In this document: positions 1-64,000 of the stretch, piece by piece
Numbering within the stretch: the stretch's first letter is position 1
Layout of the letters: the number at the start of each line of letters is the position of its first letter
Assembly: GCA_019752015.1 (NCBI GenBank)
Contig: JAIEMQ010000031.1
Location: 30,580-94,579 of the forward strand
DNA from: Cyanobacteriota bacterium
GTDB lineage: Bacteria; Acidobacteriota; Vicinamibacteria; Vicinamibacterales; UBA2999
DNA length: 64,000 bases
Direction: 5' to 3'
Made by a program: the position numbers and the translations under genes
The notes under the pieces: model-generated
The model's input: only the letters and a program-made list of their open reading frames with translations
Database searches by the model: none
Told to the model about the DNA's origin: nothing

Positions 1-95
1 AAGCCTTTGCCCAACCGCTCCTGGAGCTTTTCGCGATAGAGGCACGCTCAACATTTTGTTCTCGAAGAATCCATCGCCTTGAAGATCACACGAAT
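1..95. other. window edge, no gene seen
   Basis: This is the segment downstream of the branching-enzyme stop codon. I see no convincing reading frame, hairpin with T-run or repeat here. It may hold the 3' flank of glgB or the upstream region of a gene outside the window. Confidence 0.5.
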
Positions 96-2045
96 TCACT
101 TGTTCGGTTTCAAAAGCAGGAATCCCAATGGTGGGACGGTCACGCTGAGGGAAGAGTCATAACCATGTGAGGGTTGTGGCTCGGATGCGACCTTGCCCTG
201 GTTGCCGATGTTGCTGCCGCCATACACATCGGCGTCGCTGTTGAGCAGCTCGACATAGTCCCCGGCGACGGGCACGCCAAAACGATAACCACGTCGCGGC
301 ACCGGCGTGAAATTCACGATGGCGATCGTGAAATCGCTGTCGGCCTGCCGGCCTGTCTGCCTGTCGCCCTTCCGCATCAACGCAATGATGCTGTGCTCGT
401 GATCGTTGCAATCGATCCACGAGAAGCCGCGGGGATCGAAGTCGGCGTCCCACAGCGACGCTTCCTCGTGATAGGTGCGATTGAGATCGCGCACCCAGCG
501 CTGCAGCCCGGCGTGCCGCGGATCGCCGAGCACGTCCCAGTCGAGCTGCCAGTCGTGATTCCACTCGCGCCACTGCCCGATCTCGCCGCCCATGAACATC
601 AGCTTTTTCCCGGGGTGCACGAACAGGTAGCCGTAGAGCGCGCGCAGGTTGGCGTGCTTCTGCCAGACGTCGCCCGGCATCTTGTCGAGCATCGAGCGTT
701 TGCCGTGCACGACTTCATCGTGCGAGAACGGCAGGATGAACTTCTCGCTGTAGGCGTACATCATCGAGAAGGTGATCTTGTTGTGGTGCCACTTGCGATG
801 GACCGGATCCTCTTTCGTGTAGTCGAGCATGTCGTGCATCCAGCCCATGTTCCACTTGTAAGTGAAACCCAGGCCGCCGAGATGCACCGGGCGCGACACC
901 CCGGGCCACGACGTGGATTCTTCGGCAGAGACGGCGGTGCCGGGACACTCGTGCTCGATCAGCATGTTGAGCTGCTTGATGAACTCGATCGCTTCCAGGT
1001 TTTCGCGGCCGCCGTACTTGTTCGGGATCCACTGCCCTTCGTCGCGCGAGTAATCGAGATAGAGCATGGACGCGACCGCATCGACGCGCAAACCGTCGAT
1101 GTGAAATTCCTTCAGCCAGAAGAGCGCGTTGCTCAACAGGAACGATCGCACTTCATGCCGTCCGTAATTGAAGACGAGCGTGCCCCAGTCCTGATGCTCG
1201 CCTTGCCGCGGATCTGAATGCTCGTACAGCGCGGTGCCGTCGAAGCGCGCCAGGCCGTGCTGATCTTTCGGAAAGTGTCCCGGCACCCAGTCGAGAATGA
1301 CGCCGATGCCGGCAGCGTGAAACGCATCGACGAGGAACTTGAAATCTTCGGGCGGGCCGAAGCGGCTGGTCGGCGCGAAGAAGCCGATCACCTGGTAGCC
1401 CCACGATCCGGTGTAGGGGTGCTCCATGACCGGCAGCATCTCGACGTGCGTGAAGCCCATGTCTTTCACGTACGGCACGAGCCGCTCGGCCATCTCTCGA
1501 TACGAGTGCAGCTTGCCGTCCGGCGATCGCTGCCAGCTGCCCAGATGGACCTCGTAGATGGACATCGGGCGCCGCAGCCATCGATCGGCGGAGCCTGCCT
1601 CGCCGGAGCGCGCAGCGCGAAGGCGGGCGGACATCCACTCCTCGTCTTTCCAGACGTAGTGGCTGCTGTCCCAGACGACGGACGCGGTCTTCGGTGGAAT
1701 CTCGAAGTAGCGTCCGCACGGATCCGACTTGAGCACGCGATGGCCGTCGGCGCCGAAGATCTCGAACTTGTAGTTGCTGCCTATCGCGAGCCCGGGCACG
1801 AACGTTTCCCAGTAGCCGGAGCCCTCGAGCCGCTCGAGCGGATGCGCCGCGCCGTCCCACTTGTTGAAGTCGCCGACGAGGGTGATGCGCCGCGCGTTCG
1901 GCGCCCAGACGGCGAACGCCACGCCGCTGACGCCGCCGTGTTCGATCAGGCGCGCGCCAAGCTTGTCGAAGGCCTGGAAGTGCGTGCCTTCGCCAAGGAG
2001 GTGCAGGTCGTAGCTGCTGAGCAGTGTCACGTCGCTGATCCCCAT
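96..2045 (-). CDS. glgB: 1,4-alpha-glucan (glycogen) branching enzyme
   Basis: Cytoplasmic GH13 enzyme that moves alpha-1,4-glucan segments onto alpha-1,6 branch points during glycogen synthesis. At 649 residues it has the usual order: an N-terminal carbohydrate-binding (CBM48-like) domain with AVWAPNARRITLVGDFN near residue 45, a central catalytic barrel and a C-terminal beta domain ending LGFLLLKP. The nucleophile Asp lies in GLRVDAVASM (about 321), the acid/base Glu in AEES (about 373) and the third acid in SHDEVVHGK (about 442). Two stretches look foreign to the family: RSGEAGSADR near 147 and GDRQTGRQADS near 567. Both are encoded by dispersed repeat sequence found elsewhere in the window. 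No other glycogen gene is adjacent. Confidence 0.96.
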   Translation of the reverse strand: MGISDVTLLSSYDLHLLGEGTHFQAFDKLGARLIEHGGVSGVAFAVWAPNARRITLVGDFNKWDGAAHPLERLEGSGYWETFVPGLAIGSNYKFEIFGADGHRVLKSDPCGRYFEIPPKTASVVWDSSHYVWKDEEWMSARLRAARSGEAGSADRWLRRPMSIYEVHLGSWQRSPDGKLHSYREMAERLVPYVKDMGFTHVEMLPVMEHPYTGSWGYQVIGFFAPTSRFGPPEDFKFLVDAFHAAGIGVILDWVPGHFPKDQHGLARFDGTALYEHSDPRQGEHQDWGTLVFNYGRHEVRSFLLSNALFWLKEFHIDGLRVDAVASMLYLDYSRDEGQWIPNKYGGRENLEAIEFIKQLNMLIEHECPGTAVSAEESTSWPGVSRPVHLGGLGFTYKWNMGWMHDMLDYTKEDPVHRKWHHNKITFSMMYAYSEKFILPFSHDEVVHGKRSMLDKMPGDVWQKHANLRALYGYLFVHPGKKLMFMGGEIGQWREWNHDWQLDWDVLGDPRHAGLQRWVRDLNRTYHEEASLWDADFDPRGFSWIDCNDHEHSIIALMRKGDRQTGRQADSDFTIAIVNFTPVPRRGYRFGVPVAGDYVELLNSDADVYGGSNIGNQGKVASEPQPSHGYDSSLSVTVPPLGFLLLKPNK

Positions 2046-2354
2046 GATAGTGTCGGCACCTGACCAGCAGACGCCGGTTTTGCCGCGGCTCGATCGCCTC
2101 CGCCTCGACGAAGCAACGATCTGCAGGATCGCGTTAGCCTACGAACAAGCAACTGAGTGGCATAAGCGGCACCCATCACTTTGAACAAACATACACAGAA
2201 GCACAGAAGCATAGAAAATATTTTTGGGATCTCGCTTAGCGGATTGAGTCCGTACAAACGTGCTTTCTGTGGTTCTGTGGTTCTGTGGTTCTGTGGTTCT
2301 GTGGTTCTGTGGTTCTGTGGTTCTGTGGTTCTGTGGTTCTGTGTATGGTTTTGG
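2046..2354. other. 309-bp intergenic spacer
   Basis: The spacer separates the branching enzyme and a secreted hydrolase, both on the minus strand. Its only obvious content is an 8-bp tandem repeat at 2265-2343. Open frames crossing it are low-complexity products of that repeat, so I do not call a gene. Confidence 0.7.
2265..2343. repeat. 8-bp tandem repeat, 9.9 copies
   Basis: Nine perfect copies of TTCTGTGG run head to tail, followed by a seven-base partial copy. Because 8 is not a multiple of 3, the array is open in several frames on both strands and gives low-complexity peptides. Polymerase slippage would change copy number easily. The array ends 12 bases before the stop codon of the downstream minus-strand hydrolase. 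Confidence 0.98.
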
Positions 2355-3395
2355 CTACCGAAGTGTGTTCCCTGACTTGATCGTCTGACTTGCCGGAGGC
2401 GCGGTACCCTTCTCGACCCACCTAACAAGATAGTCGAACGCCTCACGCACCGTCGGAATGTACGACGGGCTCTCGCCCATCGCATCCGCGACATCCTTGC
2501 CCAGCTTCATGCGCGTCTCCGCGGTGTACTGAAATCCCTGCACGCCATCGTCATCGCCCGACATGTGCCAGACGCCTTCGACTTGATAGAGGCGATGCCG
2601 ATCCTTCGGCTCGACGCGTTCGCGATACGCGCGGATCTCGCGGATGACGAGATCGTCCCACGTGCCGACCACTTCGATTGTCGGTATCGTAGGCCTGGCC
2701 GTAGAGTTCTCTACCGTGCCGGTTGGCGGTTTCGCGGTGACCGCGCTCGCTCCGGTGTACGGCCAGAGGCGCCGCGCTTCGACGGGCGTGCCGATCGCTT
2801 CCGCATACGACACGATCTTCGGGTCCTTGTCGGACAGTCCGGCGTGCGCGCGCGGATCGATCAGCGGCCACAGCGCCGCCATTTTCTGTTGGCGATCCAT
2901 GCGCGTGATCACGTCACCGCCGGCGCCGGCGATGATCAGCGCACCGGCAAAGGGCGATCGTGCGGTTTCCGCGATCATGCGCGTAATTCCTCCGCCGGCC
3001 GAGAGCCCAACAAGGTACGTGCGCGTTGGGCTCGAGGCCCTCTCGCCGAAGCGCGACGCGCGAAGGCGGACCTCGTTTTTCGCAAATTCAACAAATTGCA
3101 GAGTGATCGTCACGCCCTCTCGCGAGCCGCCCACGCCGTTGCGATCGACGCTCGCATAGGCGTATCCCTTATGGAAGACGTACTGCCCGATCACATCGTC
3201 CAGCGCCGTTTCACTGGTGCCGTACTTCCGGCCGGATCGATCGAGCGCGTCGCCGCCGCTCCCGCCGTGCGCCCCGATCACCAGTGAGCCGTTCCAGTGG
3301 TCGGGGACGCGAACCACGTAGCGCTGCGGTGGCTGCGGCTGCGCGTGTGTAATCGCCGCGAGGGTGATCACGATGCTTGTTAGAATGATGCGCAT
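2355..3395 (-). CDS. secreted alpha/beta-hydrolase (LpqC/PHB-depolymerase-like esterase)
   Basis: Probable exported esterase; substrate unknown. I place the start at the ATG beginning [19 protein letters not shown], a good Sec signal peptide. Codons further upstream would overlap the divergent cyclophilin gene. The mature part carries the nucleophile elbow GLSAGGG near residue 132, a WDD motif near 245 that could supply the acid, and a late His in VWHMSGDDD near 277, in the order expected for the fold. A segment around residue 115 ([15 protein letters not shown]) looks inserted between strand and elbow and matches a dispersed repeat also present in glgB. Its start codon overlaps that of the plus-strand PPIase. 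Confidence 0.75.
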
Positions 3396-3903
3396 GACAA
3401 CCGCCACATTTGATACCTCGGAAGGCACCTTCAAGGTCAAGCTTTTCGACGATAAAGCCCCCAACACCGTCGCTAATTTCGTCGGGCTCGCCGAGGGCAC
3501 CAAGGAGTGGAGCGATCCGAAAACCGGACAGAAGGTGAAGCGTCCCTTCTACGACGGCCTCATCTTCCACCGCGTCATTGACGGCTTCATGATCCAGGGC
3601 GGCTGCCCGATGGGCAACGGCATGGGCGGCCCCGGCTACAAGTTCGCGGATGAGTTCGGTCCCGGCCTGCGGCACGACAAGCCGGCGCTGCTCTCGATGG
3701 CCAACGCCGGCCCCAACACCAACGGCAGCCAGTTCTTCATCACGCTCGCGCCGACGCCGTGGCTCGACAACAAGCACGCGATCTTCGGCGAGGTCACCGA
3801 AGGCCAGGACGTGGTGCAGAAGATCGGCAAGACGCGGACCGGCGCGCAGGACCGTCCCGCGAAAGACATCTTGATTAATTCAGTGAAGATTCAAAAGAGC
3901 TGA
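3394..3903 (+). CDS. cyclophilin-type peptidyl-prolyl cis-trans isomerase
   Basis: Catalyses proline isomerisation during protein folding. With 169 residues it is a bare, probably cytoplasmic, bacterial cyclophilin without a signal peptide. The hallmark segments [13 protein letters not shown] (catalytic Arg, Phe and Gln) and [15 protein letters not shown] are both intact. I chose the ATG that begins [11 protein letters not shown] because the family normally starts just before this strand. In-frame ATGs at 3364, 3373, 3385 and 3388 exist but would read backwards through the neighbour's signal peptide. A TAGAAT hexamer at 3381-3386, seven bases before the ATG, could be a -10 box for a leaderless message. 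Confidence 0.93.
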
Positions 3904-3904
3904 C

Positions 3905-4201
3905 ATGAGCCGGGAGCCGGGAACCGGGAGCCGGGAACCGGCGGACCTCATGCCGCAGGTCTACGACGAGCTGCGGCGGCTCGCGGCGAATTACATCCGG
4001 AACGAACGGCCCGGACAAACGCTGCAGGCCACCGCGCTCGTGCACGAAGCCTTTCAGCAGGCGAAGATCGTCGAGCTCCGCTATTTCGGCGGTCTGACGG
4101 TTGAAGAAGCCGCCGAGGCGCTCGACATTTCTCCGGCGACGGTCAAGCGCCACTGGACGCTGGCGCGCGCGTTCTTGAAGAAGGAATTACAGCCGGAATG
4201 A
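3905..4201 (+). pseudogene. ECF sigma factor (PF07638 type) with internal deletion
   Basis: An intact member of this group is about 190 residues; this frame has 98. It starts with repeat-derived residues ([11 protein letters not shown]), then gives the region-2 start [18 protein letters not shown] through ALVHEAF. It jumps directly to [20 protein letters not shown], the start of region 4, whose HTH ([18 protein letters not shown]) is complete. The -10-melting part of region 2 and the linker are therefore missing, with the join near 4052 and no loss of frame. Its stop overlaps the ATG of the kinase remnant (ATGA), the usual sigma-kinase arrangement. It is probably unable to act as a sigma factor; a DNA-binding remnant role is conceivable. 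Confidence 0.75.
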
Positions 4202-4985
4202 ATGGCGAGGACTCGTCTCGCCGGAGCGGAGCGACGGCGGATCGATGGCAACGTCGTGTCGGCGCATTGTTCGATTCACGGTGTTCGCGCTCGAAGAGAT
4301 CGGCGATCAGATCTTCATCGCGTCGGAATATCTCGCGGGCCGCACCCTGCGCGACGAGATGCGCGCCGGGCCCTTGAGCGAAGCGCGCGCGCTGTCGATC
4401 GCGCGCACGATCGCCGCGGCGCTGCAGGCCGCGCACGATCGCGGCATCGTGCATCGCGACCTGAAGCCCGAAAACGTCATCATCACGTCCGCCGGCGCGG
4501 TCAAGATTCTCGACTTTGGTCTCGCGCAGTTCGACGTCGGCGCGCAGGATCTGGCGTCCGCCACGCGATTGACCGATCCCGGAGTGATCGCCGGCACGCC
4601 GCCGTACATGGCGCCGGAGCAGCTGCTCGGCCAGCCGACCAGCGCGCGCACGGATCAATTCGCCTTCGGCGTGCTGCTCTACGAATTGCTCACCGGCCGT
4701 CACCCGTTCGGCACCGGCGGCCTGCCGACGACGATCGCCAAAACGCTCGCGTCGTATCCCGATCGACCGGAGATCGATCCGGAGCTGTGGGGCATCATCA
4801 GCCGCACGCTCGAAAAGAACCCCGACGATCGTTTTCCGTCGACGACGGATCTCGTTGCCGCGCTGGCGGGTGACTTCCCCGGCACGAATCCGTCCCCCGG
4901 CAAGAGTCTGCCCCCCGCTACGATTCAGCTCCCCGGCACCCTTCCGCCCCCCGGCAGCGCGAGTGACGCGCGTACTGGTTCATGA
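4198..4985 (+). pseudogene. Ser/Thr protein kinase remnant lacking most of the N-lobe
   Basis: The expected N-terminus of the family (ADRWQRRVGALFDS) is visible in the frame starting at 4198. After about 4265 the kinase continues in another frame, at [19 protein letters not shown]. The glycine loop and ATP-anchoring Lys are absent. The C-lobe is well preserved: [28 protein letters not shown] and the [19 protein letters not shown] helix. The likely history is a deletion of roughly a hundred codons combined with a frameshift. A shorter product could start at the ATG at 4245 but would still lack the ATP-binding lobe. It follows a sigma factor that is also internally deleted. Confidence 0.75.
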
Positions 4986-5335
4986 TCTGGCCCGCATGGC
5001 TGGTGCACAAGTGGACCGGGCGTTACGGCGTGCTGACGTTCCTCGCCACGCTCGCCATCGTGGTGGCCGGCGGCAACGTGCGGCTGCGTTTGTGGTTTAC
5101 CGCGCGCACCTGTCCCGGCGAGCTGGCCTCGCAGCTGGCGAGCATCAATCGTCTCGTTCGCATTGCCGATGTGGCATTCTCACTCATCATGATCGCGACC
5201 GGTCTCGTCATCGCCGGCGATCACACGGGATGGGGCGCGTTGTTCGTGTCGTTCGGCCTCGGCGCCGCGCTCGCGTTCCTCGTCATCGAGCCGGCCACGG
5301 CGCGAGCGGCCTTTAAACTTAAAACGAAAAACTAG
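4982..5335 (+). CDS. small membrane protein, function unknown
   Basis: A 117-residue protein with predicted helices near residues 17-33 (LTFLATLAIVVAGGNVRL), 62-80 (VAFSLIMIATGLVIAG) and 85-105. Its ATG overlaps the kinase-remnant stop as ATGA, suggesting translational coupling and membership of the same operon. I recognise no family. Acidobacterial kinase operons often carry a small membrane protein, but this link is inference. The last residues (KLKTKN) are encoded by the first arm of an AT-rich inverted segment that continues past the stop. Confidence 0.6.
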   Translation: MIWPAWLVHKWTGRYGVLTFLATLAIVVAGGNVRLRLWFTARTCPGELASQLASINRLVRIADVAFSLIMIATGLVIAGDHTGWGALFVSFGLGAALAFLVIEPATARAAFKLKTKN

Positions 5336-5398
5336 AAAGGGAAAACAACAAGTGGCCCTTTCCCTCTTTTTCCTTTTTCGTTTTACCTTTTAACTTTT
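5313..5398. terminator. AT-rich imperfect inverted segment, possible terminator
   Basis: A purine-rich arm (around AAACTTAAAACGAAAAAC, then GAAAGGG) is followed by a pyrimidine-rich arm with CCCTTTCCC and TTTTTCGTTTTACC and a T-rich end. The arms pair imperfectly over some 25 bases. This would suit a plus-strand terminator behind the membrane protein. A related T-rich tract lies at 6895-6935 between two convergent genes. Confidence 0.45.
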
Positions 5399-5402
5399 AC
5401 AT

Positions 5403-5741
5403 ATGGCAGTGTGGGATGACGAGACCAACCGGCAACTGGATCCTCCGACGTGGCTGTTCACGGGGCACATGCTGCTGTGGGGCGACGGCTCGCCCGCCCA
5501 CGTCGACATGGAGCCTTTCAAGCCGTCGGACTACGGCTGGGAGGCACACTTGATGATCAGCCGCAGCGCGCTCAAGGGCACGCGGTGGCTGACCATGAAG
5601 ATGCGGCTGACCCCGGAAGTGCGCGCCGAGTGGGAATCGCAGGGGAAATCGGCCCGGGCGCGCGCCTTACAGGTCCTCGCCAACTACCTGCGCCTGACGG
5701 AATGGTATGAGGACGACATCGGCGTCCTCGACCTCAAGTAG
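5403..5741 (+). CDS. conserved-looking hypothetical protein
   Basis: A 112-residue soluble, acidic protein that I do not recognise. It has no signal peptide or membrane helix. It contains aromatic-rich stretches (PPTWLFTGHMLLWGDG, LRLTEWYEDDIGVLDL) and a positively charged central segment. Coding is supported by uninterrupted frame and codon use matching its neighbours. No Shine-Dalgarno sequence is visible in the T-rich DNA before the ATG. The next gene starts within 20 bases of its stop. Confidence 0.5.
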   Translation: MAVWDDETNRQLDPPTWLFTGHMLLWGDGSPAHVDMEPFKPSDYGWEAHLMISRSALKGTRWLTMKMRLTPEVRAEWESQGKSARARALQVLANYLRLTEWYEDDIGVLDLK

Positions 5742-5760
5742 GCGTAAAATGCTTCGCACT

Positions 5761-6888
5761 ATGAGCCGTCATGCGACCGTCGTTGCCATTGTTGCGCTCG
5801 CCCTCGGTACCCCGGTTTTCGGGCAGACCAAGCCGCCCGCATCGATCGCCAAGCCCGCGGCCAAGTGGGTCGTGCCGCGCACGCCCGACGGAAAGCCTGA
5901 TCTCCAGGGCAACTGGACCAACGAGACGCAGACGCCGCTCGAGCGCATGAGCGGCGGCGGCACGACGCTGACCGACGAGCAGGCGCGCAAGATCGAAGAC
6001 CGCGCGCAGTTCGTGGAGGAATATCGCGACAAGGCCAGCGATCCCAATCGCCCCGCTCCGCCAAAAGGCGGCGAGGCGGGCCGGCTCGCGCCTCCTGGGG
6101 AACGATCGTTCATCGAGCAGATTGCCGAAGCAGCCGGCGGCGGGGTCGGCGGCTATAACGGCTTCTGGCTCGATCCCGGACTGAAGGTGATCCGCATCGA
6201 CGGCGTCGCGCGCAGCTCGATCATCATCGATCCGCCGAACGGCCGGATCCCGGGGCTGACGGATCTCGGCAAGAAGCGCATGGCCGAGATCGCCGCGCGC
6301 GGCCGGAAGTACGGCGAGTTCGATCATCCCGAAATGCGGCCGCTCGCCGATCGCTGCCTGCTGTCGTTCGGCTCGAACGCCGGACCGCCGATGCTGCCGA
6401 ATTACTTCTACAACAACAACTACCAGATCGTGCAAACGCCGGATCACATCATGATCCTCGCGGAGATGGTGCACGACACCCGCATCATCCGCATGAACGC
6501 CAAGACGCGCATCAACCCGCGCAACCAGCCGTGGCTCGGCGATTCGATCGGCCGCTGGGACGGCGACACGCTGGTCGTTGAAACGACGAACATCCACCCG
6601 ATGCAGCGCGAGCAGAGCAGCATCCTGTGGGCGTATCGCGGCGCGAGCGAGAACCTGAAAATCACCGAGCGCTTCACGCGCACCGGGCCTGACACGATTC
6701 TCTATCGCTTCACGATGGAGGACCCGGACGTCTTCACCGCGCCGTTCACCGGCGAGCTGCCCTTCACGAAGACCGACGAGATGGTCTACGAGTACGCGTG
6801 CCACGAGGGCAACTACGCGATGAGCAACATCCTGTCAGGCGAGCGTGCGAAGGAACGAGAGGCGGCGGCGCAAAAGAAGCAGCAGTAG
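5761..6888 (+). CDS. secreted hypothetical protein with WVVPRTPDGKPDLQG motif
   Basis: About 375 residues, exported: MSRHATVVAIVALALGTPVFGQT is a clear signal peptide. The mature start, a PRTPDGKPDLQGNW motif, is one I associate with abundant secreted acidobacterial proteins of unknown function. Later parts are rich in asparagine and aromatics and show no catalytic motif I can name. An alternative in-frame ATG lies four codons upstream (5749). A TAAAAT hexamer at 5745-5750 stands at leaderless spacing to the chosen ATG. The C-terminus is a charged QKKQQ tail. Confidence 0.75.
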   Translation: MSRHATVVAIVALALGTPVFGQTKPPASIAKPAAKWVVPRTPDGKPDLQGNWTNETQTPLERMSGGGTTLTDEQARKIEDRAQFVEEYRDKASDPNRPAPPKGGEAGRLAPPGERSFIEQIAEAAGGGVGGYNGFWLDPGLKVIRIDGVARSSIIIDPPNGRIPGLTDLGKKRMAEIAARGRKYGEFDHPEMRPLADRCLLSFGSNAGPPMLPNYFYNNNYQIVQTPDHIMILAEMVHDTRIIRMNAKTRINPRNQPWLGDSIGRWDGDTLVVETTNIHPMQREQSSILWAYRGASENLKITERFTRTGPDTILYRFTMEDPDVFTAPFTGELPFTKTDEMVYEYACHEGNYAMSNILSGERAKEREAAAQKKQQ

Positions 6889-6894
6889 CAGCTT

Positions 6895-10380
<3,486 letters not shown>

Positions 10381-10390
<10 letters not shown>

Positions 10391-10406
10391 CAAAAGTTAA
10401 TCACCC
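10381..10406. promoter_or_regulatory. 11-bp perfect inverted repeat, operator or terminator stem
   Basis: GGGTGATTAAC, four A residues, then GTTAATCACCC. The repeat overlaps the kinase stop codon and lies about 35 bases before the virJ-like start. There is no T-run after the stem, so intrinsic termination would be weak. The symmetry and spacing would also suit a dimeric regulator's operator upstream of the virJ-mprF operon. Confidence 0.5.
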
Positions 10407-10437
10407 GCTCATCCGCCGGTCAGGCGCAGCGGCCACC

Positions 10438-11220
10438 ATGAGGGTGCCGAGCGACGCCGTGACCAGGTTCCTGTTCTTACTTACTCTCATCGGACTGACG
10501 GCCGGCGCCGCCTCGGCACAAACCATTGCGTCGATCTCGATTCGCGGCCGGGCCCAGGCGCTGCATCTCTACGGGCATCGCGGCACGCCGCCGGTGATCG
10601 TGTCGAGCGGCGACGGAGGATGGCTGCACCTGGCGCCGCACGTCGCCGAAACGCTGGCCGCGCGCGGTTACTTCGTGGTTGGCTTCGATGTGAAGGCCTA
10701 CCTGTCAGGCTTCACGACCGCGCGCGGCACACTCACTTCCGCCGACGTGCCCGGCGATTACCGCGCCCTCGTGGCGTTTGCAGCGGAGGGGTCGCCACAA
10801 CGTCCCATCCTGATTGGCGTTTCCGAGGGCGCGGGGCTGTCGGTGCTCGCGGCGACTGAGACGACCATGCACCATCAGATCGCCGGCGTGCTTGGCTTCG
10901 GCCTCCCCGACGTCAACGAACTGGGATGGCGCTGGAAGGACAGCCTGATCTACCTGACCCACGGAGTGCCCAACGAGCCGACGTTCAGCACGGCGGCGAT
11001 CATCGGCGCGGCGGCGCCGCTGCCGATCGCGGCCATTCACTCCGACCGCGACGAGTTCGTGCCGGTGCCGGAGATACAACGCGTCATGGCCGCGGCGCAT
11101 GATCCGAAACAGCTGTGGATCGTGAAGGCCGCCGATCATCGCTTCAGCAATAATCCGCGCGAATGCGATCGGCGCCTGTTCGAGGCGATCGAGTGGATTC
11201 ACGCGCACGAGGTCCCTTGA
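10438..11220 (+). CDS. virJ: VirJ/AcvB-like periplasmic alpha/beta-hydrolase
   Basis: A 260-residue exported protein (signal peptide FLFLLTLIGLTAGAASAQ). The early strand VIVSSGDGGWLHLAPHVAE and nucleophile elbow GVSEGAG match the VirJ/AcvB family. An Asp in HSDRDEFVP and a His in AADHRFSNN complete a plausible triad. In Agrobacterium, AcvB hydrolyses lysyl-phosphatidylglycerol and is encoded with the synthase LpiA. Here the next gene is the MprF/LpiA homologue, its ATG sharing the last base of this stop (TGATG). A role in aminoacyl-lipid turnover is therefore the best inference. Confidence 0.85.
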   Translation: MRVPSDAVTRFLFLLTLIGLTAGAASAQTIASISIRGRAQALHLYGHRGTPPVIVSSGDGGWLHLAPHVAETLAARGYFVVGFDVKAYLSGFTTARGTLTSADVPGDYRALVAFAAEGSPQRPILIGVSEGAGLSVLAATETTMHHQIAGVLGFGLPDVNELGWRWKDSLIYLTHGVPNEPTFSTAAIIGAAAPLPIAAIHSDRDEFVPVPEIQRVMAAAHDPKQLWIVKAADHRFSNNPRECDRRLFEAIEWIHAHEVP

Positions 11221-13736
11221 TGGCGTTCTCGCCGCGGCTCAAACAGGCCGTCCCGGCGCTGGCGGGGCTGGCCATCTTCCTCGTCACGCTGGTAGTGCTT
11301 CGCAGCGAGGTGCGAGCGCTCTCGTGGCACACGCTGGTGTCCAGCGTCATGGCGATGCCGCGCCAGAGGCTCTGGCTCGCAGCGCTATTGACCGTGGTCA
11401 ATTACGCGGCGCTGACCGGCTACGACTTCATCGCGTTTGCGGATCTCGGCCGCCGCGTGCCGCGGGGGCAGATTGCGCTGACGGCGTTTCTCGCGTACGC
11501 GCTCTCCAACACCATCGGCTTCGCCATGCTGACCGGCGCATCGGTGCGCCATCGCTTTTATTCGCGTTTGGGCATCACGGCCGCCGAATTGTCGCAGATC
11601 GTGCTCTCGTATTCGGTGACGTTCTGGCTCGGCCTGTTTGCGCTCGGCGGCATCAGCCTCGGCGCGAACGAGTCGATTACCGCGGGCGCGATCCTGATCA
11701 CCATTCCCATTCTCTATTTCGGAGCGGCGCTCGCCGGCGCTCCACTTCGCGTTGGCCGCGTTGTCGTGTGGTTGCCGGCACCGGCGCTTGCGGCCGCGCA
11801 GATCGTGTTGTCGTCGGTTGAATGGCTGCTCGCCGCCGCGATCCTGTATGTGCTGCTCCCGCAACCGTCGCTGCCGTTCATAACGTTCGCCGGTGTGTTT
11901 CTGATCGCGATCCTGATCGGCATAATCAGCCACATCCCCGGCGGCATGGGTGTATTCGAAGGCGTGCTGGTGCTGCTGCTCGCGCCGCACCTCGACTCGC
12001 GGCAGGTGCTGCCGTCGCTGGTGGTGTTTCGCGTCATTTACTTCCTGGGCCCGCTGTTGATCGGTCTCACCGGCCTGATCGTCGACGAAGCGTGGCAGCG
12101 CCGCGTCCACGTGGTCCGCGTTGCGGCCGGCGCCGCCCGCATCACCACGCAGTTGACGCCATTTGCCATGTCCGCGCTGGCGTTGATCGCCGGCGTGGTG
12201 CTGCTGTTCTCCGGCGCAACACCGGCGGCGCCCGGCCGACTCGCCTGGCTGAATCGCTGGTTGCCTCTGGGCGTGATCGAGGTCTCGCATTTCGCAGGCA
12301 GCGTCATCGGCGCCATCCTGCTGGTGCTGTCACAAGGTCTCGCGCGCCGGCTCGATGCCGCGTACGCCTTCGCCGTCGTCGCGATCGTCGCGGGCATGGC
12401 GGCGTCGCTGCTGAAGGGGGTGGATTACGAAGAGGTCGCGCTGCTGATTCTCGTCCTGGCGATCCTGTGGACCGCGCGACCCGCGTTCGATCGCAAGGCG
12501 GCGTTGTTCGAAGCGCGCTTCTCAATCCGCTGGCTCTCGCTCCTGATCGCCGCCGTCACGGCCTCCGTCTGGCTCGGCCTGTTCGCGTTCCAGCACGTCG
12601 ACTATTCGAACCAGCTGTGGTGGCAGTTCGAGCTGTTCGGCGAAGCCTCGCGATTCCTGCGCGCGTCCGTCGGCGCGGCGATGGTGCTGCTGCTGACCGC
12701 GGCGCGACAGGTGATCACGCACGCGCCGCACCGGGCGCCCGCGCCGGCCGATACGGATCTCGACACGGCGTCGCAGATCATCGCCAGCCAGCACGCCACC
12801 TCGCCGATGCTGGTTTACCTGCGCGACAAGTCACTGATCTTCAACGAAGCGAAAACCGCGTTCCTGATGTACGCCGTGCAAGGACGATCGTGGGTCGTGC
12901 TCGGCGATCCCGTCGGTCCGCCGGACACCCACGCCGACCTGATCCGCGTCTTTCTAGAACGCTGTGACGATGGCGGCGGTGTGCCGGTGTTTTATGAAGT
13001 CGGCGGTTCACGCCTGCACCTCTACGCCGACTTCGGCCTGCGCTTCGTCAAGATCGGCGAGGCCGCGCGCGTCGATCTCGCGCATTTCACGCTCGAGCAT
13101 CGCGCCGGATACCGTCACCGCCAGGCGCTGCGCCGGCTCGAGAAAGCCGGAGCGATCTTCCGTGTCCTGTCGCGCGAAGAAGTCGTCGAACGCCTGCCCG
13201 AGCTGCGCGCGGTTTCCGAAGACTGGCTCGCCGAACGATCGGCCGCGGAGAAAGGATTCTCGCTCGGCTTCTTCGACGGCGCCTACCTCGCGCGCTTCCC
13301 GGCCGCGATCATCGAGCGCGATGGAGAGATCCTCGCGTTCGCCAACCTGTGGGCCGGCGCCGGCCGCGGCGAGCTGTCGCTCGATCTGATGCGTCATCGG
13401 CGCGCGGCGCCCTCGGGGGTCATGGAGTCGCTCGTGGTGCACGTAATGCAGTGGGGACAGCAGCACGGCTACCGGAGCTTTGTTCTCGGCATGGCGCCGT
13501 TGTCGGGATTCGAAGCGTCGCCGGTGGCGTCACTCTGGAACCGGCTCGGCGCCTTCATCTTCGAGTACGGCGAGGCGATCTACAACTTCCAGGGCCTGCG
13601 CGCGTTCAAGGCGAAGTTCCACCCGGAATGGGAGCCTCACTACCTCGCCTATCCAGGCGGGCTTCGCCTGCCGCGCATCATGGCCGACGTCTCGGCGCTG
13701 GTTGCCGGCGGCTACCGGCAGATCTTCAGCAAGTAG
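11220..13736 (+). CDS. mprF: bifunctional lysylphosphatidylglycerol flippase/synthetase MprF
   Basis: An 838-residue inner-membrane protein that transfers lysine (or alanine) from aminoacyl-tRNA to phosphatidylglycerol and flips the product, lowering surface negative charge. The first 530 residues hold a dozen or more hydrophobic helices (flippase), including the IGFAMLTGASVRHRFYSRLG stretch. The C-terminal third is the soluble DUF2156/GNAT-like synthase, with FLMYAVQGRSWVVLGDPVG, GYRHRQALRRLEK and the motif GMAPLSGFEASP. It is full length. Translation is coupled to the virJ-like gene. The aminoacyl specificity cannot be read from the sequence. Confidence 0.94.
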   Translation: MAFSPRLKQAVPALAGLAIFLVTLVVLRSEVRALSWHTLVSSVMAMPRQRLWLAALLTVVNYAALTGYDFIAFADLGRRVPRGQIALTAFLAYALSNTIGFAMLTGASVRHRFYSRLGITAAELSQIVLSYSVTFWLGLFALGGISLGANESITAGAILITIPILYFGAALAGAPLRVGRVVVWLPAPALAAAQIVLSSVEWLLAAAILYVLLPQPSLPFITFAGVFLIAILIGIISHIPGGMGVFEGVLVLLLAPHLDSRQVLPSLVVFRVIYFLGPLLIGLTGLIVDEAWQRRVHVVRVAAGAARITTQLTPFAMSALALIAGVVLLFSGATPAAPGRLAWLNRWLPLGVIEVSHFAGSVIGAILLVLSQGLARRLDAAYAFAVVAIVAGMAASLLKGVDYEEVALLILVLAILWTARPAFDRKAALFEARFSIRWLSLLIAAVTASVWLGLFAFQHVDYSNQLWWQFELFGEASRFLRASVGAAMVLLLTAARQVITHAPHRAPAPADTDLDTASQIIASQHATSPMLVYLRDKSLIFNEAKTAFLMYAVQGRSWVVLGDPVGPPDTHADLIRVFLERCDDGGGVPVFYEVGGSRLHLYADFGLRFVKIGEAARVDLAHFTLEHRAGYRHRQALRRLEKAGAIFRVLSREEVVERLPELRAVSEDWLAERSAAEKGFSLGFFDGAYLARFPAAIIERDGEILAFANLWAGAGRGELSLDLMRHRRAAPSGVMESLVVHVMQWGQQHGYRSFVLGMAPLSGFEASPVASLWNRLGAFIFEYGEAIYNFQGLRAFKAKFHPEWEPHYLAYPGGLRLPRIMADVSALVAGGYRQIFSK

Positions 13737-13741
13737 CGGCC

Positions 13742-14026
13742 ATGAGAGCGCGGCGGTTCGTTGCCGGTCTCCTCGTCCTGGCCGCGATCAGCGTGCCGGT
13801 GAGGGGACAGGACCAGACGCACGCCACCCGCGGGATCGTCACGCGCGCGGATCCCTCGGCCATCGTCGTCGCGCGGCCGAAACACCGTGGCGACATCACC
13901 CTGACGCTGTCCCCGGCTACGCATGTCGACGGCACCATCACGGTCGGCGCCATGGTCTCGGTGCGCTATCACGACGACCATGGCCGGCATGTCGCCACCG
14001 CGGTATCGGTCGAGCGGCCGCATTAA
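13742..14026 (+). CDS. small secreted beta-rich protein (DUF5666-like)
   Basis: A 94-residue product starting five bases after mprF. The signal peptide is FVAGLLVLAAISVPVRGQ. The mature domain alternates short strands: TRGIVTRADPSAIVVARP, DITLTLSPATHVDG, and GAMVSVRYHDDHGRHVATAV. This pattern resembles DUF5666-like OB/beta-barrel modules. The next gene encodes a paralogue with the same strand order. No enzyme motif is visible. The family call is tentative. Confidence 0.6.
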   Translation: MRARRFVAGLLVLAAISVPVRGQDQTHATRGIVTRADPSAIVVARPKHRGDITLTLSPATHVDGTITVGAMVSVRYHDDHGRHVATAVSVERPH

Positions 14027-14121
14027 GAGGAATTAATGTCCAGCTCACGTTGGGTTGCTCTGCGAAGGATGTAATCGTCACCAGCGAGACGCGTTGGGGT
14101 CTCGACAAAGGAGTCTGAATC

Positions 14122-14451
14122 ATGCGCACATATCTTGCGGCGGCACTGGCGGCCGTCCTGCTGTTCAGCGGATCCGCCGTGACCTTCGCGGCCCAGGGAT
14201 CGAAGGCGGCATCACATGCCACGGCGACACATGCCACGGCGGACAGGATTGCCAGTGGCACCGTCAAGTCGATCGATGCCACCAAGCTCGTGCTGAAAAC
14301 GCCACGGGGCGAGATGACGTTCTCGCTCGGATCGACAACGCCGGAAAACATCGCCACCGGTTCAATGGTCCAGGTCCACTATCGGGCCGAGGGCAAAGGC
14401 CGTCTCGCGACTTCCGTGATGCTGGACACCGCGGCGGCGGCAAAGAAGTAG
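14122..14451 (+). CDS. small secreted beta-rich protein, paralogue of the preceding gene
   Basis: A 109-residue product with signal peptide LAAALAAVLLFSGSAVTFAAQ. A spacer rich in Ala, Thr and His (ASHATATHATAD) is followed by the same strand pattern as its neighbour: ASGTVKSIDATKLVLKTPRG, EMTFSLGSTTPEN, GSMVQVHYRAEGKGRLATSV. A purine-rich AAAGGAGTC sits about seven bases before the ATG. A strong terminator follows directly, so it probably closes the transcription unit that contains mprF. Confidence 0.65.
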   Translation: MRTYLAAALAAVLLFSGSAVTFAAQGSKAASHATATHATADRIASGTVKSIDATKLVLKTPRGEMTFSLGSTTPENIATGSMVQVHYRAEGKGRLATSVMLDTAAAAKK

Positions 14452-14474
14452 CTGCGCGCCTGTCTGCCTCGTTT

Positions 14475-14508
14475 CGGCGCCGGCGTGGCACCGGCGCCGT
14501 TTTTTTTA
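14475..14508 (+). terminator. rho-independent terminator
   Basis: A nine-base perfect stem CGGCGCCGG / CCGGCGCCG around a seven-base loop is followed at once by eight T residues. It terminates the plus-strand virJ-mprF-small-protein unit. The T-run overlaps the stop codon of the convergent hydrolase gene. Confidence 0.93.
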
Positions 14509-15324
14509 CGCCAGGAAGGCACCTATCACTTCGACCACGCGCGCAGGCTCTTCCTCGTGCGGCCAGTGCCCGGCGCCGTCGATGGTTTCGACCGTCGCCG
14601 CCGGCAGCAGCTGCCGCCAGCGCTCGAGTTGATACGGCTGGAACGCGCTGTCTTTGAGCCCCCAGACGATTAGCACGGGCGTCTTCGAGAGTCGATCGAG
14701 GCGATCCAGCAGTGACTGATAATGCGCTCGCGATCCGAGGAGCGACTTGGCGAGCGCGTGCAGCCCCAGGACGCGCGCATCGCGATCGCGAAAGACCTCG
14801 AGATATTTTCCATGAATCGCTTTGGTCAGCTTTTTCCTGTCGCCGTAAGCCGACGGCATGATCAGACGCAGTGAGGCGTTCGCGTAGCGATAGAGGCATC
14901 GCCCGACCGCACCACCGATGAGCTTCGCGCCGCGCGCCATCTTCGGATCGTCATCGATCGGCCACGCCCACGTGTTCATCATGACGATGCGCCGGACTCG
15001 AGAATTCGTCTCTAACGCGAGCGGCAAGCCGATTGGTCCGCCGAAATCGTGAACGACGACTGTGATGTCTCGGAGGTCGAGCCGCTCGACGGACTCTCTC
15101 AACACCGCGGCGTGCGCTTCGGGCGTATAGGCAAACGAACCGGGCCGTGATGACTGACCGAAACCAAGATGGTCGGGCGCGATGCAGCGGAATCGCTTCG
15201 ACAGCGCGGCGATCAGGTGCCGGTATTCGTACGAATACGTCGGCGTGCCGTGGGCGAACAGGATCACCGGGCCGGACCCTTGATCCTCGTAATACGTCTC
15301 GCCTTCACTCAATGCGATCTTCAT
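14506..15324 (-). CDS. haloalkane-dehalogenase-like alpha/beta-hydrolase
   Basis: A 272-residue cytoplasmic hydrolase. It has the oxyanion strand HGTPTYSYEYR, a nucleophile elbow with Asp (VVHDFGGPIGL, about residue 106), an Asp in WGLKDSAF and the catalytic His in GAGHWPHEEEP. An Asp nucleophile is typical of haloalkane dehalogenases and epoxide hydrolases. However, the halide-holding Asn after HG is Thr here, and the Trp after the nucleophile is Phe, so dehalogenation is doubtful. The canonical epoxide-hydrolase Tyr pair is not obvious to me. I call the fold and nucleophile, not the substrate. Confidence 0.8.
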   Translation of the reverse strand: MKIALSEGETYYEDQGSGPVILFAHGTPTYSYEYRHLIAALSKRFRCIAPDHLGFGQSSRPGSFAYTPEAHAAVLRESVERLDLRDITVVVHDFGGPIGLPLALETNSRVRRIVMMNTWAWPIDDDPKMARGAKLIGGAVGRCLYRYANASLRLIMPSAYGDRKKLTKAIHGKYLEVFRDRDARVLGLHALAKSLLGSRAHYQSLLDRLDRLSKTPVLIVWGLKDSAFQPYQLERWRQLLPAATVETIDGAGHWPHEEEPARVVEVIGAFLA

Positions 15325-15335
15325 GTCCAGTCTGC

Positions 15336-15358
15336 CTGTCTGCCTGTCAGGCCTGTCT
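15336..15358. repeat. short tandem repeat of TGCCTGTC units
   Basis: The spacer between the hydrolase start and the TetR remnant carries GTCTGCCTGTCTGCCTGTC followed by AGGCCTGTC. The same unit occurs inside glgB at about 331-362, where it encodes QTGRQAD, and in degenerate form near 14458-14470. Confidence 0.7.
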
Positions 15359-15762
15359 ATACCGCTCGATCAACCTCTCGATGACATCGTCCAAGGGAAA
15401 TTTTTCGGGATCGAGCACGTAGTGCTGGAAGAGCCAGTCGATCTGGGCGAACAGCAGGCGCGACTCTATCGCGGCATCAGGCCAGTGCACGTCTTCGAGA
15501 TACCGCTCGAGCGTGCGGACGATGGCGGCGGTGAATTGGATGACCGATGGCCCGAGGCTCTGGAGGACATCGCGCTGCATGCCGCAGCCCGTACCACACC
15601 GTCCAGAAGTTCCGATGCCGCCCGTGCGGACACACCGGCTGCATCGGCGATAGAATCCACCGGCGTCGCCGCGTAGCCCCGCATTGCGAACAGCTCGAGC
15701 GCGGCATTGAGGAGCCTGGCTCGCGCGACGGCGAGCTGTTTCAGCGGGTCGATGTTGGGAAT
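15347..15762 (-). pseudogene. TetR-family regulator, frameshifted and internally deleted
   Basis: Reading on the minus strand, the HTH start is clear (LLNAALELFAMRGYAATPVDSIADAAGVSA). The frame then continues into unrelated sequence. The typical C-terminal helices (VLQSLGPSVIQFTAAIVRTLERY, LFAQIDWLFQHYVLDPEKF) reappear in another frame beginning at an ATG at 15580. The recognition helix and the family's YYHF segment are missing. No ATG or GTG precedes the HTH before an in-frame stop near 15783. The 77-residue C-terminal frame could still be translated but would not bind DNA. It is divergent from the KaiC-like gene. Confidence 0.7.
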
Positions 15763-15881
15763 GGCTGTGGTCCGGAAGTTGCTTGTCTAGGGGTTTCGGA
15801 GCGGGTTTTACAGCCTGGCAGGCGAAATCGAGCAGTTTTGCGGTTGAGGTGTGTTGCCCGCGTGCGTACTTGAGGAGCGTG

Positions 15882-17405
15882 ATGCCACGGCAGGGTTTGA
15901 TTGAACCTCAGATCGATTTCGAGAAGATCGCACCGACCGGAATCGCCGGGCTGGACGACGTGTTGAATGGGGGGTTGGCGAGAAGCCGCCTCTACCTCGT
16001 GGAAGGTGTGCCCGGCTCGGGAAAGACCACGCTCGCCATGCAGTTCCTGATGGAAGGCGTCAAGCGCGGCGAACCGGTGCTGTATGTGACGTTGTCCGAA
16101 ACGCGCGAAGAATTGAACGCCGTCGCGGCGTCGCACGGCTGGGACATCAGCGGCGTCTCGATCCGCGAGCTGCTGCCACAGGAAGACGCGCTCGAAGCTG
16201 ACGACCAATACACGATGTTCCACCCTTCGGAAGTCGAGCTTGCCAGCACCACGAAATCGATTCTCGAGGACGTCCAAAAGCTGAACCCGACGCGTGTCGT
16301 GTTCGATTCGCTGTCGGAACTTCGCCTCGTCGCCGGCAACCCGCTGCGGTACCGGCGGCAGATCCTGGCGCTCAAGCAATATTTCGCCGGCCGGCGCTGC
16401 ACGGTCATGCTCCTGGACGATATGACGGCGGCCGATCACGATCTGCACGTGCAGAGCATTGCGCACGGCGTGATCCTGCTGCAGCATCTCAGTCCCGAGT
16501 ACGGCGCCGAGCGGCGGCGCCTTCGAGTGATCAAGTACCGCGGCTGTAAATTTCGGGGCGGCTACCACGATTACCTGATCGAGAAGGGCGGGCTGACCGT
16601 GTTCCCGCGCCTGATTGCCGCCGAACACCGCAACCCGATCGAGTGCGCGAAGCTGGCGTCGGCGGTTCCGGAGCTGGACGCGTTGATGGGCGGCGGCATC
16701 GAGGAGGGCACCAGCACGCTGATCGTTGGCGGCGCCGGCACCGGCAAGTCGACGATCGCCGCGCAGTTTTGTGTTGCCGCGGCGAAGCGCGGTCAGAAGT
16801 CGATCGTGTTCATGTTCGATGAGACTCCGAAGACGCTCTTTTCGAGGTGCGCGGGACTCAATATCAATCTTGAAGAGCAGGTCAACGCCGGCATGATCGA
16901 CATCAAGCAGGTCGATCCGGCGGAGCTCTCGCCCGGCGAGTTCGCATCCCTGATTCGCGATGCGGTTGAGCAGCGACGCGCCAAGGTGGTGGTCGTCGAC
17001 AGCCTGAACGGCTACCTCAACGCGATGCCGGAGGAGCGCTTCCTGACGATCCAGCTGCACGAAATCCTGATGTATCTCGCGCAGCAGAGCGTCGCGACCA
17101 TCCTGATCGGCGCACATCAGGGCGTCATCGGCTCGCAAATGTCGGCACCCATTGACGCGAGCTATCTCGCCGACGCCGTGCTGCTGTTGCGCTACTTCGA
17201 AATAAAGGGTGAAGTCCGGCAGGCCATCTCGGTCGTGAAGAAACGCGGCGGGCAGCACGAGCGCACGATCCGTGAATTCAGCATGGGCGAAGGCCGCATT
17301 CGCGTCGGCGAAGCGTTGCGTCAGTTCCGCGGCGTGCTCACCGGCGTGCCGGTGTATGAAGGCTCGAGCGAGCCGTTGATGGGCGCCGAACGGCGGGGAC
17401 CATGA
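15882..17405 (+). CDS. KaiC-like double RecA-domain ATPase
   Basis: A 507-residue protein of the circadian-clock KaiC superfamily. Domain I has Walker A GVPGSGKTT (about 43-51), SETREE and Walker B VVFDSLSELR. Domain II has Walker A GGAGTGKST (about 283-291), FDETPKTLF and Walker B VVVVDSLNGYLNAMP. The start is chosen at an ATG preceded by GAGGAG. No kaiA or kaiB is nearby. The stop overlaps the start of a hybrid histidine kinase (ATGA), so the ATPase probably feeds a phosphorelay rather than a true clock. The Ser/Thr autophosphorylation pair of cyanobacterial KaiC cannot be confirmed by eye. Confidence 0.9.
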   Translation: MPRQGLIEPQIDFEKIAPTGIAGLDDVLNGGLARSRLYLVEGVPGSGKTTLAMQFLMEGVKRGEPVLYVTLSETREELNAVAASHGWDISGVSIRELLPQEDALEADDQYTMFHPSEVELASTTKSILEDVQKLNPTRVVFDSLSELRLVAGNPLRYRRQILALKQYFAGRRCTVMLLDDMTAADHDLHVQSIAHGVILLQHLSPEYGAERRRLRVIKYRGCKFRGGYHDYLIEKGGLTVFPRLIAAEHRNPIECAKLASAVPELDALMGGGIEEGTSTLIVGGAGTGKSTIAAQFCVAAAKRGQKSIVFMFDETPKTLFSRCAGLNINLEEQVNAGMIDIKQVDPAELSPGEFASLIRDAVEQRRAKVVVVDSLNGYLNAMPEERFLTIQLHEILMYLAQQSVATILIGAHQGVIGSQMSAPIDASYLADAVLLLRYFEIKGEVRQAISVVKKRGGQHERTIREFSMGEGRIRVGEALRQFRGVLTGVPVYEGSSEPLMGAERRGP

Positions 17406-18952
17406 CGGCCTCCGAGCGCGACCTGCGCATCCTGATCATGCTGCCGACCGCGAGGGACGGCGGCATCACGACGGAGCTGCTCAACGGCGCCGGCATCGAG
17501 ACGGCCACGTTCACCAGCGTCGACGCACTGGTCGCGGCGCTCAGCGAGGGCGCCGCCGCGGTGCTGATCGCCGAGGAGCACCTGACCGGCGTGACCAAGG
17601 GACCGCTCTCGGCGTGGCTGGCGCGGCAGGCGCCGTGGTCCGACCTGCCGATCCTGATCCTGACGCGTCCCGGCGCCGACTCTCCCGAGTCGGCGGAAGC
17701 GTGGCGCACGCTCGGCAACGTCACGCTGCTCGAGCGGCCGACGCGCGTCACGACGCTGCTCAGCGCCGCGCAGACCGCGATCCGCGCGCGCGCGCGCCAG
17801 TACCAGATCCGCGGACACCTGTCGGAGCGCTTGAAGAACGAGCAGGCACTGCGATCGGCGGATCGGCGCAAGGACGAATTCCTCGCGACACTCGGCCACG
17901 AGCTGCGCAATCCCCTGGCGCCGATCCTCAACAGTCTCGAGATCATGAAGCTGTCGGGCGCGTTCAGCGATTCGCGCACGCTGCAGGCCGGCGAGGTCAT
18001 GGAGCGGCAGGTCCATCACCTCAATCGCCTCGTCGACGACCTGCTCGAGGTCTCGCGCATCACGCGCGGCGTCATCGAAGTCAGAAAGCAGCCGCTCGAC
18101 CTCAGCGCCATCGTCAAAGCGGCGGTCGAAACCAGCCGCCCGGTGCTCGACAATCTGCGCCACGAGCTGTCGATCGATCTCGATCCGGAATCGATGTGCG
18201 TCGGCGGCGATCCCGTGCGGCTGACCCAGGTGTTCGCCAACCTGCTCAACAACGCCGCCAAGTACACCAATCACGGCGGCCGGATCGGAATCTCCACGCA
18301 TCGCGACGGCAGCGATGCCGTGATCAGCGTCAAGGACAACGGTATCGGCATCGCGCCGAATGCGCTCGGCCAGGTCTTCGACATGTTCATGCAGGTCGAC
18401 CGCTCGACGCGCCGCTCGCAGGGCGGGCTCGGCATCGGCCTGACGCTGGTGCGCAGCCTGGTCGGCATGCACGGCGGCACCGTCGAAGCGCGCAGTGACG
18501 GTCCGGGACTGGGCAGCGAATTCATCGTCAGGCTGCCGTTGCTGATTGAGAAAGCCGCCACCGCCGAACAAGTCAAAGCGATCACGCCGCTGCCGGCCCG
18601 CCGGATCCTGATCGTCGACGACAGCCGCGACGGCGGCGAGAGCCTGGCCATGCTGCTGCGAGTGCTGGGCGGTGAAGTCGCGCTGGCGCACAGCGGGCGG
18701 CAGGCGCTCGAGTGCGTCGACACCTTCAAGCCCGACGTCGTGCTGCTCGACATCGGCATGCCCGGGATGGATGGCTACGAAGTGGCGCGCCGCATCCGCG
18801 CCAATCCCGCGCATCGCGACATCTCGCTGATCGCGCTCACCGGTTGGGGGCAGGATGAGGATCGCCGGCGCTCAGTCGCGGCAGGATTCAACCATCACCT
18901 GGTCAAACCGGCGGACATCGAGCAGCTACGTCAGTTGTTGACGGTGGCGTAG
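17402..18952 (+). CDS. hybrid histidine kinase with pseudo-receiver and C-terminal receiver
   Basis: A 516-residue soluble kinase. Residues 1-130 resemble a receiver that has lost its phosphosite (VLIAEEHL in place of a D-containing strand; Arg in LLERPTRV where Lys is expected). A short coiled coil leads to the H-box EFLATLGHELRNPLAPI (His about 167), N-box NLLNNAAKYTNHGG, and G boxes DNGIGIAP and GGLGIGLTLV. A complete receiver ends the protein, with Asp in VVLLDIGMPGMDGYE (about 449) and Lys in LVKPAD. No membrane helix is present. It is translationally coupled to the KaiC-like ATPase. Confidence 0.93.
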   Translation: MTASERDLRILIMLPTARDGGITTELLNGAGIETATFTSVDALVAALSEGAAAVLIAEEHLTGVTKGPLSAWLARQAPWSDLPILILTRPGADSPESAEAWRTLGNVTLLERPTRVTTLLSAAQTAIRARARQYQIRGHLSERLKNEQALRSADRRKDEFLATLGHELRNPLAPILNSLEIMKLSGAFSDSRTLQAGEVMERQVHHLNRLVDDLLEVSRITRGVIEVRKQPLDLSAIVKAAVETSRPVLDNLRHELSIDLDPESMCVGGDPVRLTQVFANLLNNAAKYTNHGGRIGISTHRDGSDAVISVKDNGIGIAPNALGQVFDMFMQVDRSTRRSQGGLGIGLTLVRSLVGMHGGTVEARSDGPGLGSEFIVRLPLLIEKAATAEQVKAITPLPARRILIVDDSRDGGESLAMLLRVLGGEVALAHSGRQALECVDTFKPDVVLLDIGMPGMDGYEVARRIRANPAHRDISLIALTGWGQDEDRRRSVAAGFNHHLVKPADIEQLRQLLTVA

Positions 18953-19014
18953 CAACCCGCCGCGCCGGATGGCGCGGCAGGAATAATGGCATGCGAATTG
19001 ATAGTAGCTGGGGT

Positions 19015-19272
19015 ATGAACACGACCGCGACCCCAAGCCGACCGAATGAATTCCTGCGCTGGCAGTTCCGCCTGCGCAACCGTCTCCTGACCTGCGGCAT
19101 CGCCAAGAGCGACGCCTCCGGGTACAGCGTGGTGACCGTTCCCCACAACAACGTGCGCAAGGGCACCGTCGAGATTTACAAGGATCTCGTCTCCGCGCTG
19201 CAGCGCCACGCATCGATCGCCGCGCAGCTGCGCGCCGACGGCTGGTCGATCGCCTCTTACACGAACGCCTAG
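19015..19272 (+). CDS. small hypothetical protein
   Basis: About 85 residues, unrecognised. Basic in the first half (LRWQFRLRNRLLTCG), then a beta-like stretch (GYSVVTVPHNN) and an amphipathic helix (TVEIYKDLVSALQRHASIAAQLRADGW). An in-frame ATG at 18991 would add eight residues. The 3' end overlaps the convergent kinase remnant by four bases. Confidence 0.45.
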   Translation: MNTTATPSRPNEFLRWQFRLRNRLLTCGIAKSDASGYSVVTVPHNNVRKGTVEIYKDLVSALQRHASIAAQLRADGWSIASYTNA

Positions 19273-19679
19273 TCAGGCAGCGTGAAGTAGAACGTCGCGC
19301 CGCTGCCCGGCGCGGCGTTGGCCCAGACGCGGCCGCCGTGCCGCCGCACCATGCGTTGCACGGTCGCCAGCCCGATGCCGGTGCCGGGAAAATCCTTCTC
19401 GGAATGCAGGCGTTGAAACGGCGCGAACAATTTCGACGAATACGCTTCGTCGAAGCCCGCGCCGTTATCGCGCACGAAAAACGTCGCCGCGCCGTCGATG
19501 TACCCCATCCCGACTTCAACTTTCGCGTCAGCGACCTTCGACGTGAACTTCCACGCGTTGCCGAGCAGGTTCTCGAAGATGATCTGCATCAGCCGCGGAT
19601 CCGCGTTCGCCTGCATGCCGTCCGCGATCGTGACGTGGAGCGTGCGTTGCTCAAAAAGCTTACGGAAATCCAAGCCCAT
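19269..19679 (-). pseudogene. histidine-kinase ATPase-domain fragment
   Basis: A 136-residue piece holding a full HATPase_c domain (N-box FENLLGNAWKFTSK, G1 DNGAGFD, G2 GTGIGLATVQRM, and a C-terminal GGRVWANAAPGSGATFYFTLP). No H-box or sensor domain is present, and an in-frame TAG lies five codons before the ATG. It looks like the tail of a PAS or phytochrome-type kinase that lost its front. A free-standing ATPase domain is possible but unusual. It follows the intact KaiC-associated kinase on the opposite strand. Confidence 0.65.
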
Positions 19680-19751
19680 CGGTATCCGATTCTAAGGGCA
19701 TTGCCTCACGCCGCGAATGGCCTATCACTTGCATTGGGGAAGGTCAGGAAC

Positions 19752-20135
19752 ATGAAGACGCGCATAACGCTCGCGGCTCTCACGATAATCGGGATGCTGA
19801 CCGCATCCGGAACGACAGGCGCGAGCGAAAAATTGACACTGCGGGTGACACCGAATGTCAGCAGCGCGCCGAGCACAGTGATCGTAAAAGCGACCGTGGC
19901 GAAGAACGCGGACAACCGGTGGCTTCATATCGAAGCTGATTCGGGCGAGTTCTTTCGCAGCAGCGAGATTCAGCTCGATGGCGACCGTGCGCCGCTCGTG
20001 ACGGAGATTCGTCTTCCGAATCTTCCGGGCGGCGAATACACCGTCATGGCTGTTCTTCGCAACAACATGGGCGAAGAAACGATCGTGCGTCGCACGGCGC
20101 TCGTGTTGTCGAGATTCGGTGAACCGCCGCGGTGA
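19752..20135 (+). CDS. secreted Ig-like or beta-sandwich hypothetical protein
   Basis: A 127-residue product with signal peptide ITLAALTIIGMLTASGTTGAS. The mature part is strand-rich (LTLRVTPNVSSAPSTVIVKATV, RWLHIEADSGEFFRSSEIQL, TEIRLPNLPGGEYTVMAVLRN), which suits an Ig-like or CARDB-like sandwich. No catalytic motif is visible. It ends directly before the convergent cupin gene, with adjoining stop codons. Confidence 0.65.
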   Translation: MKTRITLAALTIIGMLTASGTTGASEKLTLRVTPNVSSAPSTVIVKATVAKNADNRWLHIEADSGEFFRSSEIQLDGDRAPLVTEIRLPNLPGGEYTVMAVLRNNMGEETIVRRTALVLSRFGEPPR

Positions 20136-20456
20136 TTACCGGTAGTCATCCCTGACGGGTGCGAACGCGTCGAGCACGCGGCACGCCGTCAGCGCGCGGC
20201 CGGAGTGCCGCGCGTCGGGCGGGATGACGAACACCTGGCCCGGCGTGAGCGTGTGGCGGACCCCCTCCACCACCAATTCGAGCTCGCCGGCAATCATGCT
20301 CACAATCTGCTCGTGCGGATGTTGATGTTCGGGGAAGGCCGCGCCCGCATCGACATCGACCCAGGAATGCGACACGCGGTCGCTGTGAATGAGGCGCGCC
20401 CGCAACCCGGGGAAGATTTCGCGGACCGGCAGTCGATCGACCTGAATGAGCGGCAT
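20136..20456 (-). CDS. single-domain cupin protein
   Basis: A 106-residue cupin. Motif 1 is FPEHQHPHEQIVSMIAGELE and motif 2 is PGQVFVIPPDARHSGRA. Together they give the usual metal ligands (His, His, Glu, and His). Such proteins bind or modify small metabolites, or act as sugar or auxin-type sensors; the substrate is not readable. The divergent neighbour is the cyclic glucan synthase, with a 136-bp gap that contains two palindromes. Confidence 0.85.
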   Translation of the reverse strand: MPLIQVDRLPVREIFPGLRARLIHSDRVSHSWVDVDAGAAFPEHQHPHEQIVSMIAGELELVVEGVRHTLTPGQVFVIPPDARHSGRALTACRVLDAFAPVRDDYR

Positions 20457-20511
20457 CGGCCAACGTTACACCACTGCTACCTACCTTGGGCCTTTGCGCA
20501 CTCAGGTGGTG

Positions 20512-20527
20512 TCCGGCTTTAGCCGGA
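20512..20527. repeat. dispersed palindrome TCCGGCT-N2-AGCCGGA, copy 1
   Basis: A perfect seven-base inverted repeat around TT, flanked on the left by GGTGG. The same core with similar flanks occurs at 36375-36390 and 42453-42468. Here it lies between the cupin and glucan-synthase starts. Confidence 0.85.
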
Positions 20528-20578
20528 TTCCAGAAGCTTTCGGCGCAAAACCAGCCCTCCAGCTGGTACCGATCTTGG

Positions 20579-20590
20579 ATGCTTAAGCAT
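20579..20590. promoter_or_regulatory. 12-bp perfect palindrome before the glucan synthase
   Basis: ATGCTTAAGCAT is fully self-complementary and ends three bases before the proposed start codon. It could be an operator; no second copy was noticed in this gap. Confidence 0.3.
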
Positions 20591-20592
20591 GT

Positions 20593-23500
20593 TTGCCTTT
20601 CACTGCAGTGCGCGCAGGGACCCGGGAAGCCAATAGGCCGTTTCGCGACGAACCGCTGAGCTCCGAGCGGCTCGATGAGCGGGCGCTCGCCCTGGCGGCC
20701 AGCTTCACGATCGATCCGCGCCGGCGCCACGCCAAGAGCATCTATCCGCGGCTGCGCGACAACGAGCGCGTCCTCGAAGCCGCCTACCGGACGCTGGCGG
20801 AGGACGTGCGCGAAGGCGCGTTCGTCACGCCCGCGACGGAGTGGTTCCTCGACAACTTTCACCTGATCTCGTCGGAGCTCGTCGAGATTCGCGAGCATTT
20901 GCCTCGCCGCTACTATCGCCAGCTCCCCTCGCTGGCCACGCGCGAGCAGGCCGGCGAAGCGCGCATCTACGCCATGGCGGTGGCGCTGCTCCGTCACACC
21001 GACAGCCGTCTCGATCTGCCGCAGTTGACGCTGTTCCTCAACAGCTACCAGCGCGTCGCGCCGCTCACGCTCGGCGAGCTGTGGGCGTGGCCGAGCATGT
21101 TGAAGCTGGCGCTGATCGAAAACCTGCGCCGCCTCGCCGCCGAGATCCTGACGAGCCGCGCCGCGCGGCTCGGCGCCGATGAAGACGTCGCGCAGATCGA
21201 CGCCGGCCCGGCCAACGACGACGTCACGCTGCCGGACGATGCACACGATGCCTACTTGATGCAGATGCTGCATCGCGCGCGCGAATACGACGTGCGCCGG
21301 TCGCCGATGCGCGCCGCCCTCGAGGCTCACCTCACCCGCCGCGGCCTGATGTCCGAAGACATCGTGCGCGCCGAGCAGCAGCGGCAGGCGGCCAGCCAGG
21401 CCTCGGTCGCCAACGCCATCACCAGCCTGCGCCTGTGCACGACCATCGACTGGCGCGATTACGTCGAGAGCGTGAGCCTGGTGGACAACGCGCTTCGCCG
21501 CGATCCCTCGGGCGTCTATTCGCGGATGAATTTCCTCAGCCGCGATCGGCAGCGTCGCGCGGTTGAAGAACTGGCCGAACCGACCGCTGAATCGCAGATC
21601 AGGGTGGCGTTGAAGGCCGTCGAGACCGCGCGGCAGGTCGCGGCACAGTCGCGCACGCGTGCCGCGGCGCATGTCGGCTATCACCTGATCGGCCGCGGCC
21701 GTCCGGGCCTGGAGCTCGACCTCGGCTACCGGCCGAAGTGGAAGCCGCGAGTGCGGCGTTTCGTTCGCGCGCACGCCACCGCGATTTATCTGACCTCGAT
21801 CGGGCTCACGATGGTGCCGCTCATCGCCGCTGCCGTTGCTTATGCATGGTGGTACGGCGCTTCGACGGCGATGCTGGCAATTGCGGCGCTGCTCGTCCTG
21901 ATTCCCGCGAGCGAGCTGGCGATCGCATTCATTCACAAGATCGCCAATCGCCTCGTGTATCCGGAAGCGCTGCCCCGGCTCGAGCTGCTCGAGGGCGTAC
22001 CCGAGGAATCGAAGACCATCGTCGTCATCCCGACGCTGTTGACGAGCGTCGAAGGCGTCGCGTCCCTGCTCGAACATCTCGAAGTCGTCGCGATCGCCAA
22101 TCACGATCCGCGCATTCATTTCGCAATCCTGTCGGACTTCGCCGACGCTCCCGCGCGTGTCGCCGTCGACGACGAGGTGATCCTCGCGGCGGCCCGGCAC
22201 GGCATCGAGAATCTCAACGCACGCGCCGGCGGCGAACCCGGTCCGAAATTCTTCCTGCTGCATCGCGACCGCCAGTGGAACGAGCGCGAGCAGGTGTGGA
22301 TGGGATGGGAGCGCAAGCGCGGCAAGCTCGAGGAATTCAATCGCCTCGTGCGCGGCGCCACCGACACGAGCTACACCACGCAGATCGGTCCGCTCGATGC
22401 GCTGGCCGGCACCAAATACTGCATCACGCTCGATTCCGACACGCAGCTGCCGCGCGATGCCGCGCGGGAGTTGATCGGGATCATCTCGCATCCGCTCAAC
22501 CGTCCCGTCATCGACCCGAAGCTGCGGCGGGTCACCGACGGCTACGGCATCCTGCAGCCGCGCGTCAGCGTGACCATGGCGAGCGCCGCCGGATCGTTGT
22601 TTGCGCGCACTTATGCCGGCCACACCGGCGTCGATCCGTACACCACCGCCGTCTCGGACGTGTACCAGGATCTGTTTGGCGAAGGCATCTTCACCGGCAA
22701 GGGCCTCTACGACATCGACGCGTTCATGACCGCGCTCGAGCAGCGGGTGCCGGAGAACGCGCTGCTCTCGCACGATCTGTTCGAGGGCATTCACGCGCGC
22801 GCCGCACTGGTGACCGACGTCGAGGTCGTCGACGACTATCCGTCGAACGTACTGACGCATGCGCGCCGGCAGCACCGCTGGGTCCGCGGCGACTGGCAAA
22901 TCCTGTGGTGGCTGTTTCCGTGGGTGCCGACGCGCAGCGGTCTCGAGCGCAATCGGCTGCCGCTGATCTCGCGATGGAAGATTCTCGACAACCTGCGGCG
23001 CAGCCTCGTCGCGCCGTCGCTCGTGGCGTTGTTCATCGCGGGATGGTCGGTGCTGCCGGGCCGGCCGATGGCGTGGACGCTGGCCGCGCTCACGACGATG
23101 TCGTTTGCGTCGATCGCGCGAGCACTGTCGATCTTCAAGGGACCGCGCAAGGGTCTCGGCCTGCGCGTCTTCCTGCGCGCCTGGGCCGAGGATCTCGGCA
23201 CCGATCTCGCCCGCGTCGCGATCCATCTCACCTTCCTGGCACACCAGGCGTGGGACATGCTCGACGCGGTCGGCGTCACGCTCGCCAGGATGGTCACCGG
23301 CAAAGGGCGTTTCCTGCAATGGGAAACGGCGGCGGCGGTGGCGGCACGGGCCCGCCGCCTGGCGGTGCGCGGCTATTACGACGCGATGCGCGCGAGCCCG
23401 ATCATCGCCGGCCTCGCGCTGGTCGTGACTGCGATCATGCGGCCGCAGGGCTTACCGGCCGCACTGCCGATCATCGCGCTCTGGGCCGTCGCGCCGCTCA

Positions 23501-26500
23501 TTGCCTATCACCTGAGCAAGCCGGTGCCCTCGTCTCGTCCCGAAATTTCCGACGAGGATCGCGAGTACTTGAAGACGGTAGCGAAGGCGACGTGGAAGTA
23601 CTTCGAGACGTTCGTCGGGCCGGACGATCGCTACCTGCCGCCTGACAACGTGCAGCTCGGTCCCGAGCCGCGCATCGCGCATCGCACGTCGCCGACCAAC
23701 ATCGCGATGAGCCTGCTCGCGTCGCTCTCGGCGCACGACCTCGGCTTCCTCGACACCGGCTCGCTCATCGACCGCATCGACGCCACGCTGACGACGATCG
23801 ATCGCCTCGAGCACTTCGAAGGGCATTTGCTCAATTGGTACGACACCCAGACGCTGATGCCGTTGCTGCCGAAGTACGTGTCGACGGTGGACAGCGGCAA
23901 CTATGCCGCGGCGCTGCTGACCGTGTCGGCCTCGCTTCGCGAGCTGGCGGATGCGCAGGCCGACGACGATGACGGCCAGGCGACCGCGGAGCGCATGGCG
24001 GCCCTTGCCGATCGCGCCGCTCAGTACTTCGACGAGATGCATTTCCGCTTCTTGTACGACCGCAAGCGGCACCTGTTCGCGATCGGCTACCGCCTTGCCG
24101 ATCAATTCGGCGGCGCGCGCCTCGACTCGTCGTTCTACGATCTGCTCGCATCGGAAGCGCGGCTGGCCAGCTTCGTCGCGATCGCGAAAGGCGACGTCCC
24201 CGAACAGCATTGGTTTCACCTCGGCCGCCTGATCACCAGCGTGCGCGGCTCACCGGTGCTGCTGTCGTGGAGCGCGACGATGTTCGAGTACTTGATGCCG
24301 CTGCTGGTGATGCGGAATTTTCCGGAGACGCTGCTCGACCAGTCGTGCCGGATGGCGGTGCGGCGCCAGATCGACTACGGCGCGACGCGCGGCACGCCGT
24401 GGGGCATTTCGGAAGCCGCCTACACCGCGGTCGATCGCGCCGGCAATTATCAATACAAGGCCTTCGGCGTCCCCGGCCTCGGGTTGAAGCGCGGGCTCGG
24501 TGACGAGCTGGTCGTGGCGCCGTACGCCACCGCGCTCGCGGTGATGATCGATCCGGCGCGCAGCGCGAAGAACCTGCGCCGCCTCGCCGCAGACGGCCTG
24601 TTCGGAGAATACGGGTTCTTCGAAGCGATCGACTATACCGATCGCGCCGGCGGCAAGATCAGCGGCACCGGCACGCCGGTGACCGCGTTCTTCGCGCATC
24701 ACGCCGGCATGTCGCTCGTCGCGCTCGCTAACGCCATCAACGACGACGTGATGGTCCGGCGATTCCATTCGGATCCGCGCGTCCAGGCCACCGAGCTGCT
24801 GCTGCAGGAGCGGGTGCCGCGGCAGCGGCCGATCACCGAGCCGCGGCCCGAGGACACCATGTTCGTGTCGGCGCCGAGCATTGCCGTGCCGCTGCGACGT
24901 TATCGAACGCCGCACACGATCATGCCGCACACGCAGTTCCTCTCGAACGGCAAGTACGCGGCCGCGGTCACCAACGCCGGCGGCGGCGCCAGCTTCTGCG
25001 GCACCATGGCGGTGACGCGGTCCCGTCGCGACTCGACGACGGATCCGGGCAGCAACTACATCTACCTGCGCGACATCAGAAGCGGTGAGGTGTGGTCGCC
25101 GACCTACTTGCCGACGCGGCGGGAGCCCGAGCGCTATCTCGCGACCTTCCAGCCTGAGATCGCGGTGTTCGACGCAAAGGCCGAAGAGATCGCGACCAAG
25201 CTTGAAGTCGCCGTGTCGCCGGAGCACGACGTTGAGGTGCGGTTGCTGCACCTGGTCAATCATGGCGATCGCGTGCGTGAGATCGACGTGACCAGTTACG
25301 TCGAGCTCGCGCTCGCGCAGACGCGCGATGATTTCGCGCATCCGGCGTTCGGCAAGTTGTTCATTGAGACCGAGTACCTGCCCGAGCGCTCCGCGCTGAT
25401 TTGCCATCGCCGGCCGCGCGACTCGCGCGACCCGGGCACGTGGGCGGTGCACGTGCTGAGCCTCGACGGCCGCGCGCACGGGCCGCTCGAATGGGAAACC
25501 GATCGCGCCCAGTTCCTGGGCCGCGGCCGCACGCTCGACCGGCCGCAGGCGCTCGACGGCCGGCCGCTGTCGGGCAGCACCGGGTTCGTGCTCGATCCGA
25601 TTTTCAGCTTGCGGCAGCGCGTGCGACTGCCGGCTGGCGAATCCGTCCACCTCTGCTTCGCGACCGGCACCGCGCCCGATCGCGACACAGCGCGCGCGCT
25701 CGCCATGACCTATCGCGATCCGTCGACGGCGATGCGCACGCTCGCGCTCGCCCTCGCGCACGCGCAGGGCCTGCGCCGACACATGGCCGTGTCCAATGAG
25801 GACGCGGTGCTGTTCGAACGATTGGCGTCCCGCGTCATCGGCGTCGACGGGTCGTTGCGCGCCCCGGCCGATGTGCTCGCCGCCAACGAGCTCGGTCAGA
25901 ACAGCCTCTGGACGCACGGCATCTCGGGCGATCTCCCGATCCTGCTGGTCCGCGTCGTCGACGACGATCTGACGGTGGTGCGAGAAGCGCTCGAGGCGCA
26001 GGAGTACTGGCGCCTGAAAGGCCTCAAGGCGGACGTCATCATCCTCAACGAACATCCCGCCAGTTACCTCGACGAGGCGCAGTCGCGGCTGACCGCGCTC
26101 CTCGACGAGGGACCGTGGCGGATGTGGACGCACAAGTCTGGCGGCGCCTTCCTGCTGCGCTCAGATGCCATGGGCCGCGCCGAGCGCACGCTGTTCTACG
26201 CGGTCTCGCAGGCGGTGCTTGAAACCAATCGCGGCGATCTGCGCGCGCACCTGGCGCGTCCGCCGCAGGCGCCGATTGCCGCGGCGCCGTTGCCGGCACT
26301 GGCGCATCCCGACGAGCATCCGCATCCGCCGGCGCCGCCGAGCATGAGCGTCGGCGTGCCGCTGTTGACGATGCCGAACGGACTCGGCGGATTCGCCGAC
26401 AACGGCCGCATCTACGCAATCGTCCTGGAAGGCGATCAGGACACGCCGGCGCCGTGGGTCAACGTGATCGCGAATCCGCGATTCGGCACCATCCTGAGCG

Positions 26501-28779
26501 CGAGCGGATCGGCCACGACCTGGTCCGAGAACAGCCGCGAAAACCGCCTGACGCCGTTCGCCAACGATCCGGTCATCGATCACGGCGGCGAAGCGTTTTT
26601 CATCCGCGACGACGACACCGGGCGCGCGTGGTCGCCGACGCCGGGACCGCTGCCCCGATCCGCGTCGAGCGGCCGCATCCTGATCCGCCACGAGGCCGGC
26701 CTGACCAGGTTCTCGCGATCGCACGAAGGCATTCATCATCAGCTCGAGGTCTTCGTCGACAACGAGGATCCGGTCCGCTTTGCCCAGCTCACGCTGGTCA
26801 ACACGTCGCCGACGCTCCGGCATGTCAGCGTGTTCGCCTACAACGACTGGGTGATCGGCCCGCCGCGCGATGTCGATACGCGGCACGTGATCACCGACTA
26901 TGACGCGTCGCACCAGGCGATCCTCGCGTGGAATCCGTACAACACGACGTTCTCCGGGCGCGTGTGTTTTGCGGCCTGTAGCGAGCGGCCGATCTCGGCG
27001 ACCGGCAATCGACGATCGTTCCTCGGCCGCAACGGCTCGATGGCGGCGCCGTCGGCGCTCGCCGACGAGAGCCTGACCGGCGAATTCGGCGCCGGCATGG
27101 ATCCGTGCGCCGCGATGCAGGTGCGCGTCGCGCTCGAGCCGGGCGAAACGCGCAAGATGGTGTTCCTGCTCGGCGAGGGCATGTCGCGATCGCACGCGCT
27201 GGCGTTGATCGCGAAGCACAAGCCGCCCGACAGCGCCGCGGCGGCGATTGCGCGGGTGCGCGAGCACTGGGACACGCTGCTCGATGCGCTGCACGTCAGC
27301 ACGCCGGATGATTCCTTCGACATCCTCGTCAACCGCTGGCTGCTGTATCAATCGCTGTCGTGCCGCATCTGGTCGCGCGCCGGTTATTACCAGCCGAGCG
27401 GCGCGTTCGGCTTCCGCGATCAACTGCAGGACGTGTTGTCACTGCTGTACACCGCGCCGCAGCTCGCGCGCGAGCACATCCTCCGCGCGGCCGGCCGCCA
27501 GTTCGTCGAGGGCGACGTGCAGCATTGGTGGCACGAGCCGTCGGGGCGCGGACTGCGCAGCCGTTGCTCCGACGATCTGCTTTGGCTGCCGTTCGTCGTC
27601 GCCGAGTACGTGCGCGTCACCGGTGATGACGGCGTGCTCGATGCCGAAGCGCCGTTCCTGATCCAGCCGCCGTTGCCGGAGGGTGAGGCGGAGGCTTACG
27701 ATCTGCCGTCGGTCGCGGAAGAAACCGGAACGATCTTCGAGCATTGCCGCCGCGCAATCGACAAGGGCATCACCGCCGGACCGCACGGTCTGCCGCTGAT
27801 CGGGAGCGGCGACTGGAACGACGGCATGAATCGCGTCGGCCACGAGGGCCGCGGCGAAAGCGTGTGGCTCGGCTTCTTTCTCTACACGGTGCTGAACGAC
27901 TTCGCGCCGATCTGCCTCGGGCGCAATGACGGCGCGCTCGCGACGAAATACCGCGATCTGGCGTGGCAGCTCGCGACGCGCCTCGAGCAGGCGTGGGACG
28001 GCGAATGGTTCCGGCGCGCCTATTACGACGATGGGCGGCCGCTCGGATCGGCGCAGAACGACGAATGCGCGATCGATTCGATCTCGCAGTCGTGGGCGCT
28101 GTTGTCGGCGGCGGTGCCGCGCCGCCTCGCCGAGCGCGCGCTCGACTCGGTGCGGGCGCGGTTGATCGATCGGCAGAATCGTCTGCTGCAGCTGCTGTCG
28201 CCGCCGTTCGACAAGTCGGATCAGGATCCCGGCTACATCAAGGGCTACCCGCCCGGCATCCGCGAGAACGGCGGTCAATACACGCACGCGGCGGTGTGGG
28301 CGTTGATGGCGTTCGCGAAGATGGGCAACGGCGACGAGGCCGCCGAGCTGTTCCACATGCTCAATCCGATCAACCACACGCGCACGCCCGAAGCGGTGGC
28401 GAAGTATCGCACCGAGCCGTACGTGCTCGACGGCGATGTCTACGCGCGGCCGCCTCATGCCGGACGCGGCGGGTGGAGCTGGTACACGGGATCGGCGGGC
28501 TGGCTGTATCGCGCCGGGCTCGAGCACATCCTCGGCCTGCGCGCCCGCGGCGATCACTTCATGATGACGCCGTGCGTGCCGTCATCGTGGACGAACTTCT
28601 CGATCACCTGGCGGCATCGCGGTGCGACGTATCAGATCGAAGTGAGCAATCCGGATCGCGTCTGGACGGGCGTGTTGAAGGCGGAGATCGACGGCAAGAG
28701 CGTCGATCATCGATCGATCCCGCTGTCAGCTGACAGCGGCACCCACGTTGTCAAGATCACGATGGGACGGCGCATGTAG
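20593..28779 (+). CDS. ndvB: cyclic beta-1,2-glucan synthase (GT84-GH94)
   Basis: A 2728-residue inner-membrane enzyme of the NdvB/ChvB type that builds and closes periplasmic beta-1,2-glucans from UDP-glucose. Residues 1-390 form the soluble N-domain. Helices near 395-455, 800-855 and 935-975 anchor the GT84 glucosyltransferase, with LDSDTQLP near 616 and [10 protein letters not shown] near 760. A glucoamylase-like domain follows at about 990-1400. Two GH94-type sandwich and catalytic regions come last, with the acid Asp in GDWNDGMNR near 2406. The TTG start is uncertain; a GTG five codons on is equally possible and neither has a clear ribosome site. The last 54 bases overlap the convergent helicase gene. 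Confidence 0.93.
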
Positions 28780-31700
28780 CGTAGGCAGGCCGCCGCGGAA
28801 GGCGATCTGCGTTGAGGCGATCGTAGGAATCTTCTCTCCAGGCGTTATCAGGCCGACGAGGTTAAGCGGATCGGCGGCGCTAATCGTGATTGGATCGCCG
28901 ATCGGCTTCGTTCGACGAATCTGTCGTGCCAATTCGACCGCTTCCGGCAGCGCGAACTGTTCGCCGGACAAACCTGTAACGAATCGTCCACCGCGCACTT
29001 CGCCACGCGCTTCAAGACGCCGGTAGACCCGCAGCAGCTCGCGCCATGGCACTCGATACGGTTCTCTCGCGATCATCCGGCGGCACATGATGCCGTATCG
29101 GCGCAGCAGCACGTGCGCGTAGGCCTCGACCGCGGCTTCGCGATCTTCCGGCGCCGATTCTTCGCTGAGAAGCGACCAGCGTCCACCGGGCGACGCGGTT
29201 GCCGCCGTTGAACGGCCGCGGAACAAGCGCGAGGGCGCCGGCGATGCATCGCCCCAGATCGCGCGAAGACCGGCGAATCCATCCGAGGCGACCAGACCCG
29301 CCCACACCAATTCGGCAAGCGCATCACGGACCGCGAACGTGTCCGTATCGAGCGCGGTGGCGATCTCGTGAACGAATCGCGCGCCTTTGTCCTCGAGCAC
29401 CTGCAAGACGGCCTTGCCGGTGTCGCTCACAACCGGCGCGTGTGCCGTTTGTGGTTTCGCGAGCGCGCGCCACAACGCTGCATGATCGCGGCGGAATAGG
29501 GCAATCGGCGTCGCTCGAATCGGCCGCGGCGGCAGCAGCGCGTCCGGATTGGCGGCCGGCGGAGTCGAGACGCGCGCCCACGCCGCTTCGCCGCTGTAGC
29601 ACAGCAGATCGAGCATCGACGGGTCGTAGTCCTTGACGCGCGCGGGCAGGATGCGGCGATCCCACGCATCGGCCGCGAGCTCGTAACCATCGAGCTGATC
29701 GATCACGGCGCGAACGCCGTCGAGGCCGGTGAGCTGCGTGGACGGATCGACGTGCTGCCACGCGAGCAGGAATCGCATGAAGTCGGATTGCGACACCGGC
29801 TGGATTTCGGCGCGCAGACGCTGCAGCGTGGCGCGATGGATGCACGCCAGCAGGCGGCGATCGCACCACTCTTCTTCGACACCGCCGGGCGAGAACCATC
29901 CGCGCAGCGCCGCGCCGTCGGCCTCGAGGCCGAGCAGCACTTGGATCGCCGCATCGTGGCTGAGGCCGATCGGCGAACCCAGGTGCTTCGGCGCGATCGG
30001 GCCCGCAAGCGCCATGCGGCCGCGCATCAACTCCACGAGAGCCGATTCACGCGACCACTCGATCTTCGCGCGGCTCGCCGGTGCGGCAATCGGTGGAGCG
30101 AACGTCACGCTGTCGATCGCCGCCTGCACTTCAGGCAAGCGCTCCGCGGCGATCCAGACGTTTTCGTTCCAGCCTGCGCGTGTCGCGATTGCGGCGCGGC
30201 CGGATTGCGACAGCTCCGCAAGCCAGTCGTTCCAGCCCGGTTCGCGCGCGGCTTCGGCGATCGTCAGGAAGCCCGCGCTGACGAGGGCATCGTGCAGCTC
30301 GTCGGCGTCACGAGGATCGGGCCACGCTTCGGCGCGCACCTTGGCGATCGCGGACGCATCCAGCACGCCGAGCGCGATGGTGTCCTTGTCGTCGCTGGCC
30401 CGCCGCGTCTGCACGGCATGCGCACGCCGCTCCTCGAGCGGCGCATCATCGAGGAACGCGTACGGACGGGCGTTGATGATCTCGTGCGACAACGGCGACG
30501 GCTCCGTCGTATCGCGCGCGATCGTCCTGATGCTGCCGTCGTGGATGCGCGTCAGGATCTCGACGAGCGCGGGCAGGTCCATCGCCTCTTCGAGACAGTC
30601 CTTGACCGTCTGTGCGACGAGCGGATGATCCGGAATCTCGCGATCACCGGGAATGTTTTCCAGGCAAGCGGCGGCATCCGGGAACGCTGCTGCAAGGAGA
30701 TCATCCGCGCGCATCCGCTGAATCGGCGCCGGCACCTTGCTGCCGCCATTCATGCGGGTCACCGCGAGCGACACGGTCGCATTCCATCGCCATCGCGTCT
30801 TGAAGACCGGCGCGTCGAGGAAGGCCTGGATCAGGATCTCCTTCACGCTCGACGGGTGCAGATAGCGGAACACATCGGCCAGCGGGAACGAGTGCTGCTC
30901 GCCAAGCGACAGCAGCAGTCCTTCTTCCGTCGCCGACGCCTGCAGCTCGAAATTGAACTGCCGGCAGAAGCGTTTACGCAGCGCCAGCGCCCAGGCGCGA
31001 GTGACGCGGCTGCCGAATGGCGCGTGCAGCACCAGCTGCATGCCGCCGGAGTCGTCAAAGAACCGCTCGAGGATGATGGTGTCGCGCCTCGGCAGCGCGC
31101 CAAGGATGCGGGCGGACTCGGCAAGATAGTCGACGACCGCTTCGACGGCAGCGCGTGGCGCAGCGGTCTCGGCGATCAGCCACGCGATGGCGCCCTCGCG
31201 ATCGCCGGCGAGCAAGTACGGTTCGAGTCCGGCGCGCAGATCGCTGACCAGTCCCGATAATTCGGCGGTGCGGCCGGGCGCCTCGCCGAGCCAGAACGGA
31301 ATCGTCGGCGGCGCGCCGTGCGCATCGGCGACGCGAACCGTGCCGCCAACAACCTGCAGAATCTTCCACGACGTGTTGCCGAGCTGAAAAATATCGCCGG
31401 CGTTGCTCTCGATCGCAAAGTCCTCGTTGAGCGTGCCGACGAAGGTCTCGTCGGGATCGAGAACCACGCGGTAGTCGGCCACGTCCGGAATCGCGCCGCC
31501 CGACGTCAGCGCGGTGAGCCGTGCGGCGCGCTTGGCGAGCACGCGGCCCTGCACCTCGTCGCGATGAATCAGTCCGCCTCGCCGGCCCTTCCGGGTGGTG
31601 AAGCCTTCGGCCAGCATGCGAATCACCGCATCGAATTCTTCACGGGCGAGATTGCGATAAGGCCAGGCCTTCCGCACCGTCTCGAAGAGATCGTCCTCCC

Positions 31701-32982
31701 GCCATTCGCGGCTCGATGCTTCCGCAACAATCTGTTGCGCCAGCACGTCGAGCGAGTGCTCGTACGGAATCAGCCGATCGAGCTCGCCACGCTTGACCGC
31801 TGCGAGCAAGGCGACGCATTCGGCAAGGTCGTCGCGCGTCTCGGGAAAAATGCGCCCTTTCGGCGTGCCGTGAATGGTGTGGCCGGCGCGGCCGACCCGC
31901 TGCAGAAACGTCGCGATTCGTCGCGGCGATCCAATCTGGCACACCAGATCGACGTGGCCGATATCGATGCCGAGCTCGAGCGACGCCGTCGCAACGACAA
32001 CGCGCACGGCACCTGACTTCAGGCGCTGCTCCGCATCGAGCCGCCGTTCCTTCGAGAGGCTGCCGTGATGGGCGGCGACCGCGTCTTCGCCGAGCCGATC
32101 GGCAAGTTGCCGCGCCAGCCGCTCGGACATCTTGCGGGTGTTGACGAACACCAGCGTGGTGCGGTGCTCGCGGATCAGCGTCGCGAGGCGATCGTAGTAC
32201 TCCGCCCACACTTCGTGCGCCATCACGGCGTCGAGCGGCGAGCCCGGCAGCTCGATATCGAGATCGAGATGCCGGCGATGCCCTTCGTCGATGACATTGC
32301 AGTCGACGGCGTCGCCGTTCGTGTTCGCCGTGCCGACGAGGAACCGCGCCACCAGATCGAGCGGACGCTGCGTGGCCGACAGTCCAATCCGAAGCGGCGG
32401 CCGATCGGTCAGCGCCGCGAGCCGTTCGAGCGACAGCGCCAGGTGCGCGCCGCGGCGCGTGCCGATGACCGCGTGGATTTCGTCGACGATCACCGTCCGC
32501 ACGTGCTTCAAACGATCGCGGCTGCGCTCCGAGGTCAGCATCAGGTAGAGCGACTCGGGTGTCGTGATCAGGATGTGCGGCGGTGTCTTGATCATGCCGG
32601 CGCGCGCGGCGGGCGGCGTGTCGCCGGTGCGCACCGCCGACGTAATCTCCGGCGCGGGCAGACCCATCTCCGCGGCGATCGACGCGATCGCCGAGCGCGG
32701 CTCGGCGAGGTTTTTGTCGATATCGGTGCTCAGCGCCTTGAGCGGCGAGATGTAGATGACGCGCGTCTCGTCGCGCAGTCCAGTCTCGACGCCTTCGCGC
32801 AGCAATTCATCGAGCGCAATCAGGAATGCCGCGAGTGTCTTGCCCGATCCCGTCGGCGCGGCGATCAGCGTGTGCCGGCCGGCGCGGATCGATTCCCAGC
32901 CCGACGCCTGCGCAGCCGTCGGGGCACCGAGCGTGGACGTGAACCATCGCTCGACTGCCGGATGAAATGTCTGGAGGGACAG
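28726..32982 (-). CDS. lhr: Lhr-type large DEAD/DEAH helicase
   Basis: An ATP-dependent nucleic-acid helicase of about 1418 residues, linked to DNA repair in the family. Motif I (APTGSGKT) appears near residue 50, then DEIHAV (motif II), SATQRPL (III), [19 protein letters not shown] (IV), [13 protein letters not shown] (V) and QRVGRAGH (VI). A winged helix and the long Lhr C-terminal region follow. The first ATG/GTG/TTG in frame (TTG at 32805) lies after motif I, so it cannot be the true start. The frame is open only back to a TAA at about 32992, and the only plausible codon there is CTG at 32982 ([14 protein letters not shown]), with AAGG just upstream. Confidence 0.9.
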
Positions 32983-32986
32983 AACC

Positions 32987-33286
32987 TTATTTTAGCGCGG
33001 CGCTGAGCACCGGATCACGCTGGATCACAGCTCGAGCGTACGAACAGATCGGGACGACGCGAAGCTTCGAGTCCGTGGCAAATGCCACGGCTTTTTCGAC
33101 CAGTTGCCGGCCGAGCCCGGTGCCGCGCAGCTCCGGCGAGACTTCGACGTACTCGATGCGCATCACGCCCACGTCGGGGCGGGTGAATTCGAGAAAGCCG
33201 AGCCGCTCGCCATCGACGCGCAGCACGAACTCGTGAACGCCGTTGAGCTCTTCGCGTTCGATCGCAACTTTGCGCGGTTGGTTCAT
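32987..33286 (-). CDS. GNAT-like acetyltransferase (YjdJ/PF14542 type)
   Basis: A 99-residue minimal GNAT domain. The acetyl-CoA-binding core MRIEYVEVSPELRGTGLGRQL is followed by KLRVVPICSYARAVIQRDP, a signature of the short YjdJ-like family. The substrate is unknown. The ATG at 33286 follows GGAG at short spacing; an ATG three codons upstream (33295) is an alternative. Its stop lies four bases before the helicase's likely CTG start, so the two form an operon. Confidence 0.85.
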   Translation of the reverse strand: MNQPRKVAIEREELNGVHEFVLRVDGERLGFLEFTRPDVGVMRIEYVEVSPELRGTGLGRQLVEKAVAFATDSKLRVVPICSYARAVIQRDPVLSAALK

Positions 33287-33361
33287 CCGCTCCATTATGC
33301 GGGACGCCGCTCCACAGCGGCCGTGCGTCGGCACGGCGATGTCGTAGAACCCTGCGCCGTG

Positions 33362-33466
33362 GGGGTCAGACCCTGATTCTTCGCAAAATGCGTGGTGGGG
33401 GTCAGACCGGATTATTCGAGGTCTGTCCCCGAACACGCATTTTGCTAAAAATCAGGGTCTGACCCC
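33362..33466. repeat. REPIN-like nested inverted repeat with GGGGTCAGACC cores
   Basis: The outer arms are 33 bases each (33362-33394 and 33434-33466), beginning GGGGTCAGACCCTGAT and pairing with a few mismatches. Inside lies a second hairpin, GGGGTCAGACC (33398-33408) against GGTCTGTCCCC (33420-33430), with one mismatch. The whole forms a long cruciform between a small ORF and the acetyltransferase. Two REP-like units facing each other is the REPIN architecture moved by RAYT transposases; none is encoded in this window. Confidence 0.8.
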
Positions 33467-33470
33467 AATC

Positions 33471-33587
33471 TCACATTCCGAACAGGGGTTCCGGGCGCAC
33501 GGTGGCGACCGGTCCGACGAGCAGGCGCAGCAGGCGCCGCAGCTTGCGGCGCCTGTGCATCTTCATCAACATCACGTTCGCAGACAT
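33471..33587 (-). CDS. 38-residue basic small protein, translationally coupled
   Basis: The ATG shares its A with the stop codon of the DUF3618 gene (TGATG), so translation should be coupled. The product reads MSANVMLMKMHRRRKL, then RRLLRLLVG and a Pro-rich end before TGA. It is strongly basic and amphipathic in the middle, as in membrane-associating peptides. A GC-rich hairpin (GGCGCCGCA/TGCGGCGCC, 33533-33553) lies within the coding part. No homologue is known to me. It may instead be a chance frame with a stem that ends the operon. Confidence 0.5.
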   Translation of the reverse strand: MSANVMLMKMHRRRKLRRLLRLLVGPVATVRPEPLFGM

Positions 33588-34411
33588 CACGCACGTCCCA
33601 TAGGCGGCTCGGTGACCGCGGTGGTCAGGGTCTCGCCGACGACGGTCTCGGCGTAGGTCGTGACCTTCTCGGTCACGTTCTGCCTGAGGTTGCTGGCGGC
33701 GTCCTTCGCCTTCTGCAGGGCCTGATCGCGAGCCGGACCCATGGTGCGGTCCTCATACTCCGTCGATCGCACCGCGAGACCGACCAGCGCGCCGACCGCC
33801 ACAGCAACGGCGCCGGCGGCCAGCGGATTCTCCGCGGCCCAGTCGTTGGTCGCCGCGGCCGCGGAGCTCGTCGCGCTCGCGACTCGCCGCGACGCCGAGC
33901 GCGCCGTGTCGCGCGCGCTGGCCGCGTACTCGCTCGCCGTCTCACGCGCGGTGCTGGCGTACTCGCCGACCGTCTCACGCGCACTCGACGCGGCCACGCG
34001 CGCGCGATCGCGCAGCGTCGGCTCGCCCGGCATGTAGTCGTCGTCGCGATCCCACGACGTGTCCGACGCGCCGTAGTACTGATCGGAGCCGCTGTTACGG
34101 CTGCGCAGCACCAGCCACGTGATCACGCCGGCCGTGATCGCGATGCGGATGGGATGTTCCTGGGCGTACCACGCCAGGTGATTGCCGTAGCCGCGCGCCG
34201 TCCGGGCCGCGCCGTAAGCCGTCTCACTCGCCGAGCTCATGATGTTCTTCACCTTTCCGGTTGCCGCTTCCCGCACGCCGTCCTTGGCCTGCTGGATCAG
34301 GTGGTCGGGACGCAACCGATCCTGGATTTCACCAATCGTTTCCTTCATCTCGACGCGGGTCCGCTCGATCTCGCCGCGGATCTCGTCGGTCTCGGAGTTC
34401 GACGCGTTCAT
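33587..34411 (-). CDS. DUF3618 membrane protein
   Basis: A 274-residue envelope protein. The N-terminus matches DUF3618 (IRGEIERTRVEMKETIGEIQDRLRPDHL). A first membrane helix sits near 87-103 (IRIAITAGVITWLVL). A long Ala/Ser/Thr/Arg-rich coiled-coil-like segment follows (ARETVGEYASTARETASEYAASARDTA). A second helix is near 198-218 (AAGAVAVAVGALVGLAV). The start was chosen at the ATG overlapping the previous stop (ATGA). It belongs to a four-gene operon of small membrane proteins, probably stress- or envelope-related by family habit. Confidence 0.85.
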   Translation of the reverse strand: MNASNSETDEIRGEIERTRVEMKETIGEIQDRLRPDHLIQQAKDGVREAATGKVKNIMSSASETAYGAARTARGYGNHLAWYAQEHPIRIAITAGVITWLVLRSRNSGSDQYYGASDTSWDRDDDYMPGEPTLRDRARVAASSARETVGEYASTARETASEYAASARDTARSASRRVASATSSAAAATNDWAAENPLAAGAVAVAVGALVGLAVRSTEYEDRTMGPARDQALQKAKDAASNLRQNVTEKVTTYAETVVGETLTTAVTEPPMGRA

Positions 34412-34803
34412 CTCGTTCCGTTCTTGAGCCACTGGGTCGTCTCCTTGAGGGAATGAATCGTTTCGGTCGGAGCGATCGATTTCTTGCGCAACGCCCCGAT
34501 GGCCGACTGGGCGAGCAGGAAGGCGGTGAGGCCCAGGCCTGCGGCGGTAATGGCGGCGGCGCCCCACGGCTCGACGCCGAGATCAACCAGCAGCAGCGTG
34601 ATCGCGGCGGCAACGGTAATCACCGCGGCCAGGCCGACGGCAATCGCGACCGCGATCATCATCGCGTGCTTGCCGACGTCGGCGAGTTTCGCGCCGAGCT
34701 CCGCCTTGGCGAGCCGCGTCTCCTGCCGGATCAGATCGCTGGTCTGCTGCGACAGGTCCGAAAACAGCTCGCCGAGCGAGCGGTCCATGCGAGGCACGTC
34801 CAT
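34408..34803 (-). CDS. phage-holin-III-like (PF07332) membrane protein
   Basis: A 131-residue protein with an N-terminal amphipathic part (GELFSDLSQQTSDLIRQETRLAKAELGAKL) and two helices (about 46-76 and 81-103). The domain carries a holin name but is common in bacterial chromosomes next to DUF3618 genes. No phage gene is nearby, so a lysis role is unlikely. Four-base overlap with the DUF3618 gene. Confidence 0.85.
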   Translation of the reverse strand: MDVPRMDRSLGELFSDLSQQTSDLIRQETRLAKAELGAKLADVGKHAMMIAVAIAVGLAAVITVAAAITLLLVDLGVEPWGAAAITAAGLGLTAFLLAQSAIGALRKKSIAPTETIHSLKETTQWLKNGTR

Positions 34804-34813
34804 GATTCGCTCC

Positions 34814-35365
34814 TCAGTAACCGCCGGCTTCGCCGAGGTCGCCCGAATACGACGGCGAGCCGGTGCTCGCGGTCATCGGGTCGACGCTGCTGAAGCCGTC
34901 GCCGTACTCACGCATCGCGTTGCGATCGGCCGACGCTTTCAGGAAGCGGGCAATACCGAGGCCGACCAGGAAGGCGCCGCCGATGAAGAGCGCCGGGCGC
35001 CGGCGCGCGAACGCGTGAACGTCGTCGAGCATGTCGGCGACGCCCTTCTGGCGGATCTGATCGGCGAAGCGCCGCATCTGATCGCCGGCCGCGTCGACGT
35101 ACGACGCGATGGTCTCGTTCTCGTTGCGAAGCTCGTTGCTCGCGTTGCGGAACACATCCGCAATGCCGCCGAGGCCGTCGGCGGCGCGATTTTTCTGCTC
35201 ATCCACACGCGATGTCACGCGCTGCTGAATGCCCCCCAGCACGCCATTCGCGGTGGTGGTCCCGTTAGCTCCGCTGTTGGCCGTTTCACCGGTCGCACTC
35301 TGGTTCGATCCATTGCCGGTCTTGGCTGCTGAGCCGTTGGGCTTGTTTTCTCGATTCGTGGGCAT
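34814..35365 (-). CDS. small membrane protein, first gene of the DUF3618 operon
   Basis: A 183-residue product. The first 45 residues are disordered and rich in Asn, Gly and Thr. A helical region follows (SRVDEQKNRAADGLGGIADVFRNASNELRNENE), then one membrane helix near 130-147 (ALFIGGAFLVGLGIARFL) and a flexible tail. It resembles ElaB/DUF883- or YtxH-like tail-anchored proteins in layout, but I cannot assign a family. The start at 35365 has GGAGCGGCAC upstream. Confidence 0.75.
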   Translation of the reverse strand: MPTNRENKPNGSAAKTGNGSNQSATGETANSGANGTTTANGVLGGIQQRVTSRVDEQKNRAADGLGGIADVFRNASNELRNENETIASYVDAAGDQMRRFADQIRQKGVADMLDDVHAFARRRPALFIGGAFLVGLGIARFLKASADRNAMREYGDGFSSVDPMTASTGSPSYSGDLGEAGGY

Positions 35366-35423
35366 GTGCCGCTCCTCCATCGCAGAGGAAGAGCAAGACG
35401 GGGGCCAGCGGGAAACGGCGCGA

Positions 35424-35455
35424 TCCGGGAGCCGGAATCCGGGAACCGGAAGAGG
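35424..35455. repeat. CGGGANC-unit short repeat
   Basis: Copies of CGGGAGC / CGGAATC / CGGGAAC in tandem lie upstream of the membrane-protein operon. The same unit forms the first codons of the decayed sigma factor at 3909-3942, where it encodes [11 protein letters not shown]. Confidence 0.65.
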
Positions 35456-35477
35456 GGTTCGTACTTTGAGACTAGCA

Positions 35478-36425
35478 CTAGCGCGTCACTGTGATGGTCA
35501 CCTGACCATCAGCCGTCAGCGCGCCATCGTCGGCGCGCGAGCGCAGCACGTAAACGCCGGGCTCGGAGAACGTCGCCCACACCGTCACCTTGCCATCGGC
35601 GGGCCACGCGGGCGGGACCCAGACGGGCGCCCACGGGGAGTTGGCGCCGGCGCGCGTGTCTTCCCACGACATGATCTGCTCGGGAGAAAACGCCACCGCT
35701 CCTTTTCCCCGATAGACGTACCACGACACGTGCAAGCCGACGTTCTTGCCGACGGTGACGCGCGACGGCGGCTGCATTGCGCGATTGATCGTCGTGCTGG
35801 TGGTGACGTTGCGAGAGCCCGCGTTGTTGACGGCCGCGCCTGACAAGCCAGAGCCGCGGCGCTTCGGAATGCCATCGTCGGTGACGATGGCCGTGAGCGG
35901 CACGGCCTCGCCGACCTTTGCTTCGAGCACCTTGCGGCCCTGCACTTCGAGCTGCGGCGGTTTATTCGCGCGAATCTCGGGACTGCTCGATCCCGCGCCG
36001 AGTGCGCCCGTCTCGGACGCGCGCACCACATCGTCGATCTGATAATCGAGCCGCAGGCTGGCGAACGCCTTCTCGGTCTTCCCCTGCGTCGTCAGCGTCC
36101 AGATCAGTTCGTCCTTGTCGGTGAATCCGGCCGGCACCGGCACGCGGAAGATGAAGCGATTGCGCCGCGGCAGGAAATGCGTCGGCTGTCCCTGGTCGAC
36201 GCCGCCGATGTTGAAGCCGTTCTCGGGCCCGATCGGCACGTCGATCTCCTCGGCCCAGTTGCGATTCATGTAGCCGAAGACGAAATACTTCTTGCCGTCG
36301 GCGTCCTGCTCCCAGCCTTCGTACGCGGGAGACACATTCTGCCCGCTCGAGTACGAGAGGGACTGGGCGTGTACTCCGGCTGAAGCCGGACACCACAATA
36401 CGGCAGCCAGTACAAACCACTTCAT
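35478..36425 (-). CDS. secreted protein paired with the heme/copper protein
   Basis: A 315-residue exported product of unknown function. The signal peptide is FVLAAVLWCPASAGVHAQ, and its C-region is encoded by a dispersed palindrome. Mature segments are beta-rich, with an Ig-like finish (WPADGKVTVWATFSEPGVYVLRSRADDGAL). A central Cys-free, Asn/Ser-rich linker is present. It starts inside the stop of the upstream gene (ATGA), so it is probably a partner of that c-type heme/copper protein, perhaps structural or substrate-binding. Confidence 0.75.
   Translation of the reverse strand: MKWFVLAAVLWCPASAGVHAQSLSYSSGQNVSPAYEGWEQDADGKKYFVFGYMNRNWAEEIDVPIGPENGFNIGGVDQGQPTHFLPRRNRFIFRVPVPAGFTDKDELIWTLTTQGKTEKAFASLRLDYQIDDVVRASETGALGAGSSSPEIRANKPPQLEVQGRKVLEAKVGEAVPLTAIVTDDGIPKRRGSGLSGAAVNNAGSRNVTTSTTINRAMQPPSRVTVGKNVGLHVSWYVYRGKGAVAFSPEQIMSWEDTRAGANSPWAPVWVPPAWPADGKVTVWATFSEPGVYVLRSRADDGALTADGQVTITVTR
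36375..36390. repeat. dispersed palindrome TCCGGCT-N2-AGCCGGA, copy 2 (in coding sequence)
   Basis: Same core as copies at 20512 and 42453. On the minus strand it encodes PASAG in the signal peptide of the secreted protein, with the shared flank GGTGTCC just before. Confidence 0.85.
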
Positions 36426-37846
36426 TGCTGCTGTCTCGGTACGGTGGCCGGCTGGGGCTGGATGTTACAGAGCGGACAGCCAATGACCATGCTGTTGCGC
36501 GTCAGCTTCAGTTTTTCGCGGCGCGCCGCCATCTCCTTCTGGAACTGCTCGTCGGTCAGGAACACGCGATTGCCGAGATCAATGAACATGTTCGCGACCG
36601 ACCGATTGCCCGAGCCCTGCCAGTTGCGCGGGTCGGGCACGTTCTTGTTCGACGGCGAATTGTCCATGTAACCGACGATGTGGAGGATGGTGTCCTTCGG
36701 CAGCAGCGGCGCCGAGTCATCGTCGTAATCGTAGCCGCGCACCCAGTTGTGGTCGTAGCCGACGCAGTTGATCGTCTGGATGTTGTAGCCCCAGATCGCC
36801 TCGAGGCACATGCGCTGTCCTGGCGCGTGCAGATGCGGCTCGAACGAAAGGATCTTGGTGTTTTCCTTCAAGAGCGCATACGCGTGCAGTTGCTGTCCCG
36901 GCTCCATCGCCTTGATGTCGATGTCGACGCCGTTGCCGAGCGAATAGGTAGCGCGCCGATACTCGGGCTTGTAGCCCTTCGGCATGAACTTGAACGCGAT
37001 CTCGAGATGCGCGGTCGTGTCGCGGCCGTTCGAATGCAGATGCACCGAGTCGGACACGATGCTGGATCCCGCTTTCAACAGCCGCGCCGACTTGGCATCG
37101 AAGAAATCAGCTTCGCGTCCCACTTCGTGGACCGGCCACGACGTGCTGTCGTCCGTGACAGTCGGATCGCCGGCTTCTTCGCCGAGCACGCGCGTCGCCC
37201 AGATCATGTGATGGAACACGAAGCGCCCGCCGACGGTCGCGCGGCCGGTACCGGTCGATCCGGCGTCGTTGACTTCGCGGATCTCGAGCGCCGACACGTA
37301 GCGATCTTCGGTCAGCCCGGTCGGCACGCGCGGGATCTCTCCCCACCAATCCGGTGCGGTGCCTTTGACCACGACGTCCTTGGTACGGACGACGAGATCG
37401 GGCTCGCCGATCGCCCACTTGGTGGATTCGGTCCACGTCTTGAGCGGCGGCATGTCGTCGGGATTGCCGCGCGGCGCGCCGCTGTCGGCCCACTTCGCGA
37501 TCATGGCGATCTCATCGGCGTTGAGCGACGGATCGTTCTTGAACTTCTGGATGCCGATGTTCTTCTCGACGTACCAGGGCGGCATCACGCCGGCACGCGG
37601 ACCAATGCCGGTGCGTTGCTTGATGGCGCGCGCCCACGGCCGCACCTCTTCGTAAGTGCGAAGCGACATCGGCGCGACGCCGTCGGGGCGATGGCAGCTC
37701 TCACAACTGCGCTGGAGGATCGGCGCGATGTGCTTCGTGAACGTCACGTCGGCCGCCGGTTGTGCAGCCGGCGTCTGCGCAATCGGGAGAGCCACCGCGC
37801 CGACAACGAAACACAGGCCGAGAACGGTTGCGATTCGGGCCATCAC
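36422..37846 (-). CDS. c-heme and copper type II monooxygenase-like secreted protein
   Basis: A 474-residue exported protein (signal peptide IATVLGLCFVVGAVALPIA). A c-type heme site CESCH near residue 50 is followed by RPDGVAPMSLRTYEEVRPWA and MPPW, as in planctomycete/acidobacterial cytochromes. The C-terminal two thirds resemble the two-lobed ascorbate-dependent copper monooxygenases: FHHMIW, SVHLHSNGRDTTAHLEIAF, and PHLHAPGQRMCLEA, each able to supply His or Met ligands. A CPLC pair ends the protein. GGAGG precedes the ATG. The enzyme activity is inferred from motifs only. Confidence 0.75.
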   Translation of the reverse strand: MMARIATVLGLCFVVGAVALPIAQTPAAQPAADVTFTKHIAPILQRSCESCHRPDGVAPMSLRTYEEVRPWARAIKQRTGIGPRAGVMPPWYVEKNIGIQKFKNDPSLNADEIAMIAKWADSGAPRGNPDDMPPLKTWTESTKWAIGEPDLVVRTKDVVVKGTAPDWWGEIPRVPTGLTEDRYVSALEIREVNDAGSTGTGRATVGGRFVFHHMIWATRVLGEEAGDPTVTDDSTSWPVHEVGREADFFDAKSARLLKAGSSIVSDSVHLHSNGRDTTAHLEIAFKFMPKGYKPEYRRATYSLGNGVDIDIKAMEPGQQLHAYALLKENTKILSFEPHLHAPGQRMCLEAIWGYNIQTINCVGYDHNWVRGYDYDDDSAPLLPKDTILHIVGYMDNSPSNKNVPDPRNWQGSGNRSVANMFIDLGNRVFLTDEQFQKEMAARREKLKLTRNSMVIGCPLCNIQPQPATVPRQQQ

Positions 37847-37863
37847 GTTCCTCCGCGAATAAT

Positions 37864-38535
37864 CTACAGCAAATGGGCCCTCAGGAAGTCCAGGCCCTGC
37901 CGAAGAACCTGCCGGGTTTCCGGGGTGTCCCGAGACAGCTCATAGGAGTGCGGCGCCTCCGGGTAGTTCACCAGGGTGATCGGCTTGTTTTCCGCAAGCG
38001 CCCGCGCCACGAACGCATCAAGGTCCACGTTGAGGCCGGGCGTTTCATCCTTGCCCGCGCGGATGATGAACAGCGGCGTGTCGGGGCAGAAATCTTTCGT
38101 CATCGGATTGTTCAACACGGCACAGGTCGCATGCGAGGCCGCCACCAGCGCAAGCGGACCGTGGCCTGACGTCGCCCACAGACCGACTTTTCGATACGTC
38201 GCGCCGAGGTGCTTCATCAATGCCAACGCATCGGGCTGCGCCTCGCGATTCGAATGCGTCACGGCGGTCATGCCCGAGGCGGCGATCAATCGCGCCATCG
38301 AGATCGTCCACTCCATCTCCATGAACGTGCAGCCCATATGCTTTTCGAAACCGGAACTCGGATAGCCCTCGACCATCGCGACCACGCAATCGCCGATCGG
38401 GTCGATCGGCAGGTAGATCTCGAGCGGCAGCGGCTCGCCATTCGCCCCGGGGAACGTCGATTTTTCGACGTTCACTGACTTCATGCCAGGAATTTCGTAC
38501 AGCACTCGTCGAGTCGTCACTTCGTGTCGCGCCAT
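37864..38535 (-). CDS. alpha/beta-hydrolase (dienelactone-hydrolase-like)
   Basis: A 223-residue cytoplasmic protein. It has a substrate-strand EIYLPIDPIG, an elbow-like GLWATSGHGPLAL where Ser stands in the nucleophile place, an Asp-containing strand IIRAGKDETPGL, and a late His in EAPHSYEL. GGAGCACAA precedes the ATG. The motifs suit a hydrolase but the GXSXG pattern is imperfect, so activity is uncertain. Confidence 0.7.
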   Translation of the reverse strand: MARHEVTTRRVLYEIPGMKSVNVEKSTFPGANGEPLPLEIYLPIDPIGDCVVAMVEGYPSSGFEKHMGCTFMEMEWTISMARLIAASGMTAVTHSNREAQPDALALMKHLGATYRKVGLWATSGHGPLALVAASHATCAVLNNPMTKDFCPDTPLFIIRAGKDETPGLNVDLDAFVARALAENKPITLVNYPEAPHSYELSRDTPETRQVLRQGLDFLRAHLL

Positions 38536-38573
38536 TTGTGCTCCTGATCGCCGGCCCGGAAGGAACCGGCGTA

Positions 38574-38602
38574 CAAACAAAAGGCCCTTCGGGGAAGGGC
38601 CT
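38574..38602 (-). terminator. rho-independent terminator of the PBP gene
   Basis: Read on the minus strand, a nine-base stem AGGCCCTTC / GAAGGGCCT with a three-base loop is followed by TTTTGTTTGT. It lies between the penicillin-binding protein stop and the next minus-strand hydrolase start. Confidence 0.9.
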
Positions 38603-38650
38603 GTCTCGCTTGCGAGGACTCTATCGAAACGGAACGGGGTCGCGCAACAA

Positions 38651-40609
38651 CTAATTCCGGCGGCCGAAAATTCGCGACCAGAAGCCCGGTTTCGACTCCA
38701 GCGGCTTCGACTCCAGCACCGCCGGCGGCGGATTGAACCGCACATCGCGAATCGCGCCGCGCGGCCGCTCGATCCAGGTCGCGTTCATGCCCTTGGTCGC
38801 GGCCTTCATGAATCGTGTCCACATCGGCACGGCCAGCTCCGCGGCGTAGCCGTTGCGGCGAATCGTCTGCGGATGATCGTAGCCAACCCACACGCCGGCC
38901 ACGAGCGACGGCGTGAAGCCGATGAACCACGCATCCTTGTAGTCGTTGGTCGTGCCGGTCTTGCCGGCGGCCGGCAGGTTGAATCCCATTTGCCGGACGC
39001 CGTAACCGGTGCCGCCGTCGATCACACCGCGCAGCATGTCGGCCATCAAGTACGCCGTCACCGGGCGGATCGGCTGCTGCGGCGTGTCGTGATTTTCGTA
39101 AAGGACCTTGCCGTTCTCGTCGACAACGCGGCGCACGAAGTGCGGATGGAACACTTCCCCGTTGTTGGCGAATGCGCCATACGCGGCGGTGATCGAGGTC
39201 AGCGTCACTTCGCCGGAGCCGAGCGCGACCGACGGCACCGCCGGCAGATCGTCGAAGCCGAAGCCACGCGCCTGCTTCATCGTCTGCCGCAATCCCACCG
39301 TGGTCAGCAGCCGCACGGCGGCGCGATTGCTCGAGAGGCGCAGGCCTTCGCGCAACGTCAGCACTTCATCGTCGACATGCTCATCGTCCGGCGTCCAGGC
39401 GGCGTTCGACGCTTCGACCGGCTCGTCGAGTCCTTCGATCAGATCGTCGGGACCGAAGCCATCCTCCACCGCCGCGGCGTAAACAAACGGCTTGAATGCG
39501 GATCCCGGCTGACGACGGGCGCGCGTGGCGCGATTGAAGTTGCTGACGCGGAAGTCTCGTCCGCCCACCAGTGCGCGAACGGCGCCGGTATCCGGATCGA
39601 TCGCGATCAGCGCCGCCTGCAAGGGATCCCGCGGCGTCTTGCTCCTGGGCAGCTTCTTCTCGATCTCGGCAATGCTCTGATCGACCGCGGCATCAGCGGC
39701 GCGCTGCATATACGGATCGATCGTCGTGTAGACCTTGAGTCCGCCCTTTTCCACACGCTCTTCGCCGAACTGCTCGACGAGCTGACGGCGGACTTCATCC
39801 TTGAAGTACTGCCCGTACTGTTCCTCGGAGCGCAGGCCGTCGTAGATCTCGATCTGCGTCTTGAACGCCTGGTCGTACTCCTCGCGCGTGATGGCCTTGC
39901 TGTCGAGCATGGCCTTCAGGACGACGGTCTGCCGCGCTTCGGCTTTCTGCGGAGCCGTCGATGGATCGTAGCTCGCCGGCGCTTTCAGCAAGCCGGCGAG
40001 CAGTGACGCTTCACCGATCGAGAGCTCGGAGGCCTTCTTGCCGAAGTAGCCGCGCGATGCCGCTTCGGCGCCGTAGAGGCCGTCGCCGAAATACACCTTG
40101 TTCAGATACAGCTCGAGAATCTCTTTCTTGGTGAAGTGATGCTCGAGCTGCGCGGCGAACAGCAATTCACGCAGCTTGCGTCGCAGCGTTTTTTCGCGGC
40201 CGACGCTTTGGCGCGCGAGCTGCTGGGTGATCGTGCTGCCGCCCTGGACCGCTTCGCGCTCGCGCACCACGGCCAGCGCGGCGCCGACGATGCGAATCGG
40301 GTCGAAGCCGTCGTGCTCGAAGAAGCGGCGATCTTCAACGGCGATGACCGCCTTGATCAGGTTCGGAGAAATCTCCGCAAGCGGCACCTCGATCCGGTGC
40401 TCCCTGGCGATGGTAAAAACTTCCCGATCGGCCGCGTCAAAAAGGATGTTGGCGCTGGCCATGTCGGAAAACGCGGCGAGCTCCTTCTTGTTGGGGACGC
40501 CGGCGGCGAGATCGATGACAAACCAGCCGAAAACCGCCAAAAACAGCAGCCCGGCTATAGCGGCGGCCCGCAGGTGCCACGGCCGAGGTTGCCAGGGAAT
40601 TGAAGCCAT
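38651..40609 (-). CDS. class A penicillin-binding protein (PBP1 family)
   Basis: A 652-residue peptidoglycan polymerase and crosslinker. One N-terminal helix (AAIAGLLFLAVFGWFVIDLA) anchors it in the inner membrane. The glycosyltransferase domain has EDRRFFEHDGFD with the catalytic Glu, GGSTITQQLARQ and LYLNKVYFGDGLYG. The transpeptidase domain carries the Ser in GSAFKPF, SSN in LRLSSNRAAV, and KTGTT. All motifs are complete. The short basic tail (FWSRIFGRRN) is unremarkable. It is a single gene with its own terminator. Confidence 0.96.
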   Translation of the reverse strand: MASIPWQPRPWHLRAAAIAGLLFLAVFGWFVIDLAAGVPNKKELAAFSDMASANILFDAADREVFTIAREHRIEVPLAEISPNLIKAVIAVEDRRFFEHDGFDPIRIVGAALAVVREREAVQGGSTITQQLARQSVGREKTLRRKLRELLFAAQLEHHFTKKEILELYLNKVYFGDGLYGAEAASRGYFGKKASELSIGEASLLAGLLKAPASYDPSTAPQKAEARQTVVLKAMLDSKAITREEYDQAFKTQIEIYDGLRSEEQYGQYFKDEVRRQLVEQFGEERVEKGGLKVYTTIDPYMQRAADAAVDQSIAEIEKKLPRSKTPRDPLQAALIAIDPDTGAVRALVGGRDFRVSNFNRATRARRQPGSAFKPFVYAAAVEDGFGPDDLIEGLDEPVEASNAAWTPDDEHVDDEVLTLREGLRLSSNRAAVRLLTTVGLRQTMKQARGFGFDDLPAVPSVALGSGEVTLTSITAAYGAFANNGEVFHPHFVRRVVDENGKVLYENHDTPQQPIRPVTAYLMADMLRGVIDGGTGYGVRQMGFNLPAAGKTGTTNDYKDAWFIGFTPSLVAGVWVGYDHPQTIRRNGYAAELAVPMWTRFMKAATKGMNATWIERPRGAIRDVRFNPPPAVLESKPLESKPGFWSRIFGRRN

Positions 40610-40651
40610 CGGCCTAGCCGCTGCAACGCCCGTTCCAGCCGGGGACTGTCG

Positions 40652-40678
40652 AAAAACGGGGTGAAAACCCCGCTTTTC
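40652..40678. terminator. short hairpin with T-run in the PBP/DGPF gap
   Basis: A five-base stem CGGGG / CCCCG around six bases, with a T-run on either strand (CTTTTC on plus, TTTTTC on minus). It lies about 45 bases upstream of the PBP start and might act as a leader attenuator. The stem is short, so this is weak. Confidence 0.35.
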
Positions 40679-40731
40679 TCCATGTCGATCTCGGGCATTG
40701 TCATCCGACGAGTAATTAAGGAGAGCAAAAC

Positions 40732-41139
40732 ATGCGTTTCCTGATGCTGGTGATTCCGAAGGGCTACGACACGGCGGCGCCGGACCGGATGCCGGACGCG
40801 GAAGCCGTCCGCAAGATGATGAAGTACAACGAGGACCTCGCCAACGCCGGAATCCTGCTCAGCCTCGAAGGCCTGAAGCCCCCGTCAGCCGGCGTTCGCA
40901 TCAGTTACGACGGCCCGGCGCCGAAGGTCACCGACGGTCCATTCGCCGAAGCCAAGGAATGCATCGGCGGCTTCTGGATGATCCAGGTCAAGTCGAAGGA
41001 AGAAGCGATCGAATGGGCCAGGCGCGCGCCGATGACCCGGGGCGAGATCATCGAGCTGCGAGGCATCCACGAAATGGAGGACTTCCCCGCCGACGTCCAG
41101 GCCGCCGCCGGCTTCGGGGAGAAGTTCGGGAAGAAATAA
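40732..41139 (+). CDS. YCII/DGPF-domain protein
   Basis: A 135-residue protein with the diagnostic DGPF motif in KVTDGPFAEAKECIGGFWMI and the family's first strand MRFLMLVIPKG. An excellent AAGGAGA ribosome site precedes the ATG. DGPF proteins are the standard genetic partners of ECF42 sigma factors, and a sigma gene of that group follows 18 bases later. The molecular role of the protein is not established. Confidence 0.92.
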   Translation: MRFLMLVIPKGYDTAAPDRMPDAEAVRKMMKYNEDLANAGILLSLEGLKPPSAGVRISYDGPAPKVTDGPFAEAKECIGGFWMIQVKSKEEAIEWARRAPMTRGEIIELRGIHEMEDFPADVQAAAGFGEKFGKK

Positions 41140-41157
41140 CGGTAGGCTTGGAGGTGA

Positions 41158-42424
41158 TTGGACTCACCCGACATCTCCAGGACCATTGATGCGGTCTGGA
41201 AGATCGAATCGCCGAAGCTGATCGCGGCGCTGGCGCGCATGACGCGCGGCGACGTCGGCCTCGCGGAGGATCTCGCGCAGGATGCGCTCGTCTCGGCGCT
41301 CGAGCAATGGCCGAAGGAAGGGATCCCGCGCAATCCGGGCGCGTGGCTGATGGCGATCGCCAAGCGGCGCGGCATCGATCACTTCCGCCGCAACAAGCTG
41401 ACCGACGAGAAATATCAGCAAGTCGGCTATGAGATGGAGGCGCGGCAGGAAGACGCCACGCCGGATTTCGACGCGGCACTGGATGACGAATTGGGCGATG
41501 ACCTGCTGCGGTTGATCTTCACGTCGTGCCACCCGGTGCTGTCCACCGAGGCACGCGTGGCGCTGACGTTGAAGCTGCTCGCGGGCCTCACGACGGAGGA
41601 GATCGCGCGCGCGTTCCTCTCGACCGAGACCACCATCCAGCAGCGCATTGTCCGCGCCAAGCGCACGCTCGCCGAAAAGAAGGTGCCGTACGAAGTGCCG
41701 GGCGGGGCCGAGCTGAACGTCCGGCTCGCCTCGGTGCTCGAAGTCATCTACCTGATTTTCAACGAAGGCTATTCCGCGACCGCGGGCGATGACTGGATGC
41801 GCCCGGCGCTCTGCGAAGACGCGCAGCGGCTCGGCCGCGTGCTGGCCGGCCTCGCGCCGAACGCCCGAAGTGCACGGCCTGCTCGCGTTGATGGAGATTC
41901 AGGCATCGCGATCGGCGGCGCGCGTCGGACCCAGGGGTGAAGCGATCCTGTTGCTCGATCAGGATCGGCGCCGATGGAATCAGCTGCTGATTCAGCGCGG
42001 CCTCACCGCCCTCGCGCGCGCGGAGCAGCTGCGGCAACAGCGCGGGCCTTACACACTACAAGCGGCGATTGCCGCGTGCCATGCGCGGGCGCGGCAAGCC
42101 GATCAGACGGATTGGCATCGCATTGCCTCGCTGTACGACGAGCTCGCGGAGATCATGCCGTCGCCGATCGTGGAGCTGAATCGATCGGTCGCGCACGGGA
42201 TGGCGTATGGTCCGGAAAAAGGACTGGCGATCGTCGAGCCGCTGATCGGCAATCCGCGGCTGAGCGACTATCCCTACCTGCCCGGCGTCCGCGCGGACCT
42301 GCTGTTCAAGTTGAAGCGGTTTGATGAAGCGAAGAAGGAATTCCTGAAAGCCGCGGAGCTGGCGAAGAACGCCTCGCAGCGCGCGTTGCTCCTCGAGAAG
42401 GCCGACTCGTGCCGGTCCGCCTAA
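41158..42424 (+). pseudogene. ECF42-type sigma factor, single frameshift
   Basis: Region 2 (ARMTRGDVGLAEDLAQDALVSALEQWP), region 4 (LKLLAGLTTEEIARAFLSTETTIQQRIVRAKRTLAEKKVPYEVP) and the long C-terminal TPR-like extension (ASLYDELAEIMPSPIVELNRSVA) are all present. The frame breaks near 41862. Upstream reads LAGLAPN, and downstream PEVHGLLALME reads one frame over, as if two bases of a codon were lost. Joined, the protein would be about 420 residues, normal for the group. The TTG start is uncertain because GGAGGTGA abuts it. A sequencing error is possible. Confidence 0.8.
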
Positions 42425-42432
42425 AGGCGGAC
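42415..42432. repeat. GTCCGCCT-N2-AGGCGGAC palindrome over a stop codon
   Basis: A perfect eight-base inverted repeat around AA contains the TAA stop of the sigma gene. Another palindrome (42453-42468) follows 20 bases later, so RNA from this gap can form two adjacent hairpins. Confidence 0.8.
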
Positions 42433-42452
42433 CCTCACAGGATTTGTGTGGG

Positions 42453-42468
42453 TCCGGCTTCAGCCGGA
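42453..42468. repeat. dispersed palindrome TCCGGCT-N2-AGCCGGA, copy 3
   Basis: Third copy of the palindrome seen at 20512 and 36375, here between the sigma gene and the serine hydrolase, flanked by GTGTGGG on the left. Confidence 0.85.
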
Positions 42469-42485
42469 TCGCGCATCGCAGCACT

Positions 42486-42491
42486 TATAAT
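42486..42491 (+). promoter_or_regulatory. putative -10 box at leaderless spacing
   Basis: A consensus TATAAT ends nine bases before the ATG of the serine hydrolase, so transcription would start within a few bases of the start codon. No ribosome-binding sequence is present, and no clear -35 box was found, since the palindrome occupies that place. Confidence 0.4.
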
Positions 42492-42500
42492 CCCGCCATT

Positions 42501-43964
42501 ATGAAACGCACTCTCCTTGCCCTGGCAATTCTCGCCGCTCAGCCCCCTGTCCTGAGCGAGCAGTCCGGTCGCGAAGCGACGGGAATGCGAGTCGAAGGAA
42601 ACGCCAGGTTCGAATCGCTCGTCGCGCTGACGGAAGCAAAGATGAAGGAGTTCAAGGTCCCGGGCGTGGCCATCGGCATTCTCGATCACGGTGTCATCAC
42701 CGCGCGCGGGCTCGGCGTGACCAACGTCAACGACGCGAAGCCGGTCACCGCGGAAACGGCCTTTCCGATCGCCTCGATCTCGAAGACGTTCGCCGCCACG
42801 ATGATGATGCGCCTCGTGGACCAGGGCAAAGTCGATCTGAAGGCGCCGGTGCGGAAGTATCTGCCCGACTTCAAGGTGAGAGACGAACACGTCAGCCGCG
42901 AGGTCACCGTCTGGAACCTGTTGACGCACACCGCCGGATGGGAAGGGCAGGTCTCCGGGCCCGAGCGCGGCGAAGACACGCTGCGCAATTTCACCGCGAC
43001 GGTGATGCCGGATCTGATGCAGGTCGCGCCCCCGGCGGCGGCATGGAGCTACAACAACGCCGGCTTCAGCGTCTCGGGCCGCGTGATCGAAGCCGTCATG
43101 GGCAAATCGATCAACCGCTCGATCGAAGAGCTGATCTTTCAGCCGCTCGGCCTCAAGCACGCCGGCACGACCGCCGGCGATTTCATCGTGCATCCGTTTG
43201 CGGCCGGCCACACCAATGGCCGCGACGGCGAGCCAGGCATGATCCGGCCGTTCTCGCCGTCGGTCAGCGTCACCGCGGGCGGCGTCGGATTGTGCATGGA
43301 CGATCTGCTCCACTACGCGGCGTTTCATCTTGGCAACGGCATCACGATGAGCGGCGATCGGCTGCTGAGCAAGTCGTCGCTCGAGCTGATGAGGACGACG
43401 CAGTTGCACAAGCAGAGCACGGATGACGACATCGGCCTGGCGTGGCACTTGCGGAATGTCGGCGACCTGCGCGTCGCCGCGCACGGCGGCACGCTCGCAG
43501 GTCACATCCTCCTGCTCGAGCTCGTGCCCGAGAAGGATTTCGCGATCGGCATCTTCACCAATTCAACGAACGGCTGGCGATTGATCCAGGACGTCGAGCG
43601 CGAGGCGCTGAAGTCGTATCACGGCGCGACGTTTACGAAGAACTACGCCATCGCGCATCGCGGACTGGTCGAGACGCTGCCGAATGTCGAGCCGCTCGCG
43701 AAACAGCCGGATCCGGCGGCCTATGTCGGCCGCTATCTACGGCCGATGAATGCGGTGGATGTGCGAGTGGATGGCGGCAAGCTGATCGTTCAGGAAATTC
43801 CGAACAACGGCAACCCGCGGCCGGTGATGCCGATCGCGTTCTTCGGCCCCGATCGCGCGGTGATCACCGAGGGGAACGACAAGGGCCAGGGCATCGAGTT
43901 CGTCCGCGACGCCGCCGGCGCCGTGAAATGGGTCCGCGTCGTCGGCCGCGTCGCTGGAAAATGA
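42501..43964 (+). CDS. secreted beta-lactamase-fold serine hydrolase
   Basis: A 487-residue exported protein (MKRTLLALAILAAQPPVLS) of the class C beta-lactamase/esterase EstB superfamily. The Ser-Lys pair is in ASISKTFA, the Tyr in WSYNNAGFS, and the third motif is AAHGGTLAGH. The C-terminal 130 residues form a lipocalin-like tail domain (PAAYVGRYLRPMNAVDVRVDGG). The likely substrate is a peptide or ester; resistance to beta-lactams is not implied. Its TGA stop lies at the left end of an inverted-repeat-bounded element. Confidence 0.88.
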   Translation: MKRTLLALAILAAQPPVLSEQSGREATGMRVEGNARFESLVALTEAKMKEFKVPGVAIGILDHGVITARGLGVTNVNDAKPVTAETAFPIASISKTFAATMMMRLVDQGKVDLKAPVRKYLPDFKVRDEHVSREVTVWNLLTHTAGWEGQVSGPERGEDTLRNFTATVMPDLMQVAPPAAAWSYNNAGFSVSGRVIEAVMGKSINRSIEELIFQPLGLKHAGTTAGDFIVHPFAAGHTNGRDGEPGMIRPFSPSVSVTAGGVGLCMDDLLHYAAFHLGNGITMSGDRLLSKSSLELMRTTQLHKQSTDDDIGLAWHLRNVGDLRVAAHGGTLAGHILLLELVPEKDFAIGIFTNSTNGWRLIQDVEREALKSYHGATFTKNYAIAHRGLVETLPNVEPLAKQPDPAAYVGRYLRPMNAVDVRVDGGKLIVQEIPNNGNPRPVMPIAFFGPDRAVITEGNDKGQGIEFVRDAAGAVKWVRVVGRVAGK

Positions 43965-44140
43965 AGGGGCCGGGGATAATTTCGGCTTGATCCGTTGCGC
44001 TTCAACGACTTTGGTCATACGCCGAAACCGGTTGGCGTAATTCCGAATTTGCAAGAAAAAGGCGTCGAAAATGCGAACTCGCGGTCTTGGAGAAGAGGCC
44101 TCGACGTCTACGCTCGAAGCAAAATGATCCCCGGCCCCTT
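43964..44140. mobile_element. MITE-like element with 14-bp terminal inverted repeats
   Basis: AAGGGGCCGGGGAT at 43964-43977 matches ATCCCCGGCCCCTT at 44127-44140 perfectly in inverted orientation. The 149 bases between hold no convincing gene. AAATGA precedes each end in related form. The element fills the gap between two convergent stop codons almost exactly. It encodes no transposase, so it would be non-autonomous; target duplication is not clear. Confidence 0.6.
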
Positions 44141-44147
44141 TTCCCCC

Positions 44148-45428
44148 TCACCAAGCGACCATCGCGGTTTCGAAGAGTTTGGCGAGATCGTCTTCGTTCG
44201 CGGGGCGCGGGGATAGTTTCGTGACGCGATGCTGCGGCAACGTCCCTTCAACCAGCGCCGGGATGTCTGCCGAGGAATAGCCGACCGCCTTCAGGCCGTC
44301 CGGCACGTTCAGCTCGCGCATGAACCAGGTGATGCGATCGGCGAGCACGCGGCCGGCATCTTCACTCTTCACTCCGCTGACATTCGCGCCGAGCGCCTCG
44401 GCGGCCTGCAGATGCCGATCCGGATTCGCCGACGCCGTGAATCGAAACACGGCGGGCGCGTTCAGGATGACGGAGACGCCGTGCGGCACCAGCGGGTGAT
44501 CCGCTGAGTAGCCGGGCGCGTGATAGGTCTTCACCTTGCCGGACACCGGATACGACATCCCGTGCGGCAGGTGGACGCCGGCATTGCCGGAACCCACTCC
44601 CGCATACGACGCCGCCAGCAGCATCTGCGCGCGCGCCTCGTCGTCTGAGGGATCCGCGACCGCGCGAACGAGATACTTCGCCACCATTCGCAACGCCTGC
44701 ATCGACCACACGTCGCTGATCGGATTCGAGCCCTGATACGCCGGCCGCATTTTCGGACTGTCAGGCATCGGCCGATCGGTGAACGGCATTGCCGTGAACG
44801 ATTCGATCGCGTGGCTGAGGATGTCGAGACCGCTCGACGCCGCGACTTCGGGCGGCATCGTGCGCGTGTTGTCGGGATCGAGCATGCCGAGCGTCGGCTT
44901 CAAGCGGCGATTGGCGATGCCGGTCTTCGCATGCATCCGGCTCAAGTCGAAAATGCTGACGCCGGTCGTCTCGCTGCCGGTCCCCGCCGTCGTTGGAATC
45001 GCGATCAGCGGCTTCAGCGGACCAGGCACAGGCAATCCCTTGCCGATCGGCGGGTTGACGTAATCGAGAAAATCCGCCGGCGGATAGGTGACGTACAAGT
45101 TGATCGCCTTCGCCGTGTCGATCACCGACCCGCCGCCGACGGCCACGAACGCGTCGTAGCCGCCCTCCTTCGCGAAGTTGATGCCATCGAGGAACGATTC
45201 GTCCGTCGGCTCAACGCGAACGCGGTCGTAGATCGTGTAGCGAATCCTGGCGGCTTCGAGCGACTCGACGACGGTTTGCATCGGCGGCAGTATGCGAAGC
45301 GTGCGATCGGTCACGACCAGCACGTGCTTTGCGCCCAGCTCGGCGAGATCCATCCCGACCTCGCGCGTCACGCCGATGCCAAAACGGACCGACGCCACCG
45401 CCATCTCGAATGCAATGTCCCGGTTCAT
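44148..45428 (-). CDS. iron-containing alcohol dehydrogenase, hydroxyacid-oxoacid transhydrogenase type
   Basis: A 426-residue group III Fe-ADH. The NAD-binding motif GGGSVIDTAKAI and the nucleotide segment IPTTAGTGSETTGVSI are intact. Metal ligands are in GLDILSHAIESFTA, HLPHGMSYPVSG and PLVPHGVSV. The insertion around KVKTYHAPGYSADHP is typical of the hydroxyacid-oxoacid transhydrogenase (ADHFE1-like) branch, which interconverts 4-hydroxybutyrate and 2-oxoglutarate. Substrate is inferred. It lies immediately downstream of the giant tamB-tamA gene in the opposite end-to-end order (same strand, 17-bp gap). Confidence 0.9.
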   Translation of the reverse strand: MNRDIAFEMAVASVRFGIGVTREVGMDLAELGAKHVLVVTDRTLRILPPMQTVVESLEAARIRYTIYDRVRVEPTDESFLDGINFAKEGGYDAFVAVGGGSVIDTAKAINLYVTYPPADFLDYVNPPIGKGLPVPGPLKPLIAIPTTAGTGSETTGVSIFDLSRMHAKTGIANRRLKPTLGMLDPDNTRTMPPEVAASSGLDILSHAIESFTAMPFTDRPMPDSPKMRPAYQGSNPISDVWSMQALRMVAKYLVRAVADPSDDEARAQMLLAASYAGVGSGNAGVHLPHGMSYPVSGKVKTYHAPGYSADHPLVPHGVSVILNAPAVFRFTASANPDRHLQAAEALGANVSGVKSEDAGRVLADRITWFMRELNVPDGLKAVGYSSADIPALVEGTLPQHRVTKLSPRPANEDDLAKLFETAMVAW

Positions 45429-45445
45429 CGCCGCGCATTATCCGT

Positions 45446-48400
45446 CTAAAACGCCTGTCCGATGGAGAAGTAGAAGCGGCCGCGGCGCTCACCATCGCGC
45501 CGATCGAGCACCAGCCCATAGTCGCCGCGGACCAGGACCCATTTCGTCCGCAGGCGCAGCCCGACGCCGGCGGTCTTGCGGAGATCGGTGAACGAAAAAT
45601 CGTCGGTCGCCTGGAAGACGTTGCCGATGTCCATGAAGGTCACGCCGTCGACGATGCTGATCAGCGGGAACCGGAGCTCGTTGTTGAACAGCAGCATGGC
45701 ATCGCCGCCGATCGGCACGCCGCTGACGCCGATCGGCCCGACCGCGTTCTGTTCGAAGCCGCGCAGCGTCATGCTGCCGCCGGCAAAGAACCGCTCGCTG
45801 GTCGGCACGAACGTGCCCATGCCTTTCGACAGGCCGATGCGCGCCGCGGTGGCAAACACGAATCGCGGCCGCAGAATCTCGTTCGAAAAACGCTTGCGGC
45901 GCTCACGCTGCAACGGGAAGTAGTGGAAGTACTGGCCGAAGTACTTCATGTAGGTATCGTCCGAGCCCAGCCACTGCGGCGAGAACTGGAAGGCATGCGA
46001 GCTGAACGAGCCGCGCGTGGCGTCGAGCACTTCGTCGCGGGTGTCGCGCACGAGCGCGCTCGACAGCGGCGAGACCTTGATGAACTGGTCCGGGTCCCCG
46101 TCCGGCAGCGGATCGAACGTGCGGGCGCGTTCGAAACGGTAGCCGTAGGTCCAGACGTAGGAATCCTTCAGCTTCTTCGCCTGCTGGAACGACGCACCTT
46201 TCCGATCGACATTGAACGCATCGGTGATCTGCGTCGCCGGGTTGCGCTCTTCGCGGTAGTAGATCGACGCCGTCGTCTGGATCGGCCAGTGCAGCAGCGT
46301 CGGCTGCGAGAGATACGCCCTTGCCTCGCGGAGCTGCGAGTCGTAACGCGACGCCACGCCGATAACCCGCGCCTTGCCAAAGACGTTGTGCAGCGACGCA
46401 TCGAAGACGCCGCCGAGTTTTCCTTCGGTGTCGTAGGAGGCGCCGTAACGAACCTGATACGGCTGCACTTCGCGCACCGCGACTTCAATGACGACCGGTT
46501 TCTGCGTCGGCTCGAGCGTGACGCCGGTGATGGCGCCGATCGTTTCCGGCGAGGTTTCAACGATCGATTCCCGCGACAGGTCGACGATCGAGAAGGCGCC
46601 GCTGTCATACAGGTTCTTGCGCGATCGGCTGAGCGCCTGCAGGTTGAGCGGCTCCGCGGGCTTGACGATCACCTGCTCGCGCACCAGCCGCTCGCTGGTC
46701 TTGTCGTGGCCGGCGATGCGGACGTCGGCGACGATCGCCTGCCGTCCTTCGCTGATGTCGAACTCGACGCTGGTGCGCCCGCCGATGCGATCGATGACCA
46801 GCTGATAGTTGGCGCGCACGTCGTTGTAGCCGCGCGCCCAGTAGAGATCGCGGATGTGCTGCAGGGCGTTTTCGGCCGCGGTCGGCAGGAACGGATCGCC
46901 GGGCCGCACCGGCGAGTCCGCCAGCAGCACCGGCGTGACGATCGCGCTGTTTCCCTTGGCCGTCACCTCGTTGACCGTGAACTGCGGACCTTCGTGGATC
47001 GGGACGATGACGCGCGCGATGTCGCCTTCGAATTCGTATCGCGGCTTGTCGATCTCGACGTTGAGATAGCCTTGCTCGCGGTAGAGACGCCGCAACAGCT
47101 CGGTCACGACCGTGGGATCGGTGAACAGTTGCGGCTCCAGCTTCTGTTCGTCGATCACCTGGTCGAGCTCGTCGCCGGAAATACCCGAGGCGCCTTCGAA
47201 GACCAGCACCACCTGGCGCGATCGCGGTCCGGGTGTGATGTCGAAGTGAACGACGCGGTGTTCCGCATCGGTGTCGTCGACCCGCGCGGTCACGTTCGCC
47301 TGCAGGTAGTCGTCGCGCATGAGCCATTCCTGCAGCGTCTCGGCGGTGTCGTCGGTGCGTTGCGCATCGAACACGCCGCGATGCCACTGCTGGCGGACTT
47401 CTTCCTGCACTTTGCGCGGCGGCGTCATGCCGGCGTAGGCGAACTCGATGCGCGGGCCCTTGATGATGCGCACGCCGATCTTCACCTGCCCGTCCTGCTG
47501 CACGCGATCGACACGCACGCGTGACTGCGCCCAACCCTCGTCGCGCAGCCGCTCTTCGATGTCCTCGACGCCGTTGCGAACGGCGAAGTAGTCGAACTCC
47601 TTGCCTTCCTCGACGCCGATCATCTTGCGCAGCTCGGCGGCGGGGATCGGCGCGTCCTCGGCGACGGTGATCGCCGCGACTTCGGGCCGGACGCGCGGCA
47701 TCCGCCGCGGCTCCGGACGTCCGCCCTTGCGAATGTCATGACGGAAATCGACGCGGTAGCTGTTGTCGGCCTGCCGTACGGCGCGGGTCTGGAAGCGGCG
47801 CGTGACGTCGTAGGTCGCCAGCCAGATCTGATCGTCGCTATCGGCGAGATCGACCGAGTAGGTCAGGGTCAGATCGTCGGTGATCTCCTGGCCCAGCGTC
47901 AGCCGCGCGCCCGGATCCGCTTCGTTCGCGATCAGCTGCGGCTCGAGCCGCACTTCGCTCAGGCCCGTGGCGCGCTCGAGCCCCCGTCCGATCGTCGAAC
48001 CGACCCGGCCCGTCAGGTACGACAGCACCTGTTCGCGCGCGACGTCGTATTCCTGTCCGCGCATCTGATCGAGCCTCCGTCCCGTGACGATCATCGCCAT
48101 GATGTCCGGCTCGGGCAGCGGCGGGCTCGACGTCAAGGACGATTCGGTATCGCCGGGCTCTCCGGTCACGGTCAGCGTGATGTCGTAATTGTTGGCGCTC
48201 GTGGTCATCGCGAGGTTGAACGAGGGAAAGATCCGGCGATCCTCGATGAACGTCATCTGGCCGCGTTCGATCTGGTAGGTGCGCTCGTTGAGCGTCACCA
48301 TGCCGCCTTCGGCGACGTCGAGGCGCCCGAGCAGTCCGGTCTCGTACGGCGTGCCGACGACCCGCAGGTCCGTCGTCACCTCGGCCTTCGCGAGATTGTT

Positions 48401-51400
48401 GTCGACGAGAATCGGCGACGCGGTATCGACGTTGAGATTGAACAGCACGCGCTCGAGGAGCGGATTGCGCTCCGGCGTCAGCTCGAGCTGGCGCCGCGCG
48501 GTCACGGTCGCGAGCAGGCCGGTATCGAAGTTGATGTCGCCGGTCAGGCCCGCTTCCTGGATGGTCACCTGGCCGCCGACGACAATGTCGTCGCCCTGCG
48601 ATGTGATCTTGATATCCGAATCCGACAAGCTGCGCAGATCGAGCGGCGCGTCGAAGGCGAAGTCGCGGGCGGCGATTTCAACGTTGACGTCGCGCACGTC
48701 GCCGCCGCGGATGGCGAGGCCGCCCGTGCCGGTGACCGTGCCGCCGTTGACATCGGCGGTCAATGACGCGATCTCGACGCGGTTCTGATTCAGATCGATG
48801 CGCGCGTTGATGGCCTCGGCGGCGAGGCGCGGCTCGTCGATCAGCATCGTGCCGTCGCGCAGCGTCACATTGCCGGTCAGGATCGGATCGGCGATCGTGC
48901 CGCGAGCGGCGATGTCGATGGTCGTATCGCCTTCGGCACGAACGGCGTCGGTGAGGATCGACAAGACGGCGATGTTGAGGCCGCCGTCCACGTTCACGTC
49001 GATCGGACGCTCCCCGGCAAGTCCGACGGTGCCGGTTGCCGCCAGCGTTCCCGCCGATCCACCGAGCGTGAACGGCTCGATTGACGCAACGCCGTTTCGC
49101 ACGCCGATCGCCGACGGCCCCTTCTGTTCGAGGGCCAGGCCGTTGAAGCCGAGCTGCAAATCGCGGAACACGACGCGGCCTTCCGCCTCTCGAATGTCCG
49201 GCTTCGTCGAGCGTAGATCCGCATCAACGGAAATACGTCCGCTCAATCCTTCGGGGGCGCCGGGAATCGCGCTCGGGTCGAGACCGTCGACGCGCGCGTG
49301 AACCGTGGCCGGTCCGCCTTTGCGCGGAATCTCGACCGGCAGCTTTGGAAGCAGATCCAGAGGCACGCGCGCCGACGCAGTGATCTGCGCAGCACCCCAC
49401 TTCGCGTTGAGCTGATCGACCACCGCCTCGCCATTAGCCACCGTTGCCGTTGCCGACAGCTTGCTGATGCCGGGCTCGAGCGCCGGTGACAGCACCAGCG
49501 CGTTTTCGACGACGAGTTTCAGATTCGGATCGATCGCCCTGAGCGTGCCCTCGAGCGTCCCCGTCAGCGTCAGCCGTCCGTCGGCGGCGATGTTGCTCCC
49601 CGCGGGCGCATATTGCGCAAGCGTCGCGAGATTGGCGCGCGCGTCAATCGTGATCGCGCCCGGCGCGTTGCGATCGAGCAGCGGCAGGTTTCCGGTAACG
49701 GCGATCGTCGAATCCTCGGCCGTCAACTGCAGCCGATCGATCGTGAGCCGTTCATCCTCGTAGTGCAGTTGTGCCGGCCCATCGAGCGCGAACGGCTTCT
49801 CATTCCATGATCCTGCGAACGTGTCGACAGTGGCCGTGGCGCGGCCGCTTTGCGGATCGGCGAGTGGTCCCGATGCCTCGAGCTCGGCCCGCATCCGTCC
49901 CTGCAGCGGCGTCTGCAGCTTCAGCGGCAGCGCCGCGAGATCGAGATCGTTTACCGTTGCGCTGATCGCCGCCTGATACGGCCGGTTGACGGCGATCGTC
50001 GACGTCGAGGTCAACCCGAACTTCTCCACCGCCGCATTCGTCGTCGCGCGCGCGTCGGCCAGCGTGGTGTCGGCCACGACCGCGCCAACCGCATACTCGC
50101 CGACGACGAGATCGTCCGCGCGGACGTTGATCGTGCCCGTGAGATTCTGGACCGTGCCGTTGGCGTGCGCGATTGCTTCGACGGTGCCGCGCACCGGCCT
50201 GCCATCCGGCAGCGTCAACGTCAGCAACTTGACGTTTTGCGATTGCAGATCAGCAGTGAATTGCCGCGTCGTCAGTTGATACGAGCCGGTGGCGGTGATG
50301 CGGCCGTTGCCGCCGGCCTGCGGCTTGTCGAGCACGAGCGACGTGATGTCGAGTTGCCGTCCGGAGAGCCGCGCCGCTGCGTTCAGTGACCCGAGGGTCT
50401 CGTTGTAAGCCGCGAGGTCGGCGCCCTGGACCTGCATCGTGGCGACGGGCGCATCCGCGGTTCCGCCGATGCGCGCTTGCGCTGATAGCGTGCCGCTCGC
50501 GGGAATGCTCGATTGCTCGACCGCTCGCAGGAGCCCCGCGACCTGCAGCGCGTCGGCGCGCACCGTCAGGTCGAGCGCGCGTTGACCGCGGAGGCCAATC
50601 GTTCCCGATGCGGTCGCTCGCGCTTCCTGCCACACCACGTCAACACGATTCACGGTGAGTGCCGCGGTGCGATAGGCAAGATCGCCATTCACCGCGATGC
50701 CCTGCGCATCTCCGATCGCGAGCGATGGCGCCTGCAGCGTGGCGGTGAGCGTCGGCGCGGTGATGGTCCCACTGACGCGACCATCCGCGGTCAGCGATCC
50801 GCCGACCGACATCGGCAGCATCGACCCCTGGCGGCGCCCGAGGAACGCCCCGACGGCATTCACTGTTGCCTGCACGTTCGCCGCCTGCGCCTGCAGCGTC
50901 CCGTCGATGCGCTCGCGATCGTTGATCCTGACGCGGCCGTTCAGGCTGGCACCGGCCGCGCGCACATCGCGCAGCGTCGCGATCAACTGATTGCCGTCGC
51001 CGCCGGCCTCGATGCGCCCGCCAACCGGCAGCGTGGATTGCGTGACGCTCGCGCGGGTCGGCGTCAACGAAAGATTGGCGCGGCCCTTCGCCGACGCATA
51101 CTCGAGACCGGGCCATTCAACGGCGACCTTGCCGTCAACGCGCGTCGCGACACGATACGGCAACGCCAGCGTTCGCATCATCGGTTCCGCATTCAATCCG
51201 CTCACGGTGGCGTTCACTCGTGATTGGCGCCCGGTCGTGAATCCGATCTCCCCTTCGCCGTTGATCGCGCCGATCGGCCCGGTGACATTCAAGCGGGAAA
51301 CACGGGCATGATCCGCCCCGGTCTCGTAGGCGCCGGCAGCGTCGAGCCCGATGCCGTGCAGATCGCGGACCTGGAGATCGTGGCCGGTGATGTGCGCATC

Positions 51401-52294
51401 GATCGTCAGAGCGCTGATCGCGCCCTTCACCGTGCCTTCAACAGCCATTTGCCCGGACACCGGCTCGGCGATCTTCGCCACGTCGGCAGCCTGGGCAACG
51501 TCGAGTGTCGCCTGCACGTTGAGATCGGCCGCCGGCTGATCGAATGGACCGAAGCGGCCGCTGGCATTCAACTGCGCACCGGCGGCCGCGACCTCAGCAC
51601 GTTCGATGTTCACGTCGTCGCGGCCGAGATCGAGGGTGGCGGCGATGCGGTCGAGATGCGCCAAGCGATCGCGCATTCTCGCCTCACCGCCAGCCGCGTC
51701 GATCGTGATGTCGTGACGATCGGCAATCGCGTCGCCTTTCATCGTCAGCAACGCGCGCGGGATCGTCACATCGATCTGTTGCGCGCGATTTTCGTAGCGG
51801 ACCGAGGCGTCCGGCACCTGCAAATCAGCGATCAGGTAGTTGATCGGCCGATCGGATTGATCCGGATTCTTCGGCGGCCGCGGCAGGTTGTCGACGCCGT
51901 TCTCGTCAACGAAGTAATGCAGGCGCACGCCTTCGGCGGTGCCCGACTGCACGACGTATCTGCCGCGCAGCACCTGCCACGAGCTCAGGTCGACACGCGC
52001 GCGATCGATTTCCAGGAATGGCGGGGCATTCGGTGTGCGCGACGAAACGACGCGTACGTTGCGCAGCTCGGTTGAGAGATCGAGGAGGTTATAGCGGAAC
52101 CCCTCACTCGAGAAGGTGATGTCCCGCGCGGCAAGCAGCGTCGTGACCTTGCCGAGGATGTAGCGTCGCGCTGGCGGCGTCTGCAGACCCGCAACGGCGA
52201 TGATGAGCAGAAGAACGAGGGCGGCAACTCCGTAGCCCAGCCGCCGCCATATTCTCCGGCCCTTCACCGGTGATTTTGTCGAGGGCTCCGCCAT
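45446..52294 (-). CDS. TamB-TamA/BamA fusion: single-chain inter-membrane translocation and assembly protein
   Basis: A single uninterrupted frame of 2282 codons. Residues 20-43 form an inner-membrane helix (LGYGVAALVLLLIIAVAGL). Residues about 45-1525 are a TamB-like AsmA/DUF490 array of short repeating strands, closing with the diagnostic TamB C-terminus (AEGGMVTLNERTYQIERGQ, PPLPEPDIMAMIVTGR, LTYSVDLADSDDQIW). Residues about 1540-1930 are POTRA-like repeats. From about 1940 an Omp85 barrel follows (YQVRYGASYDTEGKLGG), including the lid-loop motif LRGFEQN and the terminal Phe. Normally TamB and TamA are two proteins. Here they are joined in an order that fits membrane topology: inner membrane, periplasm, outer membrane. 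Confidence 0.93.
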   Translation of the reverse strand: MAEPSTKSPVKGRRIWRRLGYGVAALVLLLIIAVAGLQTPPARRYILGKVTTLLAARDITFSSEGFRYNLLDLSTELRNVRVVSSRTPNAPPFLEIDRARVDLSSWQVLRGRYVVQSGTAEGVRLHYFVDENGVDNLPRPPKNPDQSDRPINYLIADLQVPDASVRYENRAQQIDVTIPRALLTMKGDAIADRHDITIDAAGGEARMRDRLAHLDRIAATLDLGRDDVNIERAEVAAAGAQLNASGRFGPFDQPAADLNVQATLDVAQAADVAKIAEPVSGQMAVEGTVKGAISALTIDAHITGHDLQVRDLHGIGLDAAGAYETGADHARVSRLNVTGPIGAINGEGEIGFTTGRQSRVNATVSGLNAEPMMRTLALPYRVATRVDGKVAVEWPGLEYASAKGRANLSLTPTRASVTQSTLPVGGRIEAGGDGNQLIATLRDVRAAGASLNGRVRINDRERIDGTLQAQAANVQATVNAVGAFLGRRQGSMLPMSVGGSLTADGRVSGTITAPTLTATLQAPSLAIGDAQGIAVNGDLAYRTAALTVNRVDVVWQEARATASGTIGLRGQRALDLTVRADALQVAGLLRAVEQSSIPASGTLSAQARIGGTADAPVATMQVQGADLAAYNETLGSLNAAARLSGRQLDITSLVLDKPQAGGNGRITATGSYQLTTRQFTADLQSQNVKLLTLTLPDGRPVRGTVEAIAHANGTVQNLTGTINVRADDLVVGEYAVGAVVADTTLADARATTNAAVEKFGLTSTSTIAVNRPYQAAISATVNDLDLAALPLKLQTPLQGRMRAELEASGPLADPQSGRATATVDTFAGSWNEKPFALDGPAQLHYEDERLTIDRLQLTAEDSTIAVTGNLPLLDRNAPGAITIDARANLATLAQYAPAGSNIAADGRLTLTGTLEGTLRAIDPNLKLVVENALVLSPALEPGISKLSATATVANGEAVVDQLNAKWGAAQITASARVPLDLLPKLPVEIPRKGGPATVHARVDGLDPSAIPGAPEGLSGRISVDADLRSTKPDIREAEGRVVFRDLQLGFNGLALEQKGPSAIGVRNGVASIEPFTLGGSAGTLAATGTVGLAGERPIDVNVDGGLNIAVLSILTDAVRAEGDTTIDIAARGTIADPILTGNVTLRDGTMLIDEPRLAAEAINARIDLNQNRVEIASLTADVNGGTVTGTGGLAIRGGDVRDVNVEIAARDFAFDAPLDLRSLSDSDIKITSQGDDIVVGGQVTIQEAGLTGDINFDTGLLATVTARRQLELTPERNPLLERVLFNLNVDTASPILVDNNLAKAEVTTDLRVVGTPYETGLLGRLDVAEGGMVTLNERTYQIERGQMTFIEDRRIFPSFNLAMTTSANNYDITLTVTGEPGDTESSLTSSPPLPEPDIMAMIVTGRRLDQMRGQEYDVAREQVLSYLTGRVGSTIGRGLERATGLSEVRLEPQLIANEADPGARLTLGQEITDDLTLTYSVDLADSDDQIWLATYDVTRRFQTRAVRQADNSYRVDFRHDIRKGGRPEPRRMPRVRPEVAAITVAEDAPIPAAELRKMIGVEEGKEFDYFAVRNGVEDIEERLRDEGWAQSRVRVDRVQQDGQVKIGVRIIKGPRIEFAYAGMTPPRKVQEEVRQQWHRGVFDAQRTDDTAETLQEWLMRDDYLQANVTARVDDTDAEHRVVHFDITPGPRSRQVVLVFEGASGISGDELDQVIDEQKLEPQLFTDPTVVTELLRRLYREQGYLNVEIDKPRYEFEGDIARVIVPIHEGPQFTVNEVTAKGNSAIVTPVLLADSPVRPGDPFLPTAAENALQHIRDLYWARGYNDVRANYQLVIDRIGGRTSVEFDISEGRQAIVADVRIAGHDKTSERLVREQVIVKPAEPLNLQALSRSRKNLYDSGAFSIVDLSRESIVETSPETIGAITGVTLEPTQKPVVIEVAVREVQPYQVRYGASYDTEGKLGGVFDASLHNVFGKARVIGVASRYDSQLREARAYLSQPTLLHWPIQTTASIYYREERNPATQITDAFNVDRKGASFQQAKKLKDSYVWTYGYRFERARTFDPLPDGDPDQFIKVSPLSSALVRDTRDEVLDATRGSFSSHAFQFSPQWLGSDDTYMKYFGQYFHYFPLQRERRKRFSNEILRPRFVFATAARIGLSKGMGTFVPTSERFFAGGSMTLRGFEQNAVGPIGVSGVPIGGDAMLLFNNELRFPLISIVDGVTFMDIGNVFQATDDFSFTDLRKTAGVGLRLRTKWVLVRGDYGLVLDRRDGERRGRFYFSIGQAF

Positions 52295-52333
52295 GCGGGG
52301 CTCCTAAATGCAGGATCCGCACCAGCGGACGGA

Positions 52334-52869
52334 TCAGGCGCGAACGGCCTTGCGCACCAACTCCGTCGTCGCACCGTAGACGACGTGCGAAAGAATGCTG
52401 TACGCGTGCAGTCCGAATGAGGCCTCCGCGCAGATCGCGACAGTCCGAGTGCCGGCACGATGCCTTCATCCGCAAGCGCCCAGACGGCGAGGCCGAACGG
52501 CACTCCGCCGCCGCGGCGCAAACGCGGATTGATCTCGACGGCTGCGCCGTAGAGCGCGCCGTTGAGGGCTCCAAATGCCAAATGTACGAACTCGCCGGCC
52601 AGCTGTTTCGACCGCGGCTCAGTCAGTTCCCTGCCCACCGTTGCCAGCGTCGCATTGGCCACGCGCACGGTGGCATCGTCCGAGGCATTGCCGATCGCCT
52701 GCGCCGGCTGCGGTCCGCGTCCGGTTCGGGGCAGGCCGATCGTCGCGTCATCGGCCTCTCGTCCGCCGCGAACAACTGCCGCGAGCCGCTGGAATTGATT
52801 CATGGCGAGGGACCCCGCCGCGCCGGCCGCGGCGCCGGCCAAAATGCCCGTCCATATCGATCGCTTCAT
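52334..52869 (-). pseudogene. DUF1440/YagU-like membrane protein, one-base frameshift
   Basis: The front half is intact (GILAGAAAGAAGSLAMNQFQRL, LAGEFVHLAFGALNGALYGA, GGGVPFGLAVWALADEGIVPALGL). After LSRSAR the frame changes. The expected end (EASFGLHAYSILSHVVYGAT, then ELVRKAVRA and stop) reads one base over, and the total length is one short of a multiple of three. The lost base lies near 52427 in a GCGCGG run. Joined, it would be 178 residues, normal for the family. This may be a sequencing or assembly error. It is divergent from the GyrI-like gene. Confidence 0.7.
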
Positions 52870-52876
52870 GATCGAT

Positions 52877-52920
52877 TTGAATAGCAACTATCGCGCCGCG
52901 CTAGAATCCGCTTTTGGAGG
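52877..52920 (+). promoter_or_regulatory. putative promoter and ribosome site of the GyrI-like gene
   Basis: TTGAAT, 19 bases, TAGAAT (52902-52907), then GGAGG (52916-52920) four bases before ATG. The -35 overlaps the start codon region of the divergent gene. Spacing is slightly long for sigma-70. Confidence 0.4.
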
Positions 52921-52924
52921 ATCG

Positions 52925-53374
52925 ATGGACGTCACGATCGTCAACCAACCTGAGCTGCGCGTGGCCGGCATCCGACACATTGGCCCCTACAGCGAGATCG
53001 GCCGCGAGTTCGGCCGCCTGGGGTACTTCCTCAACGGGCCGCCTCCGGCCGGCTCGCAGATGATCGCGCTCTATCACGATGACCCCGATACGACGCCGAC
53101 GGCCAACCTCAGGAGTGATGCCGGATTGACGCTGCCCGCGGGCGCGCCGTGCCCTTCGGGTCTGATCGAACACCGCGCACCGGCTGGTAAGTACGCGCGC
53201 ACGGTGCACAAGGGAGGCTATGAAGGCCTGCCGGGCGCGTGGAACGAGTTGAAGAAAGAGTGGCTGCCCGCCAACGGCTATCGCGGCTCGGCGAGTTACG
53301 AAATTTACGTCAACAATCCGACGACGACGGAACAGTCGGAGCTGTTGACGGAAATTTATCTGCGCATCGACTAG
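52925..53374 (+). CDS. GyrI-like small-molecule-binding domain protein
   Basis: A 149-residue stand-alone GyrI/AraC-effector domain with the family pattern VRVAGIRHIGPYSEIGREFGRL-like start, GLIEHRAPAGKYARTVHKG and GSASYEIYVNNP near the end. Such domains bind small ligands and can inhibit gyrase or sequester toxins. The ATG was chosen for its GGAGG site. An earlier in-frame ATG (52868) would add 19 residues and overlap the divergent gene's start. Confidence 0.85.
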   Translation: MDVTIVNQPELRVAGIRHIGPYSEIGREFGRLGYFLNGPPPAGSQMIALYHDDPDTTPTANLRSDAGLTLPAGAPCPSGLIEHRAPAGKYARTVHKGGYEGLPGAWNELKKEWLPANGYRGSASYEIYVNNPTTTEQSELLTEIYLRID

Positions 53375-53377
53375 ACG

Positions 53378-53620
53378 CTACGACTTCAGAATCTGCCGGA
53401 TCGGATCCGGATTCAACTTGGTTCCGAACTTCCAGCACGTGTTGCACGATGGACAGTCGTAGTAGTGAATCGGCATCTGCGGCATCGACGCCGCTTGCGG
53501 GCGGAACGCGCCCGAGGAAATCTCGCTGTCGACGTACGCGAGCGTCGTGCCGCAGTTCGGGCACTGTGGCTCGGGTGGACGATCGGCGGGCTCGATAATC
53601 ATCCGTCTCTCGGAGCGCAT
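53378..53620 (-). CDS. small zinc-ribbon protein
   Basis: An 80-residue protein with two Cys pairs, CPNCGTTLAYV and CPSCNTCW, about 40 residues apart, forming a likely zinc ribbon. A third Cys (CNTC) adds a second possible pair. An alternative ATG lies six codons in (53602). Function unknown. It is convergent with the GyrI-like gene, with three bases between the stops. Confidence 0.7.
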   Translation of the reverse strand: MRSERRMIIEPADRPPEPQCPNCGTTLAYVDSEISSGAFRPQAASMPQMPIHYYDCPSCNTCWKFGTKLNPDPIRQILKS

Positions 53621-53656
53621 GTTATCCGAAAGCGCGAAAGCGTTTAAGATGCGCCC

Positions 53657-54405
53657 GTGGGCCTGCGCCTCGCCATCGGCCGTCTCGTCTCGTCGCCGTT
53701 GTTCACGCTGTTTTCGATCATCCCGCTCGGGATCGGCGTCGCTGTCACCACCGCGGTGTATTCCGTCGTCGCGGCGCTGATGCTCACCGACACGGGGATC
53801 AGCGATCCGGATCGAGCGGCGTTCGTCGTGACACCGCGCAGCGGGCGTATCCAGTTTGGCTCGCTTTCGGATCTCGACTTCGACGACCTCAAGCAACAGC
53901 AGCGATCGTTCGCGAGTTTCTCAGCCGCCGCGGCCGTCGCGCCCTCGGTGGCATCGACCGCGAACGCGGAGATTCTCGCCGCCGAAGCGGTCGACGGCGC
54001 GTACTTCGCGACGCTTGGCGTCGGCGCCGAGCTCGGGCGCGTGATCCAGCCATCCGACGACAATGCCGCCGGGCGCGTCGCCGTGATCAGTCACGATTTC
54101 TGGCACCGCCGCTTCGCCGGCAGCCCTGATGTGATTGGCCGTCCGCTTCGCATCAACGGACACGCGTTCGAAATCATCGGTGTTGCAGACGCGCGCTACC
54201 AGGGCTTATTCGGCAAGCTGCGGACGACGAAAATGTGGATTCCGCGCGGCAGCGAAACGCTGATCGGCACGCGCCGTCCGTCGCAGTTACCGCCGCACCA
54301 GCAGCAGCGCCTGCTGGCGGTTGGCCGGCTCGCGGCCGATCGCTCAATTGAAAGTGGCGCAGCGGAGCTGGCGACGATTGCGGCGAGGCCGCAACATTTC
54401 GCGGG
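53657..54405 (+). pseudogene. ADOP/MacB-like permease, 5' part only
   Basis: A GTG start six bases after a TAAGAT hexamer gives a first membrane helix (LFTLFSIIPLGIGVAVTTAVYSV) and a MacB-type periplasmic domain (DDLKQQQRSFASFSAAA, VAVISHDFWHRRFAGSPDVIGRPLRINGHAFEIIG). Intact acidobacterial permeases run to about 800 residues with two FtsX domains. This one breaks off near residue 245, where sequence homologous to a sugar kinase begins in another frame. The transport helices are missing, so it cannot work. Confidence 0.75.
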
Positions 54406-54783
54406 TTGATCGAAGGACAGATGATGGCGATCGCGAACCATGCGTCGCTCGTCAGCACCACGATCGAGCGCGTCATCGCCACCGGCGGCGCGGCCGTGAA
54501 TCGCGCCATCCTGCAGGTGATGGCCAACGTGTTTGGCGTCGATGTCTACCGGCTCGACGTCGACAACTCAGCGGCGCTCGGCGCCGCGTTGCGCGCGTAT
54601 CACGCCGAACGCCGCCATGCAGGTGAACCCGTGCCGTGGCAGACCGCCGTCAGCGAATTCACGGAACCAAACCCTGGACATCGCGTGTCACCGAATCCCA
54701 GGCACGTAAAGATGTACGCCGAGCTCCGACGCGACTACGCGATGCTCGAAGCGCTGCACAAGGACCGTCAGGTTATTTGCTGA
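54390..54783 (+). pseudogene. xylulokinase-like FGGY kinase, 3' part only
   Basis: The C-terminal 130 residues of an FGGY carbohydrate kinase are recognisable: FRGLIEGQMMAIANHASLV, IERVIATGGAAVNRAILQVMANVFG, DVYRLDVDNSAALGAALRAYHAE. The ATP-binding GG pair is in ATGGAAVN. Nothing of the N-terminal sugar-binding half is present. The homology begins where the permease ends, marking a deletion or assembly join. It overlaps the convergent galM by 11 bases, which fits a former pentose/galactose gene neighbourhood. Confidence 0.8.
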
Positions 54784-55825
54784 CGCCGAACGTGAAGATC
54801 GTCTGGCTCTTGTAGTCCTGCCCTGGTTTGATGAGCGTCGTCGGAAAGTTCTTCTGGTTCGGCGTGTCGGGATAATGCTGCGTCTCGAGGCAGAAGCCGC
54901 CGCGGCGTCCGTATGTGCCGCCAGTCTTTCCGGTCAGCTTGCCGTCGAGGAAATTGCCCGCGTAGAACTGCATGCCAGGCTCGGTCGTGGCGACTTCAAG
55001 CGTGCGGCCTGATTTCGGGTCCACCACGCGCGCGGCACGGCGCCGCCCGCCGGCGCTGCCATTCAGCACCCAGTTGTGATCGTAGCCGTGGCCGTTCTCG
55101 ATCTGCGGATGCGCCGCGTCGATGCGCGCACCGATCGCAGTGGCCTTGCGGAAGTCGAACGGCGTGCCCTCCACCGGAGCGAGCTCGCCGGTCGGGATCA
55201 ATCCCGTATCAACCGGCGTGTACCGATCCGCATCGATCGTCAGCTCATGGCCGAGGATGTCGCCGCTGCCCTCGCCCGCGAGGTTGAAGTAACTGTGTTG
55301 CGTGAGATTGACGTGCGTCGCCTTGTCGGTCCGCGCCAGGTAGTCGACGATCAGCTCGTTTCGATCGTTGAGCGTGTACGACACTTCGGTCGCGAGCCGG
55401 CCCGGATAACCCTCTTCGCCATCGGCGCTCGTGTACGTGAACGTGACGCCCATCTGATCCGGCACGATCGCCGCGTCCCACACGTACTTGTCGAATCCCT
55501 TGATGCCGCCGTGCAGATGATTGGGACCGTTGTTGGTGGCCAGCTTGTATTCCGTGCCGTCGATCGTGAAGCGACCCTTCGCAATGCGATTACCGTAGCG
55601 GCCGATGATCGCGCCAAAGTACGGATGATCGGCGAGGTAGCGGTCGATCGAATTGAAACCGAGCACGATGTCGCCGATCGCGCCAACGCGATCCGGCGTC
55701 TTGATCGACGTGATGATGCCGCCGTAGGTGATGGCGCGGACTTCAACGCCGTTCCTGTTGGTGAGCGTGAACTGCTCGACCGCTCGACTGTCAACCGTGC
55801 CGAAGGCTGCACGGGCAAGAGTCAT
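54773..55825 (-). CDS. galM: aldose 1-epimerase (mutarotase)
   Basis: A 350-residue enzyme that interconverts alpha and beta anomers of aldoses. Catalytic His residues are in [18 protein letters not shown] and [11 protein letters not shown], and the base Glu in [29 protein letters not shown] and YDHNWVLN are further signatures. No signal peptide, so it is cytoplasmic. Its convergent neighbour is the xylulokinase remnant, suggesting that a sugar-use locus once stood here. Confidence 0.95.
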
Positions 55826-55932
55826 AGGCGCTGTAGGCTATCACCCTTCGCTCATTGACCGTGCGCTTCGAGGCCACGAATGGCCTCGAAGTCACACCGT
55901 CTTCAGCGTCCGGCTCGTCGGCCGCTGAATCG

Positions 55933-56673
55933 TTACTGTGCCTGGCACGTCGCGGCGATCATCCTGATGCTCGTCGCTTCGAGATTCGGCAGGTTGCTGT
56001 TGCCTTCCGCCGTGGTTGCGCCGGTCCGTGCGCCGCGGCCGGCGTCGGTCTCCGCGCCACGCGTGCCGGTCGTGCCGGTCGTGCCGGTCGTGCTGGTCGT
56101 GCCGGTGGTGCCGGCCGTACCGCTCGTGCTGCCCGTAGCGCTCGTCCCGCCGGTACCGCTCGTGCTTCCGGTTGATCGTCCCGCCATGCCGCCGCGAATG
56201 TCGCTGAAGGCCTCAACGCTGCCGGTCACCTCGACCTGGTGTCCGAGGTGATTCTTGAGCTCGGACTCCTTCACGGTCCCGCCCTTGATCTGATACATCG
56301 ACCCGAGGCCGATCCCTGAGGTCGACGCGCCCTGCGACATCTTCACGTTGGTGAGAATGTAGTCTCCGCCCATGCCCGCGCGCTCGGTGACGCTCCCACG
56401 CCGGCCGGGCACATCTTTCTCCGCCTGCAAACAGCCGGTCACGGTCAACATCCGTTCGCTGGCGTTGCTTCCCGCTTGCGTGCCTCCAGCGCCGCGCTGT
56501 CGATCGGTCTGCGGCTGCGTGGTCTGCGGCTGCTGCGTTTGCGGCTGCTGCGTTTGCGGGGCCGGGCGCGGCTGTTGTGGTGTGGTCTGGGGGGTTGGCG
56601 TCTGCGCGTTCAGCGTCATCACACCCGCGATCGTCATCGCGGAAATCGTCGTCGTCATTCCTCGTATTGGCAT
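55933..56673 (-). CDS. secreted [12 protein letters not shown] protein with low-complexity arms
   Basis: A 246-residue exported protein. Signal-like start ([15 protein letters not shown]), then a Pro/Gln/Thr tract ([19 protein letters not shown]), the core domain ([39 protein letters not shown]), then a Gly/Ser/Thr-rich stretch built on 9-bp repeats, and a conserved end ([12 protein letters not shown]). The two Cys could bridge. A paralogue lies at 58.7 kb, on the other side of the ADH operon. AGGACAA precedes the ATG. Unknown function; the family looks to be acidobacterial. Confidence 0.7.
56062..56169. repeat. 9-bp tandem repeat in coding sequence
   Basis: About twelve CGTGCCGGT-like units, the first three identical and the later ones degenerate. 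On the minus strand they encode the [21 protein letters not shown] tract of the secreted protein. Frame is kept because the unit is three codons. Confidence 0.85.
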
Positions 56674-56899
56674 TTGTCCTTACTCCTGTTTACTTGTGTT
56701 TGGGGTAATCCCTGATCGCGTTATCGATCATTGGTGCGCGCATCTCGCGGCGCACACCGGCGACGTTGCAAGGGGCCTGCCCGCGATGATGCGGGCACTC
56801 TGCTTGCAGTTCTCTCACGCAACCCGCCCGGCGGCTCCATCCACGCAACAAAGTGCGCAGCGCGTTGGCACTCCTGGGCATCGCGAGAGGTGTGTAGAC

Positions 56900-58090
56900 A
56901 TGAAAGCTCTGGTTTGGCATGGCAAGGAAGACATCCGCTGCGACACGGTGCCCGATCCCACGATCGAAGACGCCACCGACGCGATCATCAAAGTAACCAG
57001 TTGTGCCATTTGCGGATCCGACCTGCACTTGTTCCACAACTTCATGCCCGGGATGAGGAAGGGCGACGTCATGGGCCACGAGCACATGGGCGTCGTCGTC
57101 GAGGTGGGATCCGCGGTCAAGAAGTTACGAATCGGCGAGCGCGTGGTGATTCCGTTCACGATCATCTGCGGCGAATGCGAACAGTGCCGTCGGGGTTTCT
57201 ACTCGGTATGCGAGCGGACCAACCGCAACCGGAAACTTGGCGACACCGTGTTTGGACACTCGACTGCCGGGCTGTTCGGCTACACGGCGCTGACCGGCGG
57301 TTATGCGGGCGGCCAGGCGGAATATCTCCGCGTGCCGTTCGCCGATGCGACGCACATCAAGGTGCCGGACAACGATCTGACGGACGAGCAACTGCTGTTC
57401 CTCGGCGATATTTTCCCGACCGGCTGGCAGGCGGCGGTGCAATGCGATATTCAGCCCACAGACACCGTCGCGGTGTGGGGATGCGGGCCGGTCGCACAGT
57501 TCGCGATTCGCAGCGCGCTGCTGCTCGGCGCCAAGCAGGTGATCGCGATCGACAACCTGCCGGATCGCCTGTCGATGGCGCGCGCCGGCGGAGCCATCAC
57601 GATCAACTTCGACGAAGAGAGCGTGCTCGACCGGCTGCAGGAGCTGACGCAGGGCAAGGGCCCGGAGAAATGCATCGACGCGGTCGGCATGGAGGCACAT
57701 GCCGCACGCAGCCTCGACTCGATGCTCGACAAGGCGAAGCAGATGGTGATGCTCGGCACCGATCGCCCGCACGTGCTGCGGGAAATGATGTACGTGTGCC
57801 GTCCGGCCGGTGTCCTGTCCGTGCCCGGCGTCTACGGCGGCTTCCTGGACAAGATCCCGTTCGGCGCGGCGATGAACAAGGGCCTGACGATCCGCATGGG
57901 CCAGACGCATGTGAATCGCTGGACACCCGACTTACTGCGGCGGATCGAGACCAGGCAGATCGATCCCTCGTTCGTCGTCACGCACAACGTGCCGCTCGAG
58001 CAGGGACCGCAGATGTACAAGACTTTCCGCGATAAATCGGACGGCTGCATCAAGGTCGTCCTCAAACCGAACGGCAACGGGAGGCACTGA
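56900..58090 (+). CDS. zinc-dependent alcohol dehydrogenase (formaldehyde-dehydrogenase-like)
   Basis: A 396-residue medium-chain dehydrogenase. Catalytic zinc ligands are in CAICGSDLH and [12 protein letters not shown]. Structural-zinc cysteines are at [17 protein letters not shown]. The nucleotide fold is [22 protein letters not shown] with the NAD-selecting Asp in AIDNLPDR. It belongs to the long glutathione-independent formaldehyde dehydrogenase-like group; the substrate is not certain. GAGAGG lies upstream of the ATG. The next gene starts within its stop (TGATG). Confidence 0.92.
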
Positions 58091-58632
58091 TGGCGTACGC
58101 AGCAGCAATGGACGATAAGCGGTTTCCGCACACCACCGCAGGCACGCTGGCGCAGCAGCTTGGCTGGTTCAGCATCGCGCTCGGCACGCTCGAACTGGTC
58201 GCCACTCGGCGGCTGACGCGGGCGCTCGGCATGTGGGGCCAGGAGCGCACGCTGCAAGCCTACGGCGTTCGCGAAATCGTGACTGGCATCGGCATCCTGA
58301 CGTCGAAGGACCCGGCTCCGTGGGTTTGGGGACGCGTCGCCGGCGACGCGCTCGATCTCGGTACGATGGCGATGGCCTATCCAAACAATCCGAAGAAAGC
58401 CAAGCTGGCGATGGCGATTGCGAATGTTGCCGCGGTCACGGCGCTCGACGTGATCTGCGCGCAGCAATTGTCGGCGACGAAGGTGCGCCAGCAAATGCCG
58501 GTGCGCGACTACAGCGACCGTTCCGGGTTGCCGATGGGCATCAGCGCATCACGCGGCGCCGCGAGCGATGCCGAGATGACAGAGCAATTCCGGATTCCGG
58601 AACCGTTGCGGCCCTTCGACGCCACCGTCTAG
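58090..58632 (+). CDS. membrane-associated hypothetical protein coupled to the ADH
   Basis: A 180-residue product sharing one base with the ADH stop. Hydrophobic segments near 24-40 (GWFSIALGTLELVATRRL), 60-72 (GVREIVTGIGIL) and 106-125 (LAMAIANVAAVTALDVIC) suggest three helices. The soluble tail includes DYSDRSGLPMGISASRGAA. I recall similar small proteins next to SRPBCC/cyclase genes in soil bacteria but cannot name a family. Confidence 0.7.
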   Translation: MAYAAAMDDKRFPHTTAGTLAQQLGWFSIALGTLELVATRRLTRALGMWGQERTLQAYGVREIVTGIGILTSKDPAPWVWGRVAGDALDLGTMAMAYPNNPKKAKLAMAIANVAAVTALDVICAQQLSATKVRQQMPVRDYSDRSGLPMGISASRGAASDAEMTEQFRIPEPLRPFDATV

Positions 58633-58640
58633 TCGGTAAG

Positions 58641-58709
58641 GGGGGCGTCGTTGGTGCTTTGCACCCACGACGCCCCGCCCGGTTGGTGCAAAGCACCAAC
58701 GACGCCCCC
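58641..58709. repeat. 25-bp perfect inverted repeat, REPIN-like
   Basis: The arms 58641-58665 and 58685-58709 are perfect complements, each beginning or ending in GGGGGCGTCGTTGGTGC and its reverse. Each arm also folds on itself (GGTGC-TTT-GCACC), and a third partial copy (CACGACGCCCCG) fills the spacer. It lies between two convergent genes and reaches the stop codon of the secreted protein. Bidirectional terminator and REPIN are both possible readings. Confidence 0.88.
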
Positions 58710-59191
58710 TATTGAGCCGCGTTGCATGCCAGCGAGATCATCTTCAACGTCGTCGCTTGAAAATCCGGCGTGTCGTCGGCGGGCTGGCCGGTGGTCCCCG
58801 GCGGCACGATCTGCCCGATCAGCTCGACGTGATGATTCAGGTGCTTCTTCAATTCGACTTCGGCAACGCCGAGGATCTGGTATTTCGTCGAGACACCAAT
58901 GCCTGACACCGTGCTCGACGGCGACATCTTGACGTTGGTCAGGATGTAGTCCTCGGGCATGCCGCCGCGCGCGCGCGGATCGATGGCGGCGCCCTTGACG
59001 GCGTCGCGCTGCGTCAGGCAGCCGCTGATTGTCATGGACGGGTTCGCGGGTGTGGCCCGCGCCGTCGACTGCGTAATGGTCGGCCGCGGAGGATCCGGCG
59101 GCTGGGGCATGGTGGTGGTCTGAGGGGCCTGCGCCTGCAGCGTCACGGATGCGATAGTGGCGAGCGCGGCGGTCATCAAACGTGTGGTCAT
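58709..59191 (-). CDS. secreted [12 protein letters not shown] protein, paralogue of the one at 55.9 kb
   Basis: A 160-residue exported protein (signal MTAALATIASVTLQAQA). A Pro/Thr-rich linker precedes the shared core: [47 protein letters not shown] and ATTLKMISLACN. The low-complexity C-terminal insertion of its paralogue is absent. Both copies are on the minus strand and flank the two-gene ADH operon. Function unknown. Confidence 0.7.
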   Translation of the reverse strand: MTTRLMTAALATIASVTLQAQAPQTTTMPQPPDPPRPTITQSTARATPANPSMTISGCLTQRDAVKGAAIDPRARGGMPEDYILTNVKMSPSSTVSGIGVSTKYQILGVAEVELKKHLNHHVELIGQIVPPGTTGQPADDTPDFQATTLKMISLACNAAQ

Positions 59192-59256
59192 GGTCGTCAC
59201 TCCAGGGCCGCTCGCGTGCAAAGCGTTTGCCGTCGCGATACTCTCGCACTCAACGC

Positions 59257-61506
59257 GTGATAGCACTGCTGAGGCCTCTGGTCGTCCTCGTGTTGATCAG
59301 CTGCGCCGCCACGGCCGCCTCGGCGCAGTCGCGCGATCGCGTCGGCATCGCGCTCGGCGGCGGCAGCGCGCGCGGCATCGCCCACGTCGGCGTGCTGCGC
59401 TGGCTCGAAGAACATCACGTGCCAATCGATGCCGTCGCCGGCACCAGCATGGGCGGCCTGATCGGCGGCGCTTACGCGGCCGGCATGTCGCCGGATGAAA
59501 TCGAGACACTGCTGCTCGCGGTCGACTGGGATGCGATGTTCGGCGCCTCCGGCTTTCGATTCGATCACGTCCGGCGCAAGCGCGATCTCCGCGACTACAC
59601 TTCACGTCTCGAATTCGGTCTGAAGCACGGCATCGCCGGCCCGCCGGCGCTCAACACCGGGCAACAGGTTGGTCTGCTGCTGTCGCGCATTGCGGCGGCG
59701 TATTACGGCGTGAAGAGTTTTGACGATCTGCCGACGCCGTTTCGATGCGTCGCCGTCGATATCCGCACCGCGACAGCGGTGGTGATCGCCGACGGCCCGC
59801 TCGCGCGCGCCATGCGGGCGACGATGGCGATGCCGTTGACGTTCCCGCCGGTCGTGATCGGCGATCAGATCCTGGTGGATGGCGGCGCGCTCGACAACCT
59901 GCCGACCGGCGTCGCGCGATCGATGGGCGCGACGAAGGTGATCGCGATCAACGTGGCCGATCTCGGCAGGAAGAACGCCATCGACGGGACGCTGCTCGGC
60001 CTCGTCGCGGAAACGATGGACGCGATGATTCGCGCCAACGGCGCCGCCAATCTTGCCGCCGCCGACGTGGCGATCACGGTGCCGCTCGACGGCTACTCGC
60101 CCAACGACTTCGCTCGCACACGCGACTTGATCCGCGCCGGATACGACGCCGCCGAAGCGGCGAAAGATCGCCTCCTTCCGCTCGCGGTCGACGAGGCGCA
60201 ATGGCATTCATGGCAAACCGCGCGGCGCGATCGCACGCTGACGCGACTGCCGGTGCCGGCGTTCGTGCGCGTCGATGGCGCCGGCCCGACCGACACGGCG
60301 CGCATGCAGCGGCGGCTCGCACTCCTGCGCAATGCGGAGATCGATTTCGCGGCAATCGAGCTCGGGCTGAACGAGCTCGGCGGACTCGATCGTTTTGAAA
60401 CCGTCACGTGGGCGCTCGCCGACGACAACGGGCAACCAGGTCTGGTGTTCAGCGCCCTGGAAAAAAGCCACGGCCCGCCGTTCCTGTTCCTGGGCGCGAC
60501 GCTCGAGAACACGACCAGCAACGAATACCGGTTCGGCGTCGGCGCGCGGCTGCTGGCCTTCGACGTGCTCGGATCGGGCACCGAGCTGCGCGTCGATGGC
60601 GCGCTCGGATCCGAACCCGGCATCGCGGCGTCGTGGTATCGACCGGTTGGCAGCACGCCGTTTTTCATCGAGCCGCTCGTCGGTGCCCGCACGCGGCGGC
60701 TCAGCATCATCGAAGACTCGACGATCATTGCCGACTACGGACGGAGACGGCTCGTCGCCGGCCTCGATCTCGGATTCAATCCCGGCCGGTTGAGCGAGAT
60801 CCGCATTGGCGCGCGAATGGGACGAAGCGACGCGCGCGTGCGCATCGGCGACTCACGGTTACCGGAGATCAGCGGCCCGGAGTCGTCGCTGGTCGCCACC
60901 TGGACCTACGACGGCCAGGACGATCCGTTGCTGCCCTCGCGCGGCGCGCACATCGTGACCACCGCGACGCACATCCTGCGCGCGCCGGATGTTTCAGGCG
61001 CGAACCTGCGCAGCGGCGAGAATGTCACGATGGCCGAAGCGTCGGCGACCTGGTTCCGATCGATCGCGCGCGATCGCACGCGGCGCATCTTTGCCGTCGG
61101 CGGTGTCGGCCGCACGCTCGCCGGCACGCCGATCGTCCTCGATCAATTTGCGCTCGGCGGGCCCGCGCGCATGACCGCGTTCGGCATCGGCGAAGCGCGC
61201 GGCGATCACTATGCGTACGCCGGCGCGGGCTACCTGCACCGCATGTTCCGCCTGCCCGATTTCCTCGGCCGTTCGATCTTCGTTGGCGGCTGGACCGAAG
61301 CGGGCAGCGCCTGGCAGAAGGGGCGGGACGCGAATATCACCGTCCATGGCAGCGCCGGCGTCATTGCCGACACGCTCCTCGGGCCGATCTTCGCGGGGAT
61401 GAGCGCCGGAATCGACGGGGAATCTCGCTTTTATATCGGAATCGGCCGAATCTTTGGCCCTTCGACGTGGCCGAGGGCCGCCCCGAGCGCAGTCGAGGGG
61501 CGGTAA
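59257..61506 (+). CDS. patatin-like phospholipase, type Vd autotransporter (PlpD-like)
   Basis: A 749-residue protein with GTG start and signal peptide LLRPLVVLVLISCAATAASA. The patatin domain has the oxyanion loop GGGSARG, the nucleophile GTSMGG and the Asp of the dyad in VDGGALDNLP. One POTRA-like domain follows at about 345-420, then an Omp85-type barrel ending ESRFYIGIGRIF. The arrangement matches type Vd lipase autotransporters, which carry the lipase to the cell surface. After the expected terminal Phe, 16 more residues come from a GC-rich repeat, which is unusual because the terminal Phe is part of the barrel-insertion signal. Confidence 0.9.
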   Translation: MIALLRPLVVLVLISCAATAASAQSRDRVGIALGGGSARGIAHVGVLRWLEEHHVPIDAVAGTSMGGLIGGAYAAGMSPDEIETLLLAVDWDAMFGASGFRFDHVRRKRDLRDYTSRLEFGLKHGIAGPPALNTGQQVGLLLSRIAAAYYGVKSFDDLPTPFRCVAVDIRTATAVVIADGPLARAMRATMAMPLTFPPVVIGDQILVDGGALDNLPTGVARSMGATKVIAINVADLGRKNAIDGTLLGLVAETMDAMIRANGAANLAAADVAITVPLDGYSPNDFARTRDLIRAGYDAAEAAKDRLLPLAVDEAQWHSWQTARRDRTLTRLPVPAFVRVDGAGPTDTARMQRRLALLRNAEIDFAAIELGLNELGGLDRFETVTWALADDNGQPGLVFSALEKSHGPPFLFLGATLENTTSNEYRFGVGARLLAFDVLGSGTELRVDGALGSEPGIAASWYRPVGSTPFFIEPLVGARTRRLSIIEDSTIIADYGRRRLVAGLDLGFNPGRLSEIRIGARMGRSDARVRIGDSRLPEISGPESSLVATWTYDGQDDPLLPSRGAHIVTTATHILRAPDVSGANLRSGENVTMAEASATWFRSIARDRTRRIFAVGGVGRTLAGTPIVLDQFALGGPARMTAFGIGEARGDHYAYAGAGYLHRMFRLPDFLGRSIFVGGWTEAGSAWQKGRDANITVHGSAGVIADTLLGPIFAGMSAGIDGESRFYIGIGRIFGPSTWPRAAPSAVEGR
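61459..61503. repeat. GC-rich REP-like sequence at the patatin 3' end
   Basis: CTTCGACGTGGCCGAGGGCC, then a hairpin CCGCCCC / GGGGCGG (61478-61484, 61497-61503). Such CTTCGACnnGGCCGAGGGCC units are widespread in high-GC soil-bacterial genomes. Here it is read through as the last 16 codons of the patatin gene. Confidence 0.65.
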
Positions 61507-61561
61507 ACGACTCGCCTATCCCAACCAGTAAGACGCCTGTAGTGTCTAATCCTCCGGTCTA

Positions 61562-64000
61562 ATGCGCTCGATTCCCCTGACAGTTTTCATCGTGCTGGCG
61601 GTCGCCGCATCAGCTGGCGCCCAGACGACGCGCGACGCGCGCGCCATCGTGACGGTGGTCGACGTGACCGGCGCAATCCTCCCCGGCGCCACGGTAGTGG
61701 TGACGCCGCGCGATCCGGCGGGCGCCGTGGGCATCACGCTCAACGCGAACGACGCCGGTGTGGCCACGCTGCCCGGCCTCAAGCCCGGTCGTTACAACAT
61801 CAAGGCGGAATTCTCGGGCTTTGATGCGTACGAAATCGAGGACGTGCGGCTGCGCGCCGGCGACAACAAGCAGCAGATCGAGCTCGAGCTGACCGCGTTC
61901 ACCGACACCGTTGAAGTCGGACAGGATCCGCAGGCCGCCGCGGCCGATCCCAACAACACGCTGTCGACGACGTTGACGGATGACGAGATCAATGCGCTGT
62001 CGGACGACCCGAATGAGCTGATGCGTCAGCTCGTGGAAATGGCGGGCGGCGCCGCGCGGGTGCGCGTCGACGGCTTCAACAGCGGGCAGCTGCCGTCGCG
62101 CGACGTCATTCGATCGATCCGCATCGTCCGGGACACGTTTCCTGCCGAGAATCATTCGGCTGACAACGACGGCATCGACATCGTCACGCAGGCGGGGCTC
62201 GGCCCGATCCGCGGCGGCTTCTCGACGCGCGTGCGCGACAGCATCCTCGGCGGCCGCAATCCGTTCGTCGACATCAAGGCGCCGGAGCGCACGCAGAACC
62301 TCGACGTCAACATCGGCGGCGCGATCGTGCCGAACAAGAGCTCGTTCTCGATCTTCATGAGCGCGCGCAAGCAGTTCGACACGCCGATCGCCACCTACAC
62401 GAGCCAGGCGGGCAAGACCTCCACGCTGCTCGGCCGGCGTCCCAACGACGGCTGGAACGTCAACGGGATGTTCGACTACAACCTGACGACGGCGCACGTC
62501 CTGCGTCTCGGTTACTCCCAGAACTATTCGTCGCGCAGCAATCTCGGCATTGGCGGATTCGATCTCGCCGAGCGCGCCTATGCGAACGAGACGTGGGGCA
62601 ACCAGCTCCGCATGCACGAAGCAGGGCCGGTCGGCAAGAACGCGTTCCTGAATACGCGTCTGCAGCTGCGCCTGTATCGCACCGATTCCACGTCGCAGCT
62701 CGAAGCGCCGACCATTCGCATCCTCGACGGGTCCACGCGCGGCGGCGCGCAGGTCACCGGCGGCGTCAATCAGAAGGACCTCGAGCTGTCGTCGGATCTG
62801 AACTACGTGCGCGGCATCCACACCATGCGCACCGGCATCCAGCTCGAGGGCCGGCACTATCGCACGGACAGCGCGTCGAATTATCTCGGCACCTACATCT
62901 TCTCGAGCAACGACGATTTCGCGATCGGCAGGGCGCGCAACTACACGCGGCGCATCGGCGATCCGCTGATCTCGTTCGCGCAGCTCGAAGCGGCGGTCTA
63001 CGCGCAGGACGATCTGCGGCTGCGCCGGAACCTGACCTTCAGCCCCGGACTACGTTACGAGCTGCAGACGCACGTCAACGATCTGACCGGCGTTGGCCCG
63101 CGCCTTGGCCTGACGTGGGCGCCCGGCAGGAACGGCCGCACCACCATCCGCGCGAGCTCCGGCATTTTCTACAACTGGCTCGGCTCGAACGTCTACGAGC
63201 AGACGCTGCGCGTCAACGGCGTCCGCCAGCAGGAGCTCAACATCGTCAACCCGGCGTATCCCGATCCGGGCGGCGTGGCGACGATCAGTGCCGGCAACAA
63301 GTACCTGCTCGGCGATCTGAAGATGGAGCGTATCCATCGCTACAGCGCGGCGGTCGATCGCAACTTCTCGACGAAGCTGCGCGGCAGCCTGACCTTCGCG
63401 ATGGCCCGCTACGGCAACATGCTGCGCGGCGTCAACCGCAACGCGCCGGTCAACGGCGTGCGGCCGGATCCGGCGTTCGCGAACGTGATCGAGGTCGTGC
63501 CCGATGCCTCGTCGCAGACCTACGATCTGGTGCCCGACGTCAGCGTCAACGTCGCCGGCGGCATCCGCAACGCCGACCAGGCGAAGTGGAACCCGAAGCG
63601 GACGGTGATCCGTTTCAACTACCGCCATCGCCGCGCCTATAACAACACCGACGGCGCGTTCAGCGTGTCGCCGAGCGGCTCGCTCGACGATCAGTGGGCG
63701 CCGGCCGGCGGCGATACGCGCCATCGCCTGCGCGGCTCGGTCTCGACGCAGGCGCTGCGCAATCTCAACGCGCAAGTGAGCTGGGACGCCAACAGCGGCG
63801 CGCCGTACACGATCACCACCGGCACCGACGACAACGGCGATTCGATCTTCAACGATCGGCCGCTGGCGACGCCTCGCAACAGCGCCAGGCTGCCGTGGCG
63901 ATCGACCTTCTCCGCGAACCTGTCGTACACGATCCCGATCGGCAGCGCGCCCGCTCCGGAAGGTGGGCGCCCCGGCGCCGGCGGCCGGCCCGGCCCTGGC
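61562..64000 (+). CDS. Oar-like TonB-dependent receptor with carboxypeptidase-regulatory-like domain (3' end outside window)
   Basis: The frame is open from ATG to the window end, at least 813 residues. The signal peptide is FIVLAVAASAGAQ. An Ig-like CarboxypepD_reg domain follows (VVDVTGAILPGATVVVTPRDPAG, GRYNIKAEFSGFDAYE). A plug-like region includes LMRQLVEMAGGAARVRVDGF and the PAENHSADNDGIDIVTQAG segment. Barrel strands continue to the edge (GLRYELQTHVNDLTGVGPRLGLTW, RASSGIFYNWLGSNVYEQTL). The last bases encode a Gly/Pro/Arg-rich tract. No TonB box is evident. The ligand is unknown. It follows the patatin gene by about 55 bases. Confidence 0.88.
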   Translation, partial: MRSIPLTVFIVLAVAASAGAQTTRDARAIVTVVDVTGAILPGATVVVTPRDPAGAVGITLNANDAGVATLPGLKPGRYNIKAEFSGFDAYEIEDVRLRAGDNKQQIELELTAFTDTVEVGQDPQAAAADPNNTLSTTLTDDEINALSDDPNELMRQLVEMAGGAARVRVDGFNSGQLPSRDVIRSIRIVRDTFPAENHSADNDGIDIVTQAGLGPIRGGFSTRVRDSILGGRNPFVDIKAPERTQNLDVNIGGAIVPNKSSFSIFMSARKQFDTPIATYTSQAGKTSTLLGRRPNDGWNVNGMFDYNLTTAHVLRLGYSQNYSSRSNLGIGGFDLAERAYANETWGNQLRMHEAGPVGKNAFLNTRLQLRLYRTDSTSQLEAPTIRILDGSTRGGAQVTGGVNQKDLELSSDLNYVRGIHTMRTGIQLEGRHYRTDSASNYLGTYIFSSNDDFAIGRARNYTRRIGDPLISFAQLEAAVYAQDDLRLRRNLTFSPGLRYELQTHVNDLTGVGPRLGLTWAPGRNGRTTIRASSGIFYNWLGSNVYEQTLRVNGVRQQELNIVNPAYPDPGGVATISAGNKYLLGDLKMERIHRYSAAVDRNFSTKLRGSLTFAMARYGNMLRGVNRNAPVNGVRPDPAFANVIEVVPDASSQTYDLVPDVSVNVAGGIRNADQAKWNPKRTVIRFNYRHRRAYNNTDGAFSVSPSGSLDDQWAPAGGDTRHRLRGSVSTQALRNLNAQVSWDANSGAPYTITTGTDDNGDSIFNDRPLATPRNSARLPWRSTFSANLSYTIPIGSAPAPEGGRPGAGGRPGPG

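Follow-up and report, generated by a model that had tools for sequence, protein, structure and literature searches.

A gene from a bacterium of the phylum Acidobacteriota encodes TamB and a BamA-like Omp85 protein as a single polypeptide, and its sequence, predicted structure and relatives confirm it as a genuine fusion. It lies in a window of 64,000 nucleotides, the whole stretch of DNA analysed here, taken from a source genome (G000) of 82 contigs, 5.9 Mb and completeness 100. The best explanation, to which we give a probability of roughly 0.6, is that the fused chain forms a bridge across the envelope, and that phospholipids would slide along it on their way from the inner membrane to the outer one. 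This reading starts from what the sequences show: a continuous frame with its order of domains, conservation across many relatives, and fused frames that recur alongside unfused operons.

Architecture of the fusion protein

The fusion gene occupies positions 45446..52294 on the minus strand of the window. As the original prediction had it, the frame is uninterrupted, running from an ATG at 52294 through 2282 codons to a stop at 45448-45446 with 0 internal stops. TamB and an Omp85 barrel had likewise been placed on one chain that opens with the anchor and closes with the barrel; Pfam and AlphaFold2 (AF2) agree on this layout, and the Pfam matches to TamB, POTRA and Omp85 each exceed their own cut-offs.

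At the N-terminus is a membrane anchor (residues 12-37; 52184..52261, minus strand), recognised as an AF2 helix and by a hydropathy of 2.58 over 19 residues. From its resemblance to TamB, the anchor is predicted to stay uncleaved; a hydropathy of at least 1.6 is found at the N-terminus of 100 of 107 long proteins, the window protein included. The anchor is followed by the TamB beta-taco bridge (residues 59-1412; 48059..52120, minus strand), in whose strands polar and non-polar residues alternate more than in shuffled sequences. In the AF2 model of residues 1-1200 (mean pLDDT 86.8), the helix gives way to near-unbroken beta-strands. The Pfam TamB (DUF490) domain covers residues 1178-1517 (47744..48763, minus strand; E 3.6e-42) with 145.4 bits against a cut-off of 22.4. 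The C-terminal helix and last beta-strands of TamB (residues 1414-1523; 47726..48055, minus strand) are conserved across fusions, with AF2 predicting a low-confidence helix at 1414-1428 and five strands within 1464-1523, and by analogy they would correspond to the part of TamB that enters the barrel in E. coli TamAB (PMC12800296). An Arg/Pro/Gly-rich linker then spans residues 1524-1537 (47684..47725, minus strand), with pLDDT below 50 at 1529-1534; among 132 aligned fusions, mostly of the window's group, its length is 11-19 residues with a median of 14.

The Omp85 part opens with five POTRA domains (46469..47683, minus strand; five Pfam stretches, E 9.6e-34), whose approximate limits on the DSSP line of the AF2 model are 1538-1611, 1615-1687, 1694-1767, 1773-1848 and 1852-1942. 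The earlier estimate of four or more POTRAs is made exact by Pfam and AF2, which both give five. A 16-strand Omp85 barrel identified by Pfam, AF2 and fold matches completes the chain (residues 1946-2282; 45449..46459, minus strand), with the Pfam Omp85 match at 1970-2282 (E 4.4e-39, 135.3 bits against a cut-off of 24). Structure prediction thus places the C-terminal part within Omp85: the AF2 model of residues 1083-2282 (mean pLDDT 81.4) contains five beta-alpha-alpha-beta-beta POTRA units and 16 barrel strands, the latter counted by hand on the DSSP line. The expected LRGF motif and terminal Phe are present at residues 2177-2180 and at residue 2282, and the terminal Phe recurs in 106 of 106 relatives longer than 2200 aa. 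A distant fused frame of 2311 aa (L143, genome G011) ends in Leu.

Family membership of the two halves

The original prediction allowed for a TamA-like or a BamA-like barrel; the BamA-like option stands, with five POTRAs and OM_YaeT (BamA) as the best NCBIfam match, and the TamA-like option falls away at 66 bits. The OM_YaeT score of the window protein is 254 bits, below the cut-off of 297, while those for ATportTamA (66.3 bits, cut-off 625) and ATportTamB (44.3 bits, cut-off 825) also lie below their thresholds. The accessible part of PMC13382580 describes E. coli BamA as having five POTRAs and a 16-strand barrel, both of which the window protein has, and the accessible part of PMC4104836 assigns TamA three POTRA domains, against the five found here. 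The top fold matches of the C-terminal model are BamA chains from BAM complexes. In BamA, a signal peptide directly precedes POTRA1; the window protein has none at that point, and TamB precedes POTRA1 instead. TamB chains, according to the accessible part of PMC4494059, end after the TamB domain, mostly with an aromatic residue, whereas the window chain continues into POTRAs and barrel. It begins with the N-terminal signal anchor of a TamB, seen in the AF2 helix and hydropathy, and its Pfam Omp85 score places it in the Omp85 superfamily.

The source genome contains four relevant loci: the window fusion, a second fusion, a split tamB-Omp85 operon and a canonical BamA. The second fusion (P0002; contig 43, L015 3476-10087, plus strand) is 2203 aa long and is 29% identical to the window protein over the C-terminal part. 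The split pair, on contig 6, consists of a separate TamB of 1368 aa that ends in Phe and an Omp85 protein with a signal-like N-terminus, whose start the tamB stop overlaps by one base. The canonical BamA (P0005, 885 aa, contig 4) shares a POTRA array and an Omp85 barrel with the fusion; unlike the fusion, it exceeds the BamA cut-off and has no TamB part, and by eye it has its own signal-like N-terminus. The search for separate bamA and tamB genes that had been proposed as a check therefore found both. OM_YaeT scores are 467 bits for the separate BamA, the only one of the four over the cut-off of 297, 282 for the separate Omp85, 254 for the window protein and 201 for P0002. This cut-off does not divide fused from unfused proteins everywhere, since the fusion of strain Mor1 (P0174) scores 341 bits and so lies above it. 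The source genome has six more Omp85 matches, all weaker; in it AsmA gave no match and YhdP none over its cut-off. Near the end of contig 43 is a 394-aa POTRA and Omp85 frame with a partial barrel match (L018 6165-7349, minus strand).

The junction in relatives

Unfused tamB-Omp85 operons overlap by 1-4 nt, so one indel could join them, and a sequencing or assembly join of two neighbouring genes is the simplest way in which a fused frame might arise spuriously. Residues 1150-1800, with the junction inside, were searched against 5.8 billion proteins at E <= 1e-10, with scoring restricted to the 7990 candidates sharing most words, and 416 proteins matched. The best 120 of these are 56-80% identical over 99-100% of the query; TamB, POTRA and Omp85 labels stand together in 115 of the 120 matches listed, the Omp85 label being absent in five, and the listed proteins are mostly 2200-2390 aa long, about twenty being shorter. 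The same kind of frame is found in independent genomes of many families, and a genome that is one 5,985,000-base contig (L140) has a fused frame over 2086 aa. A stop and start at the junction in relatives had been named as the sign of two genes; instead, 416 proteins match across it and the single-contig genome is fused. These relatives and genomes rule out an assembly artefact, whose probability is practically nil.

A search from a distant fusion (L080) returned 76 proteins, 74 of them labelled with both TamB and Omp85, including hypothetical protein ABI59_03075 of Acidobacteria bacterium Mor1 on a 5,989,545-base contig. From the fusion L098, 382 proteins were found, and eight of the 120 listed are named Thermoanaerobaculia. 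Public annotations name the fused proteins among the matches listed TamB-type or BamA-type, one example being 'outer membrane protein assembly factor BamA/autotransporter translocation and assembly factor Ta...'. Both parts are thus already recognised by automatic pipelines.

Distribution in Acidobacteriota

TamB is present in 267 of 297 genomes of the phylum. In 20 of 20 stretches around TamB frames of at least 2000 aa (19 genomes, other families), TamB, POTRA and Omp85 share one frame; three more listed TamB frames of this size outside the source genome are G228:C32, G246:C9 and G025:C63, the last fused by profile search. With the window protein as query, one match crosses residues 1480-1600 in one open frame in at least 77 of 193 genomes of the class, a lower bound with two candidates scored per genome, and 12 of these genomes carry two such matches. 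One of the 77 (L055, genome G402) crosses the junction and has a frame change near residues 1644-1704, in the POTRA region, which may reflect either a sequencing error or a genuine split. A profile built from the C-terminal part of fusions identified fused frames in at least 29 of 99 genomes of the phylum that are at least 95% complete; as read by hand, 26 of these have a single match spanning the junction, and 3 have two matches that share a stop-free frame. In this joint survey for DUF490 and Omp85, the claim of a fusion in one chain held, but its standing as a single oddity did not: the fusion is widespread in Acidobacteriota, beside unfused versions.

Within the genus of the source genome, a window-type match was found in one of nine genomes and the other eight match at 28-31% identity, like P0002, again with two candidates scored per genome. 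The window-type fusion is thus patchy in this genus, having perhaps been transferred or often lost. Genome scanning gave 18 named loci, 17 of them titled Acidobacteria or sub-groups thereof, with names including Luteitalea sp., Bryobacter sp., Candidatus Solibacter sp. and Bryobacterales, and one titled Nitrospiraceae. Of these, 14 span the junction, all of them fused. Another three (L131, L132, L134) are pieces of contig covering the barrel end, and the Nitrospiraceae locus (L133) is split. No fusion was seen in the phylum of the Nitrospiraceae record (118 genomes, 63 with TamB), where the longest TamB frame is 1474 aa.

Fused proteins also vary in form. The fusions L098 and its relatives, Thermoanaerobaculia by name, reach about 2400 aa and have more sequence between TamB and barrel, perhaps reflecting extra POTRA domains. 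L082, L090 and L097 constitute a separate fused group with an insertion inside the POTRA region.

Probable route from operon to fusion

Both gene orders occur in the phylum. Among 16 stretches, ten have tamB before Omp85 (L099-L107, L111) and four have Omp85 before tamB, unfused (L108, L109, L112, L113); L110 has no Omp85, and L114, taken at a guess, has neither and was left out. Fifteen split loci, picked for the order tamB then Omp85, were inspected. In 11 of the 12 that are out of frame, the Omp85 start codon overlaps the tamB stop by 1 or 4 bases, L100 being ambiguous. The other three are natural near-fusions: in L138 and L139, Omp85 opens in the same frame directly behind the tamB stop, and in L137 it lies in the tamB frame about 150 bases after the stop. 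The likely source of the fusion is such a tamB-Omp85 operon with overlapping stop and start. In E. coli the order is tamA-tamB, and loss of the stop there would place an inner-membrane anchor behind a barrel.

Phe is the last residue of 11 of the 15 split TamBs. The corresponding end is kept in the 132 aligned fusions, mostly of the window's group, with Phe1517 in 115, His1519 in 129, Val/Ile/Leu1521 in 128 and Gly1524 in 131. Behind the last TamB strand come the linker, which is longer in some other fused groups, and then POTRA1, the Omp85 signal peptide being gone. Fusion removes the stop and the signal peptide and retains the last strand of TamB.

Trees were built by a quick method, without bootstrap, from the last 560 residues of 74 Omp85 proteins, with E. 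coli TamA and BamA and L112 as long branches, and from 73 TamB domains. The fused or split label needs three changes on each tree; strongly supported branches require all three of them on the Omp85 tree, against two on the TamB tree. The L082/L090/L097 group adjoins the split L111 (SH-aLRT 96 and 91), and L098 adjoins the split L107 (97 and 95). The remaining 51 fused rows cluster together on the Omp85 tree, with modest support (83); the TamB tree divides them between two groups, of 10 and 41, with no supported branch joining them. A single origin of all fusions was considered and, in an AU test on the Omp85 half only, one fused clade was rejected (p 1.56e-5, 55 rows against 19). The fusion probably arose more than once, although three label changes can also be read as one gain and two losses.

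Comparison with known systems

The fusion shares with E. coli TamA-TamB (PDB 9xdc/9xdd, PMC12800296) the inner-membrane anchor, the taco groove, the C-terminal helix and last strands, and an outer-membrane Omp85 barrel with POTRAs. E. coli differs in having two genes, tamA-tamB, and a TamA with three POTRAs (accessible part of PMC4104836); the fusion is one chain, TamB then Omp85, with five POTRAs and the TamB end tied to POTRA1. A second BamA in an operon with tamB, and a few TamB sequences of very long length, are mentioned for Acidobacteria in the accessible part of Heinz et al. 2015 (PMC4494059). That system likewise has an Omp85 nearer to BamA than to TamA, beside tamB, in Acidobacteria, and the unfused pair of the source genome is of this kind. 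It differs in having separate genes, some with seven POTRAs, and the Acidobacterial order BamA-TamB; no TamB-Omp85 fusion was found in the same part of that paper. The BamA-TamB hybrid of Borrelia (accessible part of PMC13382580) also uses a BamA-type barrel with TamB, but consists of two proteins in which BamA itself serves TamB, whereas the source genome here has a separate canonical BamA. Like the bridge-like lipid transfer proteins LPD-3 and Vps13, the fusion has a long amphipathic beta groove, predicted here, with fold and strand alternation in agreement; those proteins are eukaryotic and without an Omp85 barrel.

To our knowledge, the part joined to the barrel in WD40-Omp85 and patatin-Omp85 proteins is not TamB and does not reach the inner membrane. 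These proteins (BamB-BamA-like and PlpD, respectively; accessible part of Heinz and Lithgow 2014, PMC4104836) join Omp85 in one chain to a partner or effector domain, and they give such joining a precedent. No TamB fusion was found in the accessible part of that paper, nor any among the rare pore-protein fusions catalogued in the accessible part of PMC4827864. In the accessible literature on TamB, TamA, BamA, Omp85, DUF490 and strain Mor1, subscription papers and preprints apart, we found no report of a TamB-Omp85 fusion.

Geometry of the TamB end

The original prediction held that the order of parts fits the topology of the envelope, which holds from membrane to membrane but not locally, where the last TamB strand lies about 14 residues from POTRA1. 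In E. coli TamAB, POTRA1 contacts TamB residues 892-994, POTRA3 contacts 1153-1167, and one of two states has the last TamB strand paired with the barrel (PMC12800296). In the fusion, the short linker ties the barrel-inserting end of TamB to the distal POTRA1. E. coli TamAB is under no such constraint, so here either the POTRA arm has to loop back or the arrangement differs from that in E. coli. In the Borrelia model, POTRA1 is close to POTRA5 and the last strands of TamB complete the barrel (accessible part of PMC13382580). In the fold comparison of the C-terminal model, 5 of 50 VIA rows start at model residue 420 and align to the barrel start; these rows display range ends only and are not taken as evidence for TamB strands at the barrel seam. 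That 9xdc/9xdd lie outside the best 50 rows listed says nothing either way.

Proposed function

Phospholipid transport by a single-chain bridge is, by analogy with TamB, the most likely function, and the fusion together with the operon order suggests that TamB and its Omp85 partner act together across the envelope. The uncleaved N-terminal helix would hold the chain in the inner membrane, and the taco with its amphipathic strands is predicted to form a groove in which lipid tails may run, as proposed for E. coli TamB. The five-POTRA barrel would sit in the outer membrane, inserted presumably by the separate BamA of the genome. Pairing of the last TamB strand with the first strand of its own barrel would require the POTRA arm to curl back under the barrel; should this happen, the TamA/TamB hybrid barrel becomes intramolecular. 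Fusion would fix a 1:1 ratio and spare the partner search, and a fixed partner may help a genome that runs several TamB/Omp85 pairs in parallel. Taken whole, the picture of a one-chain envelope-spanning lipid conduit whose TamB end closes its own barrel under a looped-back POTRA arm, and which arose three or more times within Acidobacteriota and works alongside unfused copies in the same cell, is offered tentatively.

The chain could instead serve protein assembly, outer-membrane proteins being delivered along the taco to its own barrel with lipid transport secondary. The BamA-like barrel, its five POTRAs and the fold matches to BAM-complex BamA chains suit this idea, as does the assembly of a subset of outer-membrane proteins by TAM (accessible parts of PMC11014939 and PMC11341756). 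However, a canonical BamA is already in the genome, and TamB strands in the barrel seam, if so placed, would occupy the gate; we consider this use unlikely. Less probable still is a pre-protein that is cut in an exposed linker to yield separate TamB and Omp85 at a fixed 1:1 ratio. The linker is Arg/Pro-rich and of low confidence, hence probably exposed, and the genome also carries a split operon of this kind. By eye, however, the fused groups have no cleavage motif in common, the Arg/Pro-rich linker of the window's group giving way in others to one that is Ala/Pro/Gly/Thr-rich or much longer. Moreover, the signal peptide of the Omp85 part is gone, and no obvious new processing site has been gained.

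In the field, the arrangement of TamB relative to its Omp85 partner is an open question, as is whether the pair moves lipids, proteins or both. That TamB is joined to an Omp85 barrel in nature is evidence that the two act as a unit, even when the barrel is BamA-like, and by fixing the distance from the barrel-inserting end of TamB to POTRA1 the fusion discriminates between models. A single polypeptide with fixed stoichiometry could also be purified for studies of structure and lipid transfer. How a chain of 2282 residues with its anchor in one membrane threads the wall and inserts into another is a further question that the fusion raises.

Other features of the window

Elsewhere in the window, positions 59182-61506 (plus strand) encode a patatin-like phospholipase of 774 aa in which Pfam finds patatin only; its C-terminal half, ending FYIGIGRIF, looks like an Omp85-type barrel, as in PlpD. 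Opposite the fusion strand, a 731-aa open frame (45329-47524, plus strand) is probably a by-product of high G+C. A frame at 52264-52887 (minus strand) has a sub-threshold DUF1440 match, and its last 31 or so bases overlap the start of the fusion.
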